The notes under the pieces: generated by a model | Database searches by the model: none | What the model was told of the DNA's origin: nothing | The model's input: the letters and a program-made list of their open reading frames with translations, nothing else | Shown: positions 1 through 64,000 of the stretch, piece by piece | Layout: each line of letters starts with the position of its first letter | Numbering within the stretch: the stretch's first letter is position 1 | Assembly (NCBI RefSeq): GCF_013839425.1 | Contig: NZ_JACDNP010000003.1 | Span: 62,001 to 126,000, forward strand | DNA from: Halorhabdus salina | GTDB lineage: Archaea; Halobacteriota; Halobacteria; Halobacteriales; Haloarculaceae | Direction of reading: 5' to 3' | Length of the DNA stretch: 64,000 nt | Program-made: the position numbers and the translations under genes

Positions 1-118
1 CGTTGTCGCCCACCAGAACGGTGACCCCAGGCTCCACGTCGACATCGGTCGACGTGATCCCGCCGATGTTTTCGACGGCGAACGACGCGACCCCTGGCTG
101 TTGATCTTGTAAACTCAC
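1..118 (-). CDS. Archaea-specific SMC-related ATPase, N-terminal fragment (runs off the window)
   Basis: Reading the minus strand from GTG at 118 gives a 39-codon open frame with a segment VENIGGI followed by VDVEPGVTVLVGDN. This matches the start of haloarchaeal SMC/Rad50-like ATPases, in which a short beta strand precedes the Walker A loop. The P-loop itself would lie beyond position 1. An in-frame TAA lies upstream and no ATG comes before the GTG, so GTG is the likely start. Family members have been linked to cell shape and chromosome-associated roles; the function here is inferred from the N-terminus only. The upstream DNA is an AT-rich island. Confidence 0.6.
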   Translation of the reverse strand, partial: MSLQDQQPGVASFAVENIGGITSTDVDVEPGVTVLVGDN

Positions 119-1240
119 AGGCGGGAGTGGACGCCATGTCCATTTAAACATATTGTTCGTTCACAAATATTCTCTATAGATGATGGTATATTAATTCTGA
201 GTCAATCAGAATATATCTCTTCCGAGCCCGACATTGCCTACTGGCTGCCCAAATATGCATCTAAATTTAAGGTATATATGAATAATACGTCATATGATGG
301 TTTAGAGCCGGTTCACCGGACACTTTCCTGGAAAGATCTATCCCCCGGACGAGATCTCGGCCCAGTTTGTGTCCTCATGTCTTATTATGCTGTTCGAGGT
401 GTTCTATCGCTCGACTTGGCTGGCTCGATCTCGAATTTTCGCGAGCCAGTATCGAGATCCAATAGGTCGGTACGACGGACGCTGTGCGTCTCCTATTCGT
501 TGTCGTGGTGTCCCTACACCTCACTTATTCCACGCCGCTTTGTGTTCTTTCGACGCATTCGCCTTCTTCGTCCGTCGATGGTCCGCCCCATCATAATCAC
601 GTATGGTATATTTCATCGGTACGTTCAAGCATAGTATTCAGTTAGTTGCTTGGCGTGTTCAATGTTCTTTGTGACGCTAAAACGACACCCTTCGTGGAAT
701 TTACCCCTGATCTGATTGTCCGCGCTCTTTCGTATCTTATGCTATTCGCTCGTAAATCGCCAGTATCGGAGTAGTTATTTCGACTTTATCGGATTTTGTG
801 CGCGCTTGACGCGATCATTTTCGCATTTGTCTGTCTGAGTCGGATCGGTTTATTCCTGACTGATCAAACGATCTCCGCCCTCATAATTCTCTTTTCTGTC
901 ATATCGGGATAAATCCATATACATGGAGATGTAAGTAAACCTATCTTATGAGTTTTTGTGAATATAGTTCCTTTATTCATCTAACTGGGTGAAATAACTG
1001 GTCAATAAGCGTGCGAATCTACCAGTGAGGAATACCGCCGGCAGTCATGGGATATATGTGGCCCAAAAATCGACGATGCGATCAAGCCACTCGATTTTCC
1101 CGTCCTCTCCGTCGGACTCTCTGCCGTCTTCGTTTTCGGACATACTTTCAATTATATCCTCCAACTATATATATATTCGTCTGTATTGAATAGCTGCTTG
1201 TTACAAATCCCGTGAATGAAATTGCCGTATTCACGACGAC
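119..1240. other. AT-rich island with little coding signal
   Basis: About 1.1 kb that is visibly richer in A and T than the rest of the window, with runs such as TATATTAATTC and ATATATATATTC. Reading frames here lack the acidic composition and GC-rich third positions of the neighbouring genes. The only plausible gene is a 32-residue ORF at 1045-1143. The island could be foreign DNA or a long regulatory stretch upstream of the SMC-like gene. No known RNA gene was recognised. Confidence 0.5.
1045..1143 (-). CDS. Possible 32-residue acidic microprotein
   Basis: ATG at 1143 opens a 32-codon frame. The first 15 or so residues are very acidic (MSENEDGRESDGEDGK). A short amphipathic, aromatic tail with motif IEWLDRIVDFW follows and the frame ends in YIP. 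The composition is typical of haloarchaeal protein, unlike other frames in this AT-rich stretch. Upstream on the minus strand are an ATATATATATAG tract and GGAGG, the latter 14 nt before the ATG. No family was recognised. It may be a real small protein or a chance frame. Confidence 0.4.
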   Translation of the reverse strand: MSENEDGRESDGEDGKIEWLDRIVDFWATYIP

Positions 1241-1303
1241 TGTTATGCTCCTGTGATTGCTACAGGTAGCCAGCTTTGTGAGGGGCTCGGTATGGGCCTC
1301 GCT

Positions 1304-1573
1304 CTATTTGTCGAGGCACGGGTCGTGGCTTGGGTCGGAGAAGACATCCGTCCGATCTGCCCACCACTCGTTTTCGGGCGCCTTGTCGTATCTGGATGTC
1401 GTATACAGATCGGCGTCATCGCGGACACGGTGCGTGTATCCGGCACGTACCTGGACGAAATGGGTCAGTTGGCGTTTGACGATATCGAGTTTGCCGTCTA
1501 TCACGGTACCAGCGAGCCTCTCATCGACGCGCTCGTCGACACTGGCTCGTAGGACTGCCCTCTGTGGGCACAC
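1304..1573 (-). CDS. Unrecognised 89-residue protein or 5'-truncated remnant
   Basis: The frame has GC-rich third positions and a haloarchaea-like composition. It begins with a Cys-containing stretch, has a repeat-like VDERVDER near residue 12, and ends with EWWADRTDVF and DPSHDPCLDK. The sequence reads as a compact soluble domain, but I do not recognise it. The first ten residues look less coding-like, so the true start may differ or the gene may have lost its 5' part. It sits between the AT-rich island and the aminopeptidase gene, pointing away from the latter. Confidence 0.4.
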   Translation of the reverse strand: MCPQRAVLRASVDERVDERLAGTVIDGKLDIVKRQLTHFVQVRAGYTHRVRDDADLYTTSRYDKAPENEWWADRTDVFSDPSHDPCLDK

Positions 1574-1758
1574 CCACGAGCGAGCACGCGAAAAACGGAA
1601 CCGACGGGACGGTTCAACTCAATCCCAGCGGCGTGCCGATCCCGGCAGCGCCAAATCCGCCCGCGACGCTCGTCATCCAGACGACAACTGGCTCGACCGA
1701 CGCATTCGAACTCCGTTGGGGCCGAAGACACTAATTGTTCGCCCGCGTACCCCTTGCC

Positions 1759-2712
1759 ATGAGAGATACTGATTTTCGACGGCCAGCGGAAACGGCAATC
1801 CAGCAGTGTCTCGGTCTCGACACCGACGAATCCTGCTTGATTGTCACCGACGACCAGCGCCGTCCGATCGCCGAGGCGCTGTACGCGGTTGCCAGCGAGA
1901 CGACAGACGACGCGATGATCCTCCAGTACCCACCCGGTGAGCAGCACGGAGCTGAGCCCCCCGAAACGGTCGCCACGGCGATGGCGAGTGCCGACGTCGT
2001 TCTCGCCCCGACGACCAAGAGCCTGAGCCATACGCGGGCCCGGACCGAGGCCAACGAGGCTGGCGCCCGGGTAGCGACGCTGCCAGGGATCACTGACGAC
2101 GTGTTCACGACCGGACTGAACGTCGACTATGGCGAGATTCAGGATCACAGCGAAACCATGTACGATCGGGTCGCTGACGCCGCTGAGATTCGGGTCACGT
2201 CTGATCAGGGCACTGACATCAGGCTCCAGCCAGGTGATCGAGAGTGGCAACTCGACACGGGGATCGTCCACGACGCGGGGGTGATGTCGAACTTGCCAGC
2301 CGGCGAGGTGTTCATCAGCCCAGAGACTGTGACTGGAACCATCGTTGTGACGGGGACGATGGCACCACACGGACGACTCAGCGATGATCAGGCAGTTCAC
2401 ATCGAGGTCGAAGACGGTTACGTCACCGAGATCGACGACGAGACGATCCGCGGGCAGGTCGAGGAAGCTGCTGAGTCGGTCGGCCAGGACGCCTACAACC
2501 TCGCGGAGTTCGGCATCGGCACTAACGTCGGCGTCCGTCAACTGGTCGGGTCGGTACTACTCGACGAGAAGGCCGGTGGGACGGTCCACTTCGCGATCGG
2601 CGACGACGCGGGCTTTGGCGGCGATACCGAGGCACCGATCCACCTCGATGGCATCCTCCGGAACCCGACAGTCTCCGTCGACGGCGAGGAGATCACACTG
2701 CCGAGTCCCTGA
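1759..2712 (+). CDS. Aminopeptidase, peptidase family M29 (AmpS/PepS type)
   Basis: This 317-residue protein resembles the M29 metal-dependent aminopeptidases, which remove N-terminal residues from peptides in the cytoplasm. The likely metal ligands follow the family order: Glu183 in AGEVF, Glu250 in NLAEFGIGTN, His277 in VHFAIGDD, and His295/Asp297 in HLDGI. The N-terminal half (1-130) is the typical nucleotide-binding-like domain. The protein is somewhat shorter than bacterial members (about 370-410). The ATG at 1759 gives MRDTDF; an upstream GTG-type extension is poorly supported. It stands alone, 75 bp before a zinc-finger gene. Confidence 0.8.
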   Translation: MRDTDFRRPAETAIQQCLGLDTDESCLIVTDDQRRPIAEALYAVASETTDDAMILQYPPGEQHGAEPPETVATAMASADVVLAPTTKSLSHTRARTEANEAGARVATLPGITDDVFTTGLNVDYGEIQDHSETMYDRVADAAEIRVTSDQGTDIRLQPGDREWQLDTGIVHDAGVMSNLPAGEVFISPETVTGTIVVTGTMAPHGRLSDDQAVHIEVEDGYVTEIDDETIRGQVEEAAESVGQDAYNLAEFGIGTNVGVRQLVGSVLLDEKAGGTVHFAIGDDAGFGGDTEAPIHLDGILRNPTVSVDGEEITLPSP

Positions 2713-2786
2713 AGCCCACGCTGGACCCGCTTCGACCGCGTCGCTCCGACGGCGTTCTTTTACGTTCGCGTCGAGTACCGTCAGCC

Positions 2787-3434
2787 ATGACAGACTCAAC
2801 ACAGCGGGTGGGGCTTCCCTGTCCGGCCTGTTCGCCCGATCTGGAGACGGTCCATGACGTTCTCAACGACGGCGGGCAGGCAACGGTTCGGTGTACCGAG
2901 TGTGACCACGTGCATAAGACGACTCTCCCAGAGCCCAAGACGGTCCAACGCGATGTCGTCGTCTCACAGGATGGCGAGTCGTTCACGGGGACGGCCGAAC
3001 CGCCCGCCGATGAGACTCTGGCGGTGGGCGAGGAGTTCGTCTTAGAGACCGAGGAGGCGATCATGACCGTCCGAATCACCAGCCTCGAACTCGCCCAAGG
3101 ACGCGTCGAGGAGGCTCCCGTCGAGGATGTCCAGACGATCTGGACGCGCGCGGTGGGCAACGTCAGCGTCAACGCGACGATCCACCCCAAATCGGGGGCC
3201 CGTGACGAGACGCGAAGTGAGACGCTGCACGTCCCCGGCGACTACGAGTTCGTCGTCGGCGAGACCGACGAACTGGGTGACTTCACCTATACCATCGAGG
3301 GGATTCATCTCCGGGATGACGCTCGCGGCTACGATTACGAGAAACTCGATCACGACCGGGACAGCGCCCCCGCCAAGGACGTCAACCGGCTCTACCTCCG
3401 GGACGAGGAAAGCGACGCCTGGTCGGCGTGGTAA
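2787..3434 (+). CDS. HVO_0476-like zinc-finger protein
   Basis: The 215-residue protein starts with a four-Cys zinc ribbon (Cys12-Pro-Ala-Cys15 and Cys36-Thr-Glu-Cys39). An all-beta domain follows with EEFVLETEEAIMTVRITSLEL and a C-terminal half containing IWTRAVGNVSVNATIHP. Haloarchaea carry a conserved family of this type, often annotated only as an HVO_0476 family zinc finger, with no known reaction. It is 2 bp upstream of the PIMT gene in the same direction, so the two are probably co-transcribed. Confidence 0.7.
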   Translation: MTDSTQRVGLPCPACSPDLETVHDVLNDGGQATVRCTECDHVHKTTLPEPKTVQRDVVVSQDGESFTGTAEPPADETLAVGEEFVLETEEAIMTVRITSLELAQGRVEEAPVEDVQTIWTRAVGNVSVNATIHPKSGARDETRSETLHVPGDYEFVVGETDELGDFTYTIEGIHLRDDARGYDYEKLDHDRDSAPAKDVNRLYLRDEESDAWSAW

Positions 3435-3436
3435 GG

Positions 3437-4135
3437 ATGGCTCGCTGGTGGGGTACCGACCGGGACGATACCCCGGCCGCCGACGGTGGGGATGAGGACT
3501 GGCGACAGCGACGGCAAGCCCTGCTCGACGGCCTCCGTGAGCGCGATCGGGTGAGCGACCGCGCGCTGGACGCGCTTTCGGCCGTGCCGCGACACGAATT
3601 CGTGCCCCAGGCGACTCGTCGAGCGGCCTACGCCGACCGGCCGCTGTCGATCGGCGAGGGCCAGACCATCAGCGCGCCGCACATGGTCGCCATCATGGTC
3701 GATCGCCTCGACCTCGAACCCGGGCTGGACGTCCTTGAGATCGGGACCGGGTGTGGCTATCACGCGGCCGTCACCGCTGAAGTCGTCGGGGCCGAGCACG
3801 TCTACAGCGTCGAATATCACGCCACACTTGCCGAACAGGCCCGGCAGCGCCTGGCCGACCTGGGCTACGGCGACGTGTCGATCCGCGTCGGTGACGGTCA
3901 CGCAGGCTGGCCAGAACACGTACCGTACGACCGTGCCTATCTCACCTGTGCTGCCACGGAGGTCCCGGCGACTGTACTCGACCAACTCCGGCCCGGTGGC
4001 GTCTTTCTCGGGCCGATCGGCACGCGATCACAGCGACTGGTCCGGGTCAGCAAGCATCCGGACGGATCGACGGAGCGCGAGGACGTCGGTGGCGTCCGGT
4101 TCGTCCAGATGCAGGGTAGCGAGGAGTCGCCGTGA
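3437..4135 (+). CDS. pcm: Protein-L-isoaspartate O-methyltransferase
   Basis: The enzyme methylates L-isoaspartyl residues in aged proteins with S-adenosylmethionine, starting their repair. The 232-residue sequence has the family-specific GQTISAPHM (75-83) and SAM motif I VLEIGTGCGYHAAV (99-112). Further on are DGHAGWPEHVPYD and a strand with LRPGGVFLGPIG. The ATG at 3437 was preferred over GTG at 3428, which overlaps the upstream stop. A second, divergent methyltransferase of the same family follows after 62 bp. Confidence 0.88.
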   Translation: MARWWGTDRDDTPAADGGDEDWRQRRQALLDGLRERDRVSDRALDALSAVPRHEFVPQATRRAAYADRPLSIGEGQTISAPHMVAIMVDRLDLEPGLDVLEIGTGCGYHAAVTAEVVGAEHVYSVEYHATLAEQARQRLADLGYGDVSIRVGDGHAGWPEHVPYDRAYLTCAATEVPATVLDQLRPGGVFLGPIGTRSQRLVRVSKHPDGSTEREDVGGVRFVQMQGSEESP

Positions 4136-4197
4136 CTTTCGGGCACGGACCACCGGCGAACGCGGCGTTCATTAGGGTGGACGCGTAACCCGGCCCA

Positions 4198-4932
4198 ATG
4201 GATCCCGCGGTGTTGCGTGAGGATATGATCGATGGACTCCGCCACGAGAGCCGTGGTGTCCTCGACAGCGAGACTGTCGCGACGGCGATGAACGCCGTAC
4301 CGAGACATGCCTTTTTCGACGACGAGCGGGCGGCCTACGCCGACCGGGAGACCGAACGCGTGGGGACACGCGTCCTCGCACCCTCGACGGTCGCCAGGTT
4401 GTTCGAGGCCGCAGCCATAGAGCCGGACGATTCGGTGTTGCTCGTCGGTGCCGGCGTCGGCTACACGCCAGCGGTCGCGGCTGCGATCGTCGGTTCCCGC
4501 AACGTCCAGGCGGTCGACATCACCCGGCAGGTCGTCTACGAGGCGCGAGGGAACCTGGCGAACGCGGGCTATGCGTCGGTACTCGTCGACTGCCGGGATG
4601 GGGCCGACGGCCTTCCCGAGTACGCTCCGTACGATCGTATTCTCCTCGAAGCGGCGGCCGTCGAGCCGCCACAGACCCTCCTCGACCAACTTGCCCCCGA
4701 CGGGCGACTGGTCATGCCACTTGGGGCCCGTGAGCAGACGCTGACCGTCCTCGAAGATGGCGAGGTCGTCGAGGAGTGTGGGGCTGTGGCGTTCCGGCCG
4801 ATGCTCGTCGAGGGCGAACAGGTCGGTGCCATCGAGCGCAATCGGATGCACCGTGAGGATGAAGAACGCGCTCGTCAGGCGGCCCAGTCACGGACCGGCT
4901 GGGAGCAAGACTGGATCGACTGGGACGGGTAG
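4198..4932 (+). CDS. Divergent PIMT-like methyltransferase paralog
   Basis: At 244 residues this aligns along its length with the preceding PIMT: MNAVPRHAFF against LSAVPRHEFV, VLLVGAGVGYTPAV against motif I, and LLDQLAPDGRLVMPLG near the end. The family signature GQTIS is replaced by VGTRV (55-59). The acidic residue of motif I (VLEIG) is Leu (VLLVG). Substrate specificity has therefore probably changed or isoaspartate repair been lost, though SAM binding may persist. The C-terminal 35 residues are highly charged, with REDEERARQAAQ. A tandem duplication is the simplest origin. Confidence 0.72.
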   Translation: MDPAVLREDMIDGLRHESRGVLDSETVATAMNAVPRHAFFDDERAAYADRETERVGTRVLAPSTVARLFEAAAIEPDDSVLLVGAGVGYTPAVAAAIVGSRNVQAVDITRQVVYEARGNLANAGYASVLVDCRDGADGLPEYAPYDRILLEAAAVEPPQTLLDQLAPDGRLVMPLGAREQTLTVLEDGEVVEECGAVAFRPMLVEGEQVGAIERNRMHREDEERARQAAQSRTGWEQDWIDWDG

Positions 4933-5133
4933 TGAGTCCGTCGTGTGTGTCCGGGGCGGAGTTGTCGGCATCTTCCGACCGCCTCGACGCACGCCCTCGA
5001 TTGACGTGGATTTTTGTGGTGGCTGGGCGAACCCTCAAGTAATGGTGCGATCTATCGTTGGACTTCGACGTTACGCAGTCGTCGAGAGGGGCCATCGAGC
5101 GGAAACAGCTGCGATCGTTGCGGGGCGTGACTG

Positions 5134-5958
5134 ATGGACGAAGACCGCCCAACGGCTGACCCCGACGTCGACCTAGAGCAACCCAAGTCGCTGGATATCG
5201 GGTCGCTACTGGCGGATGGTCTCGACGGATTGCTGTCCCGGACCGGGGCCCAACTCGTGGTTCTCATCTCCGCTGTTGGCATCGTGAGTACCGTTCTCTG
5301 GCAGTCGATTCAGCTGACAGTCAGCGAAACGATGCTGTCGTACCTGCGTGAGAATTTCGATCTGGCCGACCCGCAGGTACAGACGGCGCTGACCGAACTC
5401 GAGCGGACGATCGATGCGATGGGACTGACCCTCGACGTCTCGCTTCCCGTAATCGTCGTCGCCATCTTCGCGCTCGCATTGCTGGGCGAAGCGGTCAATA
5501 TCGTCGCTGTTAGAGCCTTTGCCGACGGTGCGCTCGATGGGATCCCACGCGACCTCGCGACGCGTCGACTGACGATGGCGACGCTATATGGTTTTCTCGG
5601 TGGGACAGTGTTGCACATCGCGATCGGACTGGGACTGGTGCTGGCAGCCATCCCCGGGATCTTCATTTACGTCGGGACGCTGTTTTTCCGCCAGGAGATT
5701 GCCATTGCCAATAAGGGGCCGATGGCGGCCCTCTCGGGCACCTGGAAACTCACGAAGGGCAACCGCTGGATGTTATTTGGATTGGCTGTCGTGTTGTTCC
5801 TCATTGGATTTGTCATCCTACTCTTCCCGGGCATCGTTCCCGGCACTGCTGGATCCCTCGTCAGTGTGGTCGTCTCCAGTATCGTCGGCGTCTTCTCGAT
5901 TGCCACCATCACAGAAGCGTACGTCAGACTTCGGGAACAGAACGCCGAGTCGGCGTAA
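5134..5958 (+). CDS. Polytopic membrane protein of unknown function
   Basis: This 274-residue protein has an acidic cytoplasmic N-terminus (1-38). About six hydrophobic segments follow, near 40-60, 105-130, 150-180, 205-225, 228-240 and 240-258. The middle has GEAVNIVAVRAFADGA and a conserved-looking FFRQEIAIANKGPMAALSGTWKLTKGNR, which resembles the glycerophosphoryl-diester-phosphodiesterase-type membrane domains of haloarchaea. No catalytic motif is visible. The ATG overlaps the TGA of a 30-codon frame (5042-5134) that I do not count as a gene. Confidence 0.6.
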   Translation: MDEDRPTADPDVDLEQPKSLDIGSLLADGLDGLLSRTGAQLVVLISAVGIVSTVLWQSIQLTVSETMLSYLRENFDLADPQVQTALTELERTIDAMGLTLDVSLPVIVVAIFALALLGEAVNIVAVRAFADGALDGIPRDLATRRLTMATLYGFLGGTVLHIAIGLGLVLAAIPGIFIYVGTLFFRQEIAIANKGPMAALSGTWKLTKGNRWMLFGLAVVLFLIGFVILLFPGIVPGTAGSLVSVVVSSIVGVFSIATITEAYVRLREQNAESA

Positions 5959-6063
5959 TCGCGTATCGATCCCTGCCTTCTGCGTTTCTGGCGGTTCCAG
6001 GGGATCAGATCGACGCGTCGTCGCATCGAAACCCACGAGTGTGCTGACTCGAAATTGCCACTG

Positions 6064-6450
6064 ATGGAACCGGGCCAGCCCCACCCCCTCAAACGGGCTG
6101 AACCACTCGTCTTGATCGCCGTCGGTGGGTTCGCTGGGGCAATCTTGCGGTACGCACTTTCGTCTGGACTGCCCAACGTCGTCCTCGGAACGCTCGCAGC
6201 CAACGCTCTCGGGAGTTTCGGCCTCGGGATCGTCCTCTACGAGGCGCGTCTGGCCGACCTGCTCTCGACGGAAACCCGGCTGCTGGTCGGGACCGGCTTT
6301 CTCTCGTCGTTCACCACCTACAGCACGTTCGCCGTCCAGACGGCCGCGCTCTCGCCGACGTGGGCTGTCGGGAACATCCTCGCTAACTACGCACTCGGCA
6401 TCGCTGGCGTCCTCGCCGGTCGGGCCGTCTCCAGGGGGCTGGTAGCATGA
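6064..6450 (+). CDS. crcB: Fluoride efflux channel subunit CrcB (first copy)
   Basis: CrcB (Fluc) proteins form dual-topology dimeric channels that export fluoride across the cytoplasmic membrane. The 128-residue sequence has GGFAGAILRYAL, TLAANALGSFGLG and the hallmark GTGFLSSFTTYSTF (about 79-92) that lines the pore. Four transmembrane helices are predicted. ATG at 6064 was chosen over a TTG nine bases upstream. The stop overlaps the start of a second crcB by 4 bp, so the pair is translationally coupled and probably makes a heterodimer. Confidence 0.88.
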   Translation: MEPGQPHPLKRAEPLVLIAVGGFAGAILRYALSSGLPNVVLGTLAANALGSFGLGIVLYEARLADLLSTETRLLVGTGFLSSFTTYSTFAVQTAALSPTWAVGNILANYALGIAGVLAGRAVSRGLVA

Positions 6451-6797
6451 ATCCCGCCGTACTGGTCGGTTTCGGCGGGATCGCGGGCGCACTCGCCCGT
6501 CACGCCGTCGGCCAGCGGGTCGAACGCGAGGGCGGGGACACCTTCGCGGTCAACGTCTTCGGAAGCTTCCTGCTCGGGGCGATCGTGGCCGCGCCGCTCG
6601 ACGATCCGGTCGCGCTGGCGCTTGGTACTGGTTTCTGTGGCGCGTTCACGACGTTCTCGACGTTCGCCTTCGAGACCGTTCGCCTCTACGAAGACGGGCG
6701 TCGCCGTCGCGCGCTCGCCAATGCGACGGCACACCTGGCTGGCGCACTCCTCGCCGTCGGACTGGGCACGCTGGTCGTCAGTATCCTCGTCGGGTAG
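6447..6797 (+). CDS. crcB: Fluoride efflux channel subunit CrcB (second copy)
   Basis: The 116-residue partner of the preceding gene has GGIAGALARHAVG, FAVNVFGSFLLG and GTGFCGAFTTFSTFAFETVRL, so all core Fluc elements are present in each copy. Overlapping ATGA coupling suggests fixed stoichiometry and oppositely oriented subunits in one dimer, as known for organisms with two crcB genes. The positive patch GRRRRALAN after helix 3 helps set topology. No fluoride riboswitch was recognised upstream. Confidence 0.88.
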   Translation: MNPAVLVGFGGIAGALARHAVGQRVEREGGDTFAVNVFGSFLLGAIVAAPLDDPVALALGTGFCGAFTTFSTFAFETVRLYEDGRRRRALANATAHLAGALLAVGLGTLVVSILVG

Positions 6798-6867
6798 CGG
6801 TCACCGTCGCCGGCTCGCTCCCTCGCCGGCCGCGGGGTTCACGTGCCTCCCGATCCTCCGTTTTCGT

Positions 6868-7974
6868 ATGAATCCGGAGGATCTTCGCGCGGCAATGCCC
6901 GTTATGAGCGAGGTTGCGTATCTGAACACCGGTGCGAGCAGTCCTGCCCCACGCCCGGTCGTCGAGGCGATGACAGACTGGCTCGAGTATCACAATTTCG
7001 AGGCCCCCGTCGAGGAGGGCATGTACCCGCACGCCTGGGACTCCTACGAGGCCGTCCGCGAGACAATCGCCGGGTTTCTGGGCACGTCGCCCGAGACGAT
7101 CGGACTCACGGGAAGCACCGCAGAGGGGATCTCAGTGGTCGCGTCTTCGATCGACTGGGTGCCTGGCGACGTGATCGTCCGGACCGACCTTGAACACCCG
7201 GCTGGCGTGCTCCCGTTTGACCGCATGGCCGATCTCCATGGCGTCGAGGTACGCACTCTCGAGACCACCGATGGCCGTCTCGATCTGGACGTCCTTCGGG
7301 ACGCTGTCGCGGATGCGCGCTTGCTCGCGATGAGTTCGATCTCCTGGAGTCACGGCACCCAACTCCCGGTTGAGGAGGCGGTCGAAATCGCCCACGACGC
7401 CGGCGCGCGGGTCCTGATTGACGCCGTTCAGTCGCCCGGTCAGCGCCCGGTCGATCTCGAATCCTGGGGCGCGGACTTCGTCGCTGGCTCGGGCCACAAG
7501 TGGCTCCTTGGTCCGTGGGGTGCCGGCTTCCTTTACGTCGCGCCCGACGCGATCGACACGCTCACCCCACGACGGATCGGGTATCGCGGCGTCGAGGAGC
7601 CTACTGGTTCACCCTATGAGTACAAGTCGGGTGCCGCCCGGTTCGAACTCGGGACGACCTCGCCGGCCCCGCACGTCGGCCTCGCCGCGTCGATCGATCT
7701 GCTGGAATCGATCGGCATGGACACCGTCCAGGCCAGGATCGAGCGGCTGACCGACCGTCTGAAGGCGGGTCTGGGCGATCGACTCATCAGTCCCCGCGAG
7801 TACGAGTCGGGACTGGTCACCTTCGAGACAGACGACCCCGAGACGACGGTGGAGCGACTGGCCGAGGCAGGGGTGATTGTCCGGTCGTTGCCCTTCCCCG
7901 CCGGGGCGGTTCGGGCGTCCGTCCACGCGTACAACACGGAGGAAGACGTGGATCGGTTGCTCGAAGCCCTGTAG
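6868..7974 (+). CDS. Class V aminotransferase (cysteine desulfurase-like PLP enzyme)
   Basis: The 368-residue protein has the fold-type I pattern of class V aminotransferases. It begins with VAYLNTGASSPAP (15-27) and has GSTAEGIS (82-89) for phosphate contact. Asp185 and Gln188 lie in LIDAVQSPGQ, and the Schiff-base Lys211 is in SGHKWLLGPWG. The C-terminal small domain carries FPAGAVRASVHAYNTEEDVDRLL. Family members include cysteine desulfurases, kynureninase-like and isopenicillin epimerase-like enzymes. No active-site Cys loop typical of SufS is obvious near the C-terminus, so substrate is unassigned. ATG at 6868 gives MNPEDLRAAMP. Confidence 0.8.
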   Translation: MNPEDLRAAMPVMSEVAYLNTGASSPAPRPVVEAMTDWLEYHNFEAPVEEGMYPHAWDSYEAVRETIAGFLGTSPETIGLTGSTAEGISVVASSIDWVPGDVIVRTDLEHPAGVLPFDRMADLHGVEVRTLETTDGRLDLDVLRDAVADARLLAMSSISWSHGTQLPVEEAVEIAHDAGARVLIDAVQSPGQRPVDLESWGADFVAGSGHKWLLGPWGAGFLYVAPDAIDTLTPRRIGYRGVEEPTGSPYEYKSGAARFELGTTSPAPHVGLAASIDLLESIGMDTVQARIERLTDRLKAGLGDRLISPREYESGLVTFETDDPETTVERLAEAGVIVRSLPFPAGAVRASVHAYNTEEDVDRLLEAL

Positions 7975-7995
7975 GAGGCTGCCGACCGCTCTCGC

Positions 7996-8652
7996 TCACT
8001 CGTCGCCGACCGGCCGGCGTCGCAATTCGTCGATCTGGCTCCGCAGGCGATCGAGTTCGGACTCCAGTTCCTCGCGGCGGTCGATGAGGTTGCTCAGTTC
8101 CTCGGTATTGACCGAGAAATCGTCGTCCATTGCGGCCTCGAGGGCGTCGGTCGTCGAACGGACGAACTGTGTACCAACTTCGAGTACTTCCTCCGGTGAC
8201 TCACAGCCCTCATAGAGGTCGACTTCGCCTGACTTGACGGTATAGCGAATCAGCGGCAGCGCCTCTTCGGCGTGGTAGCTCGTCGTCGTTTCCAGGCCGG
8301 TGACGGGGTTTTGGCGGTCGCGAGCCTGTTCGTTCCGGACGATGCTGAACGGCTCCGCTAAGGACGGATAGGTGTCGGCCAGGTCCCGTAACCGGTCGGC
8401 TGCGGTCACGTCCAGCTGTGCCTCGACGTCGCCAAAGAACTGTGCCGAGCCGGTCAGGCTTAGCGCGACAGTGAAGAAGACGCTCCGGTTCTCCTCGGCG
8501 AGTCGTCGGATGCGGTCCCGAATGGCCTCGTGCTCGCCCTCCAGGGCCTGCCGTTCGAGATCGTCGAGCAACGCGTGTACGCCCGCTTCCCGTTCGAGGT
8601 ACTCCTCGACGAGCAACCCCGGTAACTCTCCGGAATCGTCCGGCTGGTCCAT
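7996..8652 (-). CDS. Unrecognised haloarchaeal protein with C-terminal coiled coil
   Basis: 218 residues, strongly acidic and soluble. A helical region with heptad-like Leu lies at 20-70, and a central domain contains FFTVALSLTGSAQFFGDVEAQLDV and TSYHAEEALPLIRYTVKSGEVDLYEGC. The last 40 residues (LIDRREELESELDRLRSQIDELRR) look like a coiled coil, suggesting oligomerisation. ATG at 8652 (MDQPDD) was preferred to an upstream start with atypical residues. It is convergent with the PLP enzyme and divergent from the zinc-ribbon gene at 8815. No function is proposed. Confidence 0.6.
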   Translation of the reverse strand: MDQPDDSGELPGLLVEEYLEREAGVHALLDDLERQALEGEHEAIRDRIRRLAEENRSVFFTVALSLTGSAQFFGDVEAQLDVTAADRLRDLADTYPSLAEPFSIVRNEQARDRQNPVTGLETTTSYHAEEALPLIRYTVKSGEVDLYEGCESPEEVLEVGTQFVRSTTDALEAAMDDDFSVNTEELSNLIDRREELESELDRLRSQIDELRRRPVGDE

Positions 8653-8814
8653 AGCCGCTTCTTTGGGCCCTGTCACTAAACCCTTCCCGCCGGGAGCGGT
8701 TGCCGGAACGGTTCATGTCTGCCTGGGGGGCGCGGTGTCCGGTATCGAGCCCCCTCGAGAGCGAGGCCACAGTGCGCCGAAAGACAGTAGGCCGGTTGGG
8801 AACAACCCCGCTGT

Positions 8815-9261
8815 ATGAGTGAGTGTCCGTATTGCGGGGCCGATGCCGAGGCGGGGGCACGGTACTGTGATCGGTGTGGTGAGCGACTCGTCTTCGAGGG
8901 GGACAATCGGGACGGCTTTCTCGAACGGACCTCGATTCAGTACCTCCAGGGCGTGCGCCACGGGGCGCGACCACTGGATCCATCGACCGCCTATCACGAG
9001 CAGCTTCAGACGGAGCTGATCGCCGCGATCGAGGACTTCTCGCACCTGGCCAACGTCGAGAGACTTGCGCTGTCGGACGTGCTCGACGTCGACGACGACG
9101 CACTCGAAGCCCTCGAAGCCGGGGTATCGCCGGACACCGATCTCAGTCCCGCGATGCGCCGTGCGCTGGGGGTCGCCGTGCTTGTCGCCTTGCTCGAAGA
9201 CACCTACGACGGACCGACGCTTGACGAGTTGCAAGCACTCGTCGCCAGTGACGCCGAGTGA
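8815..9261 (+). CDS. Zinc-ribbon protein of unknown function
   Basis: The 148-residue protein opens with a compact zinc ribbon, CPYCGADAEAGARYCDRCG (Cys4, Cys7, Cys18, Cys21). A mostly helical acidic domain follows with IQYLQGVRHGARPLDP, IEDFSHLANVERL and VAVLVALLEDTYDGPTLDEL. The ribbon suggests protein or nucleic-acid contacts, but no partner can be named. It is 57 bp upstream of the dUTPase-like gene on the same strand and may share its transcript. Confidence 0.62.
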   Translation: MSECPYCGADAEAGARYCDRCGERLVFEGDNRDGFLERTSIQYLQGVRHGARPLDPSTAYHEQLQTELIAAIEDFSHLANVERLALSDVLDVDDDALEALEAGVSPDTDLSPAMRRALGVAVLVALLEDTYDGPTLDELQALVASDAE

Positions 9262-9318
9262 CCCCGCGAGCCAACCGAGACGAACGTTGTTGTCGGTCGG
9301 GCCTGTCACTACCAGTTG

Positions 9319-9741
9319 ATGTCCTCGAATCTGACTGACGTTGTCGACGGCATCGTCTACGAACCGACCCAGACTGAGGGCCCCGGTCTCGATCTCACGC
9401 TGGCCGACGTCTCCGAAGTCACGGCCCCTGGCCGCGTTGACTTCGGCGGCGGCGAACTCGAAGCCCCCGACTTGCGCGCGGTCCAGACGACACGTCGCCA
9501 CAGCGACGACGACTACGAGTGGTATCATCTCGATTCGGGCCAGTACCTGCTGGCGTTCAACGAGTCTCTCACCACAACTGACCAGTCGTACTGGCTGCAG
9601 ACCCGTGACGCCGTCAGGACGGCCGGGGCGTTCCACCCCTCGCTCCGTGTCACCGACCTGGATCCAGTCCCCTTCTCGGTAGGTGGTGAGGGCATCCGGC
9701 TGAAGGAAAACGCACGCATCTCGACGTTGCTGGCGCTGTGA
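9319..9741 (+). CDS. dCTP deaminase/dUTPase-superfamily-like protein
   Basis: At 140 residues, the sequence follows the beta-rich dUTPase/DCD layout. It has EGPGLDLTLADV near the start (compare the DLR/DLT strand of DCD), HLDSGQYLLAFNESLTT in the middle, and FSVGGEGIRLKENARISTLLAL at the end. The catalytic Glu and conserved Ser/Arg motifs of bona fide dCTP deaminase are not apparent, so enzymatic activity is uncertain. ATG at 9319 is used. The stop at 9741 abuts the IS1341-type element, whose end hairpin starts 7 bp later. Confidence 0.6.
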   Translation: MSSNLTDVVDGIVYEPTQTEGPGLDLTLADVSEVTAPGRVDFGGGELEAPDLRAVQTTRRHSDDDYEWYHLDSGQYLLAFNESLTTTDQSYWLQTRDAVRTAGAFHPSLRVTDLDPVPFSVGGEGIRLKENARISTLLAL

Positions 9742-9747
9742 CATCCT

Positions 9748-9814
9748 CCCCGTCGTAAACGGAGAGGGAGCTTCGCTCCCTCAGGCAGTCGGGCGTAGCC
9801 CGACGACGACGGGG
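9748..9814 (-). repeat. Composite hairpin at the 3' end of the IS element
   Basis: An outer stem (CCCCGTCGT at 9748-9756 with ACGACGGGG at 9806-9814) encloses two further perfect hairpins. These are GAGGGAG/CTCCCTC at 9764-9782 with a CTTCG centre, and GTCGGGC/GCCCGAC at 9788-9804 with a GTA loop. The position matches the right-end hairpin used for transposition and for the guide RNA transcribed from tnpB 3' ends. The two internal hairpins look like later insertions into the loop. Confidence 0.7.
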
Positions 9815-9846
9815 CTTCCCGTCCCGCAGTTGGGATATTTGCTGGT

Positions 9847-11156
9847 CTACGACACGACCTGTTCTCTTGTCGTGAACGTCCCGCTCTCGCGGTCGAACAG
9901 ATATGTCGATGGCTGTGCCACACAGCCGTTACTCCTATCCTTGCCGTGAGGACTCGGAGTTATCTTCTGGCGCATATTCTCCGCCCCGTTACAATCCGCG
10001 TTGGCTACCAACTCACACGACGAGCAGACGTACAGACCACGCTCGACACGGTTCGACTTTGTGCTATCGCCACACCGTGAACACGTCTTCGAGGTGTCCC
10101 ACTCGTTCTCCTTCAGCACCTCAACACCACGCATCTTGCCTTTGTATGCGAGGTACTGGTAGATGCGGTCGAACGCCCACGAGTGCAACTTTTTGTTCCC
10201 GGTCTTCCCCCAGTCAGCCTCACGCACGTCTTCAGGCCAACTCACCGCGAGCGTGCCAACACCGCGTTCGACACACTCCGTGATAATGGCGTCCGTGAGC
10301 GTGTGGTAGAAGTGCGTCTCACGATTAGCGAGTTTCTGGCGTGCCCACAGTGACTTCTCCGAGGGGCCGTTCTCACCTTCCGTGTCGTACTCGGCTCGCG
10401 TGAAGTAGTGCTTGTCCTGCTTGAGCGAGTTGCCGGGGTACAGGACGTACTCGTCAGGGAATGCAACCGTGGCGATGTTTGTGATGCCGAGGTCGATTCC
10501 TGCCACTTCGTCGCCTACTGAGTCGTTTGTTTCGAGCTCGACTTTACAGACGAAGTGCAGTTGCCACTCGTCGCCGTTCCAGACAGCACGAACGTTCTGA
10601 ACCGTGTTGACATCACCGAGGTCAACGTCCGGCCGAGTCTGGTACTCGCAGAGGATGAAGTCCGACCAGTATTCTTTGAGGTTTGACCCCTTGCTGAGTC
10701 GGACGCGGTTGTTCTCGGGATCGTGTTCGAACCCGTCTGCTTTGAACGTGACCGTCGAACGCGGTCGGGTGTCGCCGTGCTTGCGGTTAGCGTGAGACCG
10801 AGGTCTCACGTACCATTCGAACGGGCGCTTCGCGCCCGTGAGAAGAAGCCGGGCGGATTCGCCTCGTCGTCCTTGTGTCGCAGGTCGAACCACGACTGGA
10901 AAGCGTCGGAAAGTTCTTCGATGACTTTCTGACTGGATTGGGCGTTCAGGTCTTTCCAGCACGCTTGATTCTTCATATACGACTTTAGCACACTCTCGTT
11001 TGGAATTTCGTCAGTTGCATCCCATACGCGGTCGGCTGTCCATCGTGCGACATTCCAGATTTTCGAGGCGGAGTCTCCGAGCGAATCGAGATCACTCTTG
11101 ACCTGCCGGTGGTTCTGGATGGAACCAACGTAGGTGCGCGTGACCTCAATCGCCAT
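9847..11156 (-). pseudogene. tnpB: Disrupted TnpB-like transposase/nuclease (IS1341 type)
   Basis: The N-terminal part (11156 down to about 10850) reads MAIEVTRTYVGSIQNH and continues to DLRHKDDEANPPG. The C-terminal part (10785-9847) resumes in another frame with RKHGDTRPRSTVTF, then GIDLGITNIAT (RuvC Asp), a CSRCG...CSSC zinc finger and NADCNGAENM (last RuvC acid). Between them a 62-nt palindromic insertion replaces about 3 nt, changes frame and brings an in-frame TGA. The second RuvC acidic residue is not in its usual place (LAVSWPEDVRE). The product is probably inactive unless rescued by recoding. Confidence 0.8.
10786..10847. repeat. 62-nt double-palindrome insertion within tnpB
   Basis: Two perfect hairpins lie back to back. 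CGTGAGACC pairs with GGTCTCACG (10791-10810, 2-nt loop), and ACGGGCGC pairs with GCGCCCGT (10821-10839, TTC loop). They sit between codons that normally join as NPPG-Y-RKHGD in this transposase family, so the net gain is about 59 nt and the frame is broken. The second hairpin tip, GCTTCGC, recurs in hairpins at 9770, 52540 and 52664. Confidence 0.75.
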
Positions 11157-11258
11157 ACATAGCCTATATAGATATACCTACTTAATGGCTCGGATTGGCG
11201 TTGAATATCCAGTTTGCTATTGAACGATAGATTGCGTAGTTGAGTGACGCGATTCACA

Positions 11259-11277
11259 CCCGCCGTGAAACGGCGGG
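11259..11277. repeat. Solo IS-end hairpin upstream of tnpB
   Basis: CCCGCCGT (11259-11266) and ACGGCGGG (11270-11277) form an 8-bp stem with a GAA loop. Flanking text reads GAATCCCGCCG...GGTGTGAATCG on the minus strand. This is a common form of the right end of haloarchaeal tnpB elements, but no transposase gene lies on its upstream side. It is probably a relic end of another element rather than part of the 9742-11160 copy. Confidence 0.5.
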
Positions 11278-11356
11278 ATTCTCTCGCTGCCTAAAGATAG
11301 CTCGTCCATCGACTCGTGGGGGCCACGCTTTTCGTGCTCGCCCGCGTTGTGCGCCT

Positions 11357-11524
11357 GTGGGACTGTTCGAAAACCTCGGGCGCAAAGTCGAGTCCTTCAA
11401 GCAGGGCGCGTCCGACAACGCCAGCGAGCCAACCCATCGCTGTGGGGACTGCGAGTCGGAATTTTTCACTGACTACGAGACCTGTCCCGACTGTGGGAGT
11501 GACGCCGTTTACCCGATCGAGTAA
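11357..11524 (+). CDS. Small zinc-ribbon protein (55 residues)
   Basis: GTG at 11357 opens a 55-codon frame starting VGLFENLGRKVESFKQ. A four-Cys ribbon follows: CGDC, ten spacer residues, then CPDCGSDAVYPIE. The codons upstream of the GTG are Arg-rich and untypical, so the GTG start is preferred. Small haloarchaeal ribbons of this kind are common and their role is unknown. A similar 54-residue protein is encoded at 36294-36458. Confidence 0.6.
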   Translation: MGLFENLGRKVESFKQGASDNASEPTHRCGDCESEFFTDYETCPDCGSDAVYPIE

Positions 11525-11893
11525 CGCTATTGCATTCGCGTTGCGTGATTCAAATCCCGCTTTGCGTTTCGACGCTCACGAAGACGAGCACACGCTACGC
11601 GGTGCTCGTCGGAAATTGTTCGCAGTAGAAGACGCCCGAAGCGAGACTGAGCGAATCCGTCGGATTCGCGAAGGTCGGAAGACGATCGCGTCTTCCGGGA
11701 CTGAGCAAACGCGAGCGTTTTCGAAGGTCGAGAGACGCCGTGGCGTCTCTCAGGATTGTGAACCGGAGGAAGACGGTCGCTCACTCCGTTCGCGCTGCGT
11801 CTTCTAGAGTTCAAATCCCTCGCGGGGTATTTGCCGAACTCGAGTCGCTCGGCGACGAGACGCCTCGCTTGTGGGTTGAGTTCGGCAAAAGTA
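11525..11893. repeat. Palindrome array 3' of tRNA-Asp
   Basis: No gene is supported here; the stretch is built from palindromes. Stems: 11583-11591/11602-11610, 11651-11658/11662-11669, 11677-11684/11689-11696, 11707-11712/11715-11720, 11730-11739/11742-11751 (10 bp, 2-nt loop), 11769-11775/11798-11804 and 11831-11841/11878-11888 (11 bp). T-arm-like texts TTCAAATCC occur at about 11550 and 11810. The 36-nt segment 11769-11804 is found again, inverted and with one mismatch, at 43624-43659 beside tRNA-Ser. Read on the minus strand the array lies directly downstream of tRNA-Asp. Confidence 0.75.
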
Positions 11894-11966
11894 CGCCCGG
11901 AGCGGGATTTGAACCCGCGTCACGACCGTGACAGGGTCGTATGATGGGCCACTACACCATCCGGGC
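11894..11966 (-). tRNA. tRNA-Asp (anticodon GTC)
   Basis: The minus strand gives a 73-nt cloverleaf. The acceptor is GCCCGGA/TCCGGGC with discriminator G, the anticodon stem ACGAC/GTCGT encloses loop CCTGTCACG (anticodon GTC), and the T-arm is GCGGG-TTCAAAT-CCCGC. CCA is not encoded. An AT-rich box, CTTAATATTAG on the minus strand (about 11993-12003), lies about 27-37 bp upstream and probably is the TATA element. Confidence 0.95.
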
Positions 11967-12300
11967 TTGCTGCATCCTATCGTATCCGGGTGCTAATATT
12001 AAGGCTTTCCAAACAGACCCGGACTGTCGGTCCTTCACGTGGTGATGATTGACGTAGTGCGTGCCGATTGGCTCCCACGACGAGCGGTGTCGATCGCTAA
12101 CTTCGAATTGAGTGAACTGCCAGGGGGTATCCGACCAGAACACATTTACCTGAAGTCGGCATACGTGCTGGTACTGAACGCCCACACGCCGACAGCCACT
12201 GCCGAGGTTTTGATAAGCGTTATATGCCCTCCGCTGATAACCCTCTGTAGTATCTCGTGACAACAACCTTCTCCAGCCCGCCACACCAGACATCACACAC
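11967..12300. other. Intergenic region with divergent promoters
   Basis: This 334-bp gap separates tRNA-Asp (minus) from rpoH (plus). The tRNA side has an AT box at 11991-12004. The rpoH side has GCGTTATATG at 12217-12226, about 75 bp before the rpoH ATG and a plausible TATA box for the polymerase operon. Frames between them show no haloarchaeal coding bias. Confidence 0.5.
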
Positions 12301-12528
12301 ATGGTAGACGTAACCCAACACGAACTCGTTCCGGAACACACCATCCTCGAAGATGACGAACTCGAGGACGTGCTCGCGGAGTATGATATCAAACGGACCG
12401 ACCTGCCGAAGATCAAACGCGCCGACCCGGCCTTGCCTAACGAGGCGGAAGTCGGCGACGTGATCGAGGTCGTCCGGGATTCACGAACAACCGACACCGC
12501 AGTGGTGTACCGACTCGTCGTAGAATAA
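12301..12528 (+). CDS. rpoH: DNA-directed RNA polymerase subunit H
   Basis: The 75-residue archaeal subunit H corresponds to the C-terminal domain of eukaryotic Rpb5 and sits in the lower jaw of the polymerase. Recognisable segments are [34 protein letters not shown] and the terminal [10 protein letters not shown]. It heads the operon rpoH-B''-B'-A'-A''-nusA, with a 1-bp gap to rpoB''. The order is conserved in haloarchaea. Confidence 0.95.
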
Positions 12529-12529
12529 C

Positions 12530-14095
12530 ATGGATACGGAAGATCATCGCGCCATATCAAGGGAATACTTCTCGAGGGACCGACTCGCCGAACACCACTT
12601 CCGGTCGTTCAACGCCTTCCTCGACCGGGGCATGCAGGAGGTCGTCGACGAGAAGGCGACCATCGACACCGATATCGGTGACAAAGAGGGCGAAGAGCCT
12701 GTCTGGGTCGAACTCGGAGATGTGCGTATCCTCACGCCGCGCGTCCGTGAGGCCGACGGCAGTGAGGAACTGCTCTACCCCCAGGAGGCACGCCTCAGGA
12801 ACATCACCTACTCCGCGCCCGTCTTCATGGAGATGGCCATCGTCAAGGGCGGCGAAGAGGAGGAAGAGCGGGTCGTCGACCAGACCGAAACCAAGGTCGG
12901 CCGGATGCCGATCATGGTCGGCTCTGAGAAGTGTAACATCGCCGGCTTCACCGACGAGGAACTCATCGATATCGGTGAGGACCCCGCTGACCCCGGTGGC
13001 TACTTCATCGTCAACGGCTCCGAGCGGGTCCTGATGACCAGCGAGGACCTCGCCCCAAACAAGATCCTCGCCGAGTACGACACCAAATATGGCGACGAAA
13101 TTCAGGTTGCCAAGACGTTCAGTCAGCGCCGGGGGTACCGTGCGCTGGTGTTGACCGAACGGACGCGAGACGGCTTGCTCGAAGTGTCCTTCCCGAGTGT
13201 CTCGGGCTCGATCAACTTCGTCACGCTCGTTCGCGCACTCGGCTTAGAGAGCGACGAGGAGATCGTCCACCGCGTCAGCGACGATCCCGAGGTCGTGAAG
13301 TTCATGCTCGAAAACCTGGAGGCTGCAGAGGTCCAGTCCCAGGAAGGGGCCATCGAGACGCTTGGCAAACGTGTCGCCTCGGGCCAGGGTAAGAACTACC
13401 AGCTCAAGCGGGCCAACTACGTTATCGATCGGTACCTGCTGCCACACCTCCACGAGGAGGGCGTCGAGGAGGAGGAGGTTCGGATCAACAAGGCCTACTA
13501 CCTCTGCCGGATGGCCGAGGCGTGTTTCGAACTCGCCCTGGATCGCCGGGAGAGCGACGACAAGGACCACTACGCCAACAAGCGCCTGAAGGTCTCGGGA
13601 GACCTGATGCGGGACCTCTTCCGGACGGCGCTGAACAAGCTGGCACGAGACGTCAAATACCAGCTCGAACGCGCAAACATGCGTAACCGCCAGCTTTCAG
13701 TGTCGACAGTCGTCCGGTCGGACGTGCTGACCGAACGGCTCGAACACCCGCTGGCGACGGGCAACTGGGTCGGCGGTCGCTCCGGTGTCTCCCAGTTGGT
13801 CGACCGAACCGACTACATGGGTGTGCTTTCCCACCTGCGCCGCTTGCGGTCGCCACTCAGCCGGTCCCAACCGCACTTCGAAGCGCGTGACCTGCACGCC
13901 ACCCAGTGGGGCCGAATCTGTCCCTCCGAGACGCCGGAAGGGCCGAACTGTGGGCTGGTGAAGAACTTCGCGCAGGCGATGGAACTCTCCCAGCACGTCG
14001 AGGACGAACGCGATCTCAAACAGTCGCTCGCAGAGATGGGGGTACAGGGCATCCCCGCGATCGAAACCGCCGCACAACAGCCCGCCGACGATTAA
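12530..14095 (+). CDS. rpoB2: DNA-directed RNA polymerase subunit B''
   Basis: This is the N-terminal half of the split beta-like subunit (521 residues), with protrusion, lobe and fork regions. Diagnostic segments include [24 protein letters not shown] near the start, [13 protein letters not shown] (157-169) and the fork/hybrid region [21 protein letters not shown] near 464. With B' it forms one side of the catalytic cleft. One base separates its stop from the B' start. The acidic tail is typical of halophiles. Confidence 0.95.
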
Positions 14096-14096
14096 T

Positions 14097-15923
14097 ATGA
14101 GTCAGGGACGCGAAGCCAAAGTCTACGTCAACGGAAGTCTCGTCGGGACCCATCCCGAACCGGAACAGCTCGCAAACCAGGTCCGCGAAGCTCGCCGCCG
14201 CGGCGAAGTCAGCGAGATGGTCAACGTCTCGGTGAAAGACCGCACCGACGAGGTCATCATCAACGCCGACGCCGGCCGGGCACGCCGCCCACTGCTGGTC
14301 ATTCGTGACGGTGAGCCACTCGTCTCCGATGAGGAGGTCGAGGCGGTCAAGGATGGCGACCTTTCCTTTGAGGACCTCGTCGATCGGGGCTACGTCGAGT
14401 TCATCGACGCCGAAGAGGAAGAGAATATCCTCGTCGCAGTCGACAAGGACGAACTCACTGAGGACCATACCCATCTCGAAGTCGACCCGCAACTCATCTT
14501 CGGGATCGGGGCGGGGATGATTCCCTACCCCGAGCATAACGCCAGCCCGCGGATTACGATGGGTTCGGGGATGATCAAGCAGAGTCTGGGGCTGCCAAGC
14601 GCAAACTACCGGGTTCGCCCGGACACGCGCCAGCACTTGCTGCACTACCCGCAGCTGTCGATGGTCAAGACCCAGACGACCGAACAGATCGGCTACGACG
14701 ACCGGCCCGCGGCCCAGAATTTCACGGTCGCGGTCATGTCCTATGAGGGGTTCAACATCGAGGACGCACTCGTGATGAACCAGGGGTCGGTCGAACGTGC
14801 CCTCTCTCGGTCACACTTCTTCCGGACCTACGAAGGTGAGGAACGACGCTATCCGGGCGGTCAGGAGGATCGCTTCGAGATTCCGGACGAGGAAGTCAGG
14901 GGCGCCCGCGGCGAGGACGCCTACACCCATCTCGACGAGGACGGACTGGTCAATCCCGAGACGAAGGTCGGCGAGAACGCCGTCCTGCTGGGGAAGACCT
15001 CGCCGCCGCGGTTCCTCGAAGAACCGGACGACATGGGCGGGCTCAGCCCGCAGAAGCGCCGCGAGACGTCCGTGACGATGCGATCCGGTGAGAGTGGGGT
15101 CGTCGACACGGTCACTCTCATGGAGGGTGAGGACGGCTCGAAACTCTCGAAGGTCAAGGTGCGCGACGAGCGAATCCCCGAACTCGGGGACAAGTTCGCC
15201 TCGCGACACGGCCAGAAGGGTGTCGTCGGCCACCTTGCCCCCCAGGAAGACATGCCCTTCACCGAGGAGGGTGTCGTTCCCGACCTCATTCTGAACCCCC
15301 ACGCACTGCCATCTCGGATGACCGTCGGACACATCCTGGAGATGATCGGCGGGAAGGTCGGGGCCTTGGAAGGCCGGCGCGTCGACGGGACTGCCTTCAC
15401 CGGCGAGGACGAGGAGGAACTCCGTGGATCCCTGGAGGACCACGGCTTCAAGTCCTCCGGGAAGGAGGTCATGTACTCCGGGATTACGGGCGAGAAGATC
15501 GAGGCCGAGATCTTCGTCGGGACCATTTTCTACCAGAAACTCTACCACATGGTCTCGAACAAGATCCACGCCCGCTCCCGTGGGCCCGTGCAGGTGCTCA
15601 CCCGCCAGCCGACCGAGGGGCGTGCCCGCGAGGGTGGGCTCCGTATCGGGGAGATGGAACGGGACGTCTTCATCGGGCACGGTGCCGCCTTGACGCTCAA
15701 GGAGCGCTTGCTCGATGAGTCAGACCAGGAGTGGATCAACGTCTGTGGGCAGTGTGGCATGACCGCCGTCGAGAACGTCGATCAACGCCGCGTCTACTGT
15801 CCCAACTGCGATGAGGAGACCGATGTCCACGAGGTCGAGATGAGTTACGCGTTCAAACTCCTCTTAGACGAGATGAAGGCGTTGGGCATCGCGCCGCGGA
15901 TCGAACTGGAGGACGCAGTCTAA
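14097..15923 (+). CDS. rpoB1: DNA-directed RNA polymerase subunit B'
   Basis: The C-terminal half of the beta-like subunit has 608 residues. Visible landmarks are [29 protein letters not shown] (hybrid-binding region), [14 protein letters not shown], and a C-terminal zinc ribbon [12 protein letters not shown]...CPNCDEETD followed by the clamp anchor [16 protein letters not shown]. It is translated immediately after B'' and one base before A'. The B''/B' split is normal for this lineage and is not a lesion. Confidence 0.95.
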
Positions 15924-15924
15924 C

Positions 15925-18900
15925 ATGTCGACAGGACAATCACCCAAGTCGATCGGCAAGATCAGCTTCGGGCTGATGGACCCAGAGGAGTATCGGGACA
16001 TGAGTGCCACGAAGGTCATCACGGCCGACACCTACGACGACGACGGGTTCCCCATCGACATGGGGCTGATGGACCCGCGACTCGGTGTGATCGACCCCGG
16101 TCTGGAGTGTAAGACGTGCGGGAAACACTCCGGAGCCTGTAACGGCCACTTCGGCCACATCGAACTCGCCGCGCCCGTCATCCACGTCGGCTTCTCGAAA
16201 CTCATCCGGCGACTCCTGCGAGGCACCTGCCGGGAGTGTTCGCGCCTGACCGCGGTCGACGCCTCGAAGTTCACCGACGGCGATGGCAATGTCGATCTCG
16301 CGGCCGCCGAGGCCGCCGCCGAGGAGAAGAAACGCGACTTCCGCCAGGAACTCCGTCGCACGGCGGAACTGGGCAACGACTTAGACGACGTGCTGAAGTC
16401 GGCCATCCGGCAGGCTCGCTCGGCCAGCCGGTGTCCCTACTGTGGGGCCGAGCAGTTCGACGTCAAACACGAGAAACCGACGACCTACTACGAGATCATC
16501 GAGGTCCCTCACCCGGAGATCGAGGAGCGCCTCAGCATGGCGATGGACCCGCCGGAGGGCGAACCCGTCACGCCCGACGAACTCGCCGAAGCCATCGACG
16601 ATGCCTTCGAGGCCGGCCGGATCCGGGAACTGCTCTCTGGCACCTATCGGCCCGATCGCAACGATATCGATGCGTTGCAACAGATCGGCAAGGCGCTTTC
16701 CCGATTCAATGACCTGGAGGAGCATCTCGGCGAGCAACTGGACATCGAGAGTGCGTCGTCGTACCTGCTCGATGAGGACATGGACAAGTTGATGCCGAGC
16801 GACATCCGGGACTGGTTCGAGGAGATTCCCGACGAGGACATCGAAGCCATCGGGATCAACCCCGAACGCTCTCGGCCGGAGTGGATGATCCTCACCGTGT
16901 TGCCGGTCCCACCGGTGACCGCGCGACCGTCGATCACGCTCGATAACGGTCAGCGAAGCGAAGATGACCTCACCCACAAGCTGGTCGACATCATTCGGAT
17001 CAATCAGCGGTTCATGGAGAACCGCGAGGCCGGTGCGCCCCAGCTGATCATCGAGGACCTCTGGGAACTGCTGCAGTACCACGTCACCACGTTCATGGAC
17101 AACGAGATCAGTGGGACCCCGCCAGCCCGCCACCGTTCGGGCCGCCCGCTGAAGACGCTCTCCCAGCGCCTGAAAGGAAAGGAGGGACGCTTCCGTGGGT
17201 CCCTGTCCGGGAAACGCGTCAACTTCTCGGCCCGGACCGTCATCTCGCCGGACCCGACCCTTTCGCTCAACGAGGTCGGGGTGCCCGATCGGGTCGCCAG
17301 TGAGATGACCCAGACGATGAACGTCAACGAGCGCAACCTCGAGGACGCGCGCCGGTACGTCGCCAACGGACCGGAGGCCCATCCCGGCGCCAACTACGTT
17401 CGCCGGCCCGACGGCCGACGGCTGAAAGTGACCGAGAAGAACTGCGAGGAACTCGCAGAAAAGGTCGAAGCCGGCTGGGAAGTCGCCCGACATCTGGTCG
17501 ACGGCGACATCATCATCTTCAATCGCCAGCCGAGTCTCCACCGGATGTCGATCATGGCCCACGAGGTCGTCGTGATGCCATACAAGACATTCCGGCTGAA
17601 CACGACGGTTTGTCCGCCGTACAACGCGGACTTCGACGGCGACGAGATGAACATGCACGCCCTCCAGAACGAGGAGGCCCGTGCGGAGGCCCGCGTCCTC
17701 ATGCGGGTGCAAGAGCAGATGCTTTCCCCGCGCTTTGGTGAGAACATCGTCGGCGCGATTCAGGACCACGTCACCTCGATGTATCTCCTGACCCATCAGA
17801 ACCCGACGTTCAACGAGACCCAGGCCCTGGACCTGTTGCGGGCGACGAACGTCGACGCGCTGCCTGATCCTGATGGAGAGGAAAACGGCGAGGCCTACTG
17901 GACCGGGCGTTCTATCTTCTCGGAACTGCTCCCGGACGATCTGAACCTCGAATTCACGAGCGAGGCCGGCGACGACGTCGTCATCGAGGACGGCCAACTC
18001 GTCGAAGGGACGATCGACGACAGCTCCGTCGGTGCCTTCGGCGGGAACGTCGTCGATTCCATCGCGAAAAGATACGACAAGACGCGCGCCCGGATCTTCA
18101 TCAACGAGGTCTCGACGCTCGCGGTGCGGACGATCATGCACTTCGGGTTCTCGATCGGGATCGACGACGAGTCGATCCCGCCGAACGCGGCCGAACAGGT
18201 CGACGAGGCCATCGACAATGCCTACGAGCGCGTCCAGGAACTGATCGCGACCTACGAAGCCGGCGATCTCGAATCGCTGCCAGGCCGTACGGTCGATGAG
18301 ACCCTGGAGATGAAGATCATGCAGACGCTGGGCCAGGCCCGTGACAGCGCGGGTGACATCGCCGAAGACCACTTCGCCGAGGACAACCCGGCCGTCGTGA
18401 TGGCCGACTCCGGGGCGCGTGGGTCGATGCTCAACCTGACCCAGATGGCCGGCTGTGTCGGCCAGCAGGCAGTCCGCGGTGAGCGGATCAACCGCGGGTA
18501 CGAGGATCGGACGCTCAGTCACTTCAAACCGAACGACCTCTCGGCGGACGCGCATGGCTTCGTCGAGCACTCCTATCGTGAGGGCCTAGACCCCAAGGAG
18601 TTCTTCTTCCACGCCATGGGTGGCCGGGAAGGGCTGGTCGACACGGCAGTCCGGACCTCCAAATCCGGGTATCTCCAGCGCCGACTCATCAACGCCCTCT
18701 CGGAACTAGAGACCCAGTACGACGGCACGGTCCGGGACACCAGCGACACTGTCGTGCAGTTCGAATTCGGCGAAGACGGCACCTCGCCCGTGGATGTCTC
18801 CTCCAGTGAGGACTTCGACATCGACGTCGAATCGATCGCCGACCGGATCATCGATGCTGAATTCGACGACGACGCGGCAAAGGCGGAGTTCCTCGAACGG

Positions 18901-18966
18901 GAGGCCTTGCCGACGAACCTCTCTGAACACGCTGACGAGCGCTGGCTCGCGGAGGGTGATGACTGA
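15925..18966 (+). CDS. rpoA1: DNA-directed RNA polymerase subunit A'
   Basis: The 1013-residue large subunit carries the catalytic magnesium site [12 protein letters not shown] (about 569-580). It also has N-terminal clamp zinc sites [18 protein letters not shown] and CRECS...CPYCG, the [13 protein letters not shown] segment and the bridge-helix region [17 protein letters not shown]. About 80 extra acidic residues in the clamp region are usual for haloarchaea. The stop overlaps the A'' start by one base (TGATG), giving translational coupling. Confidence 0.95.
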
Positions 18967-20207
18967 TGAACGGGGAATACACCGAATACAATCCGATAGA
19001 TCGTTTCGAGCATGTCGACACTGACGTCAGCGCGGTCGTCGAAGACACCAACTTGCCGCGCCGACTCAAGACGCGTGTCTACAAGACGATCGAGGACCGC
19101 GATGGTGTCTCTATTGAGCACGCTAACGACATCGCCCAGGCTGTCGAGTCGCAGTATATCGACACGCGGGTCGACCCGCTTGACCCCGTCGGGACTGTGA
19201 GTGCGCAGTCGATCGGTGAACCCGGCACCCAGATGACGATGAACACGTTCCACTACGCCGGTGTCGCCGAGATCGACGTCACGCAGGGGCTGCCTCGACT
19301 CATCGAGCTGGTCGACGCTCGCAAGGAGCCCGACACGCCGATGATGACGGTCCATCTCGACGGCGAGCACGCGACCGAGCGTGAGAAGGCCCACGAAGTC
19401 GTCTGGAAGATCGAGGCAACGCGGATCCTCGCCCTCGGTGACGTCTCGACGAACGTCGCCGATATGGCTGTCCAGGTCGACCTCAACCCCGAGACGCTCG
19501 AGGAGCGGTGGCCGACGGCCGATAGCGTTGAGGAAGTCGCCGAAGAAATCGCCACCACCATCGAAGGCCAGCTCGGCGTCGACACGATCCGCAAGGAGAC
19601 GGTCATCCAGTTCGGCCCCGAAGAGCCGTCCTACCGCGATCTGCTCCAGTTGGTCGAAGAATTGCGGGAGATCGTCTTCAAAGGTATCGAAGAGGTCTCC
19701 CGGGTCGTCATTCGCAAGGAAGAACTTGAGGACGGCAACGAAGAGTTCGTCCTCTACACCGAGGGATCGGCCTTTGGCGACGCCATTGGTATCGAGGGCG
19801 TCGATGCCTCCCGGACGACCTGTAACAACATCCACGAGATCTTCAGTAACCTCGGCGTCGAGGCCGCCCGCAACGCGATCATCAACGAGACGATGAACAC
19901 GCTCGAAGAGCAGGGCCTAGACGACGTGAACATCCGCCACCTCATGCTGGTCGCGGACATCATGACCAACCGTGGCGTCATCGAGTCGATCGGTCGCCAC
20001 GGCATTTCCGGCAGCAAGGAGTCCGTCCTGGCCCGGGCCGCCTTCGAGGTTACCGTCTCACACCTGCTCGACGCTGCGATCCACGGCGAGATCGACGACC
20101 TCAACGGCGTCACCGAGAACGTCATCGTCGGGAAACCGATCAAGCTCGGGACTGGCGATGTCGACCTCCGGATGGGCAGTCACACCGGCGGCGGCGCAGC
20201 CGACTGA
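18966..20207 (+). CDS. rpoA2: DNA-directed RNA polymerase subunit A''
   Basis: The 413-residue C-terminal part of the beta'-like subunit contains the trigger-loop segment [32 protein letters not shown] (about 80-111). Near the end are [25 protein letters not shown] and [13 protein letters not shown]. With A' it completes the nucleotide-addition centre. Start ATG overlaps the A' stop. The tail with [13 protein letters not shown] is followed 3 bp later by the NusA-like gene. Confidence 0.95.
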
Positions 20208-20210
20208 CGG

Positions 20211-20645
20211 ATGACTATCTCCCTGTCCGACGAGCAACGTCGCGCGATCGCCGTCGCCGAAGACGTCGCTGACGTCACCGTTCGAGATTGCCTGTTCGAC
20301 GACGACGCCGACCGCGTGGTGTTCGTCGTCAAAGCTGGCGAGATCGGCCGGGCGATCGGTCGGGACGGCGAGACCGTCGATCGCATCGAACAGCGACTCG
20401 GCCAGGATGTCACGCTCGTCGAGGACGCCGAGACGGCAGAAGCGTTTCTCGCAAACGCGTTTGCGCCAGCAGCAGTCGAGGGTGTCACGATCGAGGAGGG
20501 CGAGGACGGCCGCCTCGCCAGAGTCGATGTCGACGAGCGTGATCTCGGTATCGCGATCGGAACGGACGGTCGGAAGATCGAACTCGTGCGGGAACTCGCC
20601 GATCGCCACTTCGACATCGACGATATCGAACTGGCCGAGGCGTAA
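20211..20645 (+). CDS. nusA: NusA-like transcription elongation/termination factor
   Basis: The archaeal NusA homologue has 144 residues with two KH RNA-binding domains and lacks the bacterial N-terminal and S1 domains. The first KH shows VVFVVKAGEIGRAIGRDGETVDRIEQRL, the second LGIAIGTDGRKIELVRELA. It is the last gene of the polymerase operon proper. In many haloarchaea rps12 and rps7 follow directly; here about 3.9 kb of other DNA intervenes. Confidence 0.92.
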   Translation: MTISLSDEQRRAIAVAEDVADVTVRDCLFDDDADRVVFVVKAGEIGRAIGRDGETVDRIEQRLGQDVTLVEDAETAEAFLANAFAPAAVEGVTIEEGEDGRLARVDVDERDLGIAIGTDGRKIELVRELADRHFDIDDIELAEA

Positions 20646-20767
20646 CTGGGCGCATAGGACGAACTGATATCTTACTCCTCGGGTGGTCGAGCGCGATTGA
20701 CGTCTCCCACAGCCGCGTCGAAACCGATGCACGCTTTGTCCAGGGAATCAATCGGCACGTACGATCG

Positions 20768-21928
20768 ATGACAGAGGAGTTTGCAGACCGATCGATGGCC
20801 GAGCACCAGCGTGTCTTCGAGAAAATTTGGTCCCAGAATCCCGAGCGACAGAACTGGAGTTCGTCCTCGTGGTGGTTCTTCCTGCTGTTCCCCGAGGGTG
20901 AGGCAGGGTACGGTCCCAGACAGCTTATGTTCTCGGTCGCTGCTTGTGTGGGTGAGCAATGTCGCGTCAACGATCTCCCGGCACCGGGGATGGACGTAGA
21001 TCGCCCTGTTTCCGACGGCGTCGATCGATTCAACGCCTCTACTGTCGGGTGGGCCGGTGACGACGAACAGGTGCACGATCACGTCGTCACGCAGCCAGCC
21101 GAGGCAGTGCTCTCCCAGGATGAGCAGCGTCTCGAAGCCTGGGCAGACCGCGAGGACGGCACCAGACGCGGGAGTGAGGTGGCTGCGCTCTCGGATCGAC
21201 CGATCGGTTTGGAAGCCACTGTTATCGGTGAGGACGTCGAGGCGGAGTTCGAGGCCTGGGCCGATCTCGATTCGAAGATGACTGCGCCACAGCAGTCAGT
21301 CAATATCGACACGTCGCTGGGGGGCATCGAAGTTGTCGCGTTGCGCCAGATGGACTTCGAGGGGACGTTTGCCCTCCCCGACGGCGAAGAGACGCTGTCC
21401 GGGTCGTGTTACTTCCAGCGCGTGTGTTTTGACGTGCCGTTGTTCCCCTGGAAGTGGATCTGGGCCATCTTCCCCGACGGGACGTCCTTCTCCGTGATGG
21501 TTCCGTTCGTCGGTCCACAGCTGTTGCGACGGGGGTACAAATTCTTTGCCTCGAACAGTCTCGAACGGCTGACGATCCCGCTCAGACAGTCCGGCTTCTG
21601 GCACTGGGGCGATGGGAGTGGCCACGTCGAGTTCGATCGCGTCACCGTCGAACCATTGCTTGACACCGGTGAGCATCCGGACTTCGACGTTCGTGTCGAG
21701 AACGACGACGGCGATTACGTGCGTTTCGTCGCCCGGACCTACGGCCACGCACGCAACTGGCTCGAACGCGAGCGACTGGGCGGCCGCGCATCTTCTCACT
21801 GGAGCTACAACGAGTACATGTTCCGCATGGCCGGACTTGCCGGCCGCGTTGAGGGCACGAATCTCGCCGACGCGAACCTTGGGACTGGCTTTGGGACCCT
21901 GGAGTACAGCACCGGCCTGGGACTGTGA
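20768..21928 (+). CDS. Lipocalin-like beta-rich protein of unknown function
   Basis: The 386-residue protein is rich in aromatic residues. It has NWSSSSWWFFLLFPEGEAGYGPRQLMFS near the N-terminus, CYFQRVCFDVPLFPWKWIWAIFPDGTSFS in the middle and NEYMFRMAGLAGRVEG near the end. This layout resembles families with a duplicated lipocalin fold (CrtC/AttH-like hydratases and their uncharacterised relatives), but no catalytic residue can be assigned. It lies between nusA and the ribosomal genes, in the same direction as them, and is convergent with the chemotaxis transducer. Confidence 0.55.
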   Translation: MTEEFADRSMAEHQRVFEKIWSQNPERQNWSSSSWWFFLLFPEGEAGYGPRQLMFSVAACVGEQCRVNDLPAPGMDVDRPVSDGVDRFNASTVGWAGDDEQVHDHVVTQPAEAVLSQDEQRLEAWADREDGTRRGSEVAALSDRPIGLEATVIGEDVEAEFEAWADLDSKMTAPQQSVNIDTSLGGIEVVALRQMDFEGTFALPDGEETLSGSCYFQRVCFDVPLFPWKWIWAIFPDGTSFSVMVPFVGPQLLRRGYKFFASNSLERLTIPLRQSGFWHWGDGSGHVEFDRVTVEPLLDTGEHPDFDVRVENDDGDYVRFVARTYGHARNWLERERLGGRASSHWSYNEYMFRMAGLAGRVEGTNLADANLGTGFGTLEYSTGLGL

Positions 21929-21949
21929 CTGTGCTAGGTCACCCGGCGC

Positions 21950-24388
21950 TCAGTCCTGTCCGCCGCCGTCGGCTGCGGTGTCCTGTTTCCCGGACGTTCC
22001 CGGGTCGGACTCGGGGTCAGACGCCTCTAGCGTGAACTGTTCGACAGCATCGCGGAGACCACTCGAGCGGTCGGCGAGGGCCTGGATCTGTTCGCTGACT
22101 TCCGTGATCGAAGCGGTCTGCTCTTCGGCGGCCGCCGAGACCGATTCGGCCTCTTGGGCGGTCTGTTCACTGATCGAACCCACGTCGTCCATCATCGCGA
22201 CGACTTGCTCCGTGGAGTCAGCCTGATCGTCGGTGGCGTCGTTGATCGACTGGATGCCCGTGTCGGCATCCTCGACTTGTTCGACGAGCTGCTCGAGGAG
22301 CTGGACGGCATCCTCGACGGCGTCGATCCCGTCGGTGACACTCTCGCCCATTTCGTGCATGTCACCGACAACGTGGTCGGTCGTCGCCTGGACTTCCTCG
22401 ATACGTTGCTCGATGTCCTGGGTCGCCTCGGCCGTCTCCTGGGCCAGCCCCTTGATCTCGTCGGCGACGACGGCAAAGCCCTCGCCGGCCTCGCCGGCCC
22501 GGGCGGCTTCGATCGAGGCGTTCAGCGCGAGCATGTTCGTCTGGTCGGCGATATCGTCGATCAGGCCGGCGATCTCGCCGATCTCCGTCATCGCGCTTTC
22601 GAGGCGTTCGACCTCATCGATCGTCGTCTCGGCCTGGGACTCGACGGTATCCATTTCTCCGAGGGCGTCTGAACCGAATTCGCTCGCTGTCTCGCCGAGG
22701 TCGGCTGCCTGTTGGGATTTCTGCGCGACTCCCTCTGCCGAGGAGGCGACCTCTTCGATAGCGGCGCTGAGATCGGTCAGCTCGTCGGTAGCGTTCTGGA
22801 CAGTTTCGTCTTGGCGATCTGCCCCCTCGGCGATATCCTGGACCGATTCGCTGACGTCCTCGCTAACCCGGCGTACTTCGCTGGCGCTCGCGGCGACGTC
22901 TTCGGCTGACGAATCGACATCCGCCGCGAAGGCACGCACCTCCTGTAGCGTTTGTTCGAGTTCTGTGAGCATCTCGTTGGCCCCAACGGCGATCGCACGC
23001 ATCGCGTCGTCATCAACATCCTCGTCTAAGCGCTGGGTGAGATCGCCGTCAGCTGCCTCGGCCATGACCGTACTGAATTCGTCGGCCTGTCGCTGCAGGG
23101 ACTGAGCCATGGCTTCGGCCTCCTGTTTGGAGGCCTGGGCTTGCTCTCTGGCGGATTCGATCTCTTCGATGGATTCTTGGAGGTCGTCTTGCATCGTCTC
23201 AAGCGATTCCCCGAGGTCACCCGGGACTCGTTCGTCGAGTGCCGGATCGTCGAAATCCTGGCGGGCCAGGGCGTCAGCCTGTGAGGCAACCGTGCGTAGA
23301 TAGCCCGTCGTTTCCCGAAATGCGTCTCTGACTTGCCCGATCTCGTCGATCCGCCCTTCGTCTTTGACGGAAATGTCCAAGTCTCCCTTGGCGATCGAAG
23401 CTGCCTGTTCGCCCACGGTGGCGATCCGGGGAATGACGTCACGGCCGACGTAGACGGCGAGGACGACCAGGCCCAGCAGTGCCGTGCCGATGAGGCCGAT
23501 GAGATACGTCTGTATCGTGTTATTGAGTGCGTACGCGTTCGAGGTCGGCACGCTCTTGATGACAACCCAGTCGGTGCCATTGACTGGCGCGTAGGCGATC
23601 AATTCATCGCCTTGGTTTAGGATCCCACTCGTATTTGCGCCTTGCTGTAACGCCGTCGCGTTGGCTCCGCCTGGGTACTGGTCGAAGATCTGGCTCTCGT
23701 TTGCGGGGATCATCACCGACCCTGACGTCGAGACAACTTCTGTGGTTCCGCCCTTGATGACGTTCCGGAACTGTTCGCTTCGGGCGTCGAGATCGTAGAC
23801 CATAACCACTCCGTGCGTGAAGCTCCGTGTCGGGCTGGAGAACGCGATCAGCGAACGATTGTCGGCCGTGTAAATCTCTTTGGTGCCTGCGTTGTCACGA
23901 TCGATCCCTAATAGCCCCTCCCCGCCCGTAGTTGTCCCCCACCGCAAGTTTTGGGATTGAAGTGACGTGTTTTCGAGACCACCAGTGGTGCTATCGAGGA
24001 TCTGTCTCTTTGGAATATCGATGTAGTGAACCGCGACAAGACTCTCTTCACCGTTCAGCTTTGCGCGTTGCAGGGCGATGTTTACCATTCCTGCATCTGT
24101 TTCTTCGGATGCTATCGCCGGGACTTTCGACAGTGAGTTCGTTTTTCCCTGTTTCTGTTCGAGCCACTGTTGGACGTTGTCTGCCGTCCGCTCGGTCGCA
24201 GCCCGCAACTGATCGTTCCGGTTTTCGGTAAGCTCTGCCGATACCGTTTGTTGGGTAACGATCCCGAGGCTCAATACAACCAAGCCAACAACTACTACCA
24301 CGAGGAGAAACTTTCGGAGATACCGTCGTCTGATACTATCCGGTAACAGCTGTTCAAATCGTGCCAACAGTCCCGAGCCATCACTCAT
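21950..24388 (-). CDS. Methyl-accepting chemotaxis transducer (Htr-type)
   Basis: 812 residues. A short cytoplasmic N-terminus precedes a first membrane helix (about 23-45) and an extracellular sensor domain of about 250 residues, probably dCache-type ([34 protein letters not shown]). The second helix is near 290-315, followed by HAMP modules. The long cytoplasmic coiled coil has the hairpin-tip motif [19 protein letters not shown] (about 610-630). It relays ligand signals to CheA/CheW; the ligand is unknown. ATG at 24388 (MSDGSG) is preferred to a TTG 15 bp upstream. Confidence 0.92.
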
Positions 24389-24528
24389 ATGGGTAATCTG
24401 CAACTGAGTTCGGGAAGTATTTGCCTAAACATTACGCCACCAGTATCAATCGAGATAACTACACCCGTGGGGGCACGGTATCGAGTCGACGGCCTGGCCG
24501 GCTGATAACTCTGGGTTCGAAAGAAGAC

Positions 24529-24537
24529 GCTTAAGTA
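24529..24537 (+). promoter_or_regulatory. TATA-like box upstream of rps12
   Basis: GCTTAAGTA lies 26-34 bp before the ATG at 24563 and follows a purine-rich CGAAAGAAGA that suits a BRE. A start about 25 bp downstream would give a near-leaderless mRNA. Its presence shows that rps12-rps7 have their own promoter, uncoupled from the polymerase operon. Confidence 0.55.
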
Positions 24538-24562
24538 GCTTCACGGGGTACTTCCCGTCACT

Positions 24563-24991
24563 ATGGCAAACGGCAAGTACGCCGCACGCAAACTCAAGAA
24601 GGACCGCCAGCAACACCGGTGGTCCGACTCCGATTACGCTCGCCGGGAACGCGGGCTCGGCGCCAAGTCCGATCCGCTCGAAGGTGCACCGCAGGGTCGT
24701 GGAATCGTCCTCGAAAAAGTCGGTATCGAGGCCAAACAGCCCAACTCTGCAATCCGAAAGTGTGTTCGGGTCCAGCTCATCAAGAACGGTAAACAGGTTA
24801 CGGCCTTCTGTCCCGGTGACGGTGCCATCTCGTTCATCGACGAACACGACGAAGTCACTATCGCCGGCATTGGCGGGGCGAAGGGTCGTGCGATGGGCGA
24901 CCTCTCGGGCGTCAACTACAAAGTCGAGAAAGTAAACGGCGTCTCGATGATCGAACTGGTCCGCGGTAACGCCGAGAAACCGGTGCGATAA
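24563..24991 (+). CDS. rps12: 30S ribosomal protein S12
   Basis: At 142 residues this is the archaeal/eukaryotic S23/S12 type at the decoding centre. Landmarks are [25 protein letters not shown] (about 53-77) and the loop [18 protein letters not shown]. The N-terminal basic segment [18 protein letters not shown] is typical. It is 2 bp upstream of rps7 and the pair is co-transcribed. Confidence 0.95.
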
Positions 24992-24993
24992 CC

Positions 24994-25596
24994 ATGAGTG
25001 CCGAGTCTGACTCCGAAGCCGACGACGCCGAGGGAACGACTGGTGCGAAGCTGTTCGGTCGCTGGGCGACCGACGAGATCGAATATCTGGATCCGTCGAC
25101 GGAACGATACATTACGATCACGCCGATCGCACACACGATGGGCCGTCACGCCACCAAGCAGTTCCAGAAATCCGAAATCTCGATCGTCGAGCGGTTGATC
25201 AACCGTCTCATGCAGACCGACGAGAACACGGGCAAGAAACAGCAGACGACTCGGATGGTCCGGGAAGCCTTCGAGATTGTGCACAATCAGACTGACGAAA
25301 ATCCGATCCAGATTCTCGTTGGAGCGATCGAGAACAGCGCCCCGCGAGAAGAGACGGTCCGCCTGAAATACGGCGGTATCTCGGTGCCCAAAGCTGTCGA
25401 CATTTCCCCCCAGCGCCGGGTCGATCAGGCACTGAAGTTCCTCGCCGAAGGCGTTTACAACGATTCGTTCAAGACGCCAACTGACGCCGAAGAGGCCCTC
25501 GCCCAGCAGCTTGTGGGTGCCGCTGACAACGACGTCGGTACCTACGCTGTCAACCAGAAAGAAGAGAAAGAACGCGTCGCGGCTGCGGCTCGGTAA
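24994..25596 (+). CDS. rps7: 30S ribosomal protein S7
   Basis: The 200-residue archaeal S7 binds the 16S rRNA 3' major domain. It has an acidic haloarchaeal N-terminal extension (1-24). Recognisable segments are KLFGRWATDEIEYLDPSTERYITI, GRHATKQFQKSEISIVERLINRLM and PRRRV-like SPQRRVDQALKFL. A T5 run at 25631 is a likely terminator. The elongation factor 2 gene that often follows is absent; L15e lies next, convergent. Confidence 0.95.
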   Translation: MSAESDSEADDAEGTTGAKLFGRWATDEIEYLDPSTERYITITPIAHTMGRHATKQFQKSEISIVERLINRLMQTDENTGKKQQTTRMVREAFEIVHNQTDENPIQILVGAIENSAPREETVRLKYGGISVPKAVDISPQRRVDQALKFLAEGVYNDSFKTPTDAEEALAQQLVGAADNDVGTYAVNQKEEKERVAAAAR

Positions 25597-25630
25597 TTTC
25601 GCCTTCGTTTTCCCGATCGCTGCTCCCGTG

Positions 25631-25635
25631 TTTTT
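25631..25635 (+). terminator. Poly-T terminator after rps7
   Basis: TTTTT follows a GC-containing stretch 35 bp after the rps7 stop, in an otherwise T-poor region. Oligo-T runs are the known intrinsic termination signal of archaeal polymerase. No hairpin is needed or visible. Confidence 0.5.
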
Positions 25636-25710
25636 GATTTCGCGTCCTCTCAGCCCTTGCTCGTGAGGCACAGCTATTGGACGAATTAAACCGAAAAGAT
25701 CGGCGCGTCG

Positions 25711-26301
25711 TTACTTCGCGCGACCGCTGTCGCCGCTGTTGGACGGCCGCGTGTGTTCGGCACCCTTTCCGCGGACGTTCAGGCCACGGTTACGCTGTCC
25801 GGCGCTTGTCAGGCCACGAAGCGCACGATCCGTCTGTGTGTCGTCACAAATCCAGTTGAGGTCGTCGTCGTTCTCGATCGCCGGATGATCGGGGTCGACG
25901 AGAATCGATTCGAACCACTTCTGGCTGCCGTCCTCGCCAACCCAGTAGGAGTTGAGGACGCGCAGGTTGCGGTACTTCTTGGTCGCGCGCTCTTCGGCCA
26001 CGCGCTGGAGGTTCTTTCGGCGAGTGATCCGCGTGACGCCCTGTCGCTTCGAGCGTCGACCCGCTTTGTGTCGCTGCTTGCGTGCGCTGCCCTTTCGGAC
26101 GCTGACGCGTGCGATGACGATCCCCTGTTTTGCTTTGTAGCCGAGCGAGCGCGCTCGATCGAGTCGCGTCGGTCGCTCGACGCGTTCGATGGCGCCTTGT
26201 TCGCGCCACTCTTGCATTCGTTGCCACTGGAGTTCGGCCAGCTTGCCGTCGTCCGGGTCTTTCCAGGCGTCTCGGATGTGTGAATAGAAGCTTCGTGCCA
26301 T
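25711..26301 (-). CDS. rpl15e: 50S ribosomal protein L15e
   Basis: 196 residues starting MARSFYSHIRDAWKDP, with the basic core GYKAKQGIVIARVSVRKGSARKQRHKAGRR and NLRVLNSYWVGEDGSQKWFESILVDPDHPAI, as in archaeal and eukaryotic L15e. The ATG at 26301 was chosen because the upstream extension reads PAEPSNARGES and is not conserved-looking. The tail (LNVRGKGAEHTRPSNSGDSGRAK region) is variable. A near-palindromic TATA element at 26418-26429 may serve this gene and the divergent glycosyltransferase. Confidence 0.95.
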   Translation of the reverse strand: MARSFYSHIRDAWKDPDDGKLAELQWQRMQEWREQGAIERVERPTRLDRARSLGYKAKQGIVIARVSVRKGSARKQRHKAGRRSKRQGVTRITRRKNLQRVAEERATKKYRNLRVLNSYWVGEDGSQKWFESILVDPDHPAIENDDDLNWICDDTQTDRALRGLTSAGQRNRGLNVRGKGAEHTRPSNSGDSGRAK

Positions 26302-26417
26302 GCTTTCACCGCGGGCGTTGGATGGTTCAGCCGGGTGTCCGGCCACATTCCGACCTGTCGAACAGGTGCCCGCTGGCTGCCCGCAGACCAGCGAGTTACC
26401 TATTGTACCCTTGTTGG

Positions 26418-26429
26418 GCGTTTAAGCGC
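26418..26429. promoter_or_regulatory. Near-palindromic TATA-like element between rpl15e and the glycosyltransferase gene
   Basis: GCGTTTAAGCGC reads almost the same on both strands. It is 63 bp before the plus-strand ATG at 26492 and about 117 bp before the rpl15e ATG. A symmetric TATA box could fire both ways. The long L15e leader contains a small hairpin, ACCTGTTCGACAGGT on the minus strand near 26352-26366. Confidence 0.35.
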
Positions 26430-26491
26430 TTCGAACTCCCGTCGCGGGCGATACCCGCAGGCTCAAGTTCCGGCTTACCCGAAACACGACT

Positions 26492-27115
26492 ATGGACGAA
26501 TCGGTCACAGTCGTTGTCCCGACCCGAGACGAAGCGGATCGAATCGGCGGGATCGTCGCGACGCTCGTCGCGACCTACGATGTGCTCGTCGTCGACGACG
26601 GCTCCGATGACGCCACGGCTGCTGCTGCCGAAGCTGCCGGCGCGAGTGTCGTCTCCCACGACGCTCCACAGGGTCGTGCCGATGCACTCCGGACGGGGTT
26701 TGCCCACGTCGACGGGGATCTCGTCGCGATGTTCGAACCGACCGGCGAGTACGATCCCGAGGAGGTCGCTGACGTCGTTGCCCCGCTTGTTGATGGTGAG
26801 GCGGACATCGTGTTCGGAACGCGATCGGAACTCGACCGGATTTCGGAGTGGGTGTTGAACAAGCTGGTCACTCGAACAACTGGCGTCCCGGACCCCTCGA
26901 CCGACGTGTGGGCAATCAGGGCATCGGCGCTCCCTCACGTTACTGTTGGTCCCGTCTGTGACTGTGGCGTCGTCGCACTCGACGCAACGGCTGCGGACCT
27001 CCGCATCGAGACGGTAGACATCTCGTTCCGGGAACTAACCGGGCCTCGTGATCTTGCGTGGTATCACCTCCGCCAACTCGGGACTGTCCTTCGTCACCTC
27101 CTCGTCGGCCAGTAA
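26492..27115 (+). CDS. Family 2 glycosyltransferase-like protein, short form
   Basis: The 207-residue sequence starts with the GT-A nucleotide-binding pattern SVTVVVPTRDEADRIGGIVA, then VLVVDDGSDDATAAAAEAAGA and GRADALRTGF, as in GT2 dolichyl-phosphate sugar synthases. The usual metal-binding DxD/DADLQ region is replaced by AMFEPTGEYDPEEV, so metal binding and catalysis are doubtful. There is no C-terminal membrane anchor. It may be a degenerate or regulatory relative. It is divergent from rpl15e. Confidence 0.65.
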   Translation: MDESVTVVVPTRDEADRIGGIVATLVATYDVLVVDDGSDDATAAAAEAAGASVVSHDAPQGRADALRTGFAHVDGDLVAMFEPTGEYDPEEVADVVAPLVDGEADIVFGTRSELDRISEWVLNKLVTRTTGVPDPSTDVWAIRASALPHVTVGPVCDCGVVALDATAADLRIETVDISFRELTGPRDLAWYHLRQLGTVLRHLLVGQ

Positions 27116-27238
27116 CGCGACTTCTAAAAACGCTAGTCACTGCGACTGCAGATTGGCATTTGATATAGCAAAATATAGTTTATCGGTACTGCGCGCGAGA
27201 ACTATCAATCCGGAATGACACTGGATATAATGCCGTTT

Positions 27239-28138
27239 TCAGGCAGTTACTGACTCGAACGTCCCGTTTTCGATCGCACGTGCGCACGCGGACGGGTCGA
27301 TATCGTCGGTCTGGCTGGGGTATTTCCGCTCGAAGTACCCGATGATGTTTTCGACGTCACGTTGCAATAACTCCGCGGCGTTCTCGTGGTCGGTTTCGAC
27401 GGCCTGTGGCCAGTCGAATATCGTCACGCCGTCCTCACCGACGAAGACGTTGTACTCACTCATGTCGGCGTGGACGTAGCCGCCTTCGTAGGCACTGGCA
27501 ACTTCCTGGAGAATGAGGTCCAGTACAGGACGGACTTGCCCCGGTTCGAGTTTGGTCCGGGAGAGCTCGACGCCGTCCATCCGTTCCATAATGATCGCGT
27601 GACGGTTGTGATCGACCGGTCTCGGCACGCTTACCCCAGGGTAGAGGTCCTCCAATGCGGTGTACTCGCGTTCGGCTGCTTTCCGCGCCGTGTACAACCA
27701 AGAAACATGCTCGCGATCGGCGGTATACTCCCGTTCACGCATCACTTCCCGGAAATTCGTGTATCCCTCGCGGTGGTACTTCAGGGCTAGTGGCTTGTAG
27801 GAGCGGACTTCGTAGACGTCACTTTCTTTGCCGACGCCCAGGCTCGACCCGACTCCCTCGATCGTTTCGCGTTCGGCGAAGGTATGCAACGCCAGCGCGT
27901 CGTACCCCTCGAATGTAAGTCGAAATCCTGTGTACTGGATCGTCTTGCGCTCGACCAGGTCACGATCCTCACAGCGGTCTAACCGGTAATCGACGTCCTC
28001 TGCGGTCAGCCGGGAAAATTCCGGGAGCTTTTCCCGGGCGACCCACTCCGAGAAGCGCATTCCCTGCTCGATCCCGGAGAGTAGATGGAAATCCTCGGGT
28101 TCTAACTCCGCGAGGTGCGGCGCGACGTTCGAGACCAT
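27239..28138 (-). CDS. rio2: RIO-type serine/threonine protein kinase Rio2
   Basis: The 299-residue protein has the N-terminal winged helix of Rio2 (1-90). The RIO kinase domain follows: LGVGKESDVYEV (flexible P-loop), ALKYHREGYTNFREV (catalytic Lys), VHADMSEYNVFVG (catalytic Asp) and IFDWPQAV (metal Asp). Rio2 acts in small-subunit ribosome maturation. It starts at 28138 with MVSNVAPHL and is divergent from endonuclease IV, leaving about 160 bp for two promoters. Confidence 0.92.
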   Translation of the reverse strand: MVSNVAPHLAELEPEDFHLLSGIEQGMRFSEWVAREKLPEFSRLTAEDVDYRLDRCEDRDLVERKTIQYTGFRLTFEGYDALALHTFAERETIEGVGSSLGVGKESDVYEVRSYKPLALKYHREGYTNFREVMREREYTADREHVSWLYTARKAAEREYTALEDLYPGVSVPRPVDHNRHAIIMERMDGVELSRTKLEPGQVRPVLDLILQEVASAYEGGYVHADMSEYNVFVGEDGVTIFDWPQAVETDHENAAELLQRDVENIIGYFERKYPSQTDDIDPSACARAIENGTFESVTA

Positions 28139-28300
28139 TACCCTCTATAGGAGGTTCGCGGGCAAAAGCCCGACGTGTCGGGGTAGAAAGTGGAGTTATA
28201 TACCAAATACGGATATATCTAATCCATCTCGGTCGGACTCTTCGTCGAGAGGCTTGTCACCTTCGAAGCGACTTTGAGCGCGCCAGTCGGATTTTCTGGT

Positions 28301-29134
28301 ATGCGAATCGGTGCACACACCTCGATCGCCGGCGGCGTCTCGAACGCCCTCGAGGAACAACTGGAGTACGATGGTAACTGCGGACAGATATTCTCTCACT
28401 CCCCGCAGGTTTGGCAGGATCCCTCTGTCGAGGACGAGGAAGCGACGGCGTTTCGTGACCGCTCGGCGGCGGCAGACGTCGGTCCGTGGGTTATCCACTC
28501 GTCGTATCTCGTCAACCTCTGTACCCCAAAGGACGACCTCCGAGCGAAATCGATCGACAGTCTCCAGCAGGAAGTCGAGGTCGCCGACGAGCTGGATATC
28601 GAGTACGTGAACGTCCACCTCGGGGCCCACACCGGTGCTGGTGTCGATACAGGGCTGGACAACGCCGCGAGCGCCCTCGATGAACTCGATGTGCCCGGCG
28701 ACGTGACGGTGTTGGTCGAGTCAGACGCCGGCAGCGGCACCAAGCTCGGCGGCGAGTTCGAACACCTGGCCACGGTCATCGAACGAAGCGACGAGGATCT
28801 CGGTATTTGCCTGGACACGGCCCACATGTTCGCCGCGGGCTATGATCTCTCGACAGCTGCGGCGGTCGAAGAGACCGTCGAGGAATTCGACGACGTGGTT
28901 GGTCTGGATTCCCTCGAATGTATCCACCTCAACGATTCCAAGCACGCCTGCGGGACGAACAAAGATGAACATGCCCACCTCGGCGAGGGGGAGATCGGCG
29001 AGGCAGGCATCGAAGCGGTCGTCTCTCATCCCGACCTCCGGGACCTGCCGTTCGTTCTCGAGACACCCACGGAGGACGGGCGCGGCTTCGCCTGGAACGT
29101 CAAGCGAGCCCGGGAATTGCGCCAGGACGCCTAA
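28301..29134 (+). CDS. nfo: Deoxyribonuclease IV (AP endonuclease)
   Basis: The 277-residue enzyme cleaves DNA 5' of abasic sites in base-excision repair, using three zinc ions in a TIM barrel. It starts [12 protein letters not shown]. Ligand-bearing segments in order are [51 protein letters not shown] and HAHLGEG, then the C-terminal FVLETP. ATG at 28301 is used. A methyltransferase gene follows after 60 bp. Confidence 0.92.
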
Positions 29135-29194
29135 CCATTCGGCTGGACAGTCGCTGATCGACTCGCTTTTCACCGGAGACAGCCAGGGTGACGT

Positions 29195-29989
29195 ATGCGC
29201 CGGTTCGACGCCGAGTATCTCGAACACACGCGCCGCGGGATGTGGGCGGAGTCCCGCGAGGCACTCTCCGCGCTCGACCTTCCGGCCCGCGATCGCGTCC
29301 TCGATGTCGGCTGTGGAACCGGCGAACTGACGCGTGTCCTTCGGGACGAGGCCGACGGCGACGTCGTTGGATGTGACGCCGACCCCGAATTGCTCACTCA
29401 CGTGGCACCACCGACCGTCGCCGGCGACGCCTATCGACTCCCGTTCCCGGACGATACCTTCGATCTCGTGGTCTGTCAAGCGCTCCTGATCAATCTCACT
29501 GAACCGGAGCGTTCCCTTGCGGAGTTCGTCCGCGTTTCGCGCGACAGCGTCGCGGTGATCGAACCGGACAACGCCGCCGTCACCGTCGAATCGACCGTCC
29601 CGACCGAAGCGTCTCTCGCCCGGAAAGCGCGAGGGCACTACCGCTCGGGCGTCGAGACGGATATTGCACTGGGGTCGGACCTGGGATCGTTGCTGGCGGC
29701 GTCCGGACTGGCATCGATCGATGTCGCTCGATACGATCACGCTCGGACGATCGAACCCCCATATTCACAGCAGCACCTCGAAGGTGCCAGACGAAAAGCC
29801 AGCGGACAAGGACTCGACGACGATCGGGCGACGATGTTGGCCGGCGATCTCTCCGTCGAGGCGTACGACGCGCTCCGTGAGCGCTGGCGGGAGATGGGGC
29901 GGGCTGTTATCGACCAAATGCGCGACGGCGTCTACGAGCGGACAGAAACGGTCCCGTTCTACGTCGCAACCGGCCACGTCCCGGAGTGA
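29195..29989 (+). CDS. Class I SAM-dependent methyltransferase
   Basis: The 264-residue protein has motif I VLDVGCGTGELTRVL (36-50), an acidic end of strand 2 (VVGCDADPELL) and PFPDDTFDLVVCQALLINL (motif II/III region) of the UbiE/COQ5-like group. The C-terminal half contains HLEGARRKASGQGLDDDR, which suggests a small-molecule or lipid substrate. The substrate is not predictable. It may be co-transcribed with nfo but there is no overlap. Confidence 0.78.
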   Translation: MRRFDAEYLEHTRRGMWAESREALSALDLPARDRVLDVGCGTGELTRVLRDEADGDVVGCDADPELLTHVAPPTVAGDAYRLPFPDDTFDLVVCQALLINLTEPERSLAEFVRVSRDSVAVIEPDNAAVTVESTVPTEASLARKARGHYRSGVETDIALGSDLGSLLAASGLASIDVARYDHARTIEPPYSQQHLEGARRKASGQGLDDDRATMLAGDLSVEAYDALRERWREMGRAVIDQMRDGVYERTETVPFYVATGHVPE

Positions 29990-30010
29990 TTTCTCGACAG
30001 AGCCCACCCT

Positions 30011-30664
30011 TCAGTGGACGTCACCACGAACGGTGACGCCACGCTCGCGTTCGCGTCGCTCTTGTAGCGTCTGTGCGGCCGCCGTGGCCTGCTGTTCCTC
30101 AGCACCCAACTGCTGGAGGGCCTCGGCGAGTGTGGGGAAGACGTACTCGCCCGCCCGGAGTTTTTCGAGTGCCTCTGACGACTGGGTGCCCTCAAGCCAG
30201 AGACAGACGCCTCGGGGATCGAGTACCTGTTCGTACGTCTCTCTGGCTAGTGCACCCTCGAGACGCCGGGTGACGTTGTCCTCGAAGGAGGCATTACAGA
30301 CCTCCAGATGGATTGGCTCGCCGTCTTCGGTCAGGTGGGCAGCCAGACACTGTTCGGGCGCGACGTGGCCGCTGGCGTTGGCTGTGACCGCTTCTTGATG
30401 ATCGCGGGCCCACTCTGTCCGAACCGTCTCGCCGATGCCCTCGACGCCCAACTCGGCGTTCAACGCCGTCGCTTCCTCGTCGGCTTGCCCGAATAGCAGG
30501 TCCTTGGTGAGGTAGACATCCAGTCTATCGACCGGATCGAGGCCGAGCGCCAGGTCGCCATACACCCACACCTCCCTGACTGGGACCGGCAACGTCTCGT
30601 TTTCGACCGTCTCGAGGAGGCCTTCGAGGCGGGAAACGGCCGTATCGCGGTCGAACTCAGTCAT
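30011..30664 (-). CDS. Haloarchaeal conserved protein, nucleotidyltransferase-like N-terminus
   Basis: The 217 residues start MTEFDRDTAVSRLEGLLE, followed by VREVWVYGDLALGLDPVDRLDVYL, which looks like the strand-turn of a minimal nucleotidyltransferase (G-D-x...DLDV). The second acidic pair is not clearly formed. The middle has HLTEDGEPIHLEVCNASFEDNV and the C-terminus is a Gln/Arg-rich helix. I recognise it only as a conserved haloarchaeal protein. ATG at 30664 was chosen because the upstream extension is Pro/Arg/Thr-rich. Confidence 0.58.
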   Translation of the reverse strand: MTEFDRDTAVSRLEGLLETVENETLPVPVREVWVYGDLALGLDPVDRLDVYLTKDLLFGQADEEATALNAELGVEGIGETVRTEWARDHQEAVTANASGHVAPEQCLAAHLTEDGEPIHLEVCNASFEDNVTRRLEGALARETYEQVLDPRGVCLWLEGTQSSEALEKLRAGEYVFPTLAEALQQLGAEEQQATAAAQTLQERRERERGVTVRGDVH

Positions 30665-30747
30665 CGGTCGCGTTCGGGTCGGGAGGGTCAAACGGTTTCC
30701 GGTCGTTGTGGGTGTTGTTTTTTCCGCCGCGGGTGACAACTCCCGCC

Positions 30748-31449
30748 ATGGAGTTCGACCGCTTCGGGGACGACAGCGATCCGGATCTGTTGTTCGTACT
30801 GGGTTGGGGGAATCGGCCGACACACGAGCCCGTTCGCTGGTTGCTCGACCGACTCGTCGAGAACTGGCAAGTCCACACGGCGACGCTGCCAGTCCACGTC
30901 ACAGATGTCCAACGCGAGTGGGTCGCTCCAGTCGCTGCGTATGCCGCCGATCTCACGGACCCTGCTGTCCTGGCCCACAGTGCCGGTGGACTCAGTGTCG
31001 CCCACGCCGATGTCGATGCGCGCACGACCACGTATCTCAGTCCGTGGTGGGGGTTCTCGCCGACGACCAGCGGTCGCATGCTGGACATCGTCGCCCGGAT
31101 CCCGCTCGACAGAAAACTCCTGCCGAGTGGCATCGACGGTGCGTCGCTGCTTGGCGAATACGCCACCGAGCGGCAGGTCGCTGATGGTGCCGATCGCGTC
31201 TCACCGCCCTTTCTCCGGACGGTCCAGCAGGCTCACCGGACGCTCCCCACTATCGGGGACGACGCCGTCGTCTTCTGTTCGCTGACCGACCAGGTCGTCT
31301 CGACGCAAGCGATCGGCGAACGCGTCCCAGCCGAGCGGATCTGTCTCTACGACGGGGGGCACGAACTGTTCTCGTCACGGTCGCGTGATCGACATCTCGA
31401 CACATTGCGTGCAGTGCTGTCCGAGGGGGCGGCCGGGCTGGAAGCGTAA
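30748..31449 (+). CDS. Alpha/beta-hydrolase-like protein
   Basis: This 233-residue protein shows a hydrolase triad: nucleophile Ser in VLAHSAGGLSVAHA (about 78), Asp in CSLTDQVVSTQAIGERV and His in YDGGHELFSS. The N-terminus, LLFVLGWGNRPTHEPVRWLLDRL, provides the first strand and oxyanion region. The substrate is unknown. It is divergent from the gene at 30011-30664 and 33 bp upstream of the NcsA gene. Confidence 0.7.
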   Translation: MEFDRFGDDSDPDLLFVLGWGNRPTHEPVRWLLDRLVENWQVHTATLPVHVTDVQREWVAPVAAYAADLTDPAVLAHSAGGLSVAHADVDARTTTYLSPWWGFSPTTSGRMLDIVARIPLDRKLLPSGIDGASLLGEYATERQVADGADRVSPPFLRTVQQAHRTLPTIGDDAVVFCSLTDQVVSTQAIGERVPAERICLYDGGHELFSSRSRDRHLDTLRAVLSEGAAGLEA

Positions 31450-31482
31450 TCCTCTCGGGCGCGGATCTCTGAGGGCCAGTGA

Positions 31483-32439
31483 ATGGATTGTGATCGGTGT
31501 GGCGAGGCGGCGGTGATGCACGCGGCTTACTCCGGAGCCCACCTCTGTGAGAAGCACTTCCGACACTCCCTAGAGAAGCGCGTTCGCCGTCGCATTCGCG
31601 AAGACGGCATCGTCCCCGAAACCGCCACTCCTGAAGACCCCGTTACGTGGTTGATCGGCCTCTCCGGTGGCAAGGATAGCGTCGTCCTCACGCAGATCCT
31701 CGCCGAGACCTTCGCTGAGGATCCCCGTATCGAACTCCTTGCCCTTTCGATTCACGAGGGGATCGAGGGGTATCGTGACGAGAGTCTCGACGCGGCTGAA
31801 TCGCTCACCGACGACCTGGGAGTTCGTCACGAGACGATCGCCTACGCAGAGGAATTCGGCGTTCGGATGGACGAAGTCGTCGAGGACGATCCCGAGGACA
31901 TGGCAGCCTGTGCGTACTGTGGTGTCTTCCGGCGCGACCTCCTCTCGACGTATGCCGAGGAGTTCACTGCAGATCTCTTGCTAACCGGCCATAATCTCGA
32001 CGACGAAGCAGAGACGGCACTGATGAACTTCCTTGAAGGCGATGTCGCCCAGATGGCAAAACACTTCGACGCGAGCCTGGGGCCGCTCGACGAGCGGACG
32101 CTAACCGATCGGCACGTCCCGCGCGCCAAGCCCCTTCGGGACGTCCCTGAAAAGGAGGTCGCGCTGTACGCGCGCCTCCGGGACCTCCCCGCACACATCA
32201 CGGAGTGTCCCCACGCCTCGGAATCGTTCCGTGGCGAGATACAGTCACTCTTGTACAAACTCGAAGAAGCGCATCCGGGGACTCGCCACTCGATCATGGC
32301 CGGATACGAACAGCTTGCACGGCAGGCGGCCCGGAACGTCGACCGAGACCGAGGCTACGCGTCGTGTGACACTTGTGGGCGACCGACGACGGGTGATCGG
32401 TGCCGGCGATGCCAGTTGTTAGATGCGCTGGGTGCCTGA
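31483..32439 (+). CDS. ncsA: tRNA 2-thiolation protein NcsA
   Basis: The 318-residue TtcA/Ctu1-family enzyme activates and thiolates U34 of tRNAs. It has an N-terminal zinc finger CDRCG...LCEKHF, the PP-loop LIGLSGGKDSVVL (57-69), Cys residues in CAYCGVFRRDLL, GHNLDDEAETALMN, and a C-terminal finger CDTCGRPTTGDRCRRC. In haloarchaea the sulfur comes through the ubiquitin-like SAMP2 pathway. It is convergent with ftsZ1 with a 44-bp gap. Confidence 0.9.
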   Translation: MDCDRCGEAAVMHAAYSGAHLCEKHFRHSLEKRVRRRIREDGIVPETATPEDPVTWLIGLSGGKDSVVLTQILAETFAEDPRIELLALSIHEGIEGYRDESLDAAESLTDDLGVRHETIAYAEEFGVRMDEVVEDDPEDMAACAYCGVFRRDLLSTYAEEFTADLLLTGHNLDDEAETALMNFLEGDVAQMAKHFDASLGPLDERTLTDRHVPRAKPLRDVPEKEVALYARLRDLPAHITECPHASESFRGEIQSLLYKLEEAHPGTRHSIMAGYEQLARQAARNVDRDRGYASCDTCGRPTTGDRCRRCQLLDALGA

Positions 32440-32483
32440 AAACGGAGGTACCTCGAACGGGACGAGTCCGATCGAGTGGTCGA

Positions 32484-33689
32484 TCAGTCGGTTCGGATGA
32501 CGTCCAGGCCGTGGTTCTGCTCGACGGCATCGCGACCGCCGTCGGTTTCACCGAAGCTTCGGTCGGCGCCACTGCCAGCATCGGTGCCGACGTTGCTGGC
32601 GGCGTCGAAGGAAGTATCCTCGACGTCGACGTCCTCGATAGCTTGCCGGGACTTGTTGGCCTGCTTCTGGGTCGTCGGGCCCAGGACCTGGGCCGACTGG
32701 ACACCGGTCATGATTGCCATGACGCGGACCTTGCCCTTGTACTCCTCCTCGATGCGGGCACCCCAGATGACGTTGGCGTTGGCCTCCAGGCGGTCGGTGA
32801 TATTACTCGCGATCCCCTCGGCCTCGTCTAAGGTCAGGTCGGGGCCGCCCGTGATGTGGACCAGGCCACCCGACGCGCCGCGGTAGTCGACGTCCAACAG
32901 TGGGTGGTTCATCGCGTCGGAGACGACCTCTTCGGTCTTGTTCTTGTCCTGGGTCTCGCCGACCAACATGACGGCAACACCGCCCTGGTTCATGATTGCG
33001 GACATGTCCGCGTAGTCTAGGTTGATCAGGCTCGGCTGGGTAATCGTCTCGGAGATGCCCTTGACCGTCTCGGCGATGATCTGGTCCATCACCGAGAAGG
33101 CCTTGCCGATCGGCAGGTTCGGGACGTAATCGAGCAAGCGGTTGTTGTCCAGAACGATGATCGAGTCGGCCTCGCCACGGAGCTCTTCGAGTCCTTCCTC
33201 GGCTTTGACCGTCCGGGCGCGCTCGACGTTGAACGGCGTCGACACCATGCCGACGACGATCGCGCCTTGCTCTTTGGCGATCTTCGAGACCACGGGGGCC
33301 GCACCAGTCCCGGTCCCGCCGCCCATGCCGGCCGTGACGAACACGAGATCGGCGTCGCCCAGCACTTCCTTGATCGTGCCCTGCGCCATCTCGGTGGCGC
33401 GCTCGCCCATCGATGGGTCGCCGCCCGCACCGAGGCCGTTGGTCAGGGACTTGCCGACGAGGATCTTCGTGTCGGCCTGGATCATCTTGAGGTGCTGTTT
33501 GTCGGTGTTCAGCGCGATCGTCTCGGCGCCGTCGACGCCGATGTTGTACAGCCGGTTGACGGTGTTGTTACCGGCACCCCCACAGCCGACGATCACGATG
33601 CGCGGGTCGCCGAACTCGTCACCGTCGGCGTCGACCTCCCGGCTTTCCTGTTCCTCGTGTTCGAGGGCCGAATTGACAATGTCCTGCAT
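32484..33689 (-). CDS. ftsZ1: Cell division protein FtsZ1
   Basis: 401 residues of tubulin-like GTPase that builds the division ring. The GTPase domain starts [17 protein letters not shown] (31-47), with the tubulin signature [12 protein letters not shown] (121-132) and the synergy-loop region [11 protein letters not shown]. The C-terminal tail after about residue 345 is acidic and ends [11 protein letters not shown], like the FtsZ1 clade whose tails end in GLDVIR. It follows the RHH gene by 3 bp, so the two share a transcript and probably the repeat-bearing promoter region upstream. Confidence 0.95.
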
Positions 33690-33692
33690 GGT

Positions 33693-33881
33693 CTACACCT
33701 TCGCCCACGTGCGCCGCTTGCGCTTTTCGGATGGGCGCTCCTTGCCGGTCTCTTGCTCGGCTAGCATATCTCGAACGGCCGCCCGGATCGCCTCGCTCCG
33801 GTTGGGGTATTCCCCCGTTTCGACCATTCGCTCGACCTCCTCGATCTGCTGCTTCGGAATCCGTAGTGTCACACGCTCCAT
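33693..33881 (-). CDS. Ribbon-helix-helix DNA-binding protein upstream of ftsZ1
   Basis: The 62-residue CopG/NikR-type RHH protein begins with the DNA-reading strand [19 protein letters not shown], followed by helix-turn-helix [17 protein letters not shown] and a basic tail [10 protein letters not shown]. Such dimers bind short repeated operators. Five GTAAGAC/GTCTTAC copies lie just upstream (33901-34057), a candidate autoregulatory site. With ftsZ1 3 bp downstream, this protein may set FtsZ1 levels. Confidence 0.82.
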
Positions 33882-33900
33882 GTTTATTGTTCCCCTTTGG

Positions 33901-34057
33901 GTAAGACGGACGCAGCGAGTCGCCCGCTCGTCTTACACACAAGAACCGCCAGACAGCGGCCGGTTGCGCCCGGTACGCCACTGTGTAAGACAAGCCCGTC
34001 TTACGCATTACCGTACCACAGAGTGTGGGACTATAAAGGTTTCCCTGAGTGTAAGAC
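33901..34057 (-). promoter_or_regulatory. Cluster of five GTAAGAC/GTCTTAC operator-like repeats
   Basis: GTAAGAC occurs at 33901-33907, 33985-33991 and 34051-34057; its complement GTCTTAC is at 33930-33936 and 33998-34004. The 33985/33998 pair forms an inverted repeat with a 6-bp spacer. Three copies extend to GTGTAAGAC. The cluster fills the gap between the RHH-ftsZ1 operon and the RHH/zinc-ribbon gene. A TATA-like CTATAAAGG lies at 34031. Confidence 0.7.
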
Positions 34058-34109
34058 GCCCGATCGCAAACGCCAGAATTCAGGGCGTAGCGGTGCGTTT
34101 ACGCCTTGT

Positions 34110-34646
34110 TCACTGATCAAGCACGTCAGCAGCTGGCGTCCGACGACCGCAGCTCGGACAGAACCCCCAGTCCGACCGAAGTTCGTCGCCGCACTCACAG
34201 AAGATGCGACGCGATGCTTTCTCCCCGCAGTTCGGACAGTAGACGTGATCTCCCGAGACTGTCTCGCCACACTGTGAGCAGGTCCGTTCGCCGCCGTTGG
34301 TTTCCGGGTCGATACCAGCCGCTTCCTCAGCCGTCCGTTCGGCCGTCGGTTGTGGAGTCGATGTCGATACGGCTTCTTCCAGGGCGATGTTCACGTTGAC
34401 GTCCTGGGGCTCGGGCTGTGGTCGGAAACGCCCGTCCAGCCGGTCATCAAGGACGGCGTCGACACGGTCCGCGATGAGCTCGTCGAGACTCTCTTCGGCG
34501 GTGGCCGATTCCGTCTGAGTGGGCTCGGCTGTCTCGCCGTCGAGGTAGGCTCGCAACGCCTCGCGCATGACCTCGCTCTTGGAGGCGTCGAAGGTCTCCA
34601 ACCGATCGACGAGGTCGTCATCAGCGCGGAACGTGATCTTGCTCAT
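34110..34646 (-). CDS. RHH domain fused to double zinc ribbon
   Basis: The 178-residue protein starts with a ribbon-helix-helix unit, [19 protein letters not shown]...[14 protein letters not shown] (1-37). An acidic, Thr/Pro-rich linker of about 75 residues follows, then two zinc ribbons: [19 protein letters not shown] and [18 protein letters not shown]. The architecture suggests a DNA-bound regulator that recruits a partner through its ribbons. It lies upstream of the RHH-ftsZ1 operon on the same strand, separated by the repeat cluster. ATG at 34646 is preferred to 34658. Confidence 0.75.
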
Positions 34647-34765
34647 ACGGCCTGTCATACGCGTTGACAGCCAGCCTACTTCAATCTTCGTGACTGTCTG
34701 ACGCACGTCAGCGGTTGTGCTGGCGACCGGCCGACGCCGCCCGATTTCTCGGTTGGAATGATAAC

Positions 34766-34774
34766 CGTTAAGTC
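34766..34774 (+). promoter_or_regulatory. TATA-like box of tRNA-Tyr
   Basis: CGTTAAGTC lies 28-36 bp before the mature 5' end of tRNA-Tyr, with BRE-like ATGATAACC just upstream. The spacing fits transcription starting a few bases before the tRNA. Confidence 0.5.
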
Positions 34775-34801
34775 TCCCACCGGGCCTACGTTGGGGTGCA
34801 A

Positions 34802-34875
34802 CCGCCCTTAGCTCAGACTGGTAGAGCAGTCGACTGTAGATCGACTTGCCCCCCGTTCAAATCGGGGAGGGCGGA
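34802..34875 (+). tRNA. tRNA-Tyr (anticodon GTA)
   Basis: A 74-nt cloverleaf. The acceptor is CCGCCCT/AGGGCGG with discriminator A, the D-arm has AGCTCAGACTGGTAGAGCA, the anticodon stem TCGA/TCGA encloses CTGTAGA (anticodon GTA), and the T-arm is CCCCGTTCAAATCGGGG. CCA is not encoded. Its last 21 nt plus the first 6 flanking bases recur exactly 141 bp downstream. Confidence 0.95.
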
Positions 34876-35158
34876 CTCGTTCTGACGCCGACTGCGACCG
34901 AAGGGAGCCAGCGGCGTCTGTCGTGTAACCCACGACCCGATTTCGTGCTCGGAAGTCGCAGCCGACGAACGTAGTGAGTCGGACCGTCTTCCGGTGTTCA
35001 AATCGGGGAGGGCGGACTCGTTTTGTCGACGTAACACGTCGACTGTCGAGTATATCACTCCCCGATTTGAGCCTGGAAGTCGCAGCGGCCGAGCGTAGCG
35101 AGGCCGACCGTCTTCATCTGTTCAAATCGGGGAAAGAAAACGACGCAAGTAACGAGAG
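34876..35158. repeat. Palindrome array with a duplicated tRNA-Tyr 3' end
   Basis: The 27-nt text covering the tRNA-Tyr T-loop to 3' flank (34855-34881) is repeated exactly at 34996-35022, and a partial copy (GTTCAAATCGGGG) lies at 35120-35132. Between them are stems 34884-34890/34912-34918, 34920-34925/34931-34936 and 35025-35032/35036-35043. Two large nested hairpins span 34936-35008 and 35060-35132. Both carry the text GGAAGTCGCAGC...GACCGTCTTC, and the second has an 11-bp outer stem CCCCGATTTGA/TCAAATCGGGG. No gene is supported. Confidence 0.8.
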
Positions 35159-36088
35159 TTACCGGCAGTACGCGTCCAGCGGGTTCTCGTGGACGATCGT
35201 CTCGATGGCTTCGTCGTCAACGTCGGATGCCCGCAGTTTCGGCAGGAACTCATCGACGATATAGGTGTAGGGGTCGGCCCCGCCGCCGTCGGGTTGACTG
35301 GGGTCGTAGTAGCCCCGGTCCTGACTCAACAGGACGTTGTCAGTGTACCCGCGTTCAGTCATGTACTCGACGAGGTCGATGTACGTCTGGTCGTCCTGGT
35401 CGTGGCCGCCGATCCAGTCGTACTCGACGAATGCGCCGCGTTCGGCCGCGCGCTCGTGGTAGTCGAGTTCTTCCTCGGCGCGAGCGTGGATCCAGATGAA
35501 CCGCGAGGCGTCGTAGCCTTCTTCCTCGATAATGTCCATCTGCTGGTGGGCAACATTGCCATGCAGCGTGTGGCTGCCGATGACCGCGCCAGTCTCGTCG
35601 CCGGCCCGCGCGGCCGCCCGCAGGATCTTCTCTTCGTCGGCCGAGAGTCCCTCGGGATCCTCGTCGTCGGTGCTCACCTTGATCCAAGCCGCCTGGACGC
35701 CGGTGTCCTCGACCTCGTCGGTCAGCTCGTCGAGCATCCACTCGGTGAGTTCCTCGACGCTCATCTCCCGGGCCCACTGGGGGATGCTTGGCTCTTGATA
35801 GATCCCGGTCGGCACGACCACAGGGAAGTCCGTTGCCTCAGAGACCGCGAGGTCGATGTCGACGCGGCGTCCGACGCCTTCGGGCGTACACTCGACGAGG
35901 GCGTCGATATCCGCTTCCTTTGCGCGCTCGATCTCCGGGCCGATGAGGTCGATCACTGCCTCGGGCTCGGTGTCTTTCCAGTTTTCGTCTTCCATCGGGC
36001 CGAGGTCGGCGAATATGTGTTCGTGGGGGAGCAGCAGATCGATCTCGTCTCGATCGAACGGCCCCTGCGTCGTGCCGAGTTTTGCCAT
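35159..36088 (-). CDS. Phosphotriesterase-family metal-dependent hydrolase
   Basis: This 309-residue amidohydrolase-fold protein has the metal ligands of the PTE/PHP family: His-x-His in LLPHEHIFADLG (about 22), a candidate carboxylated Lys in AAWIKVSTDDED, His in IGSHTLHGN, His in WIHARAEEE and Asp in LLSQDRGYY. Family members include lactonases and esterases, and many have unknown substrates. ATG at 36088 (MAKLGTTQGP) was chosen over a start 39 bp upstream that adds KTYFPTAFEG. The stop is 27 bp from the last tRNA-Tyr hairpin. Confidence 0.82.
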   Translation of the reverse strand: MAKLGTTQGPFDRDEIDLLLPHEHIFADLGPMEDENWKDTEPEAVIDLIGPEIERAKEADIDALVECTPEGVGRRVDIDLAVSEATDFPVVVPTGIYQEPSIPQWAREMSVEELTEWMLDELTDEVEDTGVQAAWIKVSTDDEDPEGLSADEEKILRAAARAGDETGAVIGSHTLHGNVAHQQMDIIEEEGYDASRFIWIHARAEEELDYHERAAERGAFVEYDWIGGHDQDDQTYIDLVEYMTERGYTDNVLLSQDRGYYDPSQPDGGGADPYTYIVDEFLPKLRASDVDDEAIETIVHENPLDAYCR

Positions 36089-36293
36089 GATAGATCCCTC
36101 GAATGCAGTTGGAAAGTAAGTTTTCATCAGTTCTTTGCGCCAAGCGTGGGTTCGGGGTGTACGGCATCACGCTCCGCCCAGATTGCCACCGGGTCTTAAA
36201 GCCAAGAGAATCGCAAGACTGCAGTCGAATCATCAGCGTGAACAATCGCAGTCTTTTTTGCGTGTCTCGTTCCTCAGATCAGGCGTGGTAACG

Positions 36294-36458
36294 ATGGGTG
36301 TCTTCGACCGCGGCAGATTCAGCTCGGGGTCCGACGAGGCTGAGACGCTTCCCTATCTCTGTCTATCCTGTGAAACGCCACTGCCCGTCCAGTATCACTC
36401 CTGCCCGGAGTGTGGGAGTTACGACGTGCGGCGCGCAAAGTGGGTCGACGATCACTAA
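36294..36458 (+). CDS. Small zinc-ribbon protein (54 residues)
   Basis: MGVFDRGRFSSGSDEAETLP is followed by the ribbon CLSCETPLPVQYHSCPECGSYDVRRAKW. The four Cys are two CxxC pairs 13 residues apart. The protein resembles the product of 11357-11524 in size and design (short N-terminal tail, ribbon, short C-terminus). These minimal ribbons may mediate protein contacts; no role is known. ATG at 36294 gives the compact form. Confidence 0.65.
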   Translation: MGVFDRGRFSSGSDEAETLPYLCLSCETPLPVQYHSCPECGSYDVRRAKWVDDH

Positions 36459-36656
36459 CGTCGATCCGGTTCGGAACCCCCTCAGGGATCTGTCTCGCGC
36501 TCTCAGTCGATCGCCGTCGGCGGATCGACCGTCGAGAGCGGGCGCTACAAGTCCGGATAGTACGTCCATGTGGGCGTCCACCATCGCTGGTGAGCCACGA
36601 CCTGCAGCCGACTGGTGGGTCGCCAGATTCTTGGTCTCGCTGTCGGAACGACCGGC

Positions 36657-37577
36657 ATGCGATTCCCGAGCGAGATTGTCGTCGATCGTTTCTTGCCGAC
36701 GGCCCGGGCCATGCTCGCCAGCGAACTGTCCGAGCACGGACTCACCCAACAGGAGATCGCCGATCACCTCGGCGTGACCCAGGCCGCCGTGAGCAAGTAC
36801 GTCAGCGGCGACGTCGAGATCGAATCTCGATTCAGTGAGGATCCGCGGCTACAGTCGACCATCGAGGATGTCGCCGCCGGCTTCGCTGACGGGTCGATGG
36901 ATGCCTACGACGCGCTCGGTGCGTTGCTGGACGTGATTCGGGCCTTCGAGGATCGGGGGCCGATCTGTGAAATTCACGAGGAAGCGGTCCCGGCGCTTGC
37001 GGGACTGGGCTGTGATCTCTGTGTGCGGGGCCACGACGAAGCGGTCGCCGACGAGCGGGCGGTCCTCTCGGCGGTTCGGAACGCTACGAGACTACTGACC
37101 GAGGAGACAGCGATGGTCGCCTACGTCCCAAACGTCGGCACGAACGTGGGCATGGCGCTGCCCGACGCTGAGGGCGAGCGCGATGTCGCGGCGGTGCCGG
37201 GTCGAGTCCACGCGATGCGTGGCCGGATCAACGTGCCTGCTAATCCGGAGTTTGGCGGCTCTCAGCACGTCGCCCGGACGATTCTCGCTGCGATGGCTGT
37301 CGATCCCTCCAGGCGCGGGGCGTTGAACCTCGCGACCGACGAGTCACTGCTCACGGCCGCGCGTGACCGGGGGATCGAGCCACTCCAGTTCGACGCCGGC
37401 TACGAGAACCGTCGGGAGCGCCTCGAAGCCGCGTTCCGCGACCGCGGCGCGGTGCCAAATGTCGTCTACCACGAGGGTGCGTTCGGGATCGAGCCGATCA
37501 CCTACGTACTCGGCGAGGACGCCCTGAAAGTGACACAGCTGGCGGTCGAACTGGTGGATGCTGCACAGCAGGCGTAG
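36657..37577 (+). CDS. thiR: HTH-ThiN protein, ThiR-like thiamine regulator
   Basis: The 306-residue protein has an N-terminal HTH (LTQQEIADHLGVTQAAVSKYVSG, about 29-51), a middle region with a CxxC-type element (GLGCDLCVRGH), and a C-terminal ThiN domain (MVAYVPNVGTNVGMALPDAEG through DRGAVPNVVYHEGAFGIEPITYVLGEDA). ThiN fused to ThiD makes thiamine phosphate. Fused to HTH it is known in haloarchaea as a regulator of thiamine biosynthesis genes. No thiamine gene is adjacent, so it would act at a distance. Confidence 0.78.
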   Translation: MRFPSEIVVDRFLPTARAMLASELSEHGLTQQEIADHLGVTQAAVSKYVSGDVEIESRFSEDPRLQSTIEDVAAGFADGSMDAYDALGALLDVIRAFEDRGPICEIHEEAVPALAGLGCDLCVRGHDEAVADERAVLSAVRNATRLLTEETAMVAYVPNVGTNVGMALPDAEGERDVAAVPGRVHAMRGRINVPANPEFGGSQHVARTILAAMAVDPSRRGALNLATDESLLTAARDRGIEPLQFDAGYENRRERLEAAFRDRGAVPNVVYHEGAFGIEPITYVLGEDALKVTQLAVELVDAAQQA

Positions 37578-37640
37578 GCGGCGGCAAGGAAACCTGTCGG
37601 TGGCCTTCCTTGACCAGCGTTCCCTGATCGTGACGGTCGA

Positions 37641-37877
37641 TCAGCGGTCGATGTGGACCGGGATCCACCATACGCGAGAGCGCCCACCGACTTTCTTGCT
37701 CGTGATATCCGTCGACTCTTCGAGTTCGTGCAGTTTATTCAGCGCCGTCCGGCGAGAGCACCCAAGCGCCTCGGCCACCTCACTTGCGGTCAGTGGCTCG
37801 GCGTAATCGTCTCGGTCTTTGAAAACTTCTGTCACGTCTTCGACTGCGTACTCCGTATCGCGGCCTGATCCACTCAT
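37641..37877 (-). CDS. Small winged-helix transcriptional regulator
   Basis: The 78-residue protein has a helix-turn-helix LTASEVAEALGCSRRTALNKLHELEE (29-54), followed by a wing strand TSKKVGGRSRVWWIPVH. An acidic N-terminal tail precedes it. It resembles many small haloarchaeal HTH proteins that sit alone. The target is unknown. It is convergent with thiR and divergent from the pseudogene block. Confidence 0.72.
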   Translation of the reverse strand: MSGSGRDTEYAVEDVTEVFKDRDDYAEPLTASEVAEALGCSRRTALNKLHELEESTDITSKKVGGRSRVWWIPVHIDR

Positions 37878-38042
37878 ATGGACCGATAGGCCACCCGCCC
37901 ACTTAATTTCTCACGTAGGCACCGAACCTCTGGACAGACGCTTGTCGGTTTTAGTCGACCGATTCACGGGGCCGACTCTCCCCCGGCGGCGTCGATGCGC
38001 TTCTAAGACGCTGCTCGCAACGGCGGTCTGCGCGAGGCGGGC

Positions 38043-38800
38043 ATGACAGACAGCCAGGCGCGAATCAGATCGACGGAGGCGTGGTCCTGGTCAAAGCGAC
38101 CAGAGCGGCGTCGCCCGGAACGGGTGTCACATTCCTGGTGTCAGGCAGGGGTGGCCACGGAGCGCCGACAGCGTCGACCTTCTCGATGCCCCTCCAGCAG
38201 AGCGCCTCGAAACACGTCGGGCGCGTCTTGACCGACATCGGTGGGGCCGGCCTGGAGATTCACACGATTCGGGAGTAGCGTGCGGGCGACCCCCCTCTCA
38301 CGTATCGACTGGCAGCGAGACGAGTTACCCGCGATCGCTGTCAAGCGCGCCCAGCAGGGGCGGTCCTAGTGGCGATCACCGCCCGGATCCACGGGCGACC
38401 TCTCTTCGCGACCGGAGAGTTCGCGCTCCTGCTGTGACATCGCTTGCGCTGGTCTCTTTCGCCCTCACTGTCGGGCTGGTTGGAGCCATCCCTGCGCTCC
38501 TGGGAACGGCAGTCGGCTCGCGGCGAATACGTGGCGTGGGGGGTCTTCGTACTGAACAGCGGGACGTTCCGCGCCGGCAGCGAAGGCCTTCCAGTTCCGT
38601 TTCTCTCGGCCGCGATGGTCGGGACTGTGTTGGGCTGGGGCGTCGGCGAGCAGTCGATCAGTGTCGCCGCACAGGTCGGCTGGACGGGCGATCTCGACCG
38701 ACCGATCTTCGTCCACGCGGCTATCAGTCGTCTCGGTGCAATGAGTTCGCAATCTCCGGCTCTCCGTTATCATCTCCTCGCTTCGTCTTTGATTGGTCGG
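38043..38800 (+). pseudogene. Decayed DUF58-like and membrane-protein gene pair
   Basis: At about 38190-38277 one frame reads SKHVGRVLTDIGGAGLEIHTIRE then TAG. This matches SSHVGRVLTDVGGSGLEFHSVRE in the intact DUF58 gene at 39813. The following RAGDP-PLSRIDW is in a shifted frame. From 38434 a hydrophobic segment SLALVSFALTVGLVGAIPALL continues, after another frameshift near 38520, as WGVFVLNSGTF and MVGTVLGWGVGEQSISVAAQVG. That resembles the small membrane protein that follows DUF58. The block is a degenerate second copy of the downstream cluster with an internal deletion. Confidence 0.7.
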
Positions 38801-38877
38801 TGACGTGTTGACGGTGACTTCGACACTTTTTCTACGGTACCGGCGGACGGTCAGAGAGTGTTACCGGGTGTCAATCG

Positions 38878-39816
38878 GTGAAACGAAACCGCCAGCGAAT
38901 ACTCGTCGGTGTGACAGTTCTTTTGGCTGTGTTTGCGATCGTTATCGTCGCGGCGGCTGTTGTTCCGACCCAGACTGAGGAGGGCCAACCTGGTAATGGG
39001 ACGGGCGGCGTGTCCCTCAACCAATCATCCCAGGAACCCCGCGAGTTCGACATTACGGTCGATATACCGCCACTGGTTCGTACCATCGCCGTGGCGCTGT
39101 TTCTCGGGTTCACCGTCGTTGGGTTGCTAATCCGGATACAGACTCTCACGCTCAGGGGGGGCATGATATCGCTTTTCGCGGGTAGTGTCATTTTCGTCAT
39201 GATCCAACTCATCGATCTCTCGATGAGCTTTCCCGGGTCGGAACCGCAGACCCACCCCGTCACGAATGGCACCGGTTCAGGTGGCTCGGGGTCCGTGAAT
39301 CCCGCCGTTCCAGGCACTGACATTCCGATTGTGGTACTCGGGGGGATCGCGGTCGTTCTCGTCGGAGTTGTGGCACTGTTCGTCCTCTCGGGCGGGCGAT
39401 CGGATCCATCCAAAGACGAAGACTTAGACGACCAGGAGTCGATCGATGAATTGAACGCTGTTGGATCAGCGGCCGGCCGGGCGGCGTCGCAATTGGCGGC
39501 CGGTGTCGATTCGATGAATGCCATCTACCGCGCCTGGGCCGAGATGACCGACGCCCTCGAAGTGTCGAATCCGGACACGACGACACCAGGTGAGTTCGCC
39601 GAGGCAGCAATCCAGGCTGGCATGGACCCCGACGACGTGCAGGAACTCACTCGACTCTTCGAGGCTGTCCGATACGGTGATGAACCGCCCTTGCCCGATC
39701 GGATCGATCGCGCCGAGGGAGCGCTTCGACGGATCGAAGCAGCGTACGCGACGGCGGAGGAGACAGCTCAGCAGGCGGATTCCGACGGGACTGACACACA
39801 GGAGAATACACGATGA
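38878..39816 (+). CDS. DUF4129-containing membrane protein
   Basis: A 312-residue protein that starts with GTG. Membrane segments lie near 9-29, 73-91, 99-115 and 155-180, with a Gly/Ser/Asn-rich external loop between the last two. The cytoplasmic C-terminus (195-285) contains VDSMNAIYRAWAEMTDALEV and TPGEFAEAAIQAGMDPDDVQELTRLFEAVRYG, the DUF4129 pattern also found behind transglutaminase-like proteins. It overlaps the DUF58 gene by 4 bp (ATGA). Such proteins cluster with DUF58 and MoxR genes. Confidence 0.78.
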   Translation: MKRNRQRILVGVTVLLAVFAIVIVAAAVVPTQTEEGQPGNGTGGVSLNQSSQEPREFDITVDIPPLVRTIAVALFLGFTVVGLLIRIQTLTLRGGMISLFAGSVIFVMIQLIDLSMSFPGSEPQTHPVTNGTGSGGSGSVNPAVPGTDIPIVVLGGIAVVLVGVVALFVLSGGRSDPSKDEDLDDQESIDELNAVGSAAGRAASQLAAGVDSMNAIYRAWAEMTDALEVSNPDTTTPGEFAEAAIQAGMDPDDVQELTRLFEAVRYGDEPPLPDRIDRAEGALRRIEAAYATAEETAQQADSDGTDTQENTR

Positions 39817-41795
39817 CCGGGCAGCGTGAAATGCTATCCGACGCCGCTGAGGAGTCAGCTTTCGAGGAGGATGTCGAAACCGAACAGCGAATCGAGCCGT
39901 TCATCTCTCCGGTGATCGGTGCGATCGGGAGTCTTCTCGTGGGCGTTGGATTCGTCGTCGTCTGGAAGCCGTCGCTCGTCGGGACTTCGACGGAGTATCT
40001 GGCCGTTTACGCGATCTCGGTGGTCGCGATCATCGCGGGTATCTGGTACAGCTATCGACGGACCTTCGCCTCGGTGTCGGAATCGACGCCCCCGACTGTC
40101 GAAGCCCGCTCGACGACGTCCGTCCCTGGGTCGACGTTCGATCGACTCCTTCGTGGGCCATTTCCGTCGCAGGGCGATCGGATCAAGGCACGCCGGCGCG
40201 TCTCGAAACGCCTCCGGCAAGCGACGATCGACGTTCTCGATTCGACCAGTACCGATCGTGATGCGAGCTCGATCGAGGCGGCCCTGTCGGCGGGAACCTG
40301 GACAGACGACCCGATGGCAGGGGACTTTTTCGCCGAGGAGGCAACCGAGCGTACCTTGCGTGACCGCATCGAGAACGTCCGTCTCGGGCGTCCCAACCTC
40401 TTCGTCCTCAGCGTTGAGCGAGTCGTCGGTGAGCTGGCGGATCGATACCTGCCTGATCGAGCGACAGACTGGTACAACTCCCCCGAGACGTCTGCGAACA
40501 CGCGGCGGCGGTCGACGTTTGGCACCGTCCGTTCGACGGGTCGCTGGCGCGGGTTGGGTGCTATCGCGTTGCTCGCGATCGGGCTTGGAGCCGGCCTTGG
40601 TAAACCGGGATTGCTGCTGGTTGCTGGGCCGTTGTTGCTCGTCGTCGGCTACGCGGCGATGGACGTCGAGCCCCCGCAGTCGATCACCATCGAACGGACG
40701 GTCGAACCGACCGACCCCGACCCCGGCGAACGCGTCCAAGTGCGCGTTGACGTTCACAACGATTCCGGGCGGTGGGTCCCAGACCTCCGGATCGTCGATG
40801 GCGTCCCGGCCGGGATGACCGTCGCTGATGGCTCACCACGACACGGAACCGTCCTGCGGCCGGGAGCCTCGACCTGGTTCGAGTACTCGGTACAGGCTGA
40901 GCGGGGCACCCACACTTTCGAGTCTGCGTATACGATCACGCGGAACCTCTCGGGGTCGATCGAACGCACGTTTCGGACGGCGACCGAGGGCGATCGAGCC
41001 ATCACCTATCGGCTCCAGCCGGATTTCGAGGCGACTTTTCCCCTCCGCCAACAGGCTTCGAGTCACGTCGGCCGCGTCCTGACGGATGTCGGTGGGAGTG
41101 GGTTGGAGTTCCATTCCGTCCGGGAGTATCGCTCGGGTGATCCACTCTCGCGCATCGACTGGAATCGGGCCGCCCAGGGACAGGGACTTGCGACGCTGCA
41201 GTTCCGCGAGGAGCGCTCGGCGACGGTCGTGTTGCTGCTCGATACGCGTGCAGCCGCGTACGTTGCTCCTGATGAGGAAGCGCCGTCAGCTGTCGATCGG
41301 ACCGTCCAGGCGGCCGCGGACGTGTTTCGGGCCTTGCTGAATTCCGATGACCGGGTTGGGATGGCTGCCCTGTCTCCGCGGGGGTGTTGGCTCCCGCCAG
41401 GGGCCGGGCACGTTCACTGGGCGCGGGCGGAGGCGTTGTTTGCCAAGGATCCAGCATTCTCGACGCAGCCACCAACCCAGGCGTTTCACCCGCATGTCCG
41501 GCTGCCGAAACTCCGCAAGCGTCTCCCCTCTGACGCCCAGATCGTCATGTTTTCGCCCCTCTGTGACGACGAGAGTTCGTCGATCGCTCGCCAGTTACAG
41601 GCCCACGGCTATCCGATGACAGTGATCAGCCCGGATCCGACGAGCGACGGGACGGTCGGCCAGACTGTTGGACGCATCGAGCGCAAGCTCCGGCTTTCGA
41701 CGCTCCGGAAGGCAGATGCCCGCGTCGTCGACTGGCAGCCAGCGGAACGACTGGCGCTGGCGTTCGACCGTGCCCAACGGCGGTGGTCACGGTGA
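39813..41795 (+). CDS. DUF58 family protein (MoxR-associated, vWA-like)
   Basis: 660 residues. Two membrane helices lie near 30-75 and another hydrophobic pair near 245-285, followed by an extracellular-type beta domain (TVEPTDPDPGERVQVRVDVHNDS). The DUF58 signature VREYRSGDPLSRIDWNRAAQ is near 430-450, with a vWA-like strand TVVLLLDTRAA after it. DUF58 proteins work with MoxR AAA+ ATPases in complex assembly or maturation. The start overlaps the DUF4129 gene and the stop overlaps the next gene by 4 bp. Confidence 0.85.
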   Translation: MTGQREMLSDAAEESAFEEDVETEQRIEPFISPVIGAIGSLLVGVGFVVVWKPSLVGTSTEYLAVYAISVVAIIAGIWYSYRRTFASVSESTPPTVEARSTTSVPGSTFDRLLRGPFPSQGDRIKARRRVSKRLRQATIDVLDSTSTDRDASSIEAALSAGTWTDDPMAGDFFAEEATERTLRDRIENVRLGRPNLFVLSVERVVGELADRYLPDRATDWYNSPETSANTRRRSTFGTVRSTGRWRGLGAIALLAIGLGAGLGKPGLLLVAGPLLLVVGYAAMDVEPPQSITIERTVEPTDPDPGERVQVRVDVHNDSGRWVPDLRIVDGVPAGMTVADGSPRHGTVLRPGASTWFEYSVQAERGTHTFESAYTITRNLSGSIERTFRTATEGDRAITYRLQPDFEATFPLRQQASSHVGRVLTDVGGSGLEFHSVREYRSGDPLSRIDWNRAAQGQGLATLQFREERSATVVLLLDTRAAAYVAPDEEAPSAVDRTVQAAADVFRALLNSDDRVGMAALSPRGCWLPPGAGHVHWARAEALFAKDPAFSTQPPTQAFHPHVRLPKLRKRLPSDAQIVMFSPLCDDESSSIARQLQAHGYPMTVISPDPTSDGTVGQTVGRIERKLRLSTLRKADARVVDWQPAERLALAFDRAQRRWSR

Positions 41796-42289
41796 GCCGA
41801 GCCGCTCGGCCCTCGCGGTTCGGTGTGGCGATGACACTCGTTCCAGTTGTGGTCTGTCTGGTATCGGTAGCGGGCAACGGAGCGGGCCTCCTCTTTGCCA
41901 TCGCTGGGGCGCTCGCGGCACTCGTGGGGGTCGAACTCGGGCGTCGACTCGTGCTCGGTGTCGGTGTGGCCGGACTCTTCGCTTCGGTCCTGATCGTCGG
42001 CGTTGCGGGATACGACCCCGCGTTCGTTGCCGTCGCCGGAATTGCGGCACTGTTGACATGGGATATCGCCGATCACGCGATCAGCATTGCCAGACAGTTG
42101 GGTACCGGTCCCGACCGCCGTCGCCTCCTGCTGGCACACTCTGCCGGGAGTGTGATCGTGGCTGTCGGCGCGCTTGCAGTCGTCCTCGTCGGATTCTCCG
42201 TGACGCCGCGTGACCTACCGTTATTGGCGGTCGTCTTGTTGCTCGCCGGTTTGCTCGCACTTGTCCCGGCACTCAGGATCGGACGATAG
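41792..42289 (+). CDS. Small membrane protein of the DUF58 cluster
   Basis: The 165-residue product starts at GTG 41792, which overlaps the DUF58 stop (GTGA). Five or so hydrophobic segments cover most of its length: VAMTLVPVVVCLVSV, LLFAIAGALAALVGV, LVLGVGVAGLFASVLIVG, a central WDIADHAISIARQLG loop, and two C-terminal helices. No motif suggests a reaction. Remnants of a similar protein are visible at 38434-38800. Translational coupling indicates a subunit of the same membrane assembly. Confidence 0.65.
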   Translation: MSRAARPSRFGVAMTLVPVVVCLVSVAGNGAGLLFAIAGALAALVGVELGRRLVLGVGVAGLFASVLIVGVAGYDPAFVAVAGIAALLTWDIADHAISIARQLGTGPDRRRLLLAHSAGSVIVAVGALAVVLVGFSVTPRDLPLLAVVLLLAGLLALVPALRIGR

Positions 42290-42341
42290 GCTGATGTGGT
42301 CACATCTGGCCGGATACTGACGCTGCTCTCTTGGACTGTTC

Positions 42342-43289
42342 TCAGACTGTCGGGACGGGGATGTCTTCGAGGACGCGATCGACCACGGCGGATTTGGCGA
42401 TGTCGTCGACGCGCGCGTCGGGCGTCAATACGATCCGATGTGCGAGTGCTGGCTGGGCGACGCGTTTGACGTCGTCCGGCGTGACGTACTCGCGGCCGAC
42501 CAGCGCTGCCCGCGCCCGGCTCGTCTCTAGCAGTCGCTGACTCCCACGTGGGGAGACGCCGACCTCGACGTGGCGGTGCTTTCGGGTCGCTCGCGTGATC
42601 TGAGCCATGTAGGTGAGCAGGTCTTCCTCGACGCGGACGGACTCGGGAGCGGTCCGGAGCGCCTGTACCTGGTCAGGGTCAAGGATCGTCTCGACGGACG
42701 GGCTCTGTTGCTCGCGACCGAGACGACGCCGCAGGAGTTCGATCTCGCCGCCTTCCTCGGGGTAGCCCATCGTCGTCTTGATCGCGAATCGATCGACCTG
42801 TGCTTCAGGCAACTCGAAAGTCCCCTCCATCTCGACAGGGTTCTGGGTCGCAATGACGAAGAATGGCTCCGGCAACTCGTGGGTTTCGCCGTCGACGGTG
42901 ACTTGCCCTTCCTCCATGGCTTCCAGTAGCGCGCTCTGGGTTTTGGGCGGGGCCCGATTGATTTCGTCAGCGAGGACGATGTGGGCAAAGATCGGGCCTT
43001 CGCTGAATTCGAAGGTGCGGTCGCGCTCGTTGTAGACGTGGGTTCCCGTGACGTCGGCTGGAAGCAGGTCCGGTGTGAACTGGATGCGTGAGAAGGAGAC
43101 GCCCAGCGTTTCGGCGACCATTCTGGCAGTCAGGGTCTTTCCCGTTCCAGGAACGTCTTCGAGCAGGACGTGTCCTCGTCCGAGAACGCCAAACAGGACC
43201 GTTTCGAGAAACTCGCGGTCGGTGATCACTGCCGATTCGATCTCGTCGAGAAGTCTGTTGCAGGTATCGCTCGCCTCGGAAACGTCCAT
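42342..43289 (-). CDS. MoxR-type AAA+ ATPase
   Basis: The 315-residue protein has Walker A LLEDVPGTGKTLTARM (42-57), Walker B IVLADEINRAPPKTQSALLEAMEE (104-127), sensor 1 ATQNPVEMEGTFELPEAQVDRF, and the C-terminal lid with VSPRGSQRLLETSRARA. MoxR ATPases remodel or insert cofactors into client proteins with vWA/DUF58 partners. Here it is convergent with the DUF4129-DUF58-membrane trio rather than in their operon, with a 52-bp gap. ATG at 43289 is chosen. Confidence 0.9.
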   Translation of the reverse strand: MDVSEASDTCNRLLDEIESAVITDREFLETVLFGVLGRGHVLLEDVPGTGKTLTARMVAETLGVSFSRIQFTPDLLPADVTGTHVYNERDRTFEFSEGPIFAHIVLADEINRAPPKTQSALLEAMEEGQVTVDGETHELPEPFFVIATQNPVEMEGTFELPEAQVDRFAIKTTMGYPEEGGEIELLRRRLGREQQSPSVETILDPDQVQALRTAPESVRVEEDLLTYMAQITRATRKHRHVEVGVSPRGSQRLLETSRARAALVGREYVTPDDVKRVAQPALAHRIVLTPDARVDDIAKSAVVDRVLEDIPVPTV

Positions 43290-43347
43290 GCCCCAGAGCT
43301 TTGTTGGGTGAAACTTAGTGATACCGGGGCCGGACTGGGATCGAAAC

Positions 43348-43356
43348 GGATAAACA
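43348..43356 (+). promoter_or_regulatory. TATA-like box of tRNA-Ser
   Basis: GGATAAACA lies 26-34 bp before the mature tRNA-Ser end and is preceded by TCGAAAC, a fair BRE. It sits in the gap that also serves the divergent MoxR gene. Confidence 0.45.
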
Positions 43357-43381
43357 CGGCAACGGTGTACCCGGAATCGTT

Positions 43382-43466
43382 GCCGAGGTAGCCTAGCCTG
43401 GCCAAGGCGCCTGCCTCGAGAGCAGGTGTCCTCACGGACTCGAGAGTTCAAATCTCTCCCTCGGCG
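43382..43466 (+). tRNA. tRNA-Ser (anticodon CGA)
   Basis: An 85-nt class II tRNA. The acceptor is GCCGAGG/CCTCGGC with discriminator G, the anticodon arm CCTGC-CTCGAGA-GCAGG gives anticodon CGA, the long variable arm is TGTCCTCACGGACT, and the T-arm is GAGAGTTCAAATCTCTC. CCA is not encoded. Two further copies of its T-loop to 3' end lie downstream at 43548 and 43665. Confidence 0.95.
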
Positions 43467-43966
43467 TTTCTAACTCCGAGCAAACGCGAGGAGTCTGTAC
43501 GCTAAAGAGATTTGAATCAGGGAGTGGAGCGAAGCGGAACGACCGTGGTTCAAATCGCTCCCTCGGCGCTTCTCCTTCCGAACGGACGTGAGGAAGGTGT
43601 GCAACGCGAGAGTTTGAACCCTGGAAGACGCAGCGCGAACGTAGTGAGCGACCGTCTTCGTCCGGTTCAAATCACTCCCTCGGCGCTTCTCAATGGTACG
43701 TCAAGCTTCGAGCCGTACGTGCATCCGTTATTGATGGAACGATAGCACTGACTCCTGACAACAAAGGGTGTGCACGATATAGAGGTTCCATGTAGCACGG
43801 CAGCTTCATTTTTATACCAGAGACAGTGGACCAGCCACTCAGTAAGCCTGCAACGTAAATTGCCCCTCGATGAGTGTGCTGATATGATATGTTCGCCGGG
43901 CGTAGATTATGCTGACCGACGATTTCGGACTCTCCTGTCACGCTCCGGTAGTGCCGCTCAGTCTGC
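43467..43966. repeat. Palindrome array with repeated tRNA-Ser 3' ends, then plain intergenic DNA
   Basis: GTTCAAATC-N-CTCCCTCGGCG occurs at 43446 (in the tRNA), 43548 and 43665. Each extra copy closes a hairpin whose outer arms are GATTTGAA/TTCAAATC (43509-43516/43549-43556) or TTTGAACC/GGTTCAAA (43613-43620/43664-43671). The second hairpin contains stem GAAGACG/CGTCTTC (43624-43630/43653-43659) and the 36-nt core shared with the tRNA-Asp locus. From 43691 to 43966 I see no gene, RNA or repeat. Confidence 0.78.
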
Positions 43967-44593
43967 CTATTCCTGTGCGACGGTCTTCTCGGCTATGAGT
44001 TCAGTGTACCCGTCACCGCGATAGATGACTTTGACGGTGTCCCCGGGATCTATTACATCGTAGCTATCGTTCGGAGCGTTTCGTTCCTGAATCGTCAGTC
44101 GTTGGCCAGCATTGACAGTCTCTTCCCACTCGAAGACAACGCTCGGGTCCGCACCGTCGCTGTCACCGGGCGGGTCCGAAGAAGTGCAGTCCTTCGGTTT
44201 GAACCGGCAGGGTTTATTCAGGTCGTTGAAATTGTCGTCGTCGACTTCAAGAATCAGTCCGGGGACCTTCTCGCCATCCTCGCCGATGTTACTCTCGCTG
44301 TTGTCCGTCTCGTTGTAGACGAGGTCATCACCGATATACACCTCCAAGCGGTCCCGACGCAGTCTGTCACCGACCCTGTGTGTGATCGTCACTGAATCGT
44401 TGTACTGGACGCCGTCACCGAAGTAGTTTGACTCAATGTCCATCTGCGCATCGGGTCCCGGGTCAGAGATGCCTTCGCCGATCTGCAGTGTGAATACAAC
44501 CACCGTCGCCCCGATAATTACCGTAGTCACCACCAGCAACAGGACACCGATCACTGCGGTCATCCCGGTTTGCTCGTCGGGAATAAACGCCAT
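43967..44593 (-). CDS. Type IV pilin-like protein
   Basis: The 208-residue protein has the archaeal class III signal: short N-terminus MAFIPDEQTG, then hydrophobic helix MTAVIGVLLLVVTTVIIGATVVVF. A PibD-type peptidase would cut before MTAV, leaving the helix to pack in a pilus core. The remaining 170 residues are acidic and beta-rich, with one Cys pair (CRFKPKDC) that may form a disulfide outside the cell. It stands alone, with no pilus assembly ATPase nearby. GGAG precedes the ATG, and an AT-rich ACTATAGTAACG lies about 50 bp upstream. Confidence 0.82.
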   Translation of the reverse strand: MAFIPDEQTGMTAVIGVLLLVVTTVIIGATVVVFTLQIGEGISDPGPDAQMDIESNYFGDGVQYNDSVTITHRVGDRLRRDRLEVYIGDDLVYNETDNSESNIGEDGEKVPGLILEVDDDNFNDLNKPCRFKPKDCTSSDPPGDSDGADPSVVFEWEETVNAGQRLTIQERNAPNDSYDVIDPGDTVKVIYRGDGYTELIAEKTVAQE

Positions 44594-44921
44594 CTCCTAT
44601 GCAGGTTACATATCTGGGTAGAATAACGTTACTATAGTCCGCTCGGCGATCACTACGGATATTACAATCTACCGTGTGGCAGGCAGCCAAGAGCGTGCTC
44701 TATCACGGCCGAGACTGTAAGGTGGCTTCACTGTAGTAGAGGAGAGGTTGCTGTGTCGGTTCCCTGTGCCGGTCGATTTACCTCGCCCGCTATTCGAGTA
44801 GGTCAGCGTGCAAGATACGCGCCCTGTCTCTTGCACACGCCGCGAGAACTATCTGACATATCATAGGTAAGCTCGTAGGACGCGAACTCACACGTCCACA
44901 GTTGACGAGCGACTCAGGAAT
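44594..44921. other. Intergenic region with no recognised gene
   Basis: 328 bp between the pilin and DUF2070 genes. Apart from the pilin promoter (AT-rich box near 44625-44640 on the minus strand) I find no coding frame, RNA gene or repeat. Confidence 0.5.
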
Positions 44922-46778
44922 TCACGCCAGCAGGAACAGGATAAAGCTGAGTGCCATGACTGCGAGGATAAACGCCCCCGCCATTGCGCCGCCCAGCGAG
45001 ACGACCGCGTTTGCGGTACTGGCCAGTGTTTCGGTCCGGTCGTTGCCAAAGACCGTCACCTCGGCCTGTTCGCTTTCCATCCCGGCCTCGACCGGTTCGA
45101 GATCATCGATGGCCTCGGCGACGAGGGTGTCGATCAATTCGAGTAACTCCACCTTGTCGATCGCGTCGCCGACCTGGTTTTCGGCTTCGACAGTGTTGAC
45201 GATGTGAGTGTCCGATGTCATCACTTCCACGAGGTCCACCGAGTCGATGGCTTCGACGATCTCCTCGCGCAGTCCGGGCTCCATGTTGTTCCCGTCAATG
45301 AGAACGTAGGCCGTCGTCTGTCCGTCGACGTCGATGGCTGCAACGCGGACGCCGAGCGGACCGATCCCATCCTGCGGCTCCCAGGGAGTTTCGTCCCAGG
45401 CTGTGCCAAGCCGAAGCGATCCCTGATCGGCGGCTGCGAGCCGTTCGCCCAGCCGTTCGGCGCCGTGGATCAATTCGAAGGAGCGCTCGCCACCGGGGAC
45501 GACGTGGCCCAGGTTCGGGCCTTCGAGGCCGTTGTTGCAGTTGTGGGCATCGGCGAGCATCACGTCTTCGAGGTAGCCAGCTCGCGCTTCCGCCCGGGCA
45601 GAGAGGCCAACTGCGTACTCGATGTCGTCGGCGAACGAGGGCGAGAACGTGACCGTTGTAAAGGCGTCAGTACCGAACGCGTGCCCGGTCAGCGTGGCTT
45701 CCCCTTCATGGAGACGCTGACCTTTGGTCGCCGTATCGTCGTATTCGATTCGGTCGTGGGCCGTCGTCGCTGCTTCCAGGATCGAGTCGACTTCCCGCTC
45801 GGTCACGAGGTTGAAGTCGTGGCCGGCGGTGGCGTGTGGCGGAAAGCCTAGTCCGTCGGCCTGGTTTGCGATCCGTTCCGGGAGGTTCCCGCCCCCGATG
45901 TCGCCCATCGGGCCGGGATGGATCATCGGGAGGACGAACCGTGCTTTCTCGGTCCCGTCTGGTCGACGAAAGGCCAGGACCGTCACCGGGACGAGCGCGT
46001 CTTCCCCGATTTCCTCGAAGAAGGATTCGAGTTCCTGAGATCCTTCCGCGATGTGGCCGATAAACCCCTGCAAGAAGTCCAGCGCGCTGACACCCAGGCT
46101 CCGCTGCCAAGGCTGATCGATCACTACGAGAAACAGCCACACTGCGAACCCATAGAAGGCACAGAGCAAGCCAAGCAGGACGAAGTCACTCGGGAGGACG
46201 ACCAGTAGCTCCGGGGGCGCTTGTTCCGGCCGTGAGAGAAATGACCTGGCGAGTGGGCCACCGACTTCGAGATAGCGCATCGTCCCGCTGTAGACGAACA
46301 ACAGGACGGCGGTAGCGACGGTCTGGATGCTGGCGGGAATCGTAGCCACCAGGAGTCGGTGACGTGAGACTGCCATGACGATCAACAGTCTAACGGCGAA
46401 GACAGCTGCCAGCGCGAACAGCAGCGCGTCGAAGACGAAAATCTGCCCTAGCGGAGTCAGGACAGTCGCGATGCTCGCGGCCGTCAAAATGGCAATCACA
46501 AGCAATTCACAGCCGAGCGCGAGCAGCGACGCCCGATTGGGCGTCAGTTGGCCACCGAACGCTCGATCGATGTACGGCGTCGAGACGCCGGCAGCCAGCG
46601 TCGGGAGCCCGATGTAGAACACCCCTTCCCAGGCGTTTTCGAGGAGGTATCGCGAGTCGAAGGCTGCGAGTCCGGCAATGGCAGCAAGTATCAGCGCAAA
46701 GCTGATGCTGGAGTACCACCGCGGCGCACGAAAGATATAGCGGGAGAGCTGGGCGAGATCACCCTGCGTTGCCGTCAT
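44922..46778 (-). CDS. DUF2070 family membrane protein
   Basis: 618 residues. The N-terminal 215 residues hold about six or seven membrane helices. A large soluble domain follows with MIHPGPMGDIGGGNLP, DAHNCNNGLEGPNLGHVVPGGE and MTSDTHIVN, and one helix ends the protein (AGAFILAVMALSFILFLLA). This is the architecture of the archaeal DUF2070 family. The conserved His/Asp/Asn of the soluble part hint at a metal or phosphate site, but no activity is established. Monocistronic. Confidence 0.82.
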   Translation of the reverse strand: MTATQGDLAQLSRYIFRAPRWYSSISFALILAAIAGLAAFDSRYLLENAWEGVFYIGLPTLAAGVSTPYIDRAFGGQLTPNRASLLALGCELLVIAILTAASIATVLTPLGQIFVFDALLFALAAVFAVRLLIVMAVSRHRLLVATIPASIQTVATAVLLFVYSGTMRYLEVGGPLARSFLSRPEQAPPELLVVLPSDFVLLGLLCAFYGFAVWLFLVVIDQPWQRSLGVSALDFLQGFIGHIAEGSQELESFFEEIGEDALVPVTVLAFRRPDGTEKARFVLPMIHPGPMGDIGGGNLPERIANQADGLGFPPHATAGHDFNLVTEREVDSILEAATTAHDRIEYDDTATKGQRLHEGEATLTGHAFGTDAFTTVTFSPSFADDIEYAVGLSARAEARAGYLEDVMLADAHNCNNGLEGPNLGHVVPGGERSFELIHGAERLGERLAAADQGSLRLGTAWDETPWEPQDGIGPLGVRVAAIDVDGQTTAYVLIDGNNMEPGLREEIVEAIDSVDLVEVMTSDTHIVNTVEAENQVGDAIDKVELLELIDTLVAEAIDDLEPVEAGMESEQAEVTVFGNDRTETLASTANAVVSLGGAMAGAFILAVMALSFILFLLA

Positions 46779-46842
46779 TGCTACGAGTGGGATGCCCGAT
46801 CCGGTTAAAAGTATCTACCCGTGTCCGCAAACAGTGTCTGTG

Positions 46843-47391
46843 TCACTCACACAGAGCCCGGAAATTCTCGAAGACTTCTTGTCCGCGTTCGGTGTGTGCA
46901 ACTTCGGGGTGCCACTGGACGCCGTACAGATCGCGACCCTCGTCGCTCATCGCCTCGACGTCACAGACCTCAGAGGTCGCCGTTCGCTCAAAGCCCGAGG
47001 GCACATCCCTGACCTCGTCAGCGTGGCTGGCCCACACACGGGTTTCCGGCGCGAGTGACCCGACGAGTGGATCCGAGTCGTCACGGATCTCGACCGTGAC
47101 GTCGGCGTAGCCACCGTACTCACCCGAGCCAACGCGGCCGTCGAGTTCACTCGCCATAATCTGCATGCCGAGACAGATCCCGAAGATCGGCACGTCCAGA
47201 TCCAGATAGGCCGGACAGTTGCCGATGCGATCCATCGACGGGCCACCCGAGAGCACGAGGCCGTCGGCTTCGATCGCTTCGGGTGGCGTCGTATTGTCCA
47301 CGAGATCGACTTCGATGCCCAGCTCGCGCAGGGCACGCTGTTCAAGATGCGTAAACTGGCCGTGATTGTCGATGACGTCGATGCGAGTCAT
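46843..47391 (-). CDS. guaAA: GMP synthase (glutamine-hydrolysing) subunit A
   Basis: The 182-residue glutamine amidotransferase subunit supplies ammonia to the separate ATP-pyrophosphatase subunit (GuaAB) to make GMP from XMP; split subunits are normal in archaea. The catalytic triad is visible: Cys in GICLGMQI (about 73), and His and Glu in GVQWHPEVAHTERG. Oxyanion segment VLSGGPSMDRIG precedes. The partner subunit is not in this window. Confidence 0.92.
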   Translation of the reverse strand: MTRIDVIDNHGQFTHLEQRALRELGIEVDLVDNTTPPEAIEADGLVLSGGPSMDRIGNCPAYLDLDVPIFGICLGMQIMASELDGRVGSGEYGGYADVTVEIRDDSDPLVGSLAPETRVWASHADEVRDVPSGFERTATSEVCDVEAMSDEGRDLYGVQWHPEVAHTERGQEVFENFRALCE

Positions 47392-47507
47392 GGAGAGCGA
47401 TAGCGCCGTTCCGGATAAATATCCCCGGAAACCTCTCTGAGGGGGCTACCAAGAGACGGTCGGGACGGCGCTGCTGTGGCGGGTATCCATTTCGAAGCCC
47501 GTGGCCC

Positions 47508-48569
47508 CTATCGGTCTCTCCGGGTCGGCACTGCTCGCCTGAGACAGAGCGTCACGTTCGATCCGTCGTCGTCACGGTCCAGATCGAGACGACCGTTGTA
47601 GCTTTGGACGATCCAATTGACGAGCCATAGGCCCAGCCCCTGGCTGTGCTGTAAGGGCGTCTCGGTTCCGTTTTTGAGCGTATCGAAATCTGTGGCCGGG
47701 AGGTGATTGTCCGGATCGACGATTTTGATCGCCGTCCAGCCGGGATCGACGTGTTCGATCGTGACGAACAGATCGGCACCTGATTGGCCGTTGACGATGG
47801 CTGTTTCGAACACGTTCTCGATAGCCGTTTCGAGCATCCAGTCGCCCTCTACCCAGGCCCGATCCGGCACGTTCGTCTCGATAGTCACGTCCTCATACGT
47901 GTGTTCGACCGCGGCTACGCGGCGCGAGACGAACGCCGTTGCGTCGACCGGGTGCCGATGTCGGTCTTTCCCCGTTACCGCGAGTTCTATCTCCTGGGCC
48001 TTCTCGGAAAGTGCCATCACGTCGTCGATCTTCCGGCGGATCGCTTGCACCGACTCAGACGGAGAAGCCGATTCGTTGCCGTCGAGCTGGTCGAGGTGTC
48101 CCAGAATGACTGTCATATCGTTGCGGAGATTGTGTCGCAACGCTCGCGAGAGGACTTCCGTACTCTGGGTGAGCGTCGTCGTCGAACGGTCGTACTCACG
48201 GACGATTCCGAGGGCGGCTCCGCTGGCACCGCCGATGGCGATGGAACTTGCCAGGATCGCCGACTCGGGAGACTCGAATGGAACGAACCCATCCGCCTGC
48301 AGGACGACGAGGTTTGATAACGTCAGCACGCCGATTCCAAGCCCCGCGTGTGTGGCGACCCGCCAGGTTTGCTCACCATGCATGTGACACAGGTCGAGCC
48401 AGTACCCAGCAGTCGCGAGGACGAGCGCTGCCAGGAGCCCCATTCCGCCCACGATCATGATGGGCGGACTCGATATAGCTCCATCCAGCGTTGGGACGAA
48501 CAGCGCGCTCAGCACGATTCCGGTCGCCATCACGTAATTGATGCCGAGCACCTGTTTCGTCACTACCAT
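47508..48569 (-). CDS. Membrane sensor histidine kinase
   Basis: 353 residues. Four membrane helices lie within the first 115 residues. A helical dimerisation domain has the H-box SRALRHNLRNDMTVILGHLDQL (phospho-His about 147), and an ATPase domain has N-box ENVFETAIVNG and late G-box QGLGLWLVNWIV. The first G-box reads DPDNHLP instead of DxGxG, which is unusual. There is no response regulator nearby, as is common for haloarchaeal orphan kinases. The signal is unknown. Confidence 0.8.
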   Translation of the reverse strand: MVVTKQVLGINYVMATGIVLSALFVPTLDGAISSPPIMIVGGMGLLAALVLATAGYWLDLCHMHGEQTWRVATHAGLGIGVLTLSNLVVLQADGFVPFESPESAILASSIAIGGASGAALGIVREYDRSTTTLTQSTEVLSRALRHNLRNDMTVILGHLDQLDGNESASPSESVQAIRRKIDDVMALSEKAQEIELAVTGKDRHRHPVDATAFVSRRVAAVEHTYEDVTIETNVPDRAWVEGDWMLETAIENVFETAIVNGQSGADLFVTIEHVDPGWTAIKIVDPDNHLPATDFDTLKNGTETPLQHSQGLGLWLVNWIVQSYNGRLDLDRDDDGSNVTLCLRRAVPTRRDR

Positions 48570-48669
48570 TCGTTCGCAACGATGTCATTTATTTCACGTT
48601 CACTTATGACTACGCGTCCGATTATCTCTATTGAAAATGGGGTGGGGACGGCGTGACTCCCGGTGGTGC

Positions 48670-49272
48670 TCACTCGGTTTCTCGTCGGTCGGCTGCCGTC
48701 TCGAAATCCAGTTGGGCTTGCTCGTGACTCCGCCGTCGCTCGCGGGCCGCGATCGCGTCGGGATCCGGATTCGCGGGATCGTCGATACTCGCCCAGGAGT
48801 TGTGGACCTTCGCGTGACACCACCGGCAGAGATAGATCGTAATCTCGTGATTCGGTCGCTGGCTGTCAGCTGTCGCTGGAGTTTGTCTGTCGCGGTTTTC
48901 CGTCGAATCTCCGGACGTTGTGCTCGCGTCGGCATAGGAGAGGTGGTGTTCTTCGAGCAGTGGGCGCTCGTCATCGTGGGCCGACCGGCGGGATTCGAGA
49001 CCACAGCGCGCACATTCCCGTGCGTGGTCGCGCGATCGCATGTGCGGGCAGTCCTGCCAGCTCCAGGGACCGGCCAGGCCGTCTTCGAGCGGGTCGCCGA
49101 CGACTGGACACTGGTATTCCTGGGCGCTCAACTCGTCGGCAAACGATGGGTCCTGGTGGCCATTTTCGACCGCAAACCGACAGCGACCGTCGTCAGTACA
49201 GTGGTCACAGCGGTCGACGTACGCGTAGGGGTCGTCGACGCCAACGGTCGTCCCCGCGTCGGTCTTTTCCAT
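48670..49272 (-). CDS. HNH-like, Cys/His-rich haloarchaeal protein
   Basis: 200 residues. The N-terminal half has RCDHCTDDGRCRFA and a CPVVGDP...DCPHM region. The second half has ECARCGLESRRS, LLEEHHLSYAD and CRWCHAKVHNSWASIDDP, an order like the HNH nuclease core (CxxC, HH, then CxxCHxxVH). The C-terminus is charged. It could bind zinc and DNA, but nuclease activity is only suggested. ATG at 49272 (MEKTDAG) is chosen; the upstream frame is untypical. Confidence 0.6.
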   Translation of the reverse strand: MEKTDAGTTVGVDDPYAYVDRCDHCTDDGRCRFAVENGHQDPSFADELSAQEYQCPVVGDPLEDGLAGPWSWQDCPHMRSRDHARECARCGLESRRSAHDDERPLLEEHHLSYADASTTSGDSTENRDRQTPATADSQRPNHEITIYLCRWCHAKVHNSWASIDDPANPDPDAIAARERRRSHEQAQLDFETAADRRETE

Positions 49273-49336
49273 CCAGTACGCGATACGGATTGGCCCGATA
49301 AAAACGTCCGCGTGTGACGGTCTCGACGAGACAGTT

Positions 49337-50272
49337 TCAGATGAGGCCTGTATTGTAGATCTTCCACTCGCCGTCTTCAGTCCGAAGCTCAACGGTCTGT
49401 GTCGTCGATTGGGTTTGATCGGTCATCTGCTCTGCCACCGTGAGCGTCACCGCGACGGTGGCGCTCGTTTCCGTTTCGCTTTCCAGTTGAGCTTCATCGA
49501 TGCTGATGTCGAGTGTTTCGAATCGCTGGATTGCGTACTCCGGAATGCCACTGATCGGGGCGTTCCGGTGGATGAGTTCGTTCGCTTTCTCGGCGTTGCC
49601 GGCGTCCAAGGCGTTGATGAACGACTTGGTGGTCCCGACCGGTCCACCTGCGCCGAGGAACTGATCGTACGCCAGCCACCCGCCACCGAGCAAGGCAACG
49701 AGGCCGCCCCCGTACTTGAGCAGATTCCGTCGCCGGACGCCACCACTCTGTCTCGGGCCTGGCCCGGTTCGGGGTTGTTGTGGGGGTGCGCGTCCCTGTC
49801 CCTGGGGTGGCTGCTGGGCGCGCTGTCCCTGCTGTTGTGGTGGCTGTTGTGCGGGTTGGCCTTGCGGTGGCTGGCCCTGGGCCGGTTGCCCTTGTGGTGG
49901 TTGTCCCTGCGGTGGTTGGCCTTGTCGTGGCTGACCTTGCGATGGCTGCCCCTGTTGGGGTTGTCCCTGTTGTTGGGGTGGCTGTTGTGCGGGTTGGCCT
50001 TGCGGTGGCTGGTCTCGTGGCGGTTGGCCCTGCCGTGGTTGTCCTTGTGGGGGTTGGCCCTGCTGTGGTTGTCCTTGTGGGGGTTGGCCCTGAGGTTGTC
50101 CCTGCTGTGGCTGGCCCTGGGGCGGCTGCTCCTGTGATGGCTGTCCCTGTTGTGGCTGGTCCGACGATTGTTGGTCCTGTCCGCCGGGTCCGGAGCGAAG
50201 GACGGCCCCACACGCGTGACAGGCCTCTTGGTGCTGGTCGACTTCGGCCCCGCATTCCTGGCAGTACGGCAT
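49337..50272 (-). CDS. Zinc-ribbon protein with a long Gln/Pro/Gly linker and membrane anchor
   Basis: 311 residues in four parts. The first is a zinc ribbon CQECGAEVDQHQEACHACG (4-22). The second is a low-complexity linker of about 130 residues built from PPQGQP, PQQGQP and QP repeats (about 30-165). The third is a basic patch and one membrane helix (GGLVALLGGGWLAYDQFL). The fourth is a C-terminal extracytoplasmic domain with KSFINALDAGNAEKANELIHRNAP and AVTLTVAEQMTDQTQSTTQTVEL, similar to DUF4878/NTF2-like folds. The linker DNA is a degenerate 6-bp repeat and may vary in length. Confidence 0.68.
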   Translation of the reverse strand: MPYCQECGAEVDQHQEACHACGAVLRSGPGGQDQQSSDQPQQGQPSQEQPPQGQPQQGQPQGQPPQGQPQQGQPPQGQPRQGQPPRDQPPQGQPAQQPPQQQGQPQQGQPSQGQPRQGQPPQGQPPQGQPAQGQPPQGQPAQQPPQQQGQRAQQPPQGQGRAPPQQPRTGPGPRQSGGVRRRNLLKYGGGLVALLGGGWLAYDQFLGAGGPVGTTKSFINALDAGNAEKANELIHRNAPISGIPEYAIQRFETLDISIDEAQLESETETSATVAVTLTVAEQMTDQTQSTTQTVELRTEDGEWKIYNTGLI

Positions 50273-50371
50273 TGATATGCCACGCTCACATCCCTCTCAC
50301 TAAAATTTTCGCTCTTTGCCTCTCTTTGGTCGCTTCCAAACCATTATTTCCAGGCGCAGGGACGTTCCAGT

Positions 50372-50734
50372 ATGCGCGTCGTCCACGACCCGACCGACGG
50401 GACCGAGCGTCGAACGCTCGCGACGGACGTCCACGTCGCCGATGGCGTCTGGGCGAAGTTTCGCGGACTCCGGGGGCGCTCCTCGATCTCGGAGAGCTTC
50501 GCTCTCGTGTTTCCCTTCGATGCCGTCGGCCGCCGAGATATCGACATGTTGTTCGTCCGCACGCCGATCGACGTCGTGTGGATCAGCGATGAGGAGGTCC
50601 AGCAGGTTTCGACGCTCCGATCCTGGATCGGCTTCGGGCTGGCAACGGCCGATTGCGTGATCGAGCTCCCTCCCGGCGGAGCCGATGGGGTAGAGGCGGG
50701 CGATCGCGTTGTCGTCGAGGGCGATACAGCCTGA
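50372..50734 (+). CDS. DUF192 family protein
   Basis: The 120-residue beta-rich protein has the DUF192 pattern: VADGVWAKFRGLRGRSSISESFALVF, then DMLFVRTPIDVVWISDEEVQQVSTLRSWIG and a terminal strand VEAGDRVVVEG. Bacterial members often carry signal peptides; this one does not, so it is cytoplasmic. No biochemical role is established. It is divergent from the Gln/Pro-rich gene. Confidence 0.8.
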   Translation: MRVVHDPTDGTERRTLATDVHVADGVWAKFRGLRGRSSISESFALVFPFDAVGRRDIDMLFVRTPIDVVWISDEEVQQVSTLRSWIGFGLATADCVIELPPGGADGVEAGDRVVVEGDTA

Positions 50735-50794
50735 TCGTTTTTCGACACGGCTCTGCTGTTCACTCTACTCGTGCCGGGACCAGCATCTTCATGA

Positions 50795-52447
50795 ATGTCG
50801 AGCACATTTCGTCAGGTACAATGTCGGAATACCCGACGACCGAGGATAGAGGAAGTCGCCCCACGGCGGCTGGGCGCGAAATTCTCCCCCAGTAGTGAGG
50901 ACCGAATTTTGCCAGGATTGTTCGGCGAGCACCCCGCGACCGAGTCACTCGACTCGCTCTCTTCCGTGGGGCTGCTCGATACGACGCTCCGTGACGGTGA
51001 ACAGGCTCCAGGGGTATCGCTGTCTCCTGATGAAAAAGCACGCATCGCCCGCCAACTCGACGCCGCCGGGATCGACGTAATCGAGGCCGGCAGCGCCGTG
51101 ACAGGACCCGGCGAACGCGAGACGATCCGCCGCGTAACGTCGATGGATCTGGAAGCGACGATCACCAGCTTCGCCCGGAACGTCCGCGGGGACATCGATC
51201 TGGCCTTAGACACCGATGTCGACGGCGTCCATCTCGTCGTCCCGGCCAGCGACCGCCACATCGAGGGCAAACTCTCGACCTCTCGCGAGGACGTGATCGC
51301 CGACACCGCCGAGTTGGTCGAGTACGCTGTCGATCACGACCTCTGGGTCGAAGTGATCGGCGAGGACGGCTCCCGTGCCGACCTTGACTTCCTCGAGGAA
51401 CTCATGGCTGCAGCCCTCGACGCTGGTGCTGATCGCGTTTGCTACGCCGACACCGTCGGCCACGCGACTCCCGACCGCACGCTGGACGCCGTCTCCCGGC
51501 TCGCCGATCTTGGGCCGACGAGCACACACACCCACGATGACCTCGGGCTGGCGGTCACCAACGCCCTGGTCTCGCTGGCCGCGGGTGCCGACCTCGTCCA
51601 CGGGACGATCAACGGAATCGGCGAACGGGCCGGCAACGTCGCCTTAGAGGAGGTCGCCATCGCCTTGGATCATGGCTACGGCGTCGAGACGATGGACCTC
51701 ACGCGCGTGTACGATCTCGCCCAACTCATCGCCAACAAGACGGGGATTCCACTGGCCCCCAACAAGGCCGTCGTCGGCGAGAACGCCTTCACCCACGAGT
51801 CGGGCATCCATACCGACGGCACGCTCAAGGACGAGTCGATGTACGAGCCCTACCCGCCCGAGAAAGTGGGGCGGGAGCGACGCCTTGCGCTGGGCAAACA
51901 CGCCGGCCGGGCCGGTGTCGAGGCCGCACTCGCTGAGCACGGCATCGAAGTCGTCGATGCGGAACTCGATGCCGTCTTCGAGCGCGTCAAGGAACTCGGC
52001 GAGCGTGACAAACGCGTCACCGACGCCGACCTGCTCGCCATCGCCGAGGACGTCCAAGATCGCGACCGCGAGCGCCGTGTCAGGGTCGAGGATCTGACGA
52101 CTGTCGCCGGGAGCGGGACGCCGACCGCAAGCGTCAAGGTCGTTATCGACGGCGTCGAGCGTACTGAGGCCGCGGTCGGTGACGGCCCCGTCGACGCGGC
52201 GATGAACGCCGTCGAGGACGCTCTCGGCCGTACCGTCGACTGGAACCTCGATTCCTACCATGTCGATGCCATCACTGGCCGGACGGACGCTCTCGTCACT
52301 GTCGAGGTCGAGATGTCACGGGGCGATCGCTCCGTGACGGTCGCCCGAAGTGACGCCGACATCACTCGAGCCTCCGTCGAGGCCATGGTCGACGCCATCG
52401 ACCGGCTGGTCGAGACGGAGACCGAACCCCTCGTGGCTGACGACTAA
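50795..52447 (+). CDS. (R)-citramalate synthase / 2-isopropylmalate synthase family protein
   Basis: The enzyme condenses acetyl-CoA with pyruvate or 2-ketoisovalerate for isoleucine or leucine synthesis. The TIM barrel starts LLDTTLRDGEQAPGVSLSPDEK, with TSTHTHDDLGLAVTNAL and HGTINGIGERAGN (metal His pair). A regulatory LeuA dimer domain fills the last 120 residues. The first 38 residues from the ATG at 50795 are Arg-rich and unlike haloarchaeal protein, so the true start may be TTG 50909 or GTG 50966. Which substrate it uses cannot be told here. A T5 terminator follows. Confidence 0.82.
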   Translation: MSSTFRQVQCRNTRRPRIEEVAPRRLGAKFSPSSEDRILPGLFGEHPATESLDSLSSVGLLDTTLRDGEQAPGVSLSPDEKARIARQLDAAGIDVIEAGSAVTGPGERETIRRVTSMDLEATITSFARNVRGDIDLALDTDVDGVHLVVPASDRHIEGKLSTSREDVIADTAELVEYAVDHDLWVEVIGEDGSRADLDFLEELMAAALDAGADRVCYADTVGHATPDRTLDAVSRLADLGPTSTHTHDDLGLAVTNALVSLAAGADLVHGTINGIGERAGNVALEEVAIALDHGYGVETMDLTRVYDLAQLIANKTGIPLAPNKAVVGENAFTHESGIHTDGTLKDESMYEPYPPEKVGRERRLALGKHAGRAGVEAALAEHGIEVVDAELDAVFERVKELGERDKRVTDADLLAIAEDVQDRDRERRVRVEDLTTVAGSGTPTASVKVVIDGVERTEAAVGDGPVDAAMNAVEDALGRTVDWNLDSYHVDAITGRTDALVTVEVEMSRGDRSVTVARSDADITRASVEAMVDAIDRLVETETEPLVADD

Positions 52448-52800
52448 CCGACCACGACCTTTTTACTTTGGAGGGTTCGCGGCGCGAACCCTCCTCGCAA
52501 AAAGCTGTCTCGCTGAGCGACGCGAAGTGGTTCGAGAGAGCGAAGCTCTCTCGTCATGCCGAAAATCTCCGATTTTCGAGCACGAGGCTCGGAAGACGAA
52601 CGAAGTGGGTCTTCCGGTGGAGCAAAAACACCCGAGCGCCTCCGGCGCTCGGCGAAACGCGGCGCTTCGCGCCGCGTATGCTTGATATATCTCGCGATAG
52701 GTTTCGTCCAATTAGTATCTCAACGCTCGAGATTCCTCCGCCTTCAGGCGGAGGAGAAAGTCAACACTGCACAGAGCATGGAATATGCGATCGCTCCGAT
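52448..52800. repeat. Seven-hairpin array ending in a solo IS1341-type end
   Basis: Stems: 52470-52480/52484-52494 (11 bp), 52534-52540/52546-52552, 52560-52567/52571-52578, 52591-52597/52609-52615, 52633-52640/52644-52651, 52658-52665/52669-52676 and 52735-52742/52747-52754. The last (CCTCCGCC-TTCA-GGCGGAGG, then AGAAAGTCAAC) is the end text of haloarchaeal tnpB elements, with no transposase beside it. Loops are mostly 3-5 nt. No gene is supported. Confidence 0.75.
52460..52464 (+). terminator. Poly-T terminator after the citramalate/isopropylmalate synthase gene
   Basis: TTTTT begins 13 bp after the stop codon, followed by ACTTTGG and a strong 11-bp hairpin (52470-52494). The T run suits archaeal termination. 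Confidence 0.5.
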
Positions 52801-52884
52801 GGCGCCTCCAACGGTAGCAATGGCAGAAGACATTCCCACAGGGCCGCGACGGAAGCTCGGATAGTAGCACGTTGCGGATTCCAT
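52744..52884 (-). pseudogene. Short membrane ORF running into the IS end, probably a remnant
   Basis: From ATG 52884 the minus strand encodes 46 residues with one hydrophobic helix, GMSSAIATVGGAIGAIAYSMLCAVLTF. The frame ends with SSA and a TGA inside the IS-end hairpin. The C-terminus may have been replaced by the mobile-element end. Its fold and function are unknown, and it may not be expressed. Confidence 0.25.
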
Positions 52885-52964
52885 ATCGATCGGAGCGAGC
52901 CATGCGATCGTTCCACACAGTTGAACACTCTCCAATCAGGTCTGCGCTCCGACAAGTCAGGGAA

Positions 52965-55016
52965 TCAATCGTCGTCCCTCGACTCGGGTGCTGGTCCGGT
53001 GATGCGGTCGGGTTCGACACTCCGGACTTCGAATCTGGCACCGTCGGACTCGCTTTCGACGGCCCGGATCGACCAGCCGTGAGCGTCGACGACATTTCGG
53101 ACGATAGCGAGGCCGAACCCGGTACCGTTGTCACTGCTCGTATAGCCACTCTGAAATATCTCGTCGCGCTTCTCCTCCGGGATGCCCGGACCGTTGTCTT
53201 CGACGAAGAACCCGTCCGAAACTGTCCCAACGCGGACAGTGACGTCCGCACCGGCGTGGTCGATCGCGTTCCGATAGAGGTTCTCGAACAACTGCGTGAG
53301 TCGGTTTTGATCGGCGTCGATGGTGGCTGTTTCCCGAACGTCGAGTGTCGATCGGGCCGTCTCGACGGTCTCCCAGGCGTCGGTTGCGACCGTCCCGAGG
53401 TCAAGTGAATCCGTCTCGGCGACTGTCTGGCCGTGCTTCGCGAGCGTGAGTAGATCCCGAATGAGCGTCTCCATCCGATCGTGGGCGTTCTCGACGCGCG
53501 CGAAGTATTCTTCGTCTCCCTCGGTCCGTGCGAGTTCGAGGTTCCCCGCCGCGACGTTGAGCGGGTTTCGGAGGTCGTGACTGACCGCACTCGCGAACGC
53601 CTCGAGGTGATCGTTGGCGCGTTCGAGTTCCTGTTCTCGCTGGTGCCGATCGGTCACGTCACGAGTGTGAACGACGACCCCCTGGACGAATGGGTTCTCG
53701 GTGAGATCCTGTCCGACAGATTCGACGACCCGAACGGCACCATCCGCGTCTTCGACTCGATACTCGAATCGAACAGTATCGGTATCGACGCCAATGGTAT
53801 CCAGAGCGTTTCCGACTCGGTCGCGGTCGTCCGAGTGAACGTACGTGCGTAGTGACTGTCCGAGGAGCGTCTCCGGATCGTACCCGAGGACACGGTCGAT
53901 CGACGGGCTGACGTATTCGAGTGTGCCCTCGTTATCGACAACCGTGATGATGTCCGATGCGTTCTCGATGAGTGCCTGATAGCGTTTCTCGATGCGTCGA
54001 TTGTCTGTGACGTCACGAATCGTCAAAACCCGTCCCAGGTAGCTGTCGTTCCGGAGGGGGGTGAGGCGGGCCGTATAGAAACGCTGTCCGTCGTCGGTCT
54101 CGACGACGATATCGTCGTGGGTGCAACTCTTCTGGTCGGTGGATGCAAACAGCTGTGACATCTCCGGAAGCGCCGTCGTCGCTTGCGTGCCGATCGCATC
54201 GTCACCAGTCAGTGTTCGTGCAGTTGCATTCAGATCGACGATTCGATCGTGTTCGTCGACCACGACGAATCCATCGCGCATATTTTCGATGACGGTCGCC
54301 CGCCCGACCGGAACGACGTCCAACAACTGAACGCGGAAAATGGCATACCCAAGTGCCAGTCCCCCGATGGCAAATCCCGTCGGCATGGTGAACAGTACGT
54401 CCCACGGCTGCCCGCTGCCGCCGAGGACGTTCGTCGCGAGCGGGGCGAGTGCGCCGATCGTCAGTGCAACTGACTGGCGGCGATAGAGCCGATCGGAGTC
54501 CAGCACCATCCACAACAACAGCCCCACGCTTCCCAGTACCAGCGCATAGGAGTACAGTAGATGGACGTAGTGATACGCGCCGAAGGTGTATTCGAGCGAC
54601 ACCACTCCGTCTCGGCTCGTCGCCACGGCCGTCTCGGCCCACATGAGGCCAGACCAGGGATTGCTCGCGGTCGCCAGCAGTGTCACGACTGGCTCGACGG
54701 CAAGCAACGTCATCGTCTCGCGGGTAAGCCAATTTTCGCGGCCTGTATACGACACTGCGAGCACGAACCATGCGCCGGGAACGAGTACGATAGCGATCTG
54801 TTCGAGATGGAGCCATAGTTCCATCCCATCGCCCGTCGGCGCGACGTCGCCTAATCCCGCGGCTAGCGCCCACCCTGCCGTCCCGACCATCAGTACGCCA
54901 AACGCCGCGACCGTCTTGCTCGGTCCTCGATGCCGACGGATGACAAACGCGTAGATAGCCAACAGGAGCGAGACGCTGGCGGCAGCAAACGCAACTGTGA
55001 CGCGAAGTTCCTGCAT
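52965..55016 (-). CDS. Sensor histidine kinase with 7TM sensor and two PAS domains
   Basis: 683 residues. Seven membrane helices (1-230) form a 7TM histidine-kinase sensor region. PAS 1 (about 245-340, ENMRDGFVVVDEHDRIVDLN) and PAS 2 (about 350-470, NASDIITVVDNEGTLEYVSPS) follow. HisKA has AFASAVSHDLRNPLNVAAGNLEL (phospho-His about 480). HATPase has NLYRNAIDH, EDNGPGIPEEKRDEIF and GTGFGLAIVRNVV. All core motifs are intact. It starts at ATG 55016. No cognate regulator is adjacent. Confidence 0.9.
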   Translation of the reverse strand: MQELRVTVAFAAASVSLLLAIYAFVIRRHRGPSKTVAAFGVLMVGTAGWALAAGLGDVAPTGDGMELWLHLEQIAIVLVPGAWFVLAVSYTGRENWLTRETMTLLAVEPVVTLLATASNPWSGLMWAETAVATSRDGVVSLEYTFGAYHYVHLLYSYALVLGSVGLLLWMVLDSDRLYRRQSVALTIGALAPLATNVLGGSGQPWDVLFTMPTGFAIGGLALGYAIFRVQLLDVVPVGRATVIENMRDGFVVVDEHDRIVDLNATARTLTGDDAIGTQATTALPEMSQLFASTDQKSCTHDDIVVETDDGQRFYTARLTPLRNDSYLGRVLTIRDVTDNRRIEKRYQALIENASDIITVVDNEGTLEYVSPSIDRVLGYDPETLLGQSLRTYVHSDDRDRVGNALDTIGVDTDTVRFEYRVEDADGAVRVVESVGQDLTENPFVQGVVVHTRDVTDRHQREQELERANDHLEAFASAVSHDLRNPLNVAAGNLELARTEGDEEYFARVENAHDRMETLIRDLLTLAKHGQTVAETDSLDLGTVATDAWETVETARSTLDVRETATIDADQNRLTQLFENLYRNAIDHAGADVTVRVGTVSDGFFVEDNGPGIPEEKRDEIFQSGYTSSDNGTGFGLAIVRNVVDAHGWSIRAVESESDGARFEVRSVEPDRITGPAPESRDDD

Positions 55017-55253
55017 GAACGGTACCTGTCCGGTTGTTCGTTGTTCCTCAGCAAGATCCTGGCCGACTGTTCGTCGCCAGCAGACCTGCCTCACACTCTG
55101 TGTTCACCGTCGTCTCTGCTTTCGCTATCGGTACGCCCAGAATACTACTGTGGTATTCTTTAGCGCTTGTCTCCGTGAGACGGGGACGACTGACTGAAAG
55201 GTTTCGATACAGATCACTGCGTTTAGATGCACGAGCGGAGTAGCCCGAGCGTG

Positions 55254-55577
55254 ATGTCCTGGTGGATTCTGTTCGTGGCTGGACTGTTCGAGATTGCGTG
55301 GGCGATCGGGCTCGAATATTCCGACGGGCTCTCGAAGCCGTTGCCGACGCTGGGAACGGCCGTTGCCCTCGCAATCAGTATGCTCCTGCTGGCCCAGGCC
55401 GTCAAAGAACTCCCCGTCGGAACTGCCTACGCCGTCTGGACCGGGATCGGGGCCGTCGGGACAGCCTCGCTTGGAATTGTTCTTTTCGACGAGCCGGCCA
55501 CGCTCGCGCGGATCTTCTTTATCGGGACGATTGTCGTCGGCATCGTCGGTCTGCACCTCGTCTCAGGCGGGTCTTGA
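55254..55577 (+). CDS. SMR-family exporter, Gdx/SugE type
   Basis: The 107-residue protein has four membrane helices. It matches the guanidinium-exporter branch of small multidrug resistance proteins: WWILFVAGLFEIAWAIGLEYSDGLSKPLPT with the membrane Glu (about 13), VKELPVGTAYAVWTGIGAVGTA, and IVVGIVGLHLVSG. Gdx proteins export guanidinium in exchange for protons. ATG at 55254 gives MSWWIL. No guanidine riboswitch was seen upstream. Confidence 0.82.
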   Translation: MSWWILFVAGLFEIAWAIGLEYSDGLSKPLPTLGTAVALAISMLLLAQAVKELPVGTAYAVWTGIGAVGTASLGIVLFDEPATLARIFFIGTIVVGIVGLHLVSGGS

Positions 55578-55596
55578 ACACTGCTGGCCGCTGTCT

Positions 55597-56271
55597 TCAG
55601 TCACTCGCGGGCCGCTCGCCGTCGAGAATCGCCGGTAGGTCTGTGAGCCCGTCGATTTCGTACTCGGGTGTGACCGAGAGGTCCTTGCCCGCGCGGTGGG
55701 GCCGACGGACGAACGCCGCGTCGATGCCGGCGGCGTGGGCCGCCTCGACATCGGTCTCGCTGTCGCCGACGTACAGCGCGTCTGTGATGTCGAGGTCCGC
55801 AAGCGCTTGCTCCACATAATAGGGGGCAGGTTTCTTGCGTCGCAGGCTCTCGACGGTCGGTTCCCGGCCGTAGATCGTTTCGAAGTGTCCGGCGAGGTCG
55901 AAGGTTTCCAGGCCGAACTCGACGGTCGCCTGCTGGTTGGAACTGACGACGCCCATCGGCCGGTCCAGTTCATTCAACACAGCGATGTCGTCATAGACGC
56001 CTTTCTCCCCGCGGCGGATGGCGTCCTGTTGCCGGCGGGCCATCAGGCTGTCGCGCTCGTGCCAGAAGTGGTCGGGATCGAGATCGTAGTGCGCACAGAC
56101 GGCGTGTAGCTTCGGTACCGTCACCCCGATCTTGATGGCCTCGACGTGCTCCTCGGCTGGATCGGCGACGCCCACCCGTTCGAAGGTGTCGCGTGCGGCG
56201 CGCCGATGGAGGGCCATCTCCGTCAACTCTAGGAGTACGCCGTCGTTGTCGAAGACGACCGCCTCGTACAT
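55597..56271 (-). CDS. HAD-superfamily hydrolase (phosphatase-like)
   Basis: The 224-residue protein has motif I AVVFDNDGVLLEL (nucleophile Asp8), motif II GVVSSNQQATVEFGL, motif III Lys in RRKKPAPYYVEQAL, and motif IV ALYVGDSETDVEAAHAAG. The helical cap between motifs I and II is that of the phosphoglycolate phosphatase group. The substrate is unknown. It is convergent with the SMR gene (19-bp gap) and divergent from the peroxiredoxin-like gene. Confidence 0.85.
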   Translation of the reverse strand: MYEAVVFDNDGVLLELTEMALHRRAARDTFERVGVADPAEEHVEAIKIGVTVPKLHAVCAHYDLDPDHFWHERDSLMARRQQDAIRRGEKGVYDDIAVLNELDRPMGVVSSNQQATVEFGLETFDLAGHFETIYGREPTVESLRRKKPAPYYVEQALADLDITDALYVGDSETDVEAAHAAGIDAAFVRRPHRAGKDLSVTPEYEIDGLTDLPAILDGERPASD

Positions 56272-56373
56272 GGATACGTGTTCAGCGTCGAGGCGTGAGT
56301 GCGTTCCGGTCGCGGTCGATCCATCCGTCAAGTCCGCCGACAGGGTCAGGACTCCCCGGGCCGAACATCGGCC

Positions 56374-56889
56374 ATGATCGAGGACGGCGCGATGGCTCCG
56401 GACTTCTCGCTGCCTGGGATCGTCGACGGTGACCCCGAGTACTACAACCTGATGGATCCCCTTCGGGACGGTTCGGCGGCACTGTTGCTGTGGTATCCGG
56501 TCGACTTTGTGCCGACGATCACGCCGGATCTGGTCGCGGCTGGCGAGTGGCTGGACAGGGACGACCTGGTGGTCTGGGGCATCTCCTCGGACAGTCTCTT
56601 CGCCCACGAGGAATACGCCCAGACTCGTAACATCGAAATCCCGCTCCTGTCGGACCTACACGTCTCGATCGCTGACGCCTACGGGATCGTCTCCGAGGAT
56701 TTCCGCGGCCACGCCGGCGTTCCCGAGCGGGCGGTCTTCGTGGTCGATCCTGACTGGACGGTCCGGTACGCCTGGAGCAGCGACGACCCGCTCTCGGAAC
56801 CCGCCCAATCGCCACTCGTCGGTGCGGCCGAGACGCTCTCAACGGTACTCGAGGAGCCGTTTGAAGCACCAACCGTTTCGTATCAGTGA
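56374..56889 (+). CDS. Peroxiredoxin-like protein lacking the peroxidatic Cys
   Basis: The 171-residue thioredoxin-fold protein is clearly of the AhpC/TSA type: AMAPDFSLPGIVDGDPEYYNL, VVWGISSDSLFAHEEYAQ, LLSDLHVSIADAYGIV and VPERAVFVVDPDWTVRYAW. At the active site, where PxxxT(x)xC is expected, it reads WYPVDFVPTITPDL. The peroxidatic Cys is Thr or Ile, and no other Cys is present. Peroxide reduction is therefore unlikely; a structural or sensory role is possible. Confidence 0.75.
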   Translation: MIEDGAMAPDFSLPGIVDGDPEYYNLMDPLRDGSAALLLWYPVDFVPTITPDLVAAGEWLDRDDLVVWGISSDSLFAHEEYAQTRNIEIPLLSDLHVSIADAYGIVSEDFRGHAGVPERAVFVVDPDWTVRYAWSSDDPLSEPAQSPLVGAAETLSTVLEEPFEAPTVSYQ

Positions 56890-56972
56890 GAGTGCGTTCC
56901 CAGGCCAGGATACTGAGAGCTATGTACCGAACATAGCAACCTACTCCTTGGAGGAAGTCCTGTCGCTACTCG

Positions 56973-57398
56973 ATGACAGATGACGTAACCAGGCTGTCGT
57001 TCGTCTGCGTCCAGAACGCGGGCCGCAGTCAGATGTCGACGGCCTTCGCCGAACGGGAACGCGATCGTCGCGGCCTCGAAGACGAGGTGGAGATCGTCAC
57101 CGGCGGGACCGATCCGGCCGAGGCGGTTCACGACGGGGTGATCGAGACGATGACGGAGATCGGAATCGACCTCTCGGATCGAGAGCCACGCGAGATTTCG
57201 ACCGCGCAACTCAACGAGTGTGATCTCGTGGCGACGATGGGGTGTTCGACGCTCGAACTCGATGCCGACGTCGAGGTCCGGGACTGGGCGCTGACGGACC
57301 CTGACGGCCAGGACCCCGAGGGCGTCCGTGCGATCCGCGAGCAGGTCGAGGCGAATGTCCGCGAGTTGTTTGACGAGCTGTTCGGGACAGACGCGTAG
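56973..57398 (+). CDS. Arsenate reductase / low-molecular-weight phosphatase family protein
   Basis: At 141 residues, the P-loop is CVQNAGRSQMSTAFAE (Cys12 with CX5R) and the general acid region is DWALTDPDGQDPEGVRAIREQ, typical of thioredoxin-coupled ArsC. MGCSTLEL supplies a further Cys. It would reduce arsenate to arsenite, or act as a phosphatase. An ArsR-type regulator with a CVC metal site is encoded 0.75 kb downstream, which supports an arsenic link; no arsenite pump is in the window. Confidence 0.8.
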   Translation: MTDDVTRLSFVCVQNAGRSQMSTAFAERERDRRGLEDEVEIVTGGTDPAEAVHDGVIETMTEIGIDLSDREPREISTAQLNECDLVATMGCSTLELDADVEVRDWALTDPDGQDPEGVRAIREQVEANVRELFDELFGTDA

Positions 57399-57522
57399 GT
57401 CAGCCAGGGTGGCCCAGTGATGATCGGCAAGCCACCGCTGATTGGTGAGATCTGTTCGTTGCGTTCTGACCGGGAGCTGCCACAGGGAAACGCATATTAC
57501 GGCCCGTCGTGATGGCCAGGCA

Positions 57523-58119
57523 ATGTCGCTATTCCCGACCGACATGGAGAGCGAACGCCTCCGGTATGAGCGACTCCACCCCGACGATGTCGACCCGTTC
57601 GAACTCTACGAGCACGTTCGGGAGGGTGCCCCGGCGATCGACAAAATCACCGAATACGTCACCTGGGAGCCCTATTCGAACCCGAAGCAGGCCTTCGAGT
57701 GGGTCGAGACTTGTGGCACGGAGTTCGAGAACGGCGACACTGGGACGTACGTGGTCCGACCGAAGGACGGGGACCGGGCGGGTGAACTGGCTGGCCTCGC
57801 GAGTTTGGGGGCGGACTGGGATCGCAAGCGGGGGACGCTCGGCACGTGGTTCCGAAAGCCGTTCTGGGGGCAGGGCTACTCCGGGGAACGGGCCGGCCGG
57901 TTTCTCGAACTTGCGTTCGATCGACTCGACCTGGAGATCGTCAGGGTCACCCACGATCCTGACAATGACAACTCCCGCCATGCGATCGAGAAGTACGTCG
58001 ATCGCTTTGGCGGACGGAAGGAAGGGACCGTTCGCAACGACATCGTGATCGATGGCGAACCGCGTGATTCTGTCTGCTATAGCATCTCTCGAAGCGAGTG
58101 GGAAGCAAACCGAGAGTGA
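57523..58119 (+). CDS. GNAT N-acetyltransferase, RimJ/RimL type
   Basis: 198 residues. The N-terminus reads ESERLRYERLHPDDVDPFELYEH, a typical RimJ opening. The acetyl-CoA-binding segment is FRKPFWGQGYSGERAGRFLELAFDRL (RxxGxG/A-like), followed by HDPDNDNSRHAIEKYVDRFGGRKEG. It acetylates an amine on a protein or small molecule; the substrate is unknown. It is convergent with the arsR-like gene. Confidence 0.82.
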   Translation: MSLFPTDMESERLRYERLHPDDVDPFELYEHVREGAPAIDKITEYVTWEPYSNPKQAFEWVETCGTEFENGDTGTYVVRPKDGDRAGELAGLASLGADWDRKRGTLGTWFRKPFWGQGYSGERAGRFLELAFDRLDLEIVRVTHDPDNDNSRHAIEKYVDRFGGRKEGTVRNDIVIDGEPRDSVCYSISRSEWEANRE

Positions 58120-58146
58120 GCGACGGTTCCGCTCGGCGCTCGCTCG

Positions 58147-58482
58147 TCACTCGAATTGCTCGATGACGTCGATGACATCCTCGCCGCAGGCGGTCGGCCG
58201 GTAGGTCACGTAATTGCCGTCACGATCGGCCGAGACGAGTCCCGCGTCTTTGAGCACCTTGAGGTGATAGGAGAGTTTCGAGTACTCGATATCGAAGATC
58301 TCGACCAGGTCACAGACGCACAGTTCCGATTCGTCGAGCAGCCCCATCACGAGGACGCGTCGCTCGTCGGCGAGCGCCTCGAAGATGTCCAGGGCCCCAG
58401 CGAGGTCGCTGTCCTCGACGATCGCTTCCAGATCAGCCATCGTCTCGGAGTCGACTCGGTAGTCGTTCGATTGTGTGGACAT
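58147..58482 (-). CDS. arsR: ArsR-family metalloregulator
   Basis: The 111-residue winged-helix repressor has recognition helix SKLSYHLKVLKDAGLVSADRDGNYVTYRP. The helix-3 metal site is ELCVCDLVEIF; the ELCVCDL text is the same arsenite/antimonite-binding element known from enterobacterial ArsR. It probably represses a metalloid-resistance gene and releases on As(III). The closest candidate is the ArsC-like gene at 56973. ATG at 58482 is used. Confidence 0.85.
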   Translation of the reverse strand: MSTQSNDYRVDSETMADLEAIVEDSDLAGALDIFEALADERRVLVMGLLDESELCVCDLVEIFDIEYSKLSYHLKVLKDAGLVSADRDGNYVTYRPTACGEDVIDVIEQFE

Positions 58483-58643
58483 TCGTTTGTATCCGGTTAC
58501 GAGACCGAGACACAAATCAGTATCTGCGTCCTCGACGGGACCGCGTACTCGTCAGGCAGGCCACTCCGTCCCGAGATCTGGGCCGGGTGACAGGGCACAT
58601 CGACAATCACTCCAAAAACGCACTGCTTGCTATCGACGCCGTC

Positions 58644-59171
58644 TCAGAAGTCGAACTCGTCCGGCCCGTCAGACTCGTCAGGTTCGAGGTCGCGTGGGTC
58701 GAAACCCGCGGGTTCATCGATGTCCAGGTCTGACTCGTCGTCGGGCTCGAACGCCTCCGGTGGTCGTCCGGCCTGTTCGATCACCTCGTCGCTCACGATG
58801 ATTGGACAGTCTTCACGGAGGGAGATGGCGATCCCATCGCTGGGGCGGGCGTCGAAGACCGCGCTCTTGCGAGCCCCCTCGACGTACTGTTCGGCGTCGA
58901 TCTTCGCGTAGAAGGTGCCGTCGGAAAGATCGTCGATACGGACGCGATCGATCGCCGCGCCGAACTCGGAGATCATCTCGATGAGGAGATCGTGGGTCAG
59001 CGGGCGCTCGAATGGCTCATTTTCGATAGCAAGTTGCATCGACTGGGCCTGATCGCCGCTCACGAAGATGGGGACCAGTTGCTCGTGGGCTCGCAATAGT
59101 ACCACTGGTGCCCCGGCCCCGTCCTCACCGACGCCAACGCCAACCCCCTCGATCGTCGCTTCGTGTTCCAT
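58644..59171 (-). CDS. DUF151 (bifunctional nuclease family) protein
   Basis: The 175-residue protein has APVVLLRAHEQLVPIFVSGDQAQSMQLAIE (13-42 region), RPLTHDLLIEMISEFGAAIDRVRI and SDGIAISLREDCPIIVSDEVIEQAG, the order seen in DUF151. A plant homologue has been described as a nuclease, but archaeal function is untested. The last 45 residues are extremely acidic. ATG at 59171. It is divergent from the small membrane gene at 59266. Confidence 0.82.
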   Translation of the reverse strand: MEHEATIEGVGVGVGEDGAGAPVVLLRAHEQLVPIFVSGDQAQSMQLAIENEPFERPLTHDLLIEMISEFGAAIDRVRIDDLSDGTFYAKIDAEQYVEGARKSAVFDARPSDGIAISLREDCPIIVSDEVIEQAGRPPEAFEPDDESDLDIDEPAGFDPRDLEPDESDGPDEFDF

Positions 59172-59265
59172 GCCGTGAAGTTGGATGTGACCCCTGAAAA
59201 GTACTCCCCCGCCGCTCGGGTTCCGGGGCCGTCGTCCTTTTGCTCGCCCATCCCGTAGACAGTGT

Positions 59266-59505
59266 GTGAACGAGCGACCGACGGATCGAGAGTTCGACCG
59301 CCGACAGGCCCTGAAAGCGGTGACGCCGTTCCTGGCGCTGGGTCTCGCTGATCTCCTCCTGTTGCTCGGCTGGGGACTCGATCCACTCTGGGGATTCATG
59401 ATCCTTCCGCCGATCCTCTTCATTTCAGTGCTGGCCTGGATCGGCTTTCGGACTGGATTTATCAGCGATCGTGCCGAGGGTGGTTCCCTCGAGGACCGCG
59501 GCTGA
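59266..59505 (+). CDS. Small two-helix membrane protein
   Basis: 79 residues from GTG 59266. A charged N-terminus NERPTDREFDRRQALK precedes two hydrophobic helices (AVTPFLALGLADLLLLLGWGL and GFMILPPILFISVLAWIGF), and an acidic tail ends the frame. There is no recognised family. The stop is 1 bp from the convergent DUF3194 stop. The frame shows good haloarchaeal composition, so it is probably real. Confidence 0.55.
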   Translation: MNERPTDREFDRRQALKAVTPFLALGLADLLLLLGWGLDPLWGFMILPPILFISVLAWIGFRTGFISDRAEGGSLEDRG

Positions 59506-59506
59506 C

Positions 59507-59761
59507 TTACGACGAGAAGAGGTCGTCGACCGCAGCACGCGCCGCCAGCGCGGCGTCGTCGACGACAGTTTCGGGATCCGCCTGCCCATCGGGTGCATCG
59601 AGATACACGTCGACTTCGAGTCGGCCGTCTTCGAAGCTGACGGTTATGTCGATGTCCGTGATATTCGAGCGGTCAAACCGCGAGAAGACGACGGCTTCGG
59701 CTGCTTCCACGGCTGTCTCGACTACCGTTTCGTCGTCCGGGTCGTCGTTACCGGTGGTCAT
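59507..59761 (-). CDS. DUF3194 family protein
   Basis: The 84-residue acidic protein has [21 protein letters not shown] and [21 protein letters not shown], a small alpha/beta domain. It overlaps the prefoldin beta gene by 4 bp and is its usual partner in haloarchaea, so the two are co-translated. Function is unknown; context suggests proteostasis. Confidence 0.8.
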
Positions 59762-60159
59762 GCCCCGCCGGCACCGGGACCGACATCGGGACCGCCGCCC
59801 ATCGGACCGCCGCCGGCACCGCCGAGCATCTCTTGGAGCTCGCTTTGCAGTTCTTCGAACTGCTCTTGGACGCGTTCTTCCTGCTTATCGAGGGTTTCGA
59901 CACGGACCTCGAGCGTGTCGACTTTCTCCGAGAGGTCTTCGTTTGCCGTCTCGTAGTCGGTCTCGACGAGGAGTTCGCCGACCTCGCGGTACATCCCCGT
60001 CTCGGGGTCGATGTCTTCGAGTGTGTCGAAGGCGTTCTGGGCCTCGGTCAGCTGGGTCTCGGCCTGCCCTTTCTGCTGGGCGACTTCCTGGGCCGTCTCC
60101 TGGAGGTCCTGCAGTTCTTCGAGCTTCTCTTGTGCTTCAGGTGGTAGATTACCCTGCAT
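59758..60159 (-). CDS. pfdB: Prefoldin subunit beta
   Basis: 133 residues: two long coiled-coil helices (about 8-50 and 75-115) joined by beta hairpins ([25 protein letters not shown]), then a Gly-rich tail. In the alpha2-beta4 prefoldin hexamer it captures unfolded proteins and hands them to the thermosome. ATG at 60159 ([10 protein letters not shown]) is used, rather than a TTG 9 bp upstream. It is in a run with DUF3194 and follows, after a membrane gene, Pcc1-RpoP-L37Ae. Confidence 0.92.
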
Positions 60160-60234
60160 ACCAATCAAGTTGGGACGCGTACTGAAAAACCCACCTTTCG
60201 AGACTCGTCACAGATTGCACGATAATCGACCGTG

Positions 60235-60849
60235 TCACGTCCTGCTAGCTGCGATTCCACCGATTCCACCCGCGACAATCGGATACACGAGGCCAACGAG
60301 GATGGCTCCCGGCACGAGACTCGGCCCGACGGCTGCACTCACCTCGGTACCCAACTGGCTAATCGAGAGCTCCCACTCGGTCAGAAACACACCTACGACG
60401 GCGAGCAACCCGTACCCGAGGACGACCGATGCGCCCGCTTGAAATCCGCTCGTGGCGGTCTGGGCTGGAACGGTGCTGGCGACGAGAAATCCCGCGATCA
60501 ACAGCGCTACGACAGGGACGACGAGGAACCATGGTTCCCATATCAGTCCGTTGGTGACTGGGAGGGACTGACTCATCGATCGCCCTGCCGTCGAGATGTC
60601 CATCGTGATCTCGACGTTGTGGGCTGCATAGAAGATCCACCCACCCACCTGCCAGGCCCCGGGAAGACTCACGTCCCCACTTAGCTGTCCTACTTGGCCC
60701 AGAGACTGGGCGAGATCGTTCTGTATAACTCCCGATTTTGCGAAGAAGATCACGAGAATCCCAACGAGATACGCGACTGCCCCGCCGATGATACCGCCGA
60801 CGATCGGCACGCCACTGTTCGACTGTGAGGGCTGACTGAATTGGACCAT
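60235..60849 (-). CDS. Haloarchaeal multi-helix membrane protein
   Basis: 204 residues with about five membrane helices: IVGGIIGGAVAYLVGILVIFFA, WFLVVPVVALLIAGFLVAS, VVLGYGLLAVVGVFL, AAVGPSLVPGAILVGLVYPIVAGGIGG and one weaker. A loop after helix 1 (LPGAWQVGGWIFYAAHNVEITM) is aromatic. I do not recognise a function. It interrupts the otherwise conserved Pcc1-prefoldin neighbourhood. ATG at 60849 (MVQFSQ) was preferred. Confidence 0.6.
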   Translation of the reverse strand: MVQFSQPSQSNSGVPIVGGIIGGAVAYLVGILVIFFAKSGVIQNDLAQSLGQVGQLSGDVSLPGAWQVGGWIFYAAHNVEITMDISTAGRSMSQSLPVTNGLIWEPWFLVVPVVALLIAGFLVASTVPAQTATSGFQAGASVVLGYGLLAVVGVFLTEWELSISQLGTEVSAAVGPSLVPGAILVGLVYPIVAGGIGGIAASRT

Positions 60850-60953
60850 GCCACTGGTAACGACTATTTCTCGCATAAACGTACCGAACCCGGCACTGCG
60901 CCACACTTCGGCCCGTGGGCCGATCTGTAGGGTCCCGCCCGGAACCTGACAGC

Positions 60954-61193
60954 TCAGATCCCTGCTGCTCCCTCGGCGACCTCGACCAGTCCGGTCCAGG
61001 TCGTGAGTCCAGCCCGTAAGGCGACCAGATCAGCCGCTCGAATCGTGACGGTCACCGTCGCGCCCTCTCGTTGGACCATGGCGTGCGTGCGGCCGCCGTC
61101 GATCTCGTCGACTTCGAGGGCGATACTCCGCTCGACGAGGCGGGCGCTGTCGTGGTCGTCGTATGTGGCGGTGAGAACTGCCTCGTGATCCAT
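60954..61193 (-). CDS. pcc1: KEOPS complex subunit Pcc1
   Basis: The 79-residue dimerisation subunit of KEOPS, the complex that makes N6-threonylcarbamoyladenosine on tRNA. It shows VERSIALEVDEI and VTVTIRAADLVALRAGLTTWTGLVEVAE, matching the CTAG/Pcc1 family. It is 14 bp after rpoP in the usual haloarchaeal order L37Ae-RpoP-Pcc1. Confidence 0.88.
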   Translation of the reverse strand: MDHEAVLTATYDDHDSARLVERSIALEVDEIDGGRTHAMVQREGATVTVTIRAADLVALRAGLTTWTGLVEVAEGAAGI

Positions 61194-61207
61194 ACGAGCG
61201 TCCGTCG

Positions 61208-61342
61208 CTACTCGACGGTGACTTCCTTGACGTCTCGGGACCGTTCTTTCAGCAAGACCCGGTGCCCGCAGTAGGGACAGCGAACGCCACCGTACTCGTC
61301 GAGTTCGACGTCACGCTTGCAACGCGAGCACTTGTAGGCCAT
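61208..61342 (-). CDS. rpoP: DNA-directed RNA polymerase subunit P
   Basis: A 44-residue zinc ribbon: [33 protein letters not shown]. It is homologous to eukaryotic Rpb12 and bridges polymerase subunits near the D/L assembly platform. It follows L37Ae by 1 bp. Length and motif are as expected. Confidence 0.93.
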
Positions 61343-61343
61343 G

Positions 61344-61628
61344 TTATTCCTCCTCGGTCGCCGTCTCGGCGAGTGCCGCCCGGATCGACCGTTCGGCCGC
61401 TCGACCGCCCGGCGTCTGCGGGCTGTAGGCTCCGCCCGTGAACGTGTAGCCACAGTAGCTGCACTCCCAAATGCCAGTGCCCTGGCGGGAGACGCGGTCT
61501 TCGCCACACTCTGGGCACTTGTGTTCGTCGCGCATGTCCTCTTCGATCTGTGCGACGCGACGCCGGGCGACTCGCCCGTAGCGTGCGCCGAACCGGCCGG
61601 CGCTGCCGGTCTCTCCTCGTTCGGCCAT
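61344..61628 (-). CDS. rpl37ae: 50S ribosomal protein L37Ae
   Basis: 94 residues. Basic N-terminus [23 protein letters not shown], then zinc ribbon [33 protein letters not shown], and a C-terminal helix [14 protein letters not shown] at 61628 gives MAERGETG. It is the first gene of the L37Ae-rpoP-pcc1 run and lies 71 bp downstream of the DUF2103 gene, which is on the same strand. Confidence 0.93.
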
Positions 61629-61699
61629 AGTACCAGCAGTTCGGGCGAGCGCGCTCATAAACCTGTTGAGTCGCGGGCACTGGCGGCACGGCGGCCCAA

Positions 61700-62419
61700 T
61701 CACTCTGCCAGATCGGCCTCGTTGAGTGCCTCGTTGAGGTCTGCCCGGACGTGTTCACCGAGTTCGCGGTCGCCTGCGGTCGTCACCACGCGGTTCTCCT
61801 GGACGCTAGAGCCGTCCCGGATCAACAACCGGACGTTGCCACCCTCGTCAGCGCGGGTCGCTTTCGCCCGGACGCCCCCACGGGCGCTCGAACCGCCGGC
61901 GTCGATCGGTCCCGGAATAATCTTTTTGACGTGTGGATGCCCCGCAACGGTCTCGATCGCCCGTTTGCCGTCACGGTTGCCGATCAGCGTCGAATGCGTG
62001 CCGCCGATTTTCTCGGCTGCGCTGGCCTCGACGACATCCAGGGCGGGTTCGCCCTGTCGTTCGATGACGCGCTCGACGGGATCGTCGCCTTTGACGCGAA
62101 AACACTCATAATGGAACTGCGACCGGACGGCGTCGATGACCGTCCGATCGCCGGTGACGTAGACTTCCTCCGGGCGCTTGCGGTGGACCTCGTCGGCGAC
62201 CTGGCCGGCGAAGTTGCGCAACTCGACGCCGCTCAACTCGCCGTCTTCCGGCGTCGTCGTGACGACACGCGCCCCCAGGATCTCCTCGCCGCTGAGGGTC
62301 GTCACGCGCGCTCGGTCCCGGTCGAGATCGAGGACGACCACGTCGGCGTTGGCTGTTCGACAGACCAGGCAGTAATCGCCCGGCCGATCGAGATCAGCGG
62401 CACACTCTCGGCACTGCAT
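61700..62419 (-). CDS. DUF2103 family zinc-binding protein
   Basis: 239 residues: an N-terminal ribbon [18 protein letters not shown], a central nucleotide-like domain ([31 protein letters not shown]), and the DUF2103 core [34 protein letters not shown]. The conserved HST...G and Lys-rich strand suggest RNA or nucleotide binding. Its place just upstream of L37Ae fits a translation-linked role; this is inference only. Confidence 0.82.
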
Positions 62420-62476
62420 TACTGTACTGTGGGGGCTCGTGCCGAATAAGCGGGGCGATCTATGGGCCCGAACTGC

Positions 62477-63808
62477 TCAGCGGTAGGCCGCGAACTCTTC
62501 CCCAAAGATGAGGAAGTAGCCGGTCCCGACCGTGCCGATGACGGCGGCTAGCGTGAACGCGATCTCGGGGCTGAGGAACTCCCAGAGGTACCCACCGATC
62601 GCGGCACTGGGAATGACAACCGCGTTCCGCAGCAGGTAGTACGTCCCAGTCACCCGGCCGCCGGCGTCTTGCTCCGCGGGGCCGACGATCATCGCCTTGT
62701 GGGAGGGGAGGCCGACAAAGCGCAAGCCTGAGAACGCAAAGGCGGCGAGCATCGCGGTCGCGGTCGGGGGTGCATAGATCAACACGATCGGGAAGATCGC
62801 ATAGACCGCAAAGCCGACGGCGATGACCGGTTTGAGCCCCACGTATTCGGCAACCTTCGCTGCGGGAGCCATCACCAGTAGGGCGACCAACATTTCTACG
62901 CCGAGTAATACGCCGAAAAAGGCCGCCGGCGAGAGCGTGAGGTCGTAGGCGAACCCACCGAGCGCCAGGGACAGGTCCAGGCCGACCTCGTGGAAACGGG
63001 TGACGACGAGCACGAAGAACACGTAGACCATGCCGTTGGCGAACCGGACCAGCGTGTCGCCGACGAGTAGCGGCCGGAGCGGACCGGGCATCGTCCGGAG
63101 ATCCGCCAGTATTTGACCGAGTCCGGAGAAGGAGCCGCCGATAGTGTCCTCGCTTGCGTCGTACAGCCAGTGCTGGACGAGCGTGCCGAGTGCGCCGAAG
63201 ACGACAGCGACCGCGAGGACGTACTGGAAACTCACCGTGAACGACGGGTGGAGGCCGATCAGGACAGTCGCGAGCACCGGGCCGACCAGAAATGCCACCC
63301 GTCGGAACGTCTCGGTCGCTGCGAAGCCGGCTGCCAGCCGCGAAGGCTCGGTCGCCTGCTTGACCACGGCGAAGGTCGCTCCGAGGCCGAAGGATTTCCA
63401 GGCCTGGGCCAGGATCAGGCCGACGAAGATCCACACCCACGGTTCGACGGTCAGGCCGGCGGCCGTGAACGCGTCGAGCTGTCCGGCGACCAGCCAGACA
63501 GCAAAGCCGAGCGTCGAGAGCAAGCCAAACAGCGTCAGGGCGTATCGCGAGCCGATTCGGTCCGAGATCGCGCCGCCAGGGTACGGGAACACCGCCGAGA
63601 TGATGTTCCCGAACGTACCAAAGAGGCCGACGATGAATCCCGACGCGCCGAGTGCGCGCATGTACTCGGGGAGGAAGCGACTGGTCATCTGGAATCCGAG
63701 ACTGAAGGTGAACATCGCCAGGGACAACACGAGGACGTCCCGCCGGAGTGCGAAGAACGATCGGAAGGCATCGATGGGTCCGGCTGCTTCAGCCTGCTCG
63801 TCGGGCAT
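62477..63808 (-). CDS. Major facilitator superfamily transporter
   Basis: 443 residues with twelve predicted membrane helices. Loop 2-3 has the MFS motif A-like GGAISDRIGSRYALT, and a matching loop follows helix 8 (AAKVAEYVGLKPVIAVGFA). The large central loop is acidic (YDASEDTIGGSFSG). The substrate cannot be predicted. ATG at 63808 (MPDEQAEA) is chosen because the upstream extension is basic and unlike the family. Confidence 0.88.
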   Translation of the reverse strand: MPDEQAEAAGPIDAFRSFFALRRDVLVLSLAMFTFSLGFQMTSRFLPEYMRALGASGFIVGLFGTFGNIISAVFPYPGGAISDRIGSRYALTLFGLLSTLGFAVWLVAGQLDAFTAAGLTVEPWVWIFVGLILAQAWKSFGLGATFAVVKQATEPSRLAAGFAATETFRRVAFLVGPVLATVLIGLHPSFTVSFQYVLAVAVVFGALGTLVQHWLYDASEDTIGGSFSGLGQILADLRTMPGPLRPLLVGDTLVRFANGMVYVFFVLVVTRFHEVGLDLSLALGGFAYDLTLSPAAFFGVLLGVEMLVALLVMAPAAKVAEYVGLKPVIAVGFAVYAIFPIVLIYAPPTATAMLAAFAFSGLRFVGLPSHKAMIVGPAEQDAGGRVTGTYYLLRNAVVIPSAAIGGYLWEFLSPEIAFTLAAVIGTVGTGYFLIFGEEFAAYR

Positions 63809-63928
63809 GTGTCGACCTTCAGCGCTAATCGTCAAAATACTTCTCTTGGGACCAGTCGTGGTCGAGCAATTTTGATTCAGCAATCGAGACGGTCGTCCGA
63901 GCCGAAGATTCATTCGCTCGCCGAAAGA

Positions 63929-64000
63929 TCACTCCTGCATGGTGCATCCCTCGCGAGCGGTCTCGGTTGCGTATCTCAGTGTTGGCTTCCACATGACGGC
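63929..64000 (-). CDS. C-terminal end of an unidentified protein (runs off the window)
   Basis: On the minus strand the last 72 bp give an open frame reading AVMWKPTLRYATETAREGC and ending TMQE then TGA at 63929-63931. The codons end mostly in G or C. This looks like the tail of a gene starting beyond 64000, upstream of the MFS gene. Too short to assign. Confidence 0.35.
   Translation of the reverse strand, partial: AVMWKPTLRYATETAREGCTMQE

Follow-up and report, generated by a model that had tools for sequence, protein, structure and literature searches.

The locus lies on the minus strand of the window (the whole 64,000-nucleotide stretch of Halorhabdus salina DNA that was analysed) and comprises three genes, with cdrL directly upstream of cdrS and cdrS directly upstream of ftsZ2:

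32484–33689, minus strand: ftsZ2 (TIGR00065, 401 bits)
33693–33881, minus strand: cdrS, a 62-residue ribbon-helix-helix (RHH) regulator (NF058555, 118.5 bits against a cut-off of 100; Pfam RHH_1)
34110–34646, minus strand: cdrL, an N-terminal RHH domain with a C-terminal double zinc ribbon (PF24252 CdrL_M, 37.2 bits; DZR; RHH_1, 21.3 bits)

The FtsZ protein encoded here shares 82% identity with the FtsZ2 that accompanies cdrS in Haloferax mucosum, 48% with H. mucosum FtsZ1 and 44% with the FtsZ1 of its own genome. The second gene of the operon, taken for ftsZ1 in an earlier sequence-only reading of this DNA, is thus ftsZ2; the 62-residue RHH protein that the same reading placed first is CdrS, scoring above the NF058555 cut-off. 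All three CdrL domains (RHH, CdrL_M and double zinc ribbon) exceed their Pfam cut-offs, and the SKITFR start and zinc-ribbon cysteines are nearly invariant in a 34-row CdrL alignment (A1). An AF2 model of CdrL (mean pLDDT 70.6; helices at 10–18, 23–39 and 54–73) found no PDB match with Foldseek at E ≤ 0.001 and therefore adds nothing beyond Pfam. The genes, their order and their restriction to the class match the cdrL-cdrS-ftsZ2 locus as described in the available text of Darnell 2020 (PMC7439475) and Liao 2021 (PMC8406309). Likewise an RHH regulator of a division gene is aCcr1 of Sulfolobales, against whose family (NF053762) the N-terminus of CdrL (34110–34646) scores 22.5 bits, below the cut-off of 60. 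A toxin–antitoxin RHH operon was rejected, there being no toxin neighbour and the gene beside the RHH gene being ftsZ2. How the dose of division proteins is set in archaea with FtsZ rings is poorly known.

Upstream of cdrS the window carries five exact GTAAGAC heptamers, which we name from A to E in minus-strand reading (A 34057–34051, B 34004–33998, C 33991–33985, D 33936–33930, E 33907–33901). They are listed here with the promoter and leader elements predicted around them:

34051–34057, plus strand: box A, upstream of the TATA box, predicted to span about −49 to −43 relative to the start
34032–34037, minus strand: TATA-like TTTATA, from reading of the sequence
34005–34010 (about 34007 ± 3), minus strand: predicted transcription start, placed by a TATA-to-start spacing of about 29 nt
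33998–34004, minus strand: box B, 5' half of an inverted pair and 5' strand of predicted RNA stem P1
33985–33991, plus strand: box C, 3' half of the inverted pair and 5' strand of predicted RNA stem P2
33930–33936, minus strand: box D, predicted RNA partner of C
33901–33907, plus strand: box E, predicted RNA partner of B, with a GGGGA Shine-Dalgarno-like run immediately downstream
33882–34007, minus strand: predicted structured 5' leader of cdrS-ftsZ2, about 125 nt, containing B, C, D and E
34004–33996 with 33909–33901, minus strand: predicted stem P1, ends read from the sequence
33991–33979 with 33942–33930, minus strand: predicted stem P2, ends read from the sequence

The sequence-only reading had described the heptamers correctly as five exact copies in alternating orientation, of which one pair (33985–34004) is inverted about a 6-bp spacer. 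The number of GTAAGAC copies across the window is ordinary (6 against 3.8 expected, with at least 6 in 15 of 100 shuffles), and it is their clustering that is improbable: five of the six fall inside 157 bp, for which the Poisson probability is about 6e-13 per given 157-bp stretch and about 4e-8 once multiplied by 64000 starts. Clustering and conservation together rule out a chance origin of the array. The extended form GTGTAAGACG proposed earlier is exact in two of the five copies and the other three deviate from it; among 604 boxes, 590 are followed by G or A, and the base before the box is mostly T or C.

Conservation in relatives, which had been set beforehand as a test of the array, was assessed from several directions. 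A CdrS query returned 80 named loci, two of which (L021 and L022) were dropped because the upstream region was cut, which left 78 with 300 bp of upstream sequence. Each of the 78 has no fewer than three exact boxes, and 76 have the exact B/C pair. A further 30 loci (L112–L141) were fetched with the motif pattern itself, and the unbiased figures are therefore those from the 78 CdrS-query loci and from 194 Halobacteria genomes; in all 30 pattern-fetched loci cdrS lies just downstream. The pair pattern GTAAGACN{3,7}GTCTTAC occurs in 188 of the 194 genomes, at a single place in each, against 2 of 194 for a reversed-pattern control, and the six genomes missing it have a pair at cdrS in which either one arm is degenerate or the spacer is 2 bp. 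Over the phylum, the pair is found in 51 of 53 Halobacteria and in 3 of the 241 genomes from outside the class (control pattern 17 of 241; counted by eye), and CdrL_M in 41 of 53 against 0 of 241. Exact boxes occur in 144 of 144 distinct promoters, pattern-fetched loci included, with 583 copies of GTAAGAC where 3 are expected, 65 of GTATGAC (3 expected) and 12 of GTCAGAC (4.5 expected). The outcome that would have refuted the sequence-only reading, absence of the heptamers from relatives, did not arise. In the cdrS-ftsZ2 array we see a regulatory element for archaeal cell division, single-copy and class-wide, that is very likely an RHH operator. The genes of the locus and the binding of CdrL at the cdrS promoter in Halobacterium are already known; a literature search (open-licence PMC, bioRxiv excluded) turned up neither the GTAAGAC operator, nor its retention in the absence of CdrL, nor the leader structure.

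Spacings were counted from the B/C pair in 148 promoters, six promoters without an exact pair being left out. The spacer of the pair is 4 bp in 128 of the 148, and 6 bp in the window and one other. A TATA-like element starts 30–33 nt upstream of B in 118 promoters and 37 nt upstream in 12, with none found in 18. With the start site calibrated on Haloferax ftsZ1 (site at −50 from the ATG published in the available text of PMC8406309; TATA start at −37), the TATA position would put transcription initiation about 3 nt before box B. Further upstream, a GTA[AT]GAC box lies 45–80 bp from B in 131 of 148 promoters (51–53 bp in 107 of the 131), in either orientation; among the 117 promoters in which this box and TATA could both be located, 103 have 12–14 bp between the end of the box and TATA. 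GTATGAC is the main box variant and belongs to the zone of box A in 56 of 64 cases. Box E is exact in 141 of 148 promoters; for D, the DNA box is degenerate in 47 promoters and was not located in 19. The box-to-box distances (B–C 11 bp, A–B mostly 52, D–E mostly 31–32) would lie near whole helical turns. That the boxes fill the promoter, as first described, holds for the single box upstream of the TATA box; the other four fall downstream of the predicted start, outside the promoter proper. Separately, a CdrS-type GTCTGAC/GTCAGAC box is seen between D and E in six loci (L060, L072, L073, L082, L100 and L110; at about −46 to −42 relative to cdrS), and in opposite orientation in L098.

The sequence-only reading had CdrS alone occupying all five boxes and repressing its own operon. 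CdrS is certainly available for such a role, being encoded in 194 of 194 genomes, and the half-site is one base away from the CdrS-type GTCAGAC, with like pairing across N4. We derived this CdrS-type site, GTCNGAC, from the published CdrS targets ftsZ1 and dacZ, independently of the published logo: in all seven Haloferax ftsZ1 promoters GTAAGAC is absent and GTCNGAC-N4-GTCTGAC lies 12 bp ahead of the TATA element, and all seven Haloferax dacZ promoters carry GTCAGAC. The Haloferax ftsZ1 operator thus resembles the array in its inverted heptamer pair with N4 and in having a box near TATA, but differs from GTA[AT]GAC at box position 3 (C instead of A). CdrS-type boxes hidden within the array were rejected on the count of GTCAGAC given above, which also speaks against CdrS alone, as do the binding and deletion data. 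In the available text of PMC8406309, 18 ChIP sites are listed for Haloferax CdrS and the cdrS promoter is not among them. ChIP-seq in Halobacterium salinarum, a species whose own array is not among the sequences identified in our genome set, instead gave the region upstream of cdrS-ftsZ2 as the only reproducible CdrL site (available text of PMC7439475). According to the same source, deletion of cdrS in Halobacterium lowers ftsZ2 mRNA 1.3- to 2.2-fold, which would be activation rather than repression, and leaves ftsZ1 unchanged. A simple CdrS autorepressor is not supported by these observations and we consider it unlikely that CdrS reads the array alone, although autoregulation of the RHH-ftsZ operon as first proposed is possible. 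The base at box position 3, A in the array and C in the CdrS targets, may serve as a one-base code that keeps the two apart.

The single CdrL ChIP site is paralleled by the single pair per genome and by the class limit common to the array and CdrL, and would fit an operator for CdrL only. The available text of PMC7439475 does not contain the word 'motif', and neither there nor in that of PMC8406309 is a GTAAGAC operator or leader RNA mentioned; for CdrL, whose site is absent from the papers searched, the array provides a candidate operator that can be tested and that occurs once per genome in the class. The sign of CdrL action is not readable from the Halobacterium cdrL mutant because it carried second-site mutations (PMC7439475, available text). 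Genomes without cdrL bear directly on this reading. A search with alignment A1 found CdrL in 377 of 391 genomes; of the 14 without it, two also had no CdrS match and one had its upstream contig cut, leaving 11 that are informative (G478, G611 and G597, where CdrS was not found, and G602, with its upstream cut, were left out of the argument). All 11, from seven genera, retain the exact B/C pair and box E, so that an array confined to CdrL-bearing genomes can be discarded and CdrL cannot be the only reader. In two genomes of one genus that both lack cdrL (G560 and G026), no difference is seen at the 35 box bases, against 42 differences at 168 bases outside the boxes (Fisher p=1.6e-4), and two of the five boxes lie upstream of the TATA element, pointing to selection on the array that includes the boxes upstream of TATA. 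Pooling three cdrL-less pairs gives 0 of 84 box bases differing against 68 of 527, two of the three pairs being singly not significant. An operator read by CdrL only is accordingly quite unlikely. Persistence of the array in all 11 of these genomes is, conversely, a point for CdrS, which is encoded in every one of the 194 genomes and is the likeliest other reader, although the Haloferax ChIP does not show it there. Natural losses of cdrL offer a test of which protein reads the array. In one cdrL-less genome (G182, locus L251) box D reads GTAGGAC, and it is intact in the congeners G586 and G525 with cdrL; the change possibly reflects relaxation after cdrL loss.

A third RHH regulator, such as a haloarchaeal NikR, was also considered. 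The E. coli nikA operator contains GTATGAC/GTCATAC, a site which we take to be bound by NikR; the array boxes share its GTANGAC pattern, and the exact GTATGAC half-site occurs in the arrays mainly at box A. Among solved structures, NikR ranks with the closest relatives of CdrS, and NF058555 detects 2–8 RHH-like stretches per genome from which such a reader might be drawn. The half-sites of the NikR operator, however, start 21 bp apart, as opposed to 11 bp for the B/C pair in 128 of 148 promoters and 13 bp in the window, and CdrS, at 62 residues, is presumably too short for the nickel-binding domain of NikR. A third reader would have to be near-universal, and the CdrL ChIP site at the cdrS promoter (PMC7439475, available text) again argues otherwise; we regard this as highly improbable.

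The boxes downstream of the predicted start would also be transcribed, and the sequence-only reading missed the leader RNA structure that they can form. The window leader (33882–34010) folds with a minimum free energy of −51.6 kcal/mol (z −2.5), with B–E and C–D paired. Of 141 leaders, 133 pair B with E at a probability above 0.5 and 8 pair B with C at this level; a B–C hairpin as the main RNA fold is disfavoured by this figure and by a lack of covariation in its flanks. Pairing between box flanks was compared with permuted partners, promoters without a located D or E being left out. The C–D flanks of 75 distinct promoters with exact D show 333 paired positions against 283 in permutations (sd 9, maximum 313 of 1000), those of 31 promoters with degenerate D show 211 against 180 (maximum 195), and the B–E inner flanks (n=58) show 161 against 142 (maximum 156); the permutation controls gave no pairing excess for the B–E outer, B–C and D–E flanks. 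Sliding the partner lowers the paired fraction from 0.65 to at most 0.47, from 0.89 to at most 0.57 and from 0.75 to at most 0.56. On the FtsZ2 tree, with non-Watson-Crick rows left out, there are at least 9, 15, 11 and 11 Watson-Crick pair-type switches at stem positions 2–5. Excess pairing could in part reflect relatedness, of which the sliding and tree tests remove a part and permutation none. Counting against the leader model, RNAalifold on a MAFFT alignment (A2), which shifts D in some rows, recovers only B–E with a covariation term of −0.11, and an Rfam search of the leader gave no family above any gathering score. Box D has decayed as a DNA box in 47 of 148 promoters, yet its flank keeps pairing with C, an argument that its role is in the RNA. 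The evidence that four of the five boxes double as leader RNA stems is good but not final.

Covariation of the C–D and B–E flanks, including the flank of the decayed D, could also be taken to mean that the boxes are primarily RNA pairing partners and that DNA binding is incidental. Box A is difficult to accommodate on those terms: it is the identical heptamer, sits upstream of TATA and occurs in either orientation. Moreover, B, C and E are invariant in sequence rather than covarying, and CdrL is found at the cdrS promoter by ChIP (PMC7439475, available text). A primarily RNA role is therefore very unlikely.

We consider it probable that the array is an RHH operator read by CdrL together with CdrS or another universal RHH protein, with half-sites that double as the strands of a two-stem leader RNA. 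GTAAGAC would be the half-site for a NikR-type RHH dimer. Box A, placed like the CdrS-type half-site at ftsZ1 upstream of TATA, would be activator-like, and the inverted B/C pair just after the predicted start would be repressor-like. Where cdrL is present, CdrL is most likely the reader, and CdrS or another universal RHH protein would also read the array. In the transcript, B would pair with E and C with D, so that a two-stem leader closes the 5' end beside the Shine-Dalgarno region; because this pairing uses the same letters, the DNA operator and the RNA structure would share bases. The leader may in this way influence translation or stability. A ribosome-profiling study reported that the mRNA of cdrS-ftsZ2 and its occupancy by ribosomes diverge as cells grow (available text of PMC8303175); the structured leader could explain this divergence and offers a structural candidate for the post-transcriptional control inferred there. 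More tentatively, the heptamers might be read twice in a stricter sense, in DNA as a GTAAGAC-N4-GTCTTAC operator at +3 to +20 and in RNA as a four-box toggle between B–C with D–E and B–E with C–D pairing. Through such a toggle, possible but doubtful, FtsZ2-operon transcription would be coupled to translation or stability of the message.

Further upstream, at 34800–35135 of the window, a tRNA-Tyr-like gene precedes cdrL and is followed by two extra copies of the tRNA 3' end (GTTCAAATCGGGGAGGGCGGACTCGTT and one shorter), the sequence between the copies being similar. The upstream tRNA-Tyr is still present in the cdrL-less loci that were scanned. In one small genome, a second CdrL-like RHH stretch (36.8 bits; G021:C81:15720-15944, locus L236) lies just upstream of cdrL.

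Follow-up and report, generated by a model that had tools for sequence, protein, structure and literature searches.

The rtT repeats of the E. coli tyrT operon (RF00391) are non-coding tandem repeats of ~178 bp that lie behind tRNA-Tyr at one locus, each containing the tRNA 3′ end. In integrons, the attC sites carry an R′ box with the consensus GTTRRRY. When folded, these sites show an outer duplex ending AAC/GTT and a spacer that stays unpaired, together with an inner stem that contains a mismatch and a tip that varies (PMC2727003). Archaeal tyrosine integrases use att sites in tRNA genes (PMC8371274). Short dispersed palindromes without genes of their own are known as REP/BIME elements (RAYT), and an archaeal genome, that of Haloquadratum, carries comparable PATEs, which are IS605-derived elements (PMC3119063). 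Here we describe repeats behind tRNA genes in a 64,000-nucleotide stretch of Halorhabdus salina (hereafter the window), follow them across haloarchaea and compare them with each of these systems.

The repeats are clearest at tRNA-Tyr(gta), which lies on the plus strand, as do all the features of this locus (34802-34875/6; G53 at 34855, T54 at 34856 and the discriminator A73 at 34875). The initial annotation had reported copies of the tRNA 3′ end behind this gene, and it is confirmed in every detail that it described. A 27-nt text, GTTCAAATCGGGGAGGGCGGACTCGTT (34855-34881, from G53 to 6 bases past the mature end), is repeated exactly at 34996-35022, a shorter 13-nt piece, GTTCAAATCGGGG, is repeated at 35120-35132, and the copies are spaced by 141 and 124 bp. 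Unit 1 (34856..34996, 141 bp) runs from T54 of the tRNA to the base preceding T54 of the next copy, and unit 2 covers 34997..35120 (124 bp). In unit 1, a hairpin termed H1 (34884..34918, GACGCCG...CGGCGTC) is followed by a small hairpin (34920-34936, GTCGTG-TAACC-CACGAC), and in unit 2 H1 is GTCGACGTAACACGTCGAC (35025..35043); these three were read from the sequence, and H1 as a class is covered by the folding comparison below. Both tRNA copies close a second, larger hairpin (H2) with common strings. In unit 1, H2 (34935..35008) has the inverted T-arm CCCGATTT as its left arm, a core formed by AGTCGCAGC (34954-34962) and GACCGTCT (34982-34989), and closes on the copy of tRNA positions 54-73 (34997..35016, plus 6 trailer bases to 35022). 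In unit 2, H2 (35060..35132) has the same core strings at 35078-35086 and 35106-35113 and a truncated tRNA copy (35121-35132) as its right arm. Both H2 hairpins match the covariance model of the family, R1 (71.6 bits, E 8.7e-17 and 87.0 bits, E 5.8e-21, respectively), with E-values that are rough and with both hairpins among the 25 source sequences that built the model and hence match it by construction. The 339-nt repeat stretch as a whole folds with z = -6.3, and 0 of 100 shuffles folded equally well.

The general order of a unit, read in the sense of the tRNA, is positions 54-73, trailer, H1, inverted T-arm, core with a variable tip, a G, and positions 54-73 again. That is, the H2 core (AGTCGCAGC-tip-GACCGTCT) is framed by direct and inverted copies of the 3′ part of the resident tRNA. 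A structure alignment of 25 hairpins (paralogues and relatives) has 94.6% standard pairs, with 75 cells changed on both sides against 25 in shuffles. The covariation score of these hairpins is 0.35 against 0.14, with 0 of 500 shuffles reaching the observed score, and the signal is lost when partner columns are slid by 1-3.

The arms are tailored to the tRNA behind which they stand. Among 96 distinct hairpins, the right copy is 83-100% identical to its own tRNA at positions 53-73, drops to ~50% from position 74 and is at background upstream of 52; the drop at 74 indicates that the right copy stops at the mature tRNA 3′ end. Even acceptor positions 65-73, which lie outside the hairpin, are 83-93% identical to the own tRNA versus 39-55% to others. 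The left arm matches its own tRNA at 55-62 and weakens beyond. Comparing left arms with all T-arms was undiscriminating because most T-loops read TTCAAAT, so left arms were instead shuffled among hairpins (one per anticodon, 28 anticodons): outer-arm pairing is 94% as found versus 83% when shuffled, with 0 of 2000 shuffles as high. The arms also track unusual T-loops, such as TTCAATT and TTCAACT in Gly, TTCGAGT in Asn and TTCGATT in His. Five letter-identical cores of 38-42 nt each occur behind different tRNAs with differing arms. Identical cores with tRNA-matched arms imply that the core is held in common and the arms are proper to the resident tRNA. A separate observation in this genome concerns a tRNA-Leu-like pseudo-copy at a contig end (G000 C22:189-258), in which an H2 hairpin separates the 5′ part from the T-arm.

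The hairpins are a family of short (~110-190 bp), non-coding chromosomal units that stand in tandem 3′ of tRNA genes in one haloarchaeal order. The initial annotation had described them as a feature of tRNA-Tyr; they are not peculiar to it and stand behind ~20 tRNAs per genome. In the window, the covariance model places hairpin units behind all three tRNAs: besides tRNA-Tyr, these are tRNA-Asp(gtc) (11894-11966, minus strand), with an H2 whose arms are tRNA-Asp text (11750..11821, minus), and tRNA-Ser(cga) (43381-43467, plus), with a weak H2 in unit 1 (43505..43560, plus; 22.4 bits) and a stronger one in unit 2 (43606..43677, plus; 60.8 bits). Genome-wide, the same model finds 34 hairpins behind ~20 tRNA kinds, 1-3 per tRNA and nearly all on the strand of the tRNA, the first most often beginning 38-60 nt past the tRNA end. 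A DNA search of 59 genomes also returned core matches beyond the Tyr locus, and the 20 such sites inspected were nearly all directly behind other tRNAs (Ser, Ala, Cys, Arg, Asp, Gly, Leu, Thr and Val). The core pattern without tRNA arms has 18 matches in the genome, and its reversed form, used as a control, has 12; of the 18, the matches whose tips resemble those of hairpins coincide with model hits and the remainder resemble coding sequence.

Across taxa, 65 of 79 genomes (30 of 37 genera) in a sample of the order have a match, with up to 32 copies; G089, G072 and G043 are among the members that lack units. In a phylum-wide sample, matches were confined to the same order, with 22 of 24 order members among the matches listed and none of ~126 other genomes. 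An exact-pattern scan of named genomes found the family in Halorubrum, Haloarcula, Natrinema, Natronomonas, Haloferax larsenii (one member) and other haloarchaea, as well as matches in a few bacterial contigs that may be due to chance. The hairpins reached no Rfam 15 family at gathering or relaxed thresholds, and haloarchaeal repeats were absent among the open-access papers listed as matches to the core and tip motifs.

Several features lie beside the family. The tip motif GARCGNAGYGAG occurs 90 times in this genome against 36 in the reversed control, and many of these sites are remote from tRNA hairpins, which suggests that this hairpin type is used more widely. A second palindromic repeat family, with the form GACCTTCG...hairpin...GCTCAGTCCC and GGAAGAC..GTCTTCC, is present at ~11560-11750 of the window (minus strand) and at the loci L059, L057 and L053, where it interrupts 3′-end copies of tRNA-Asp and tRNA-Ala. 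Two Rfam matches in the window are to the leuA-Halobacteria RNA (50835-50887, plus) and the eL15-Euryarchaeota leader (26319-26366, minus).

The initial annotation proposed that the array reflects stepwise growth by a small unit using the tRNA 3′ end, and named a constant number of units in all relatives as evidence to the contrary. Unit numbers are not constant: syntenic loci in seven congeners, located via their upstream sequence, differ. At tRNA-Ser(cga), the genome studied here (G000) has two units, G001 none, G002 one and a degenerate one, G003 one degenerate unit, G004 three, G005 none and G006 one; counts in degenerate arrays were read from the sequence by eye and, counted loosely, form the set 0, 0, 1, 1, 1, 2, 3. 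What sets the empty site of G005 apart from the occupied site of G006 is precisely one unit of 151 bp with tRNA 3′-end copies at its boundaries, and the downstream flanks align without a gap. A small unit with a differing copy number is therefore supported by the range of 0-3 and by this pair, but units are also lost or shuffled, so that growth may be just one direction of change.

Modules within units are exchanged as well. Behind tRNA-Asp, H1 families share 81-89% identity within and mostly 73% or less between families, and a single H2 type (95-97% identical) follows three different H1 families in G003, G005 and G006. The same H2 behind different H1 implies that the two modules reassort, with the inverted T-arm that joins them as the break point. 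At tRNA-Tyr, G000, G001 and G003 have a common phosphotriesterase-like neighbour with differing unit numbers and core types, and G001 carries a longer tRNA-Tyr pseudo-copy in which hairpins interrupt at the T-stem/T-loop border. As a separate case, two tRNA-Tyr-type hairpins lie 1.6 kb apart in G039 (C4:324800-327800) and enclose a gene (ORF 902-1951) resembling an F420-dependent (mer-like) reductase; this is possibly a unit with cargo or a simple rearrangement.

How do these units compare with the described systems? They share with rtT their non-coding, tandem position behind tRNA-Tyr and the tRNA 3′ end in each repeat, but differ in occupying ~20 tRNAs per genome and in having a structured core and an inverted, tailored arm; RF00391 gave no match to them at E <= 10. 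In outline, the hairpin partly resembles an attC site, with an H2 outer duplex ending AAC/GTT, an unpaired spacer, an inner-stem mismatch and a variable tip, and the addition of tandem units at a fixed site recalls the integron. The attC-like topology and AAC/GTT are found in most hairpins, with CRA as the bases after GTT; many tRNA-Tyr units have GAGC, not GAAC. The R′ sequence is GTTCRAA versus GTTRRRY, no genes were seen in typical units, every tRNA would be an ‘attI’, and the best match to the integron integrase (TIGR02249) in the genome scores 31.5 bits against a cut-off of 265. As in tRNA att sites, the target lies in the tRNA 3′ part, the gene is restored and the identity block extends to the mature 3′ end, whereas units of 110-190 bp without integrase or cargo, a core common to different tRNAs and an inverted arm set the family apart. 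REP/BIME elements and PATEs are likewise short palindromes without their own genes, but the haloarchaeal units are strictly tRNA-anchored with tailored arms, and Y1 (HUH) transposase is absent from G000 and G005 (34 and 30 hairpins). The best reading of these likenesses is that the units may work like integrase att sites or attC hairpins while belonging to neither class.

What the comparisons support directly is the anatomy of the units, their sharp copy boundaries, the tailoring of the arms, the exchange of units and modules between species and the taxonomic range. From these we tentatively favour, at somewhat below an even balance of belief, small integrative units that recombination at the T-loop of the tRNA would add, remove and exchange, with the sense strand perhaps folding as DNA and a site-specific enzyme perhaps taking part. 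A unit would enter or leave at the T-loop (G53/T54) and supply its own copy of positions 54-73, so that the gene would stay intact, while the displaced old 54-73 stretch would then form the right arm in the hairpin of that unit. The duplex of the hairpin, built from an inverted and a direct T-arm, would imitate the tRNA T-arm in folded form, and may be, or have been, the substrate of a recombinase or of a template-switching process acting on tRNA T-arms. Units could then be added or deleted, and H1 and H2 modules swapped, through recombination at T-arms of either orientation.

T-loop integration requires that a working tRNA 3′ end be brought in, which fits the sharp 54-73 block; it is also in keeping with the exact one-unit difference between G005 and G006 and with the swapping of modules. 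The acceptor copy kept outside the hairpin is best explained if units alternate as the real tRNA 3′ end, which argues for recombination at the T-loop. Plain integration leaves the match of the inverted arm to its tRNA unexplained. The core might be copied from one tRNA to another by a switch of strands within the conserved T-loop sequence (GGTTCRAAT), and both arms would then come from the target. Counting against T-loop recombination, direct repeats permit deletion by homologous recombination, the empty site may be either ancestral or derived, and searches for a dedicated enzyme found no integron integrase above the cut-off and no Y1 transposase in G000 or G005, with only two PF00589 genes in G005 despite its 30 hairpins. 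Tyrosine recombinases are present in all seven congeners (2 to 13 each) and could act on the units in trans. A wider form of the proposal, which we regard as unlikely, is an integron-like system without cargo that uses tRNA genes as platforms: T-arm-mimicking hairpins would pass units through the T-loop, tRNA 3′ ends would be renewed with every exchange and new tRNAs would be colonised by T-arm copying.

The strongest alternative, rather doubtful in our judgement, is a structured RNA. Here the tRNA transcript would continue into H1 and H2, with a role in 3′-end formation, termination or a stable trailer RNA, and the arms would match the tRNA in order to sequester the trailer copy of its 3′ half. 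The fixed sense orientation, the short distance from the tRNA, the strong covariation and the invariant internal loop all agree with it. So do precedents from Haloferax volcanii, where mapping found two 3′ ends downstream of tRNA-Pro and where 59% of transcripts were terminated by a hairpin at another site (PMC7237163). When RNA energies are used, the more stable fold belongs to the sense strand rather than to the complement in 53 of 65 H1, 87 of 121 H2 and 49 of 67 tRNAs; this bias, about as strong as in tRNAs and absent for H1 and H2 with DNA energies, favours an RNA role.

Other properties of the fold speak for DNA. The middle stem has 8 G.U against 11 A.C cells among 861, and the acceptor and T stems of tRNAs at the same loci have 28 G.U against 4 A.C, although these counts are small and the inner-stem A.C cells stem partly from one poorly aligned column. 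The tips are GNA triloops in 50 cases versus GNRA in one. Loops of the GNA type are unusually stable as DNA. Both the GNA tips and the lack of a G.U excess in the middle stem thus favour DNA. Against a structured RNA there are also the 0-3 units at one syntenic locus (0 in two species) and the preservation of the acceptor-strand copy beyond the hairpin, for which a hairpin in a trailer would have no use. A reading of the T-runs as terminators is weak, since TTTT is found in 21 of 75 tRNA trailers. On either view, single-stranded DNA or RNA, it is the sense strand that counts; as to which of the two molecules folds, the evidence is mixed.

Passive decay and amplification is an improbable source of the family. 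An old inverted duplication at tRNA 3′ ends would have been multiplied and deleted by homologous recombination and slippage, and gene conversion with the tRNA would have kept the copies alike. In its favour, there are direct repeats of 13-27 bp, G033 has an exact tandem duplication (two equal-scoring hairpins 221 bp apart), and the palindrome behind tRNA-Leu in G029 (L042) extends into the trailer. An order-wide core, the restriction to tRNAs, the tailoring of both arms and module exchange at ~12-nt sites exceed drift.

Larger islands occur at the same site. One of ~12.4 kb (G018 C1:1562800-1577000) and one of ~4.8 kb (G055 C1:2228800-2235600) separate tRNA-Tyr from its hairpin units, and both carry a tyrosine-recombinase-like gene next to the hairpin end; their position implies that island and unit insertions share a site yet are distinct. 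In G000, hairpins at C20:50884-51306 and a hairpin at C1:524766-524949, both without an intact tRNA nearby, adjoin integrase genes (C20:51489-52088 and C1:523508-524065, respectively) and look as if an island had split them from their tRNA. The initial annotation had judged the spacing far too short for an integrated island and had named an origin as att scars of known integrases as evidence against its proposal; no att carrier was found in phage records or viral contigs. That the units are scars (attL/attR) of ordinary tRNA-targeting viruses or plasmids is, despite these islands and integrase-adjoining hairpins, highly improbable, as the hairpin is absent from 50,697 phage records and the strict core pattern from 2.9 million viral contigs (matches listed by looser viral patterns were judged chance and left out of the evidence), the sole plasmid match is an 828-kb replicon where the hairpin lies next to the replicon's own tRNA-Gly, and an inverted tRNA-tailored arm and a common core are foreign to att scars.

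None of the repeat classes tested covers a family that builds its flanks, direct and inverted, out of the resident tRNA. The number of units per tRNA and strain is a defined, countable character, and cultivable hosts exist. If units do enter via the T-loop, tRNA 3′ ends would be regularly exchanged by recombination across an archaeal order, which would bear on tRNA genes as integration hot spots and on tRNA gene evolution. The tRNA genes of these haloarchaea seem to serve as docking points for a small, modular and previously undescribed repeat system.

Follow-up and report, generated by a model that had tools for sequence, protein, structure and literature searches.

Hairpin units downstream of haloarchaeal tRNA genes form arrays and carry arms fitted to the local tRNA

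Results

Hairpin units at the tRNA-Ser(CGA) locus

The window analyzed here is a 64,000-nt stretch of a Halorhabdus salina genome of 2.86 Mb in 25 contigs. Downstream of its tRNA-Ser(CGA) gene lie two short units, each of which ends in a copy of the 3' end of that tRNA (Table 1). A sequence-only reading of this DNA had reported that GTTCAAATC-N-CTCCCTCGGCG occurs at 43446, 43548 and 43665, and we found the motif at all three positions with 0 mismatches, compared with a mean of 0.01 in 100 shuffles. The copy at 43446 is the 3' end of the tRNA-Ser(CGA) gene itself, and the other two are extra copies. Both of the palindromes described in the same reading are present, with GAGATTTGAA at 43508-43517 facing TTCAAATC from 43549, and GTTTGAACC facing GGTTCAAA at approximately 43612-43620 and 43664-43671.

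Read 5' to 3' after nucleotide 73, the mature 3' end of the tRNA, each unit consists of a first hairpin (HP1) with the recurring motif stem-GA-NN-loop-NN-GA-stem, an inverted T-arm, a hairpin core, and a repeat of tRNA nucleotides 54-73. The copied stretch is 20 nt in length, from T54 to N73, and its left edge is the first position of the 7-nt T-loop. The palindrome that spans from the inverted arm to the tail is referred to here as HP2. Units are typically approximately 100-130 nt in length; the two at tRNA-Ser(CGA) measure 102 and 117 nt with the tail copy included, and neither holds an integrase gene of its own, for which both are too short. The five-base stem of HP1 in unit 1 pairs in a DNA fold, and the core of unit 1 is 91% like one tRNA-Met(CAT) core of the same genome. 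HP1, the common cores, and the genome-wide and class-wide spread of the units go beyond the content of the sequence-only reading. That reading had also claimed the same design at tRNA-Tyr, where we indeed found it, and tRNA-Asp carries units of that design as well. An Rfam search of positions 34700-43800 of the window returned only two tRNAs, together with two matches far below their gathering scores.

Table 1. Positions of tRNA genes and hairpin-unit features in the window.
Feature	Position	Strand	Basis
tRNA-Ser(CGA), array anchor	43381..43467	+	ARAGORN; Rfam RF00005 43382-43466
Tail (nt 54-73) of tRNA-Ser(CGA) gene	43447-43466	+	
Unit 1 at tRNA-Ser(CGA): HP1, inverted T-arm, core and tail copy	43467..43568	+	sequence, unit segmentation
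HP1 of unit 1: ACTCC-GA-GCAAACGC-GA-GGAGT, tandem G.A motif	43473..43495	+	sequence, motif statistics
Inverted T-arm of unit 1: GAGATTTGAA	43508..43517	+	sequence, arm matching
Core of unit 1: class with CAGGGAGTGG...GACCGTGG	43518..43548	+	unit segmentation
Tail copy 1: tRNA nt 54-73, one mismatch	43549..43568	+	sequence
Unit 2 at tRNA-Ser(CGA): HP1, inverted T-arm, core and tail copy	43569..43685	+	R1 hit 43605-43679, segmentation
HP1 of unit 2: CCTTCC-GA-ACGGACGT-GA-GGAAGG	43574..43597	+	sequence, fold
Inverted T-arm of unit 2: GAGAGTTTGAA	43608..43618	+	sequence, arm matching
Core of unit 2: CCCTGGAAGACGCAGC...GACCGTCTTCGTCCGG	43619..43665	+	sequence, segmentation
Tail copy 2: tRNA nt 54-73, one mismatch	43666..43685	+	sequence
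tRNA-Tyr(GTA), anchor of second array	34802..34876	+	ARAGORN
tRNA-Tyr unit 1, tail copy 34997-35016	34876..35016	+	sequence, R1 hit, segmentation
tRNA-Tyr unit 2, degenerate tail copy 35121-35140	35017..35140	+	sequence, R1 hit, segmentation
tRNA-Asp(GTC), anchor of third array	11894..11966	-	ARAGORN
HP2 at tRNA-Asp, tail decayed	11749..11823	-	R1 hit C19:73749-73823:-, sequence

Units are linked to tRNAs across the genome

We built a covariance model, R1, from 18 HP2 sequences and searched the genome with it at a cut-off of E <= 0.01. When three opposite-strand duplicates are removed from the 41 hits listed, 38 distinct places remain. These lie downstream of a same-strand tRNA within 300 nt in 28 cases, within 1.5 kb in 32 cases, and within 6 kb in 34 cases. 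The 32 hits within 1.5 kb of a tRNA compare with 0.4 expected, and the antisense count is 0. A tail copy, defined by no more than 5 mismatches in 20 nt, is present within 1.5 kb at 24 of the 41 tRNAs of this genome. The sequence-only reading had proposed a comparison of tRNA flanks with shuffled controls, and its outcome is clear: in three congeneric genomes, inverted and direct 9-mer pairs of a tRNA's own tail occur in 65 of 124 downstream flanks and in 0 of 124 upstream flanks, and block-shuffled flanks give a mean of 0.03. Likewise, exact 10-mer pairs with the own tail number 32, compared with a mean of 4.9 (maximum of 9) after tails are swapped among tRNAs.

Four R1 hits in this genome are orphans that lie far from a tRNA. 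Two of them, which have Ala tails and adjoin an integrase gene, lie 28 kb from tRNA-Ala(GGC) and thus were probably displaced by an integrated element. A third, on C8, stands behind a truncated tRNA-Gly-like sequence. The fourth (C1:524876) adjoins an integrase gene and an unrecognized G+C-rich stretch that begins with GGGCCGGG and has no Rfam match; it lies in an orphan array (C1:523.4-525.1 kb; L077, 8419-10150) with the tail TTCGAATTCGCGCCGGCCCA and no recognizable tRNA.

Arms and tails are local and cores recur

The sequence-only reading held that the copies at a locus are those of the tRNA at that locus. This was borne out, and the inverted arm was found to be fitted to that tRNA as well, by the flank control described above and by two further comparisons. 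In 128 units, the inverted arm matches its own tRNA at a mean of 3.30 of 5 T-stem positions, compared with 2.52 (SD of 0.07, maximum of 2.75) under permutation. At tRNAs with unusual T-loops, 20 of 22 arms follow their own tRNA, one has the common loop and one is a tie. When the match of the arm to the upstream tail is set against that to the downstream tail, as a means of telling a tail-carrying cassette from a target duplication, the score is 5 to 10 with 8 ties, such that upstream tails are matched no better than downstream tails. The T-stem of tRNA-Arg(TCG) in this genome (C21:46609) contains a T.T mismatch, and two congeners have G.T. Mismatches such as T.T hinted at imported tails, an idea that we dropped because the 5' strand usually co-varies.

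The same reading had set such local copies against the spread of one fixed sequence, and here it needs correction: the cores recur at different tRNAs, and it is the arms and tails on either side of them that alone are local. Of 150 core pairs with at least 85% identity, 126 join different tRNAs. The core similarity is 0.680 within the same array compared with 0.677 between different arrays. A 101-nt core common to tRNA-Lys(TTT) and tRNA-Val(TAC) of this genome is 90% alike, compared with 56% for HP1. Since short cores have a strong consensus, much of their likeness may reflect constraint, and the long core is the stronger evidence. It argues for real movement, in which a related core family spreads between tRNAs.

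Unlike the cores, HP1 is somewhat local. HP1 sequences are at least 80% alike in 9 of 63 unit-unit pairs within an array and in 11 of 141 unit-to-distal-flank pairs, compared with 74 of 2914 pairs between arrays. That HP1 is sometimes common within an array suggests that some duplications exceed 20 nt. The array at tRNA-Ser(TGA) of congener G050 prompted us to consider a CRISPR-like layout, with tail, HP1 and arm as the repeat and the core as the spacer. This layout is not general, and we rejected it because so few unit pairs have HP1 in common.

The hairpin covaries and one strand is favored

The hairpin of the units covaries. Both sides have changed in 8 of 18 pairs of the R1 alignment overall and in 5 of 6 inner-helix pairs. 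In the same alignment, 94.2% of cells are paired, compared with 84.6% in shuffles and 18.6-53.6% in slid structures; these figures rest on an alignment selected by hand within one genome, which also supplied the structure, so the slid control is flattering and the compensations in the inner helix carry more weight. The tandem G.A motif is found on the sense strand of 114 of 128 units, compared with 10 of 128 on the other strand and 9.5 in shuffles, so one strand seems to be read, either as RNA or as folded DNA. Folding was carried out on 123 of the 128 units, with five left out due to a length of more than 220 nt or the presence of N. With RNA parameters, the sense strand is favored in 90 of 123 units by a mean of 3.6 kcal/mol; with DNA parameters, its advantage is limited to 83 of 123.

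Units occur in nearly all Halobacteria genomes

At E <= 1e-4, 377 of 391 Halobacteria genomes have a match to the hairpin, as do 82 of 86 genera. Among the best 30 loci of this class search, one per genome and one of them from the present genome, all 30 have a same-strand tRNA just upstream, and the identity of these anchoring tRNAs varies. In each of five named genomes (Halomicroarcula sp. SYNS111, Halorientalis persicus, Haloferacaceae archaeon XH8, Natronomonas aquatica and a Halobacteriales MAG), the locus likewise has a tRNA just upstream on its strand. The 14 Halobacteria genomes without a match (G014, G021, G054, G129, G313, G316, G217, G382 and six others) are useful negatives for tracing the enzyme; several of them also had few first-look candidates. 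In a phylum-wide draw, 41 of 246 genomes matched, and all 41 are classed as own, same family or same order. Of the non-matching genomes, 20 are listed, with 2 belonging to the same order and 18 to other parts of the phylum; another 185 make up the remainder. Among the genomes searched, the units are restricted to Halobacteria.

Searches for the pattern gave 0 exact matches in viral contigs and no match in phages. A plasmid search returned one record that covers 29% of the query, at query positions 2-92, which are almost only tRNA. A search for the source of new units found its best match outside G050 in congener G079 (98% over 98 nt), with next-best matches of 75-84% over longer stretches, and a distant donor was not seen.

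Arrays differ between congeners at the tRNA-proximal end

We compared all tRNA flanks of this genome with those of congeners G050 and G089 and observed that orthologous tRNAs differ freely in unit content. The tRNA-Pro(TGG) site is empty in G050, where the tRNA is followed directly by TACCACC..., and filled in G089, where one unit and a tail copy precede the flank seen in G050. Over 124 nt, the flanks of this pair have 98% identity, and the breakpoints lie at 1 and 128. For tRNAs with a common unit but differing arrays, counted per tRNA from pairs with a common unit and a different unit number or order, whatever one array has in addition is found on the tRNA side of the common unit in 9 of 10 (Arg(CCG), Arg(GCG), Asn, Glu(CTC), Gly(GCC), Leu(TAG), Met, Ser(TGA) and Thr(GGT)). 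At Val(TAC), the difference looks like an internal one, and at Met there is a distal difference as well. These tRNA-proximal changes, the tRNA-Pro(TGG) pair and the same-strand linkage uphold the earlier proposal of a mechanism that acts at the tRNA 3' end. The three genomes fit gain and loss of units alike, and under the reading favored below units would have been gained. Among the matches listed, tRNA-Gly of G346 is followed by a run of seven units of one type, approximately 105-111 nt apart (L162, approximately 1479-2365), which is apparently a recent amplification. Two identical units are found in L073.

Ordinary integrative elements use the same tRNAs

Ten genes of this genome score above the Pfam cut-off for PF00589 recombinases. 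None of them lies in the window (C19), and none is tied to hairpin units. Two recombinase genes stand beside displaced arrays, where they adjoin a 13-nt acceptor repeat or an ambiguous context and not the 20-nt junction; against the integron integrase model NF040815, which has a cut-off of 220, these two score 50.6 and 35.7. At L076 (8800-10464, minus strand; C20), a Phage_integrase-family gene adjoins the older array that is separated from tRNA-Ala(GGC) at C20:79677. Close to the end of this gene is CCCGCCGAGTCCA, which equals the final 13 nt of tRNA-Ala(GGC), and the old array follows. An integrative element in tRNA-Ala(GGC) has probably pushed this older hairpin array 28 kb away.

The 13-nt copy represents a second kind of tail copy, which comprises the acceptor part (nucleotides 61-73) and follows another small hairpin, such as CGTTCGACAGTCGAACGAGCG or GTTCACC..GGTGAACT. 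It is seen at L075 (C21:46400-62000) within 392-5050 and also in the flanks L027, L031 and L023. Given the 13-nt copy of this kind and the 20-nt copy of the hairpin units, two processes seem to use the same site. At tRNA-Arg(TCG) in L075, genes for a NUDIX protein and an alpha/beta-hydrolase lie between HP2 sites. We considered integron-like gene cassettes here and rejected them in favor of ordinary integrative elements, because both gene intervals end in the 13-nt acceptor copy after another small hairpin and because this copy also adjoins the L076 integrase.

Discussion

The hairpin arrays are a real and strong feature of haloarchaeal genomes: a structured, strand-specific, covarying non-coding element at tRNA 3' ends in almost the whole archaeal class. 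Their closest structural likeness may be sought among several known systems. The attC sites of integrons are imperfect hairpins made up of outer box, unpaired spacer, paired inner box and variable loop; their junction is G^TT, and their R box has the consensus GTTRRRY. The units have the same hairpin layout, a G^TT-type junction, and presence or absence at the anchor end, the last seen at 9 of 10 comparable tRNAs, for which gain and loss alike would fit. However, the outer box of most units is GTTCAAA rather than GTTRRRY, the units are without genes, no integron integrase lies beside the arrays, and the anchors are tRNA genes of many identities. As in CRISPR arrays, repeat-like tails alternate with variable inserts and change occurs at one end. 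The tails are near-identical within an array; the inserts fall in structured families rather than being foreign spacers, and the repeat is the tRNA's own 3' end.

Archaeal elements that target tRNAs, including those of the SNJ2, pTN3, pT26-2 and SSV integrases, insert at a tRNA and copy part of it, as described in the relevant sections of a review (PMC8371274), and in the hairpin units, too, the insert is followed by a copied tRNA 3' end. In contrast, those elements span kilobases of genes, an integrase among them, whereas the units encode nothing, and the haloarchaeal SNJ2 att site given in those sections is 13-14 nt and free of stem-loops (PMC8371274), compared with the 20-nt copy of the units. 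The MITEs, PATEs and SMRs of Haloquadratum are short, non-coding, palindromic mobile repeats, as are the units in form, and the type A SMRs among them are approximately 110 bp, target other mobile elements, and have a mobilization termed enigmatic in the portion of the source drawn on here (PMC3119063). The ends described there are family-specific (PMC3119063), whereas the arms of the units match the host tRNA, whose 3' end is the target. Fixed terminal inverted repeats, a trait of MITEs and SMRs, are thus not what we found in the 22 arms at unusual T-loops, 20 of which match their own tRNA. The array behavior and the target-fitted arms set our presumably mobile units, with their presumed enzyme, apart from the small non-autonomous mobile hairpins compared here.

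Partial tRNAs have been noted in haloarchaea before. Haloferax gibbonsii has 11, several of them directly beside the full copy (PMC7921747), and in the sections of the sources that treat them, haloarchaeal partial tRNAs are either linked with integrative elements or with att sites of viruses or given no explanation, with no hairpin units, arrays or common cores in those accounts (PMC7921747, PMC3119063, PMC7230728). Hairpin units of the present kind are described nowhere in the literature searched, which includes the relevant portions of PMC3119063, PMC7714728, PMC7230728, PMC7921747 and PMC8371274. Such units would account for many of the partial tRNA copies seen in haloarchaeal genomes.

Three features point to site-specific insertion at the T-loop, namely the 20-nt copy, the edge at G53^T54 and the tRNA-proximal changes. 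We therefore favor, at a probability of roughly 45%, the reading that the units are mobile non-coding hairpins that are inserted there by a recombinase acting in trans. A unit consisting of HP1, inverted T-arm and core would enter at the G53^T54 edge, the tRNA 3' end would stay intact, and a 20-nt copy of nucleotides 54-73 would remain behind the unit. Later units would enter between the tRNA and older units, such that arrays would change from the tRNA end. The inverted arm might be kept matched to the local tRNA through fold-back copying at insertion; alternatively, unmatched palindromes might be corrected through template switching during replication. The active form would probably be the folded tRNA-sense strand. 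The enzyme that cuts would most likely be a tyrosine recombinase, since the junction lies at the edge of a 7-nt T-loop flanked by an inverted repeat, the T-stem, and the overlap of tyrosine recombinases is usually 7 nt. Cuts at the edges of tRNA loops are given as shown or likely in the corresponding part of a review of archaeal recombinases (PMC8371274).

A broader claim is that haloarchaea possess, throughout the class, a system dedicated to the insertion of hairpins, folded as single strands, at tRNA T-loops, always adjoining the tRNA. The polar arrays would then record the history of insertion, and the system would be an archaeal counterpart of integron and CRISPR acquisition in which the repeat is the tRNA's own 3' end. 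We regard this claim as doubtful.

It is unlikely that the units are instead inserted by a different type of integrase (Cas1-like or HUH-type), which would make staggered cuts at nucleotides 53/54 and after nucleotide 73, duplicate 20 bp of target around a tail-less HP1-arm-core, and leave an arm copied from the target. The duplication in the clean tRNA-Pro(TGG) pair copies nucleotides 54-73 and ends at the mature 3' end, and extra units are tRNA-proximal much as new CRISPR spacers are leader-proximal. Furthermore, since cores are found at several tRNAs with local tails and arms, a cassette that carries its own tail is strained, and target-site duplication with fold-back copying of the arm accounts for recurring cores with local tails. 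On the other hand, some duplications seem longer than 20 nt, and the present data fit a 20-bp target duplication and a tail-carrying unit alike.

The units might instead be old remnants of integrated elements with no dedicated mobility now, amplified and shuffled by homologous recombination or gene conversion between tail copies and with arms perfected by quasi-palindrome template switching. Such a history would be in keeping with the near-identical tandem units (the seven-hit run at tRNA-Gly of G346 and the two identical units in L073), with the HP1 sequences common within some arrays, and with integrative elements that use the same tRNAs and leave 13-nt copies. It is made improbable by the extra tRNA-proximal units, which are mostly unlike their neighbors in a way that simple unequal crossing-over would not give, by the unit present at a tRNA-Pro(TGG) site that is otherwise conserved and is empty in a relative, and by a covarying, strand-specific structure in 377 of 391 genomes, which is unlike decaying remnants. 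More improbable still is that HP1 and HP2 form a transcribed tRNA trailer kept for a function in processing, termination or tRNA-linked small RNAs, since the constant tRNA-sense orientation and the RNA folding preference for that strand (90 of 123 units) are countered by the 17 of 41 tRNAs of this genome without a tail copy within 1.5 kb, the differences at orthologous tRNAs between congeneric species, the lack of any Rfam match other than tRNAs in the part of the window searched, and a copied tail that it leaves unexplained.

If mobility of the hairpins is confirmed, several questions become open to testing: why mobile DNA is drawn to tRNA 3' ends, how a palindrome comes to match its target in sequence, and whether folded single-strand sites are used by archaea as they are by integrons. 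The arrays could also double as strain markers.
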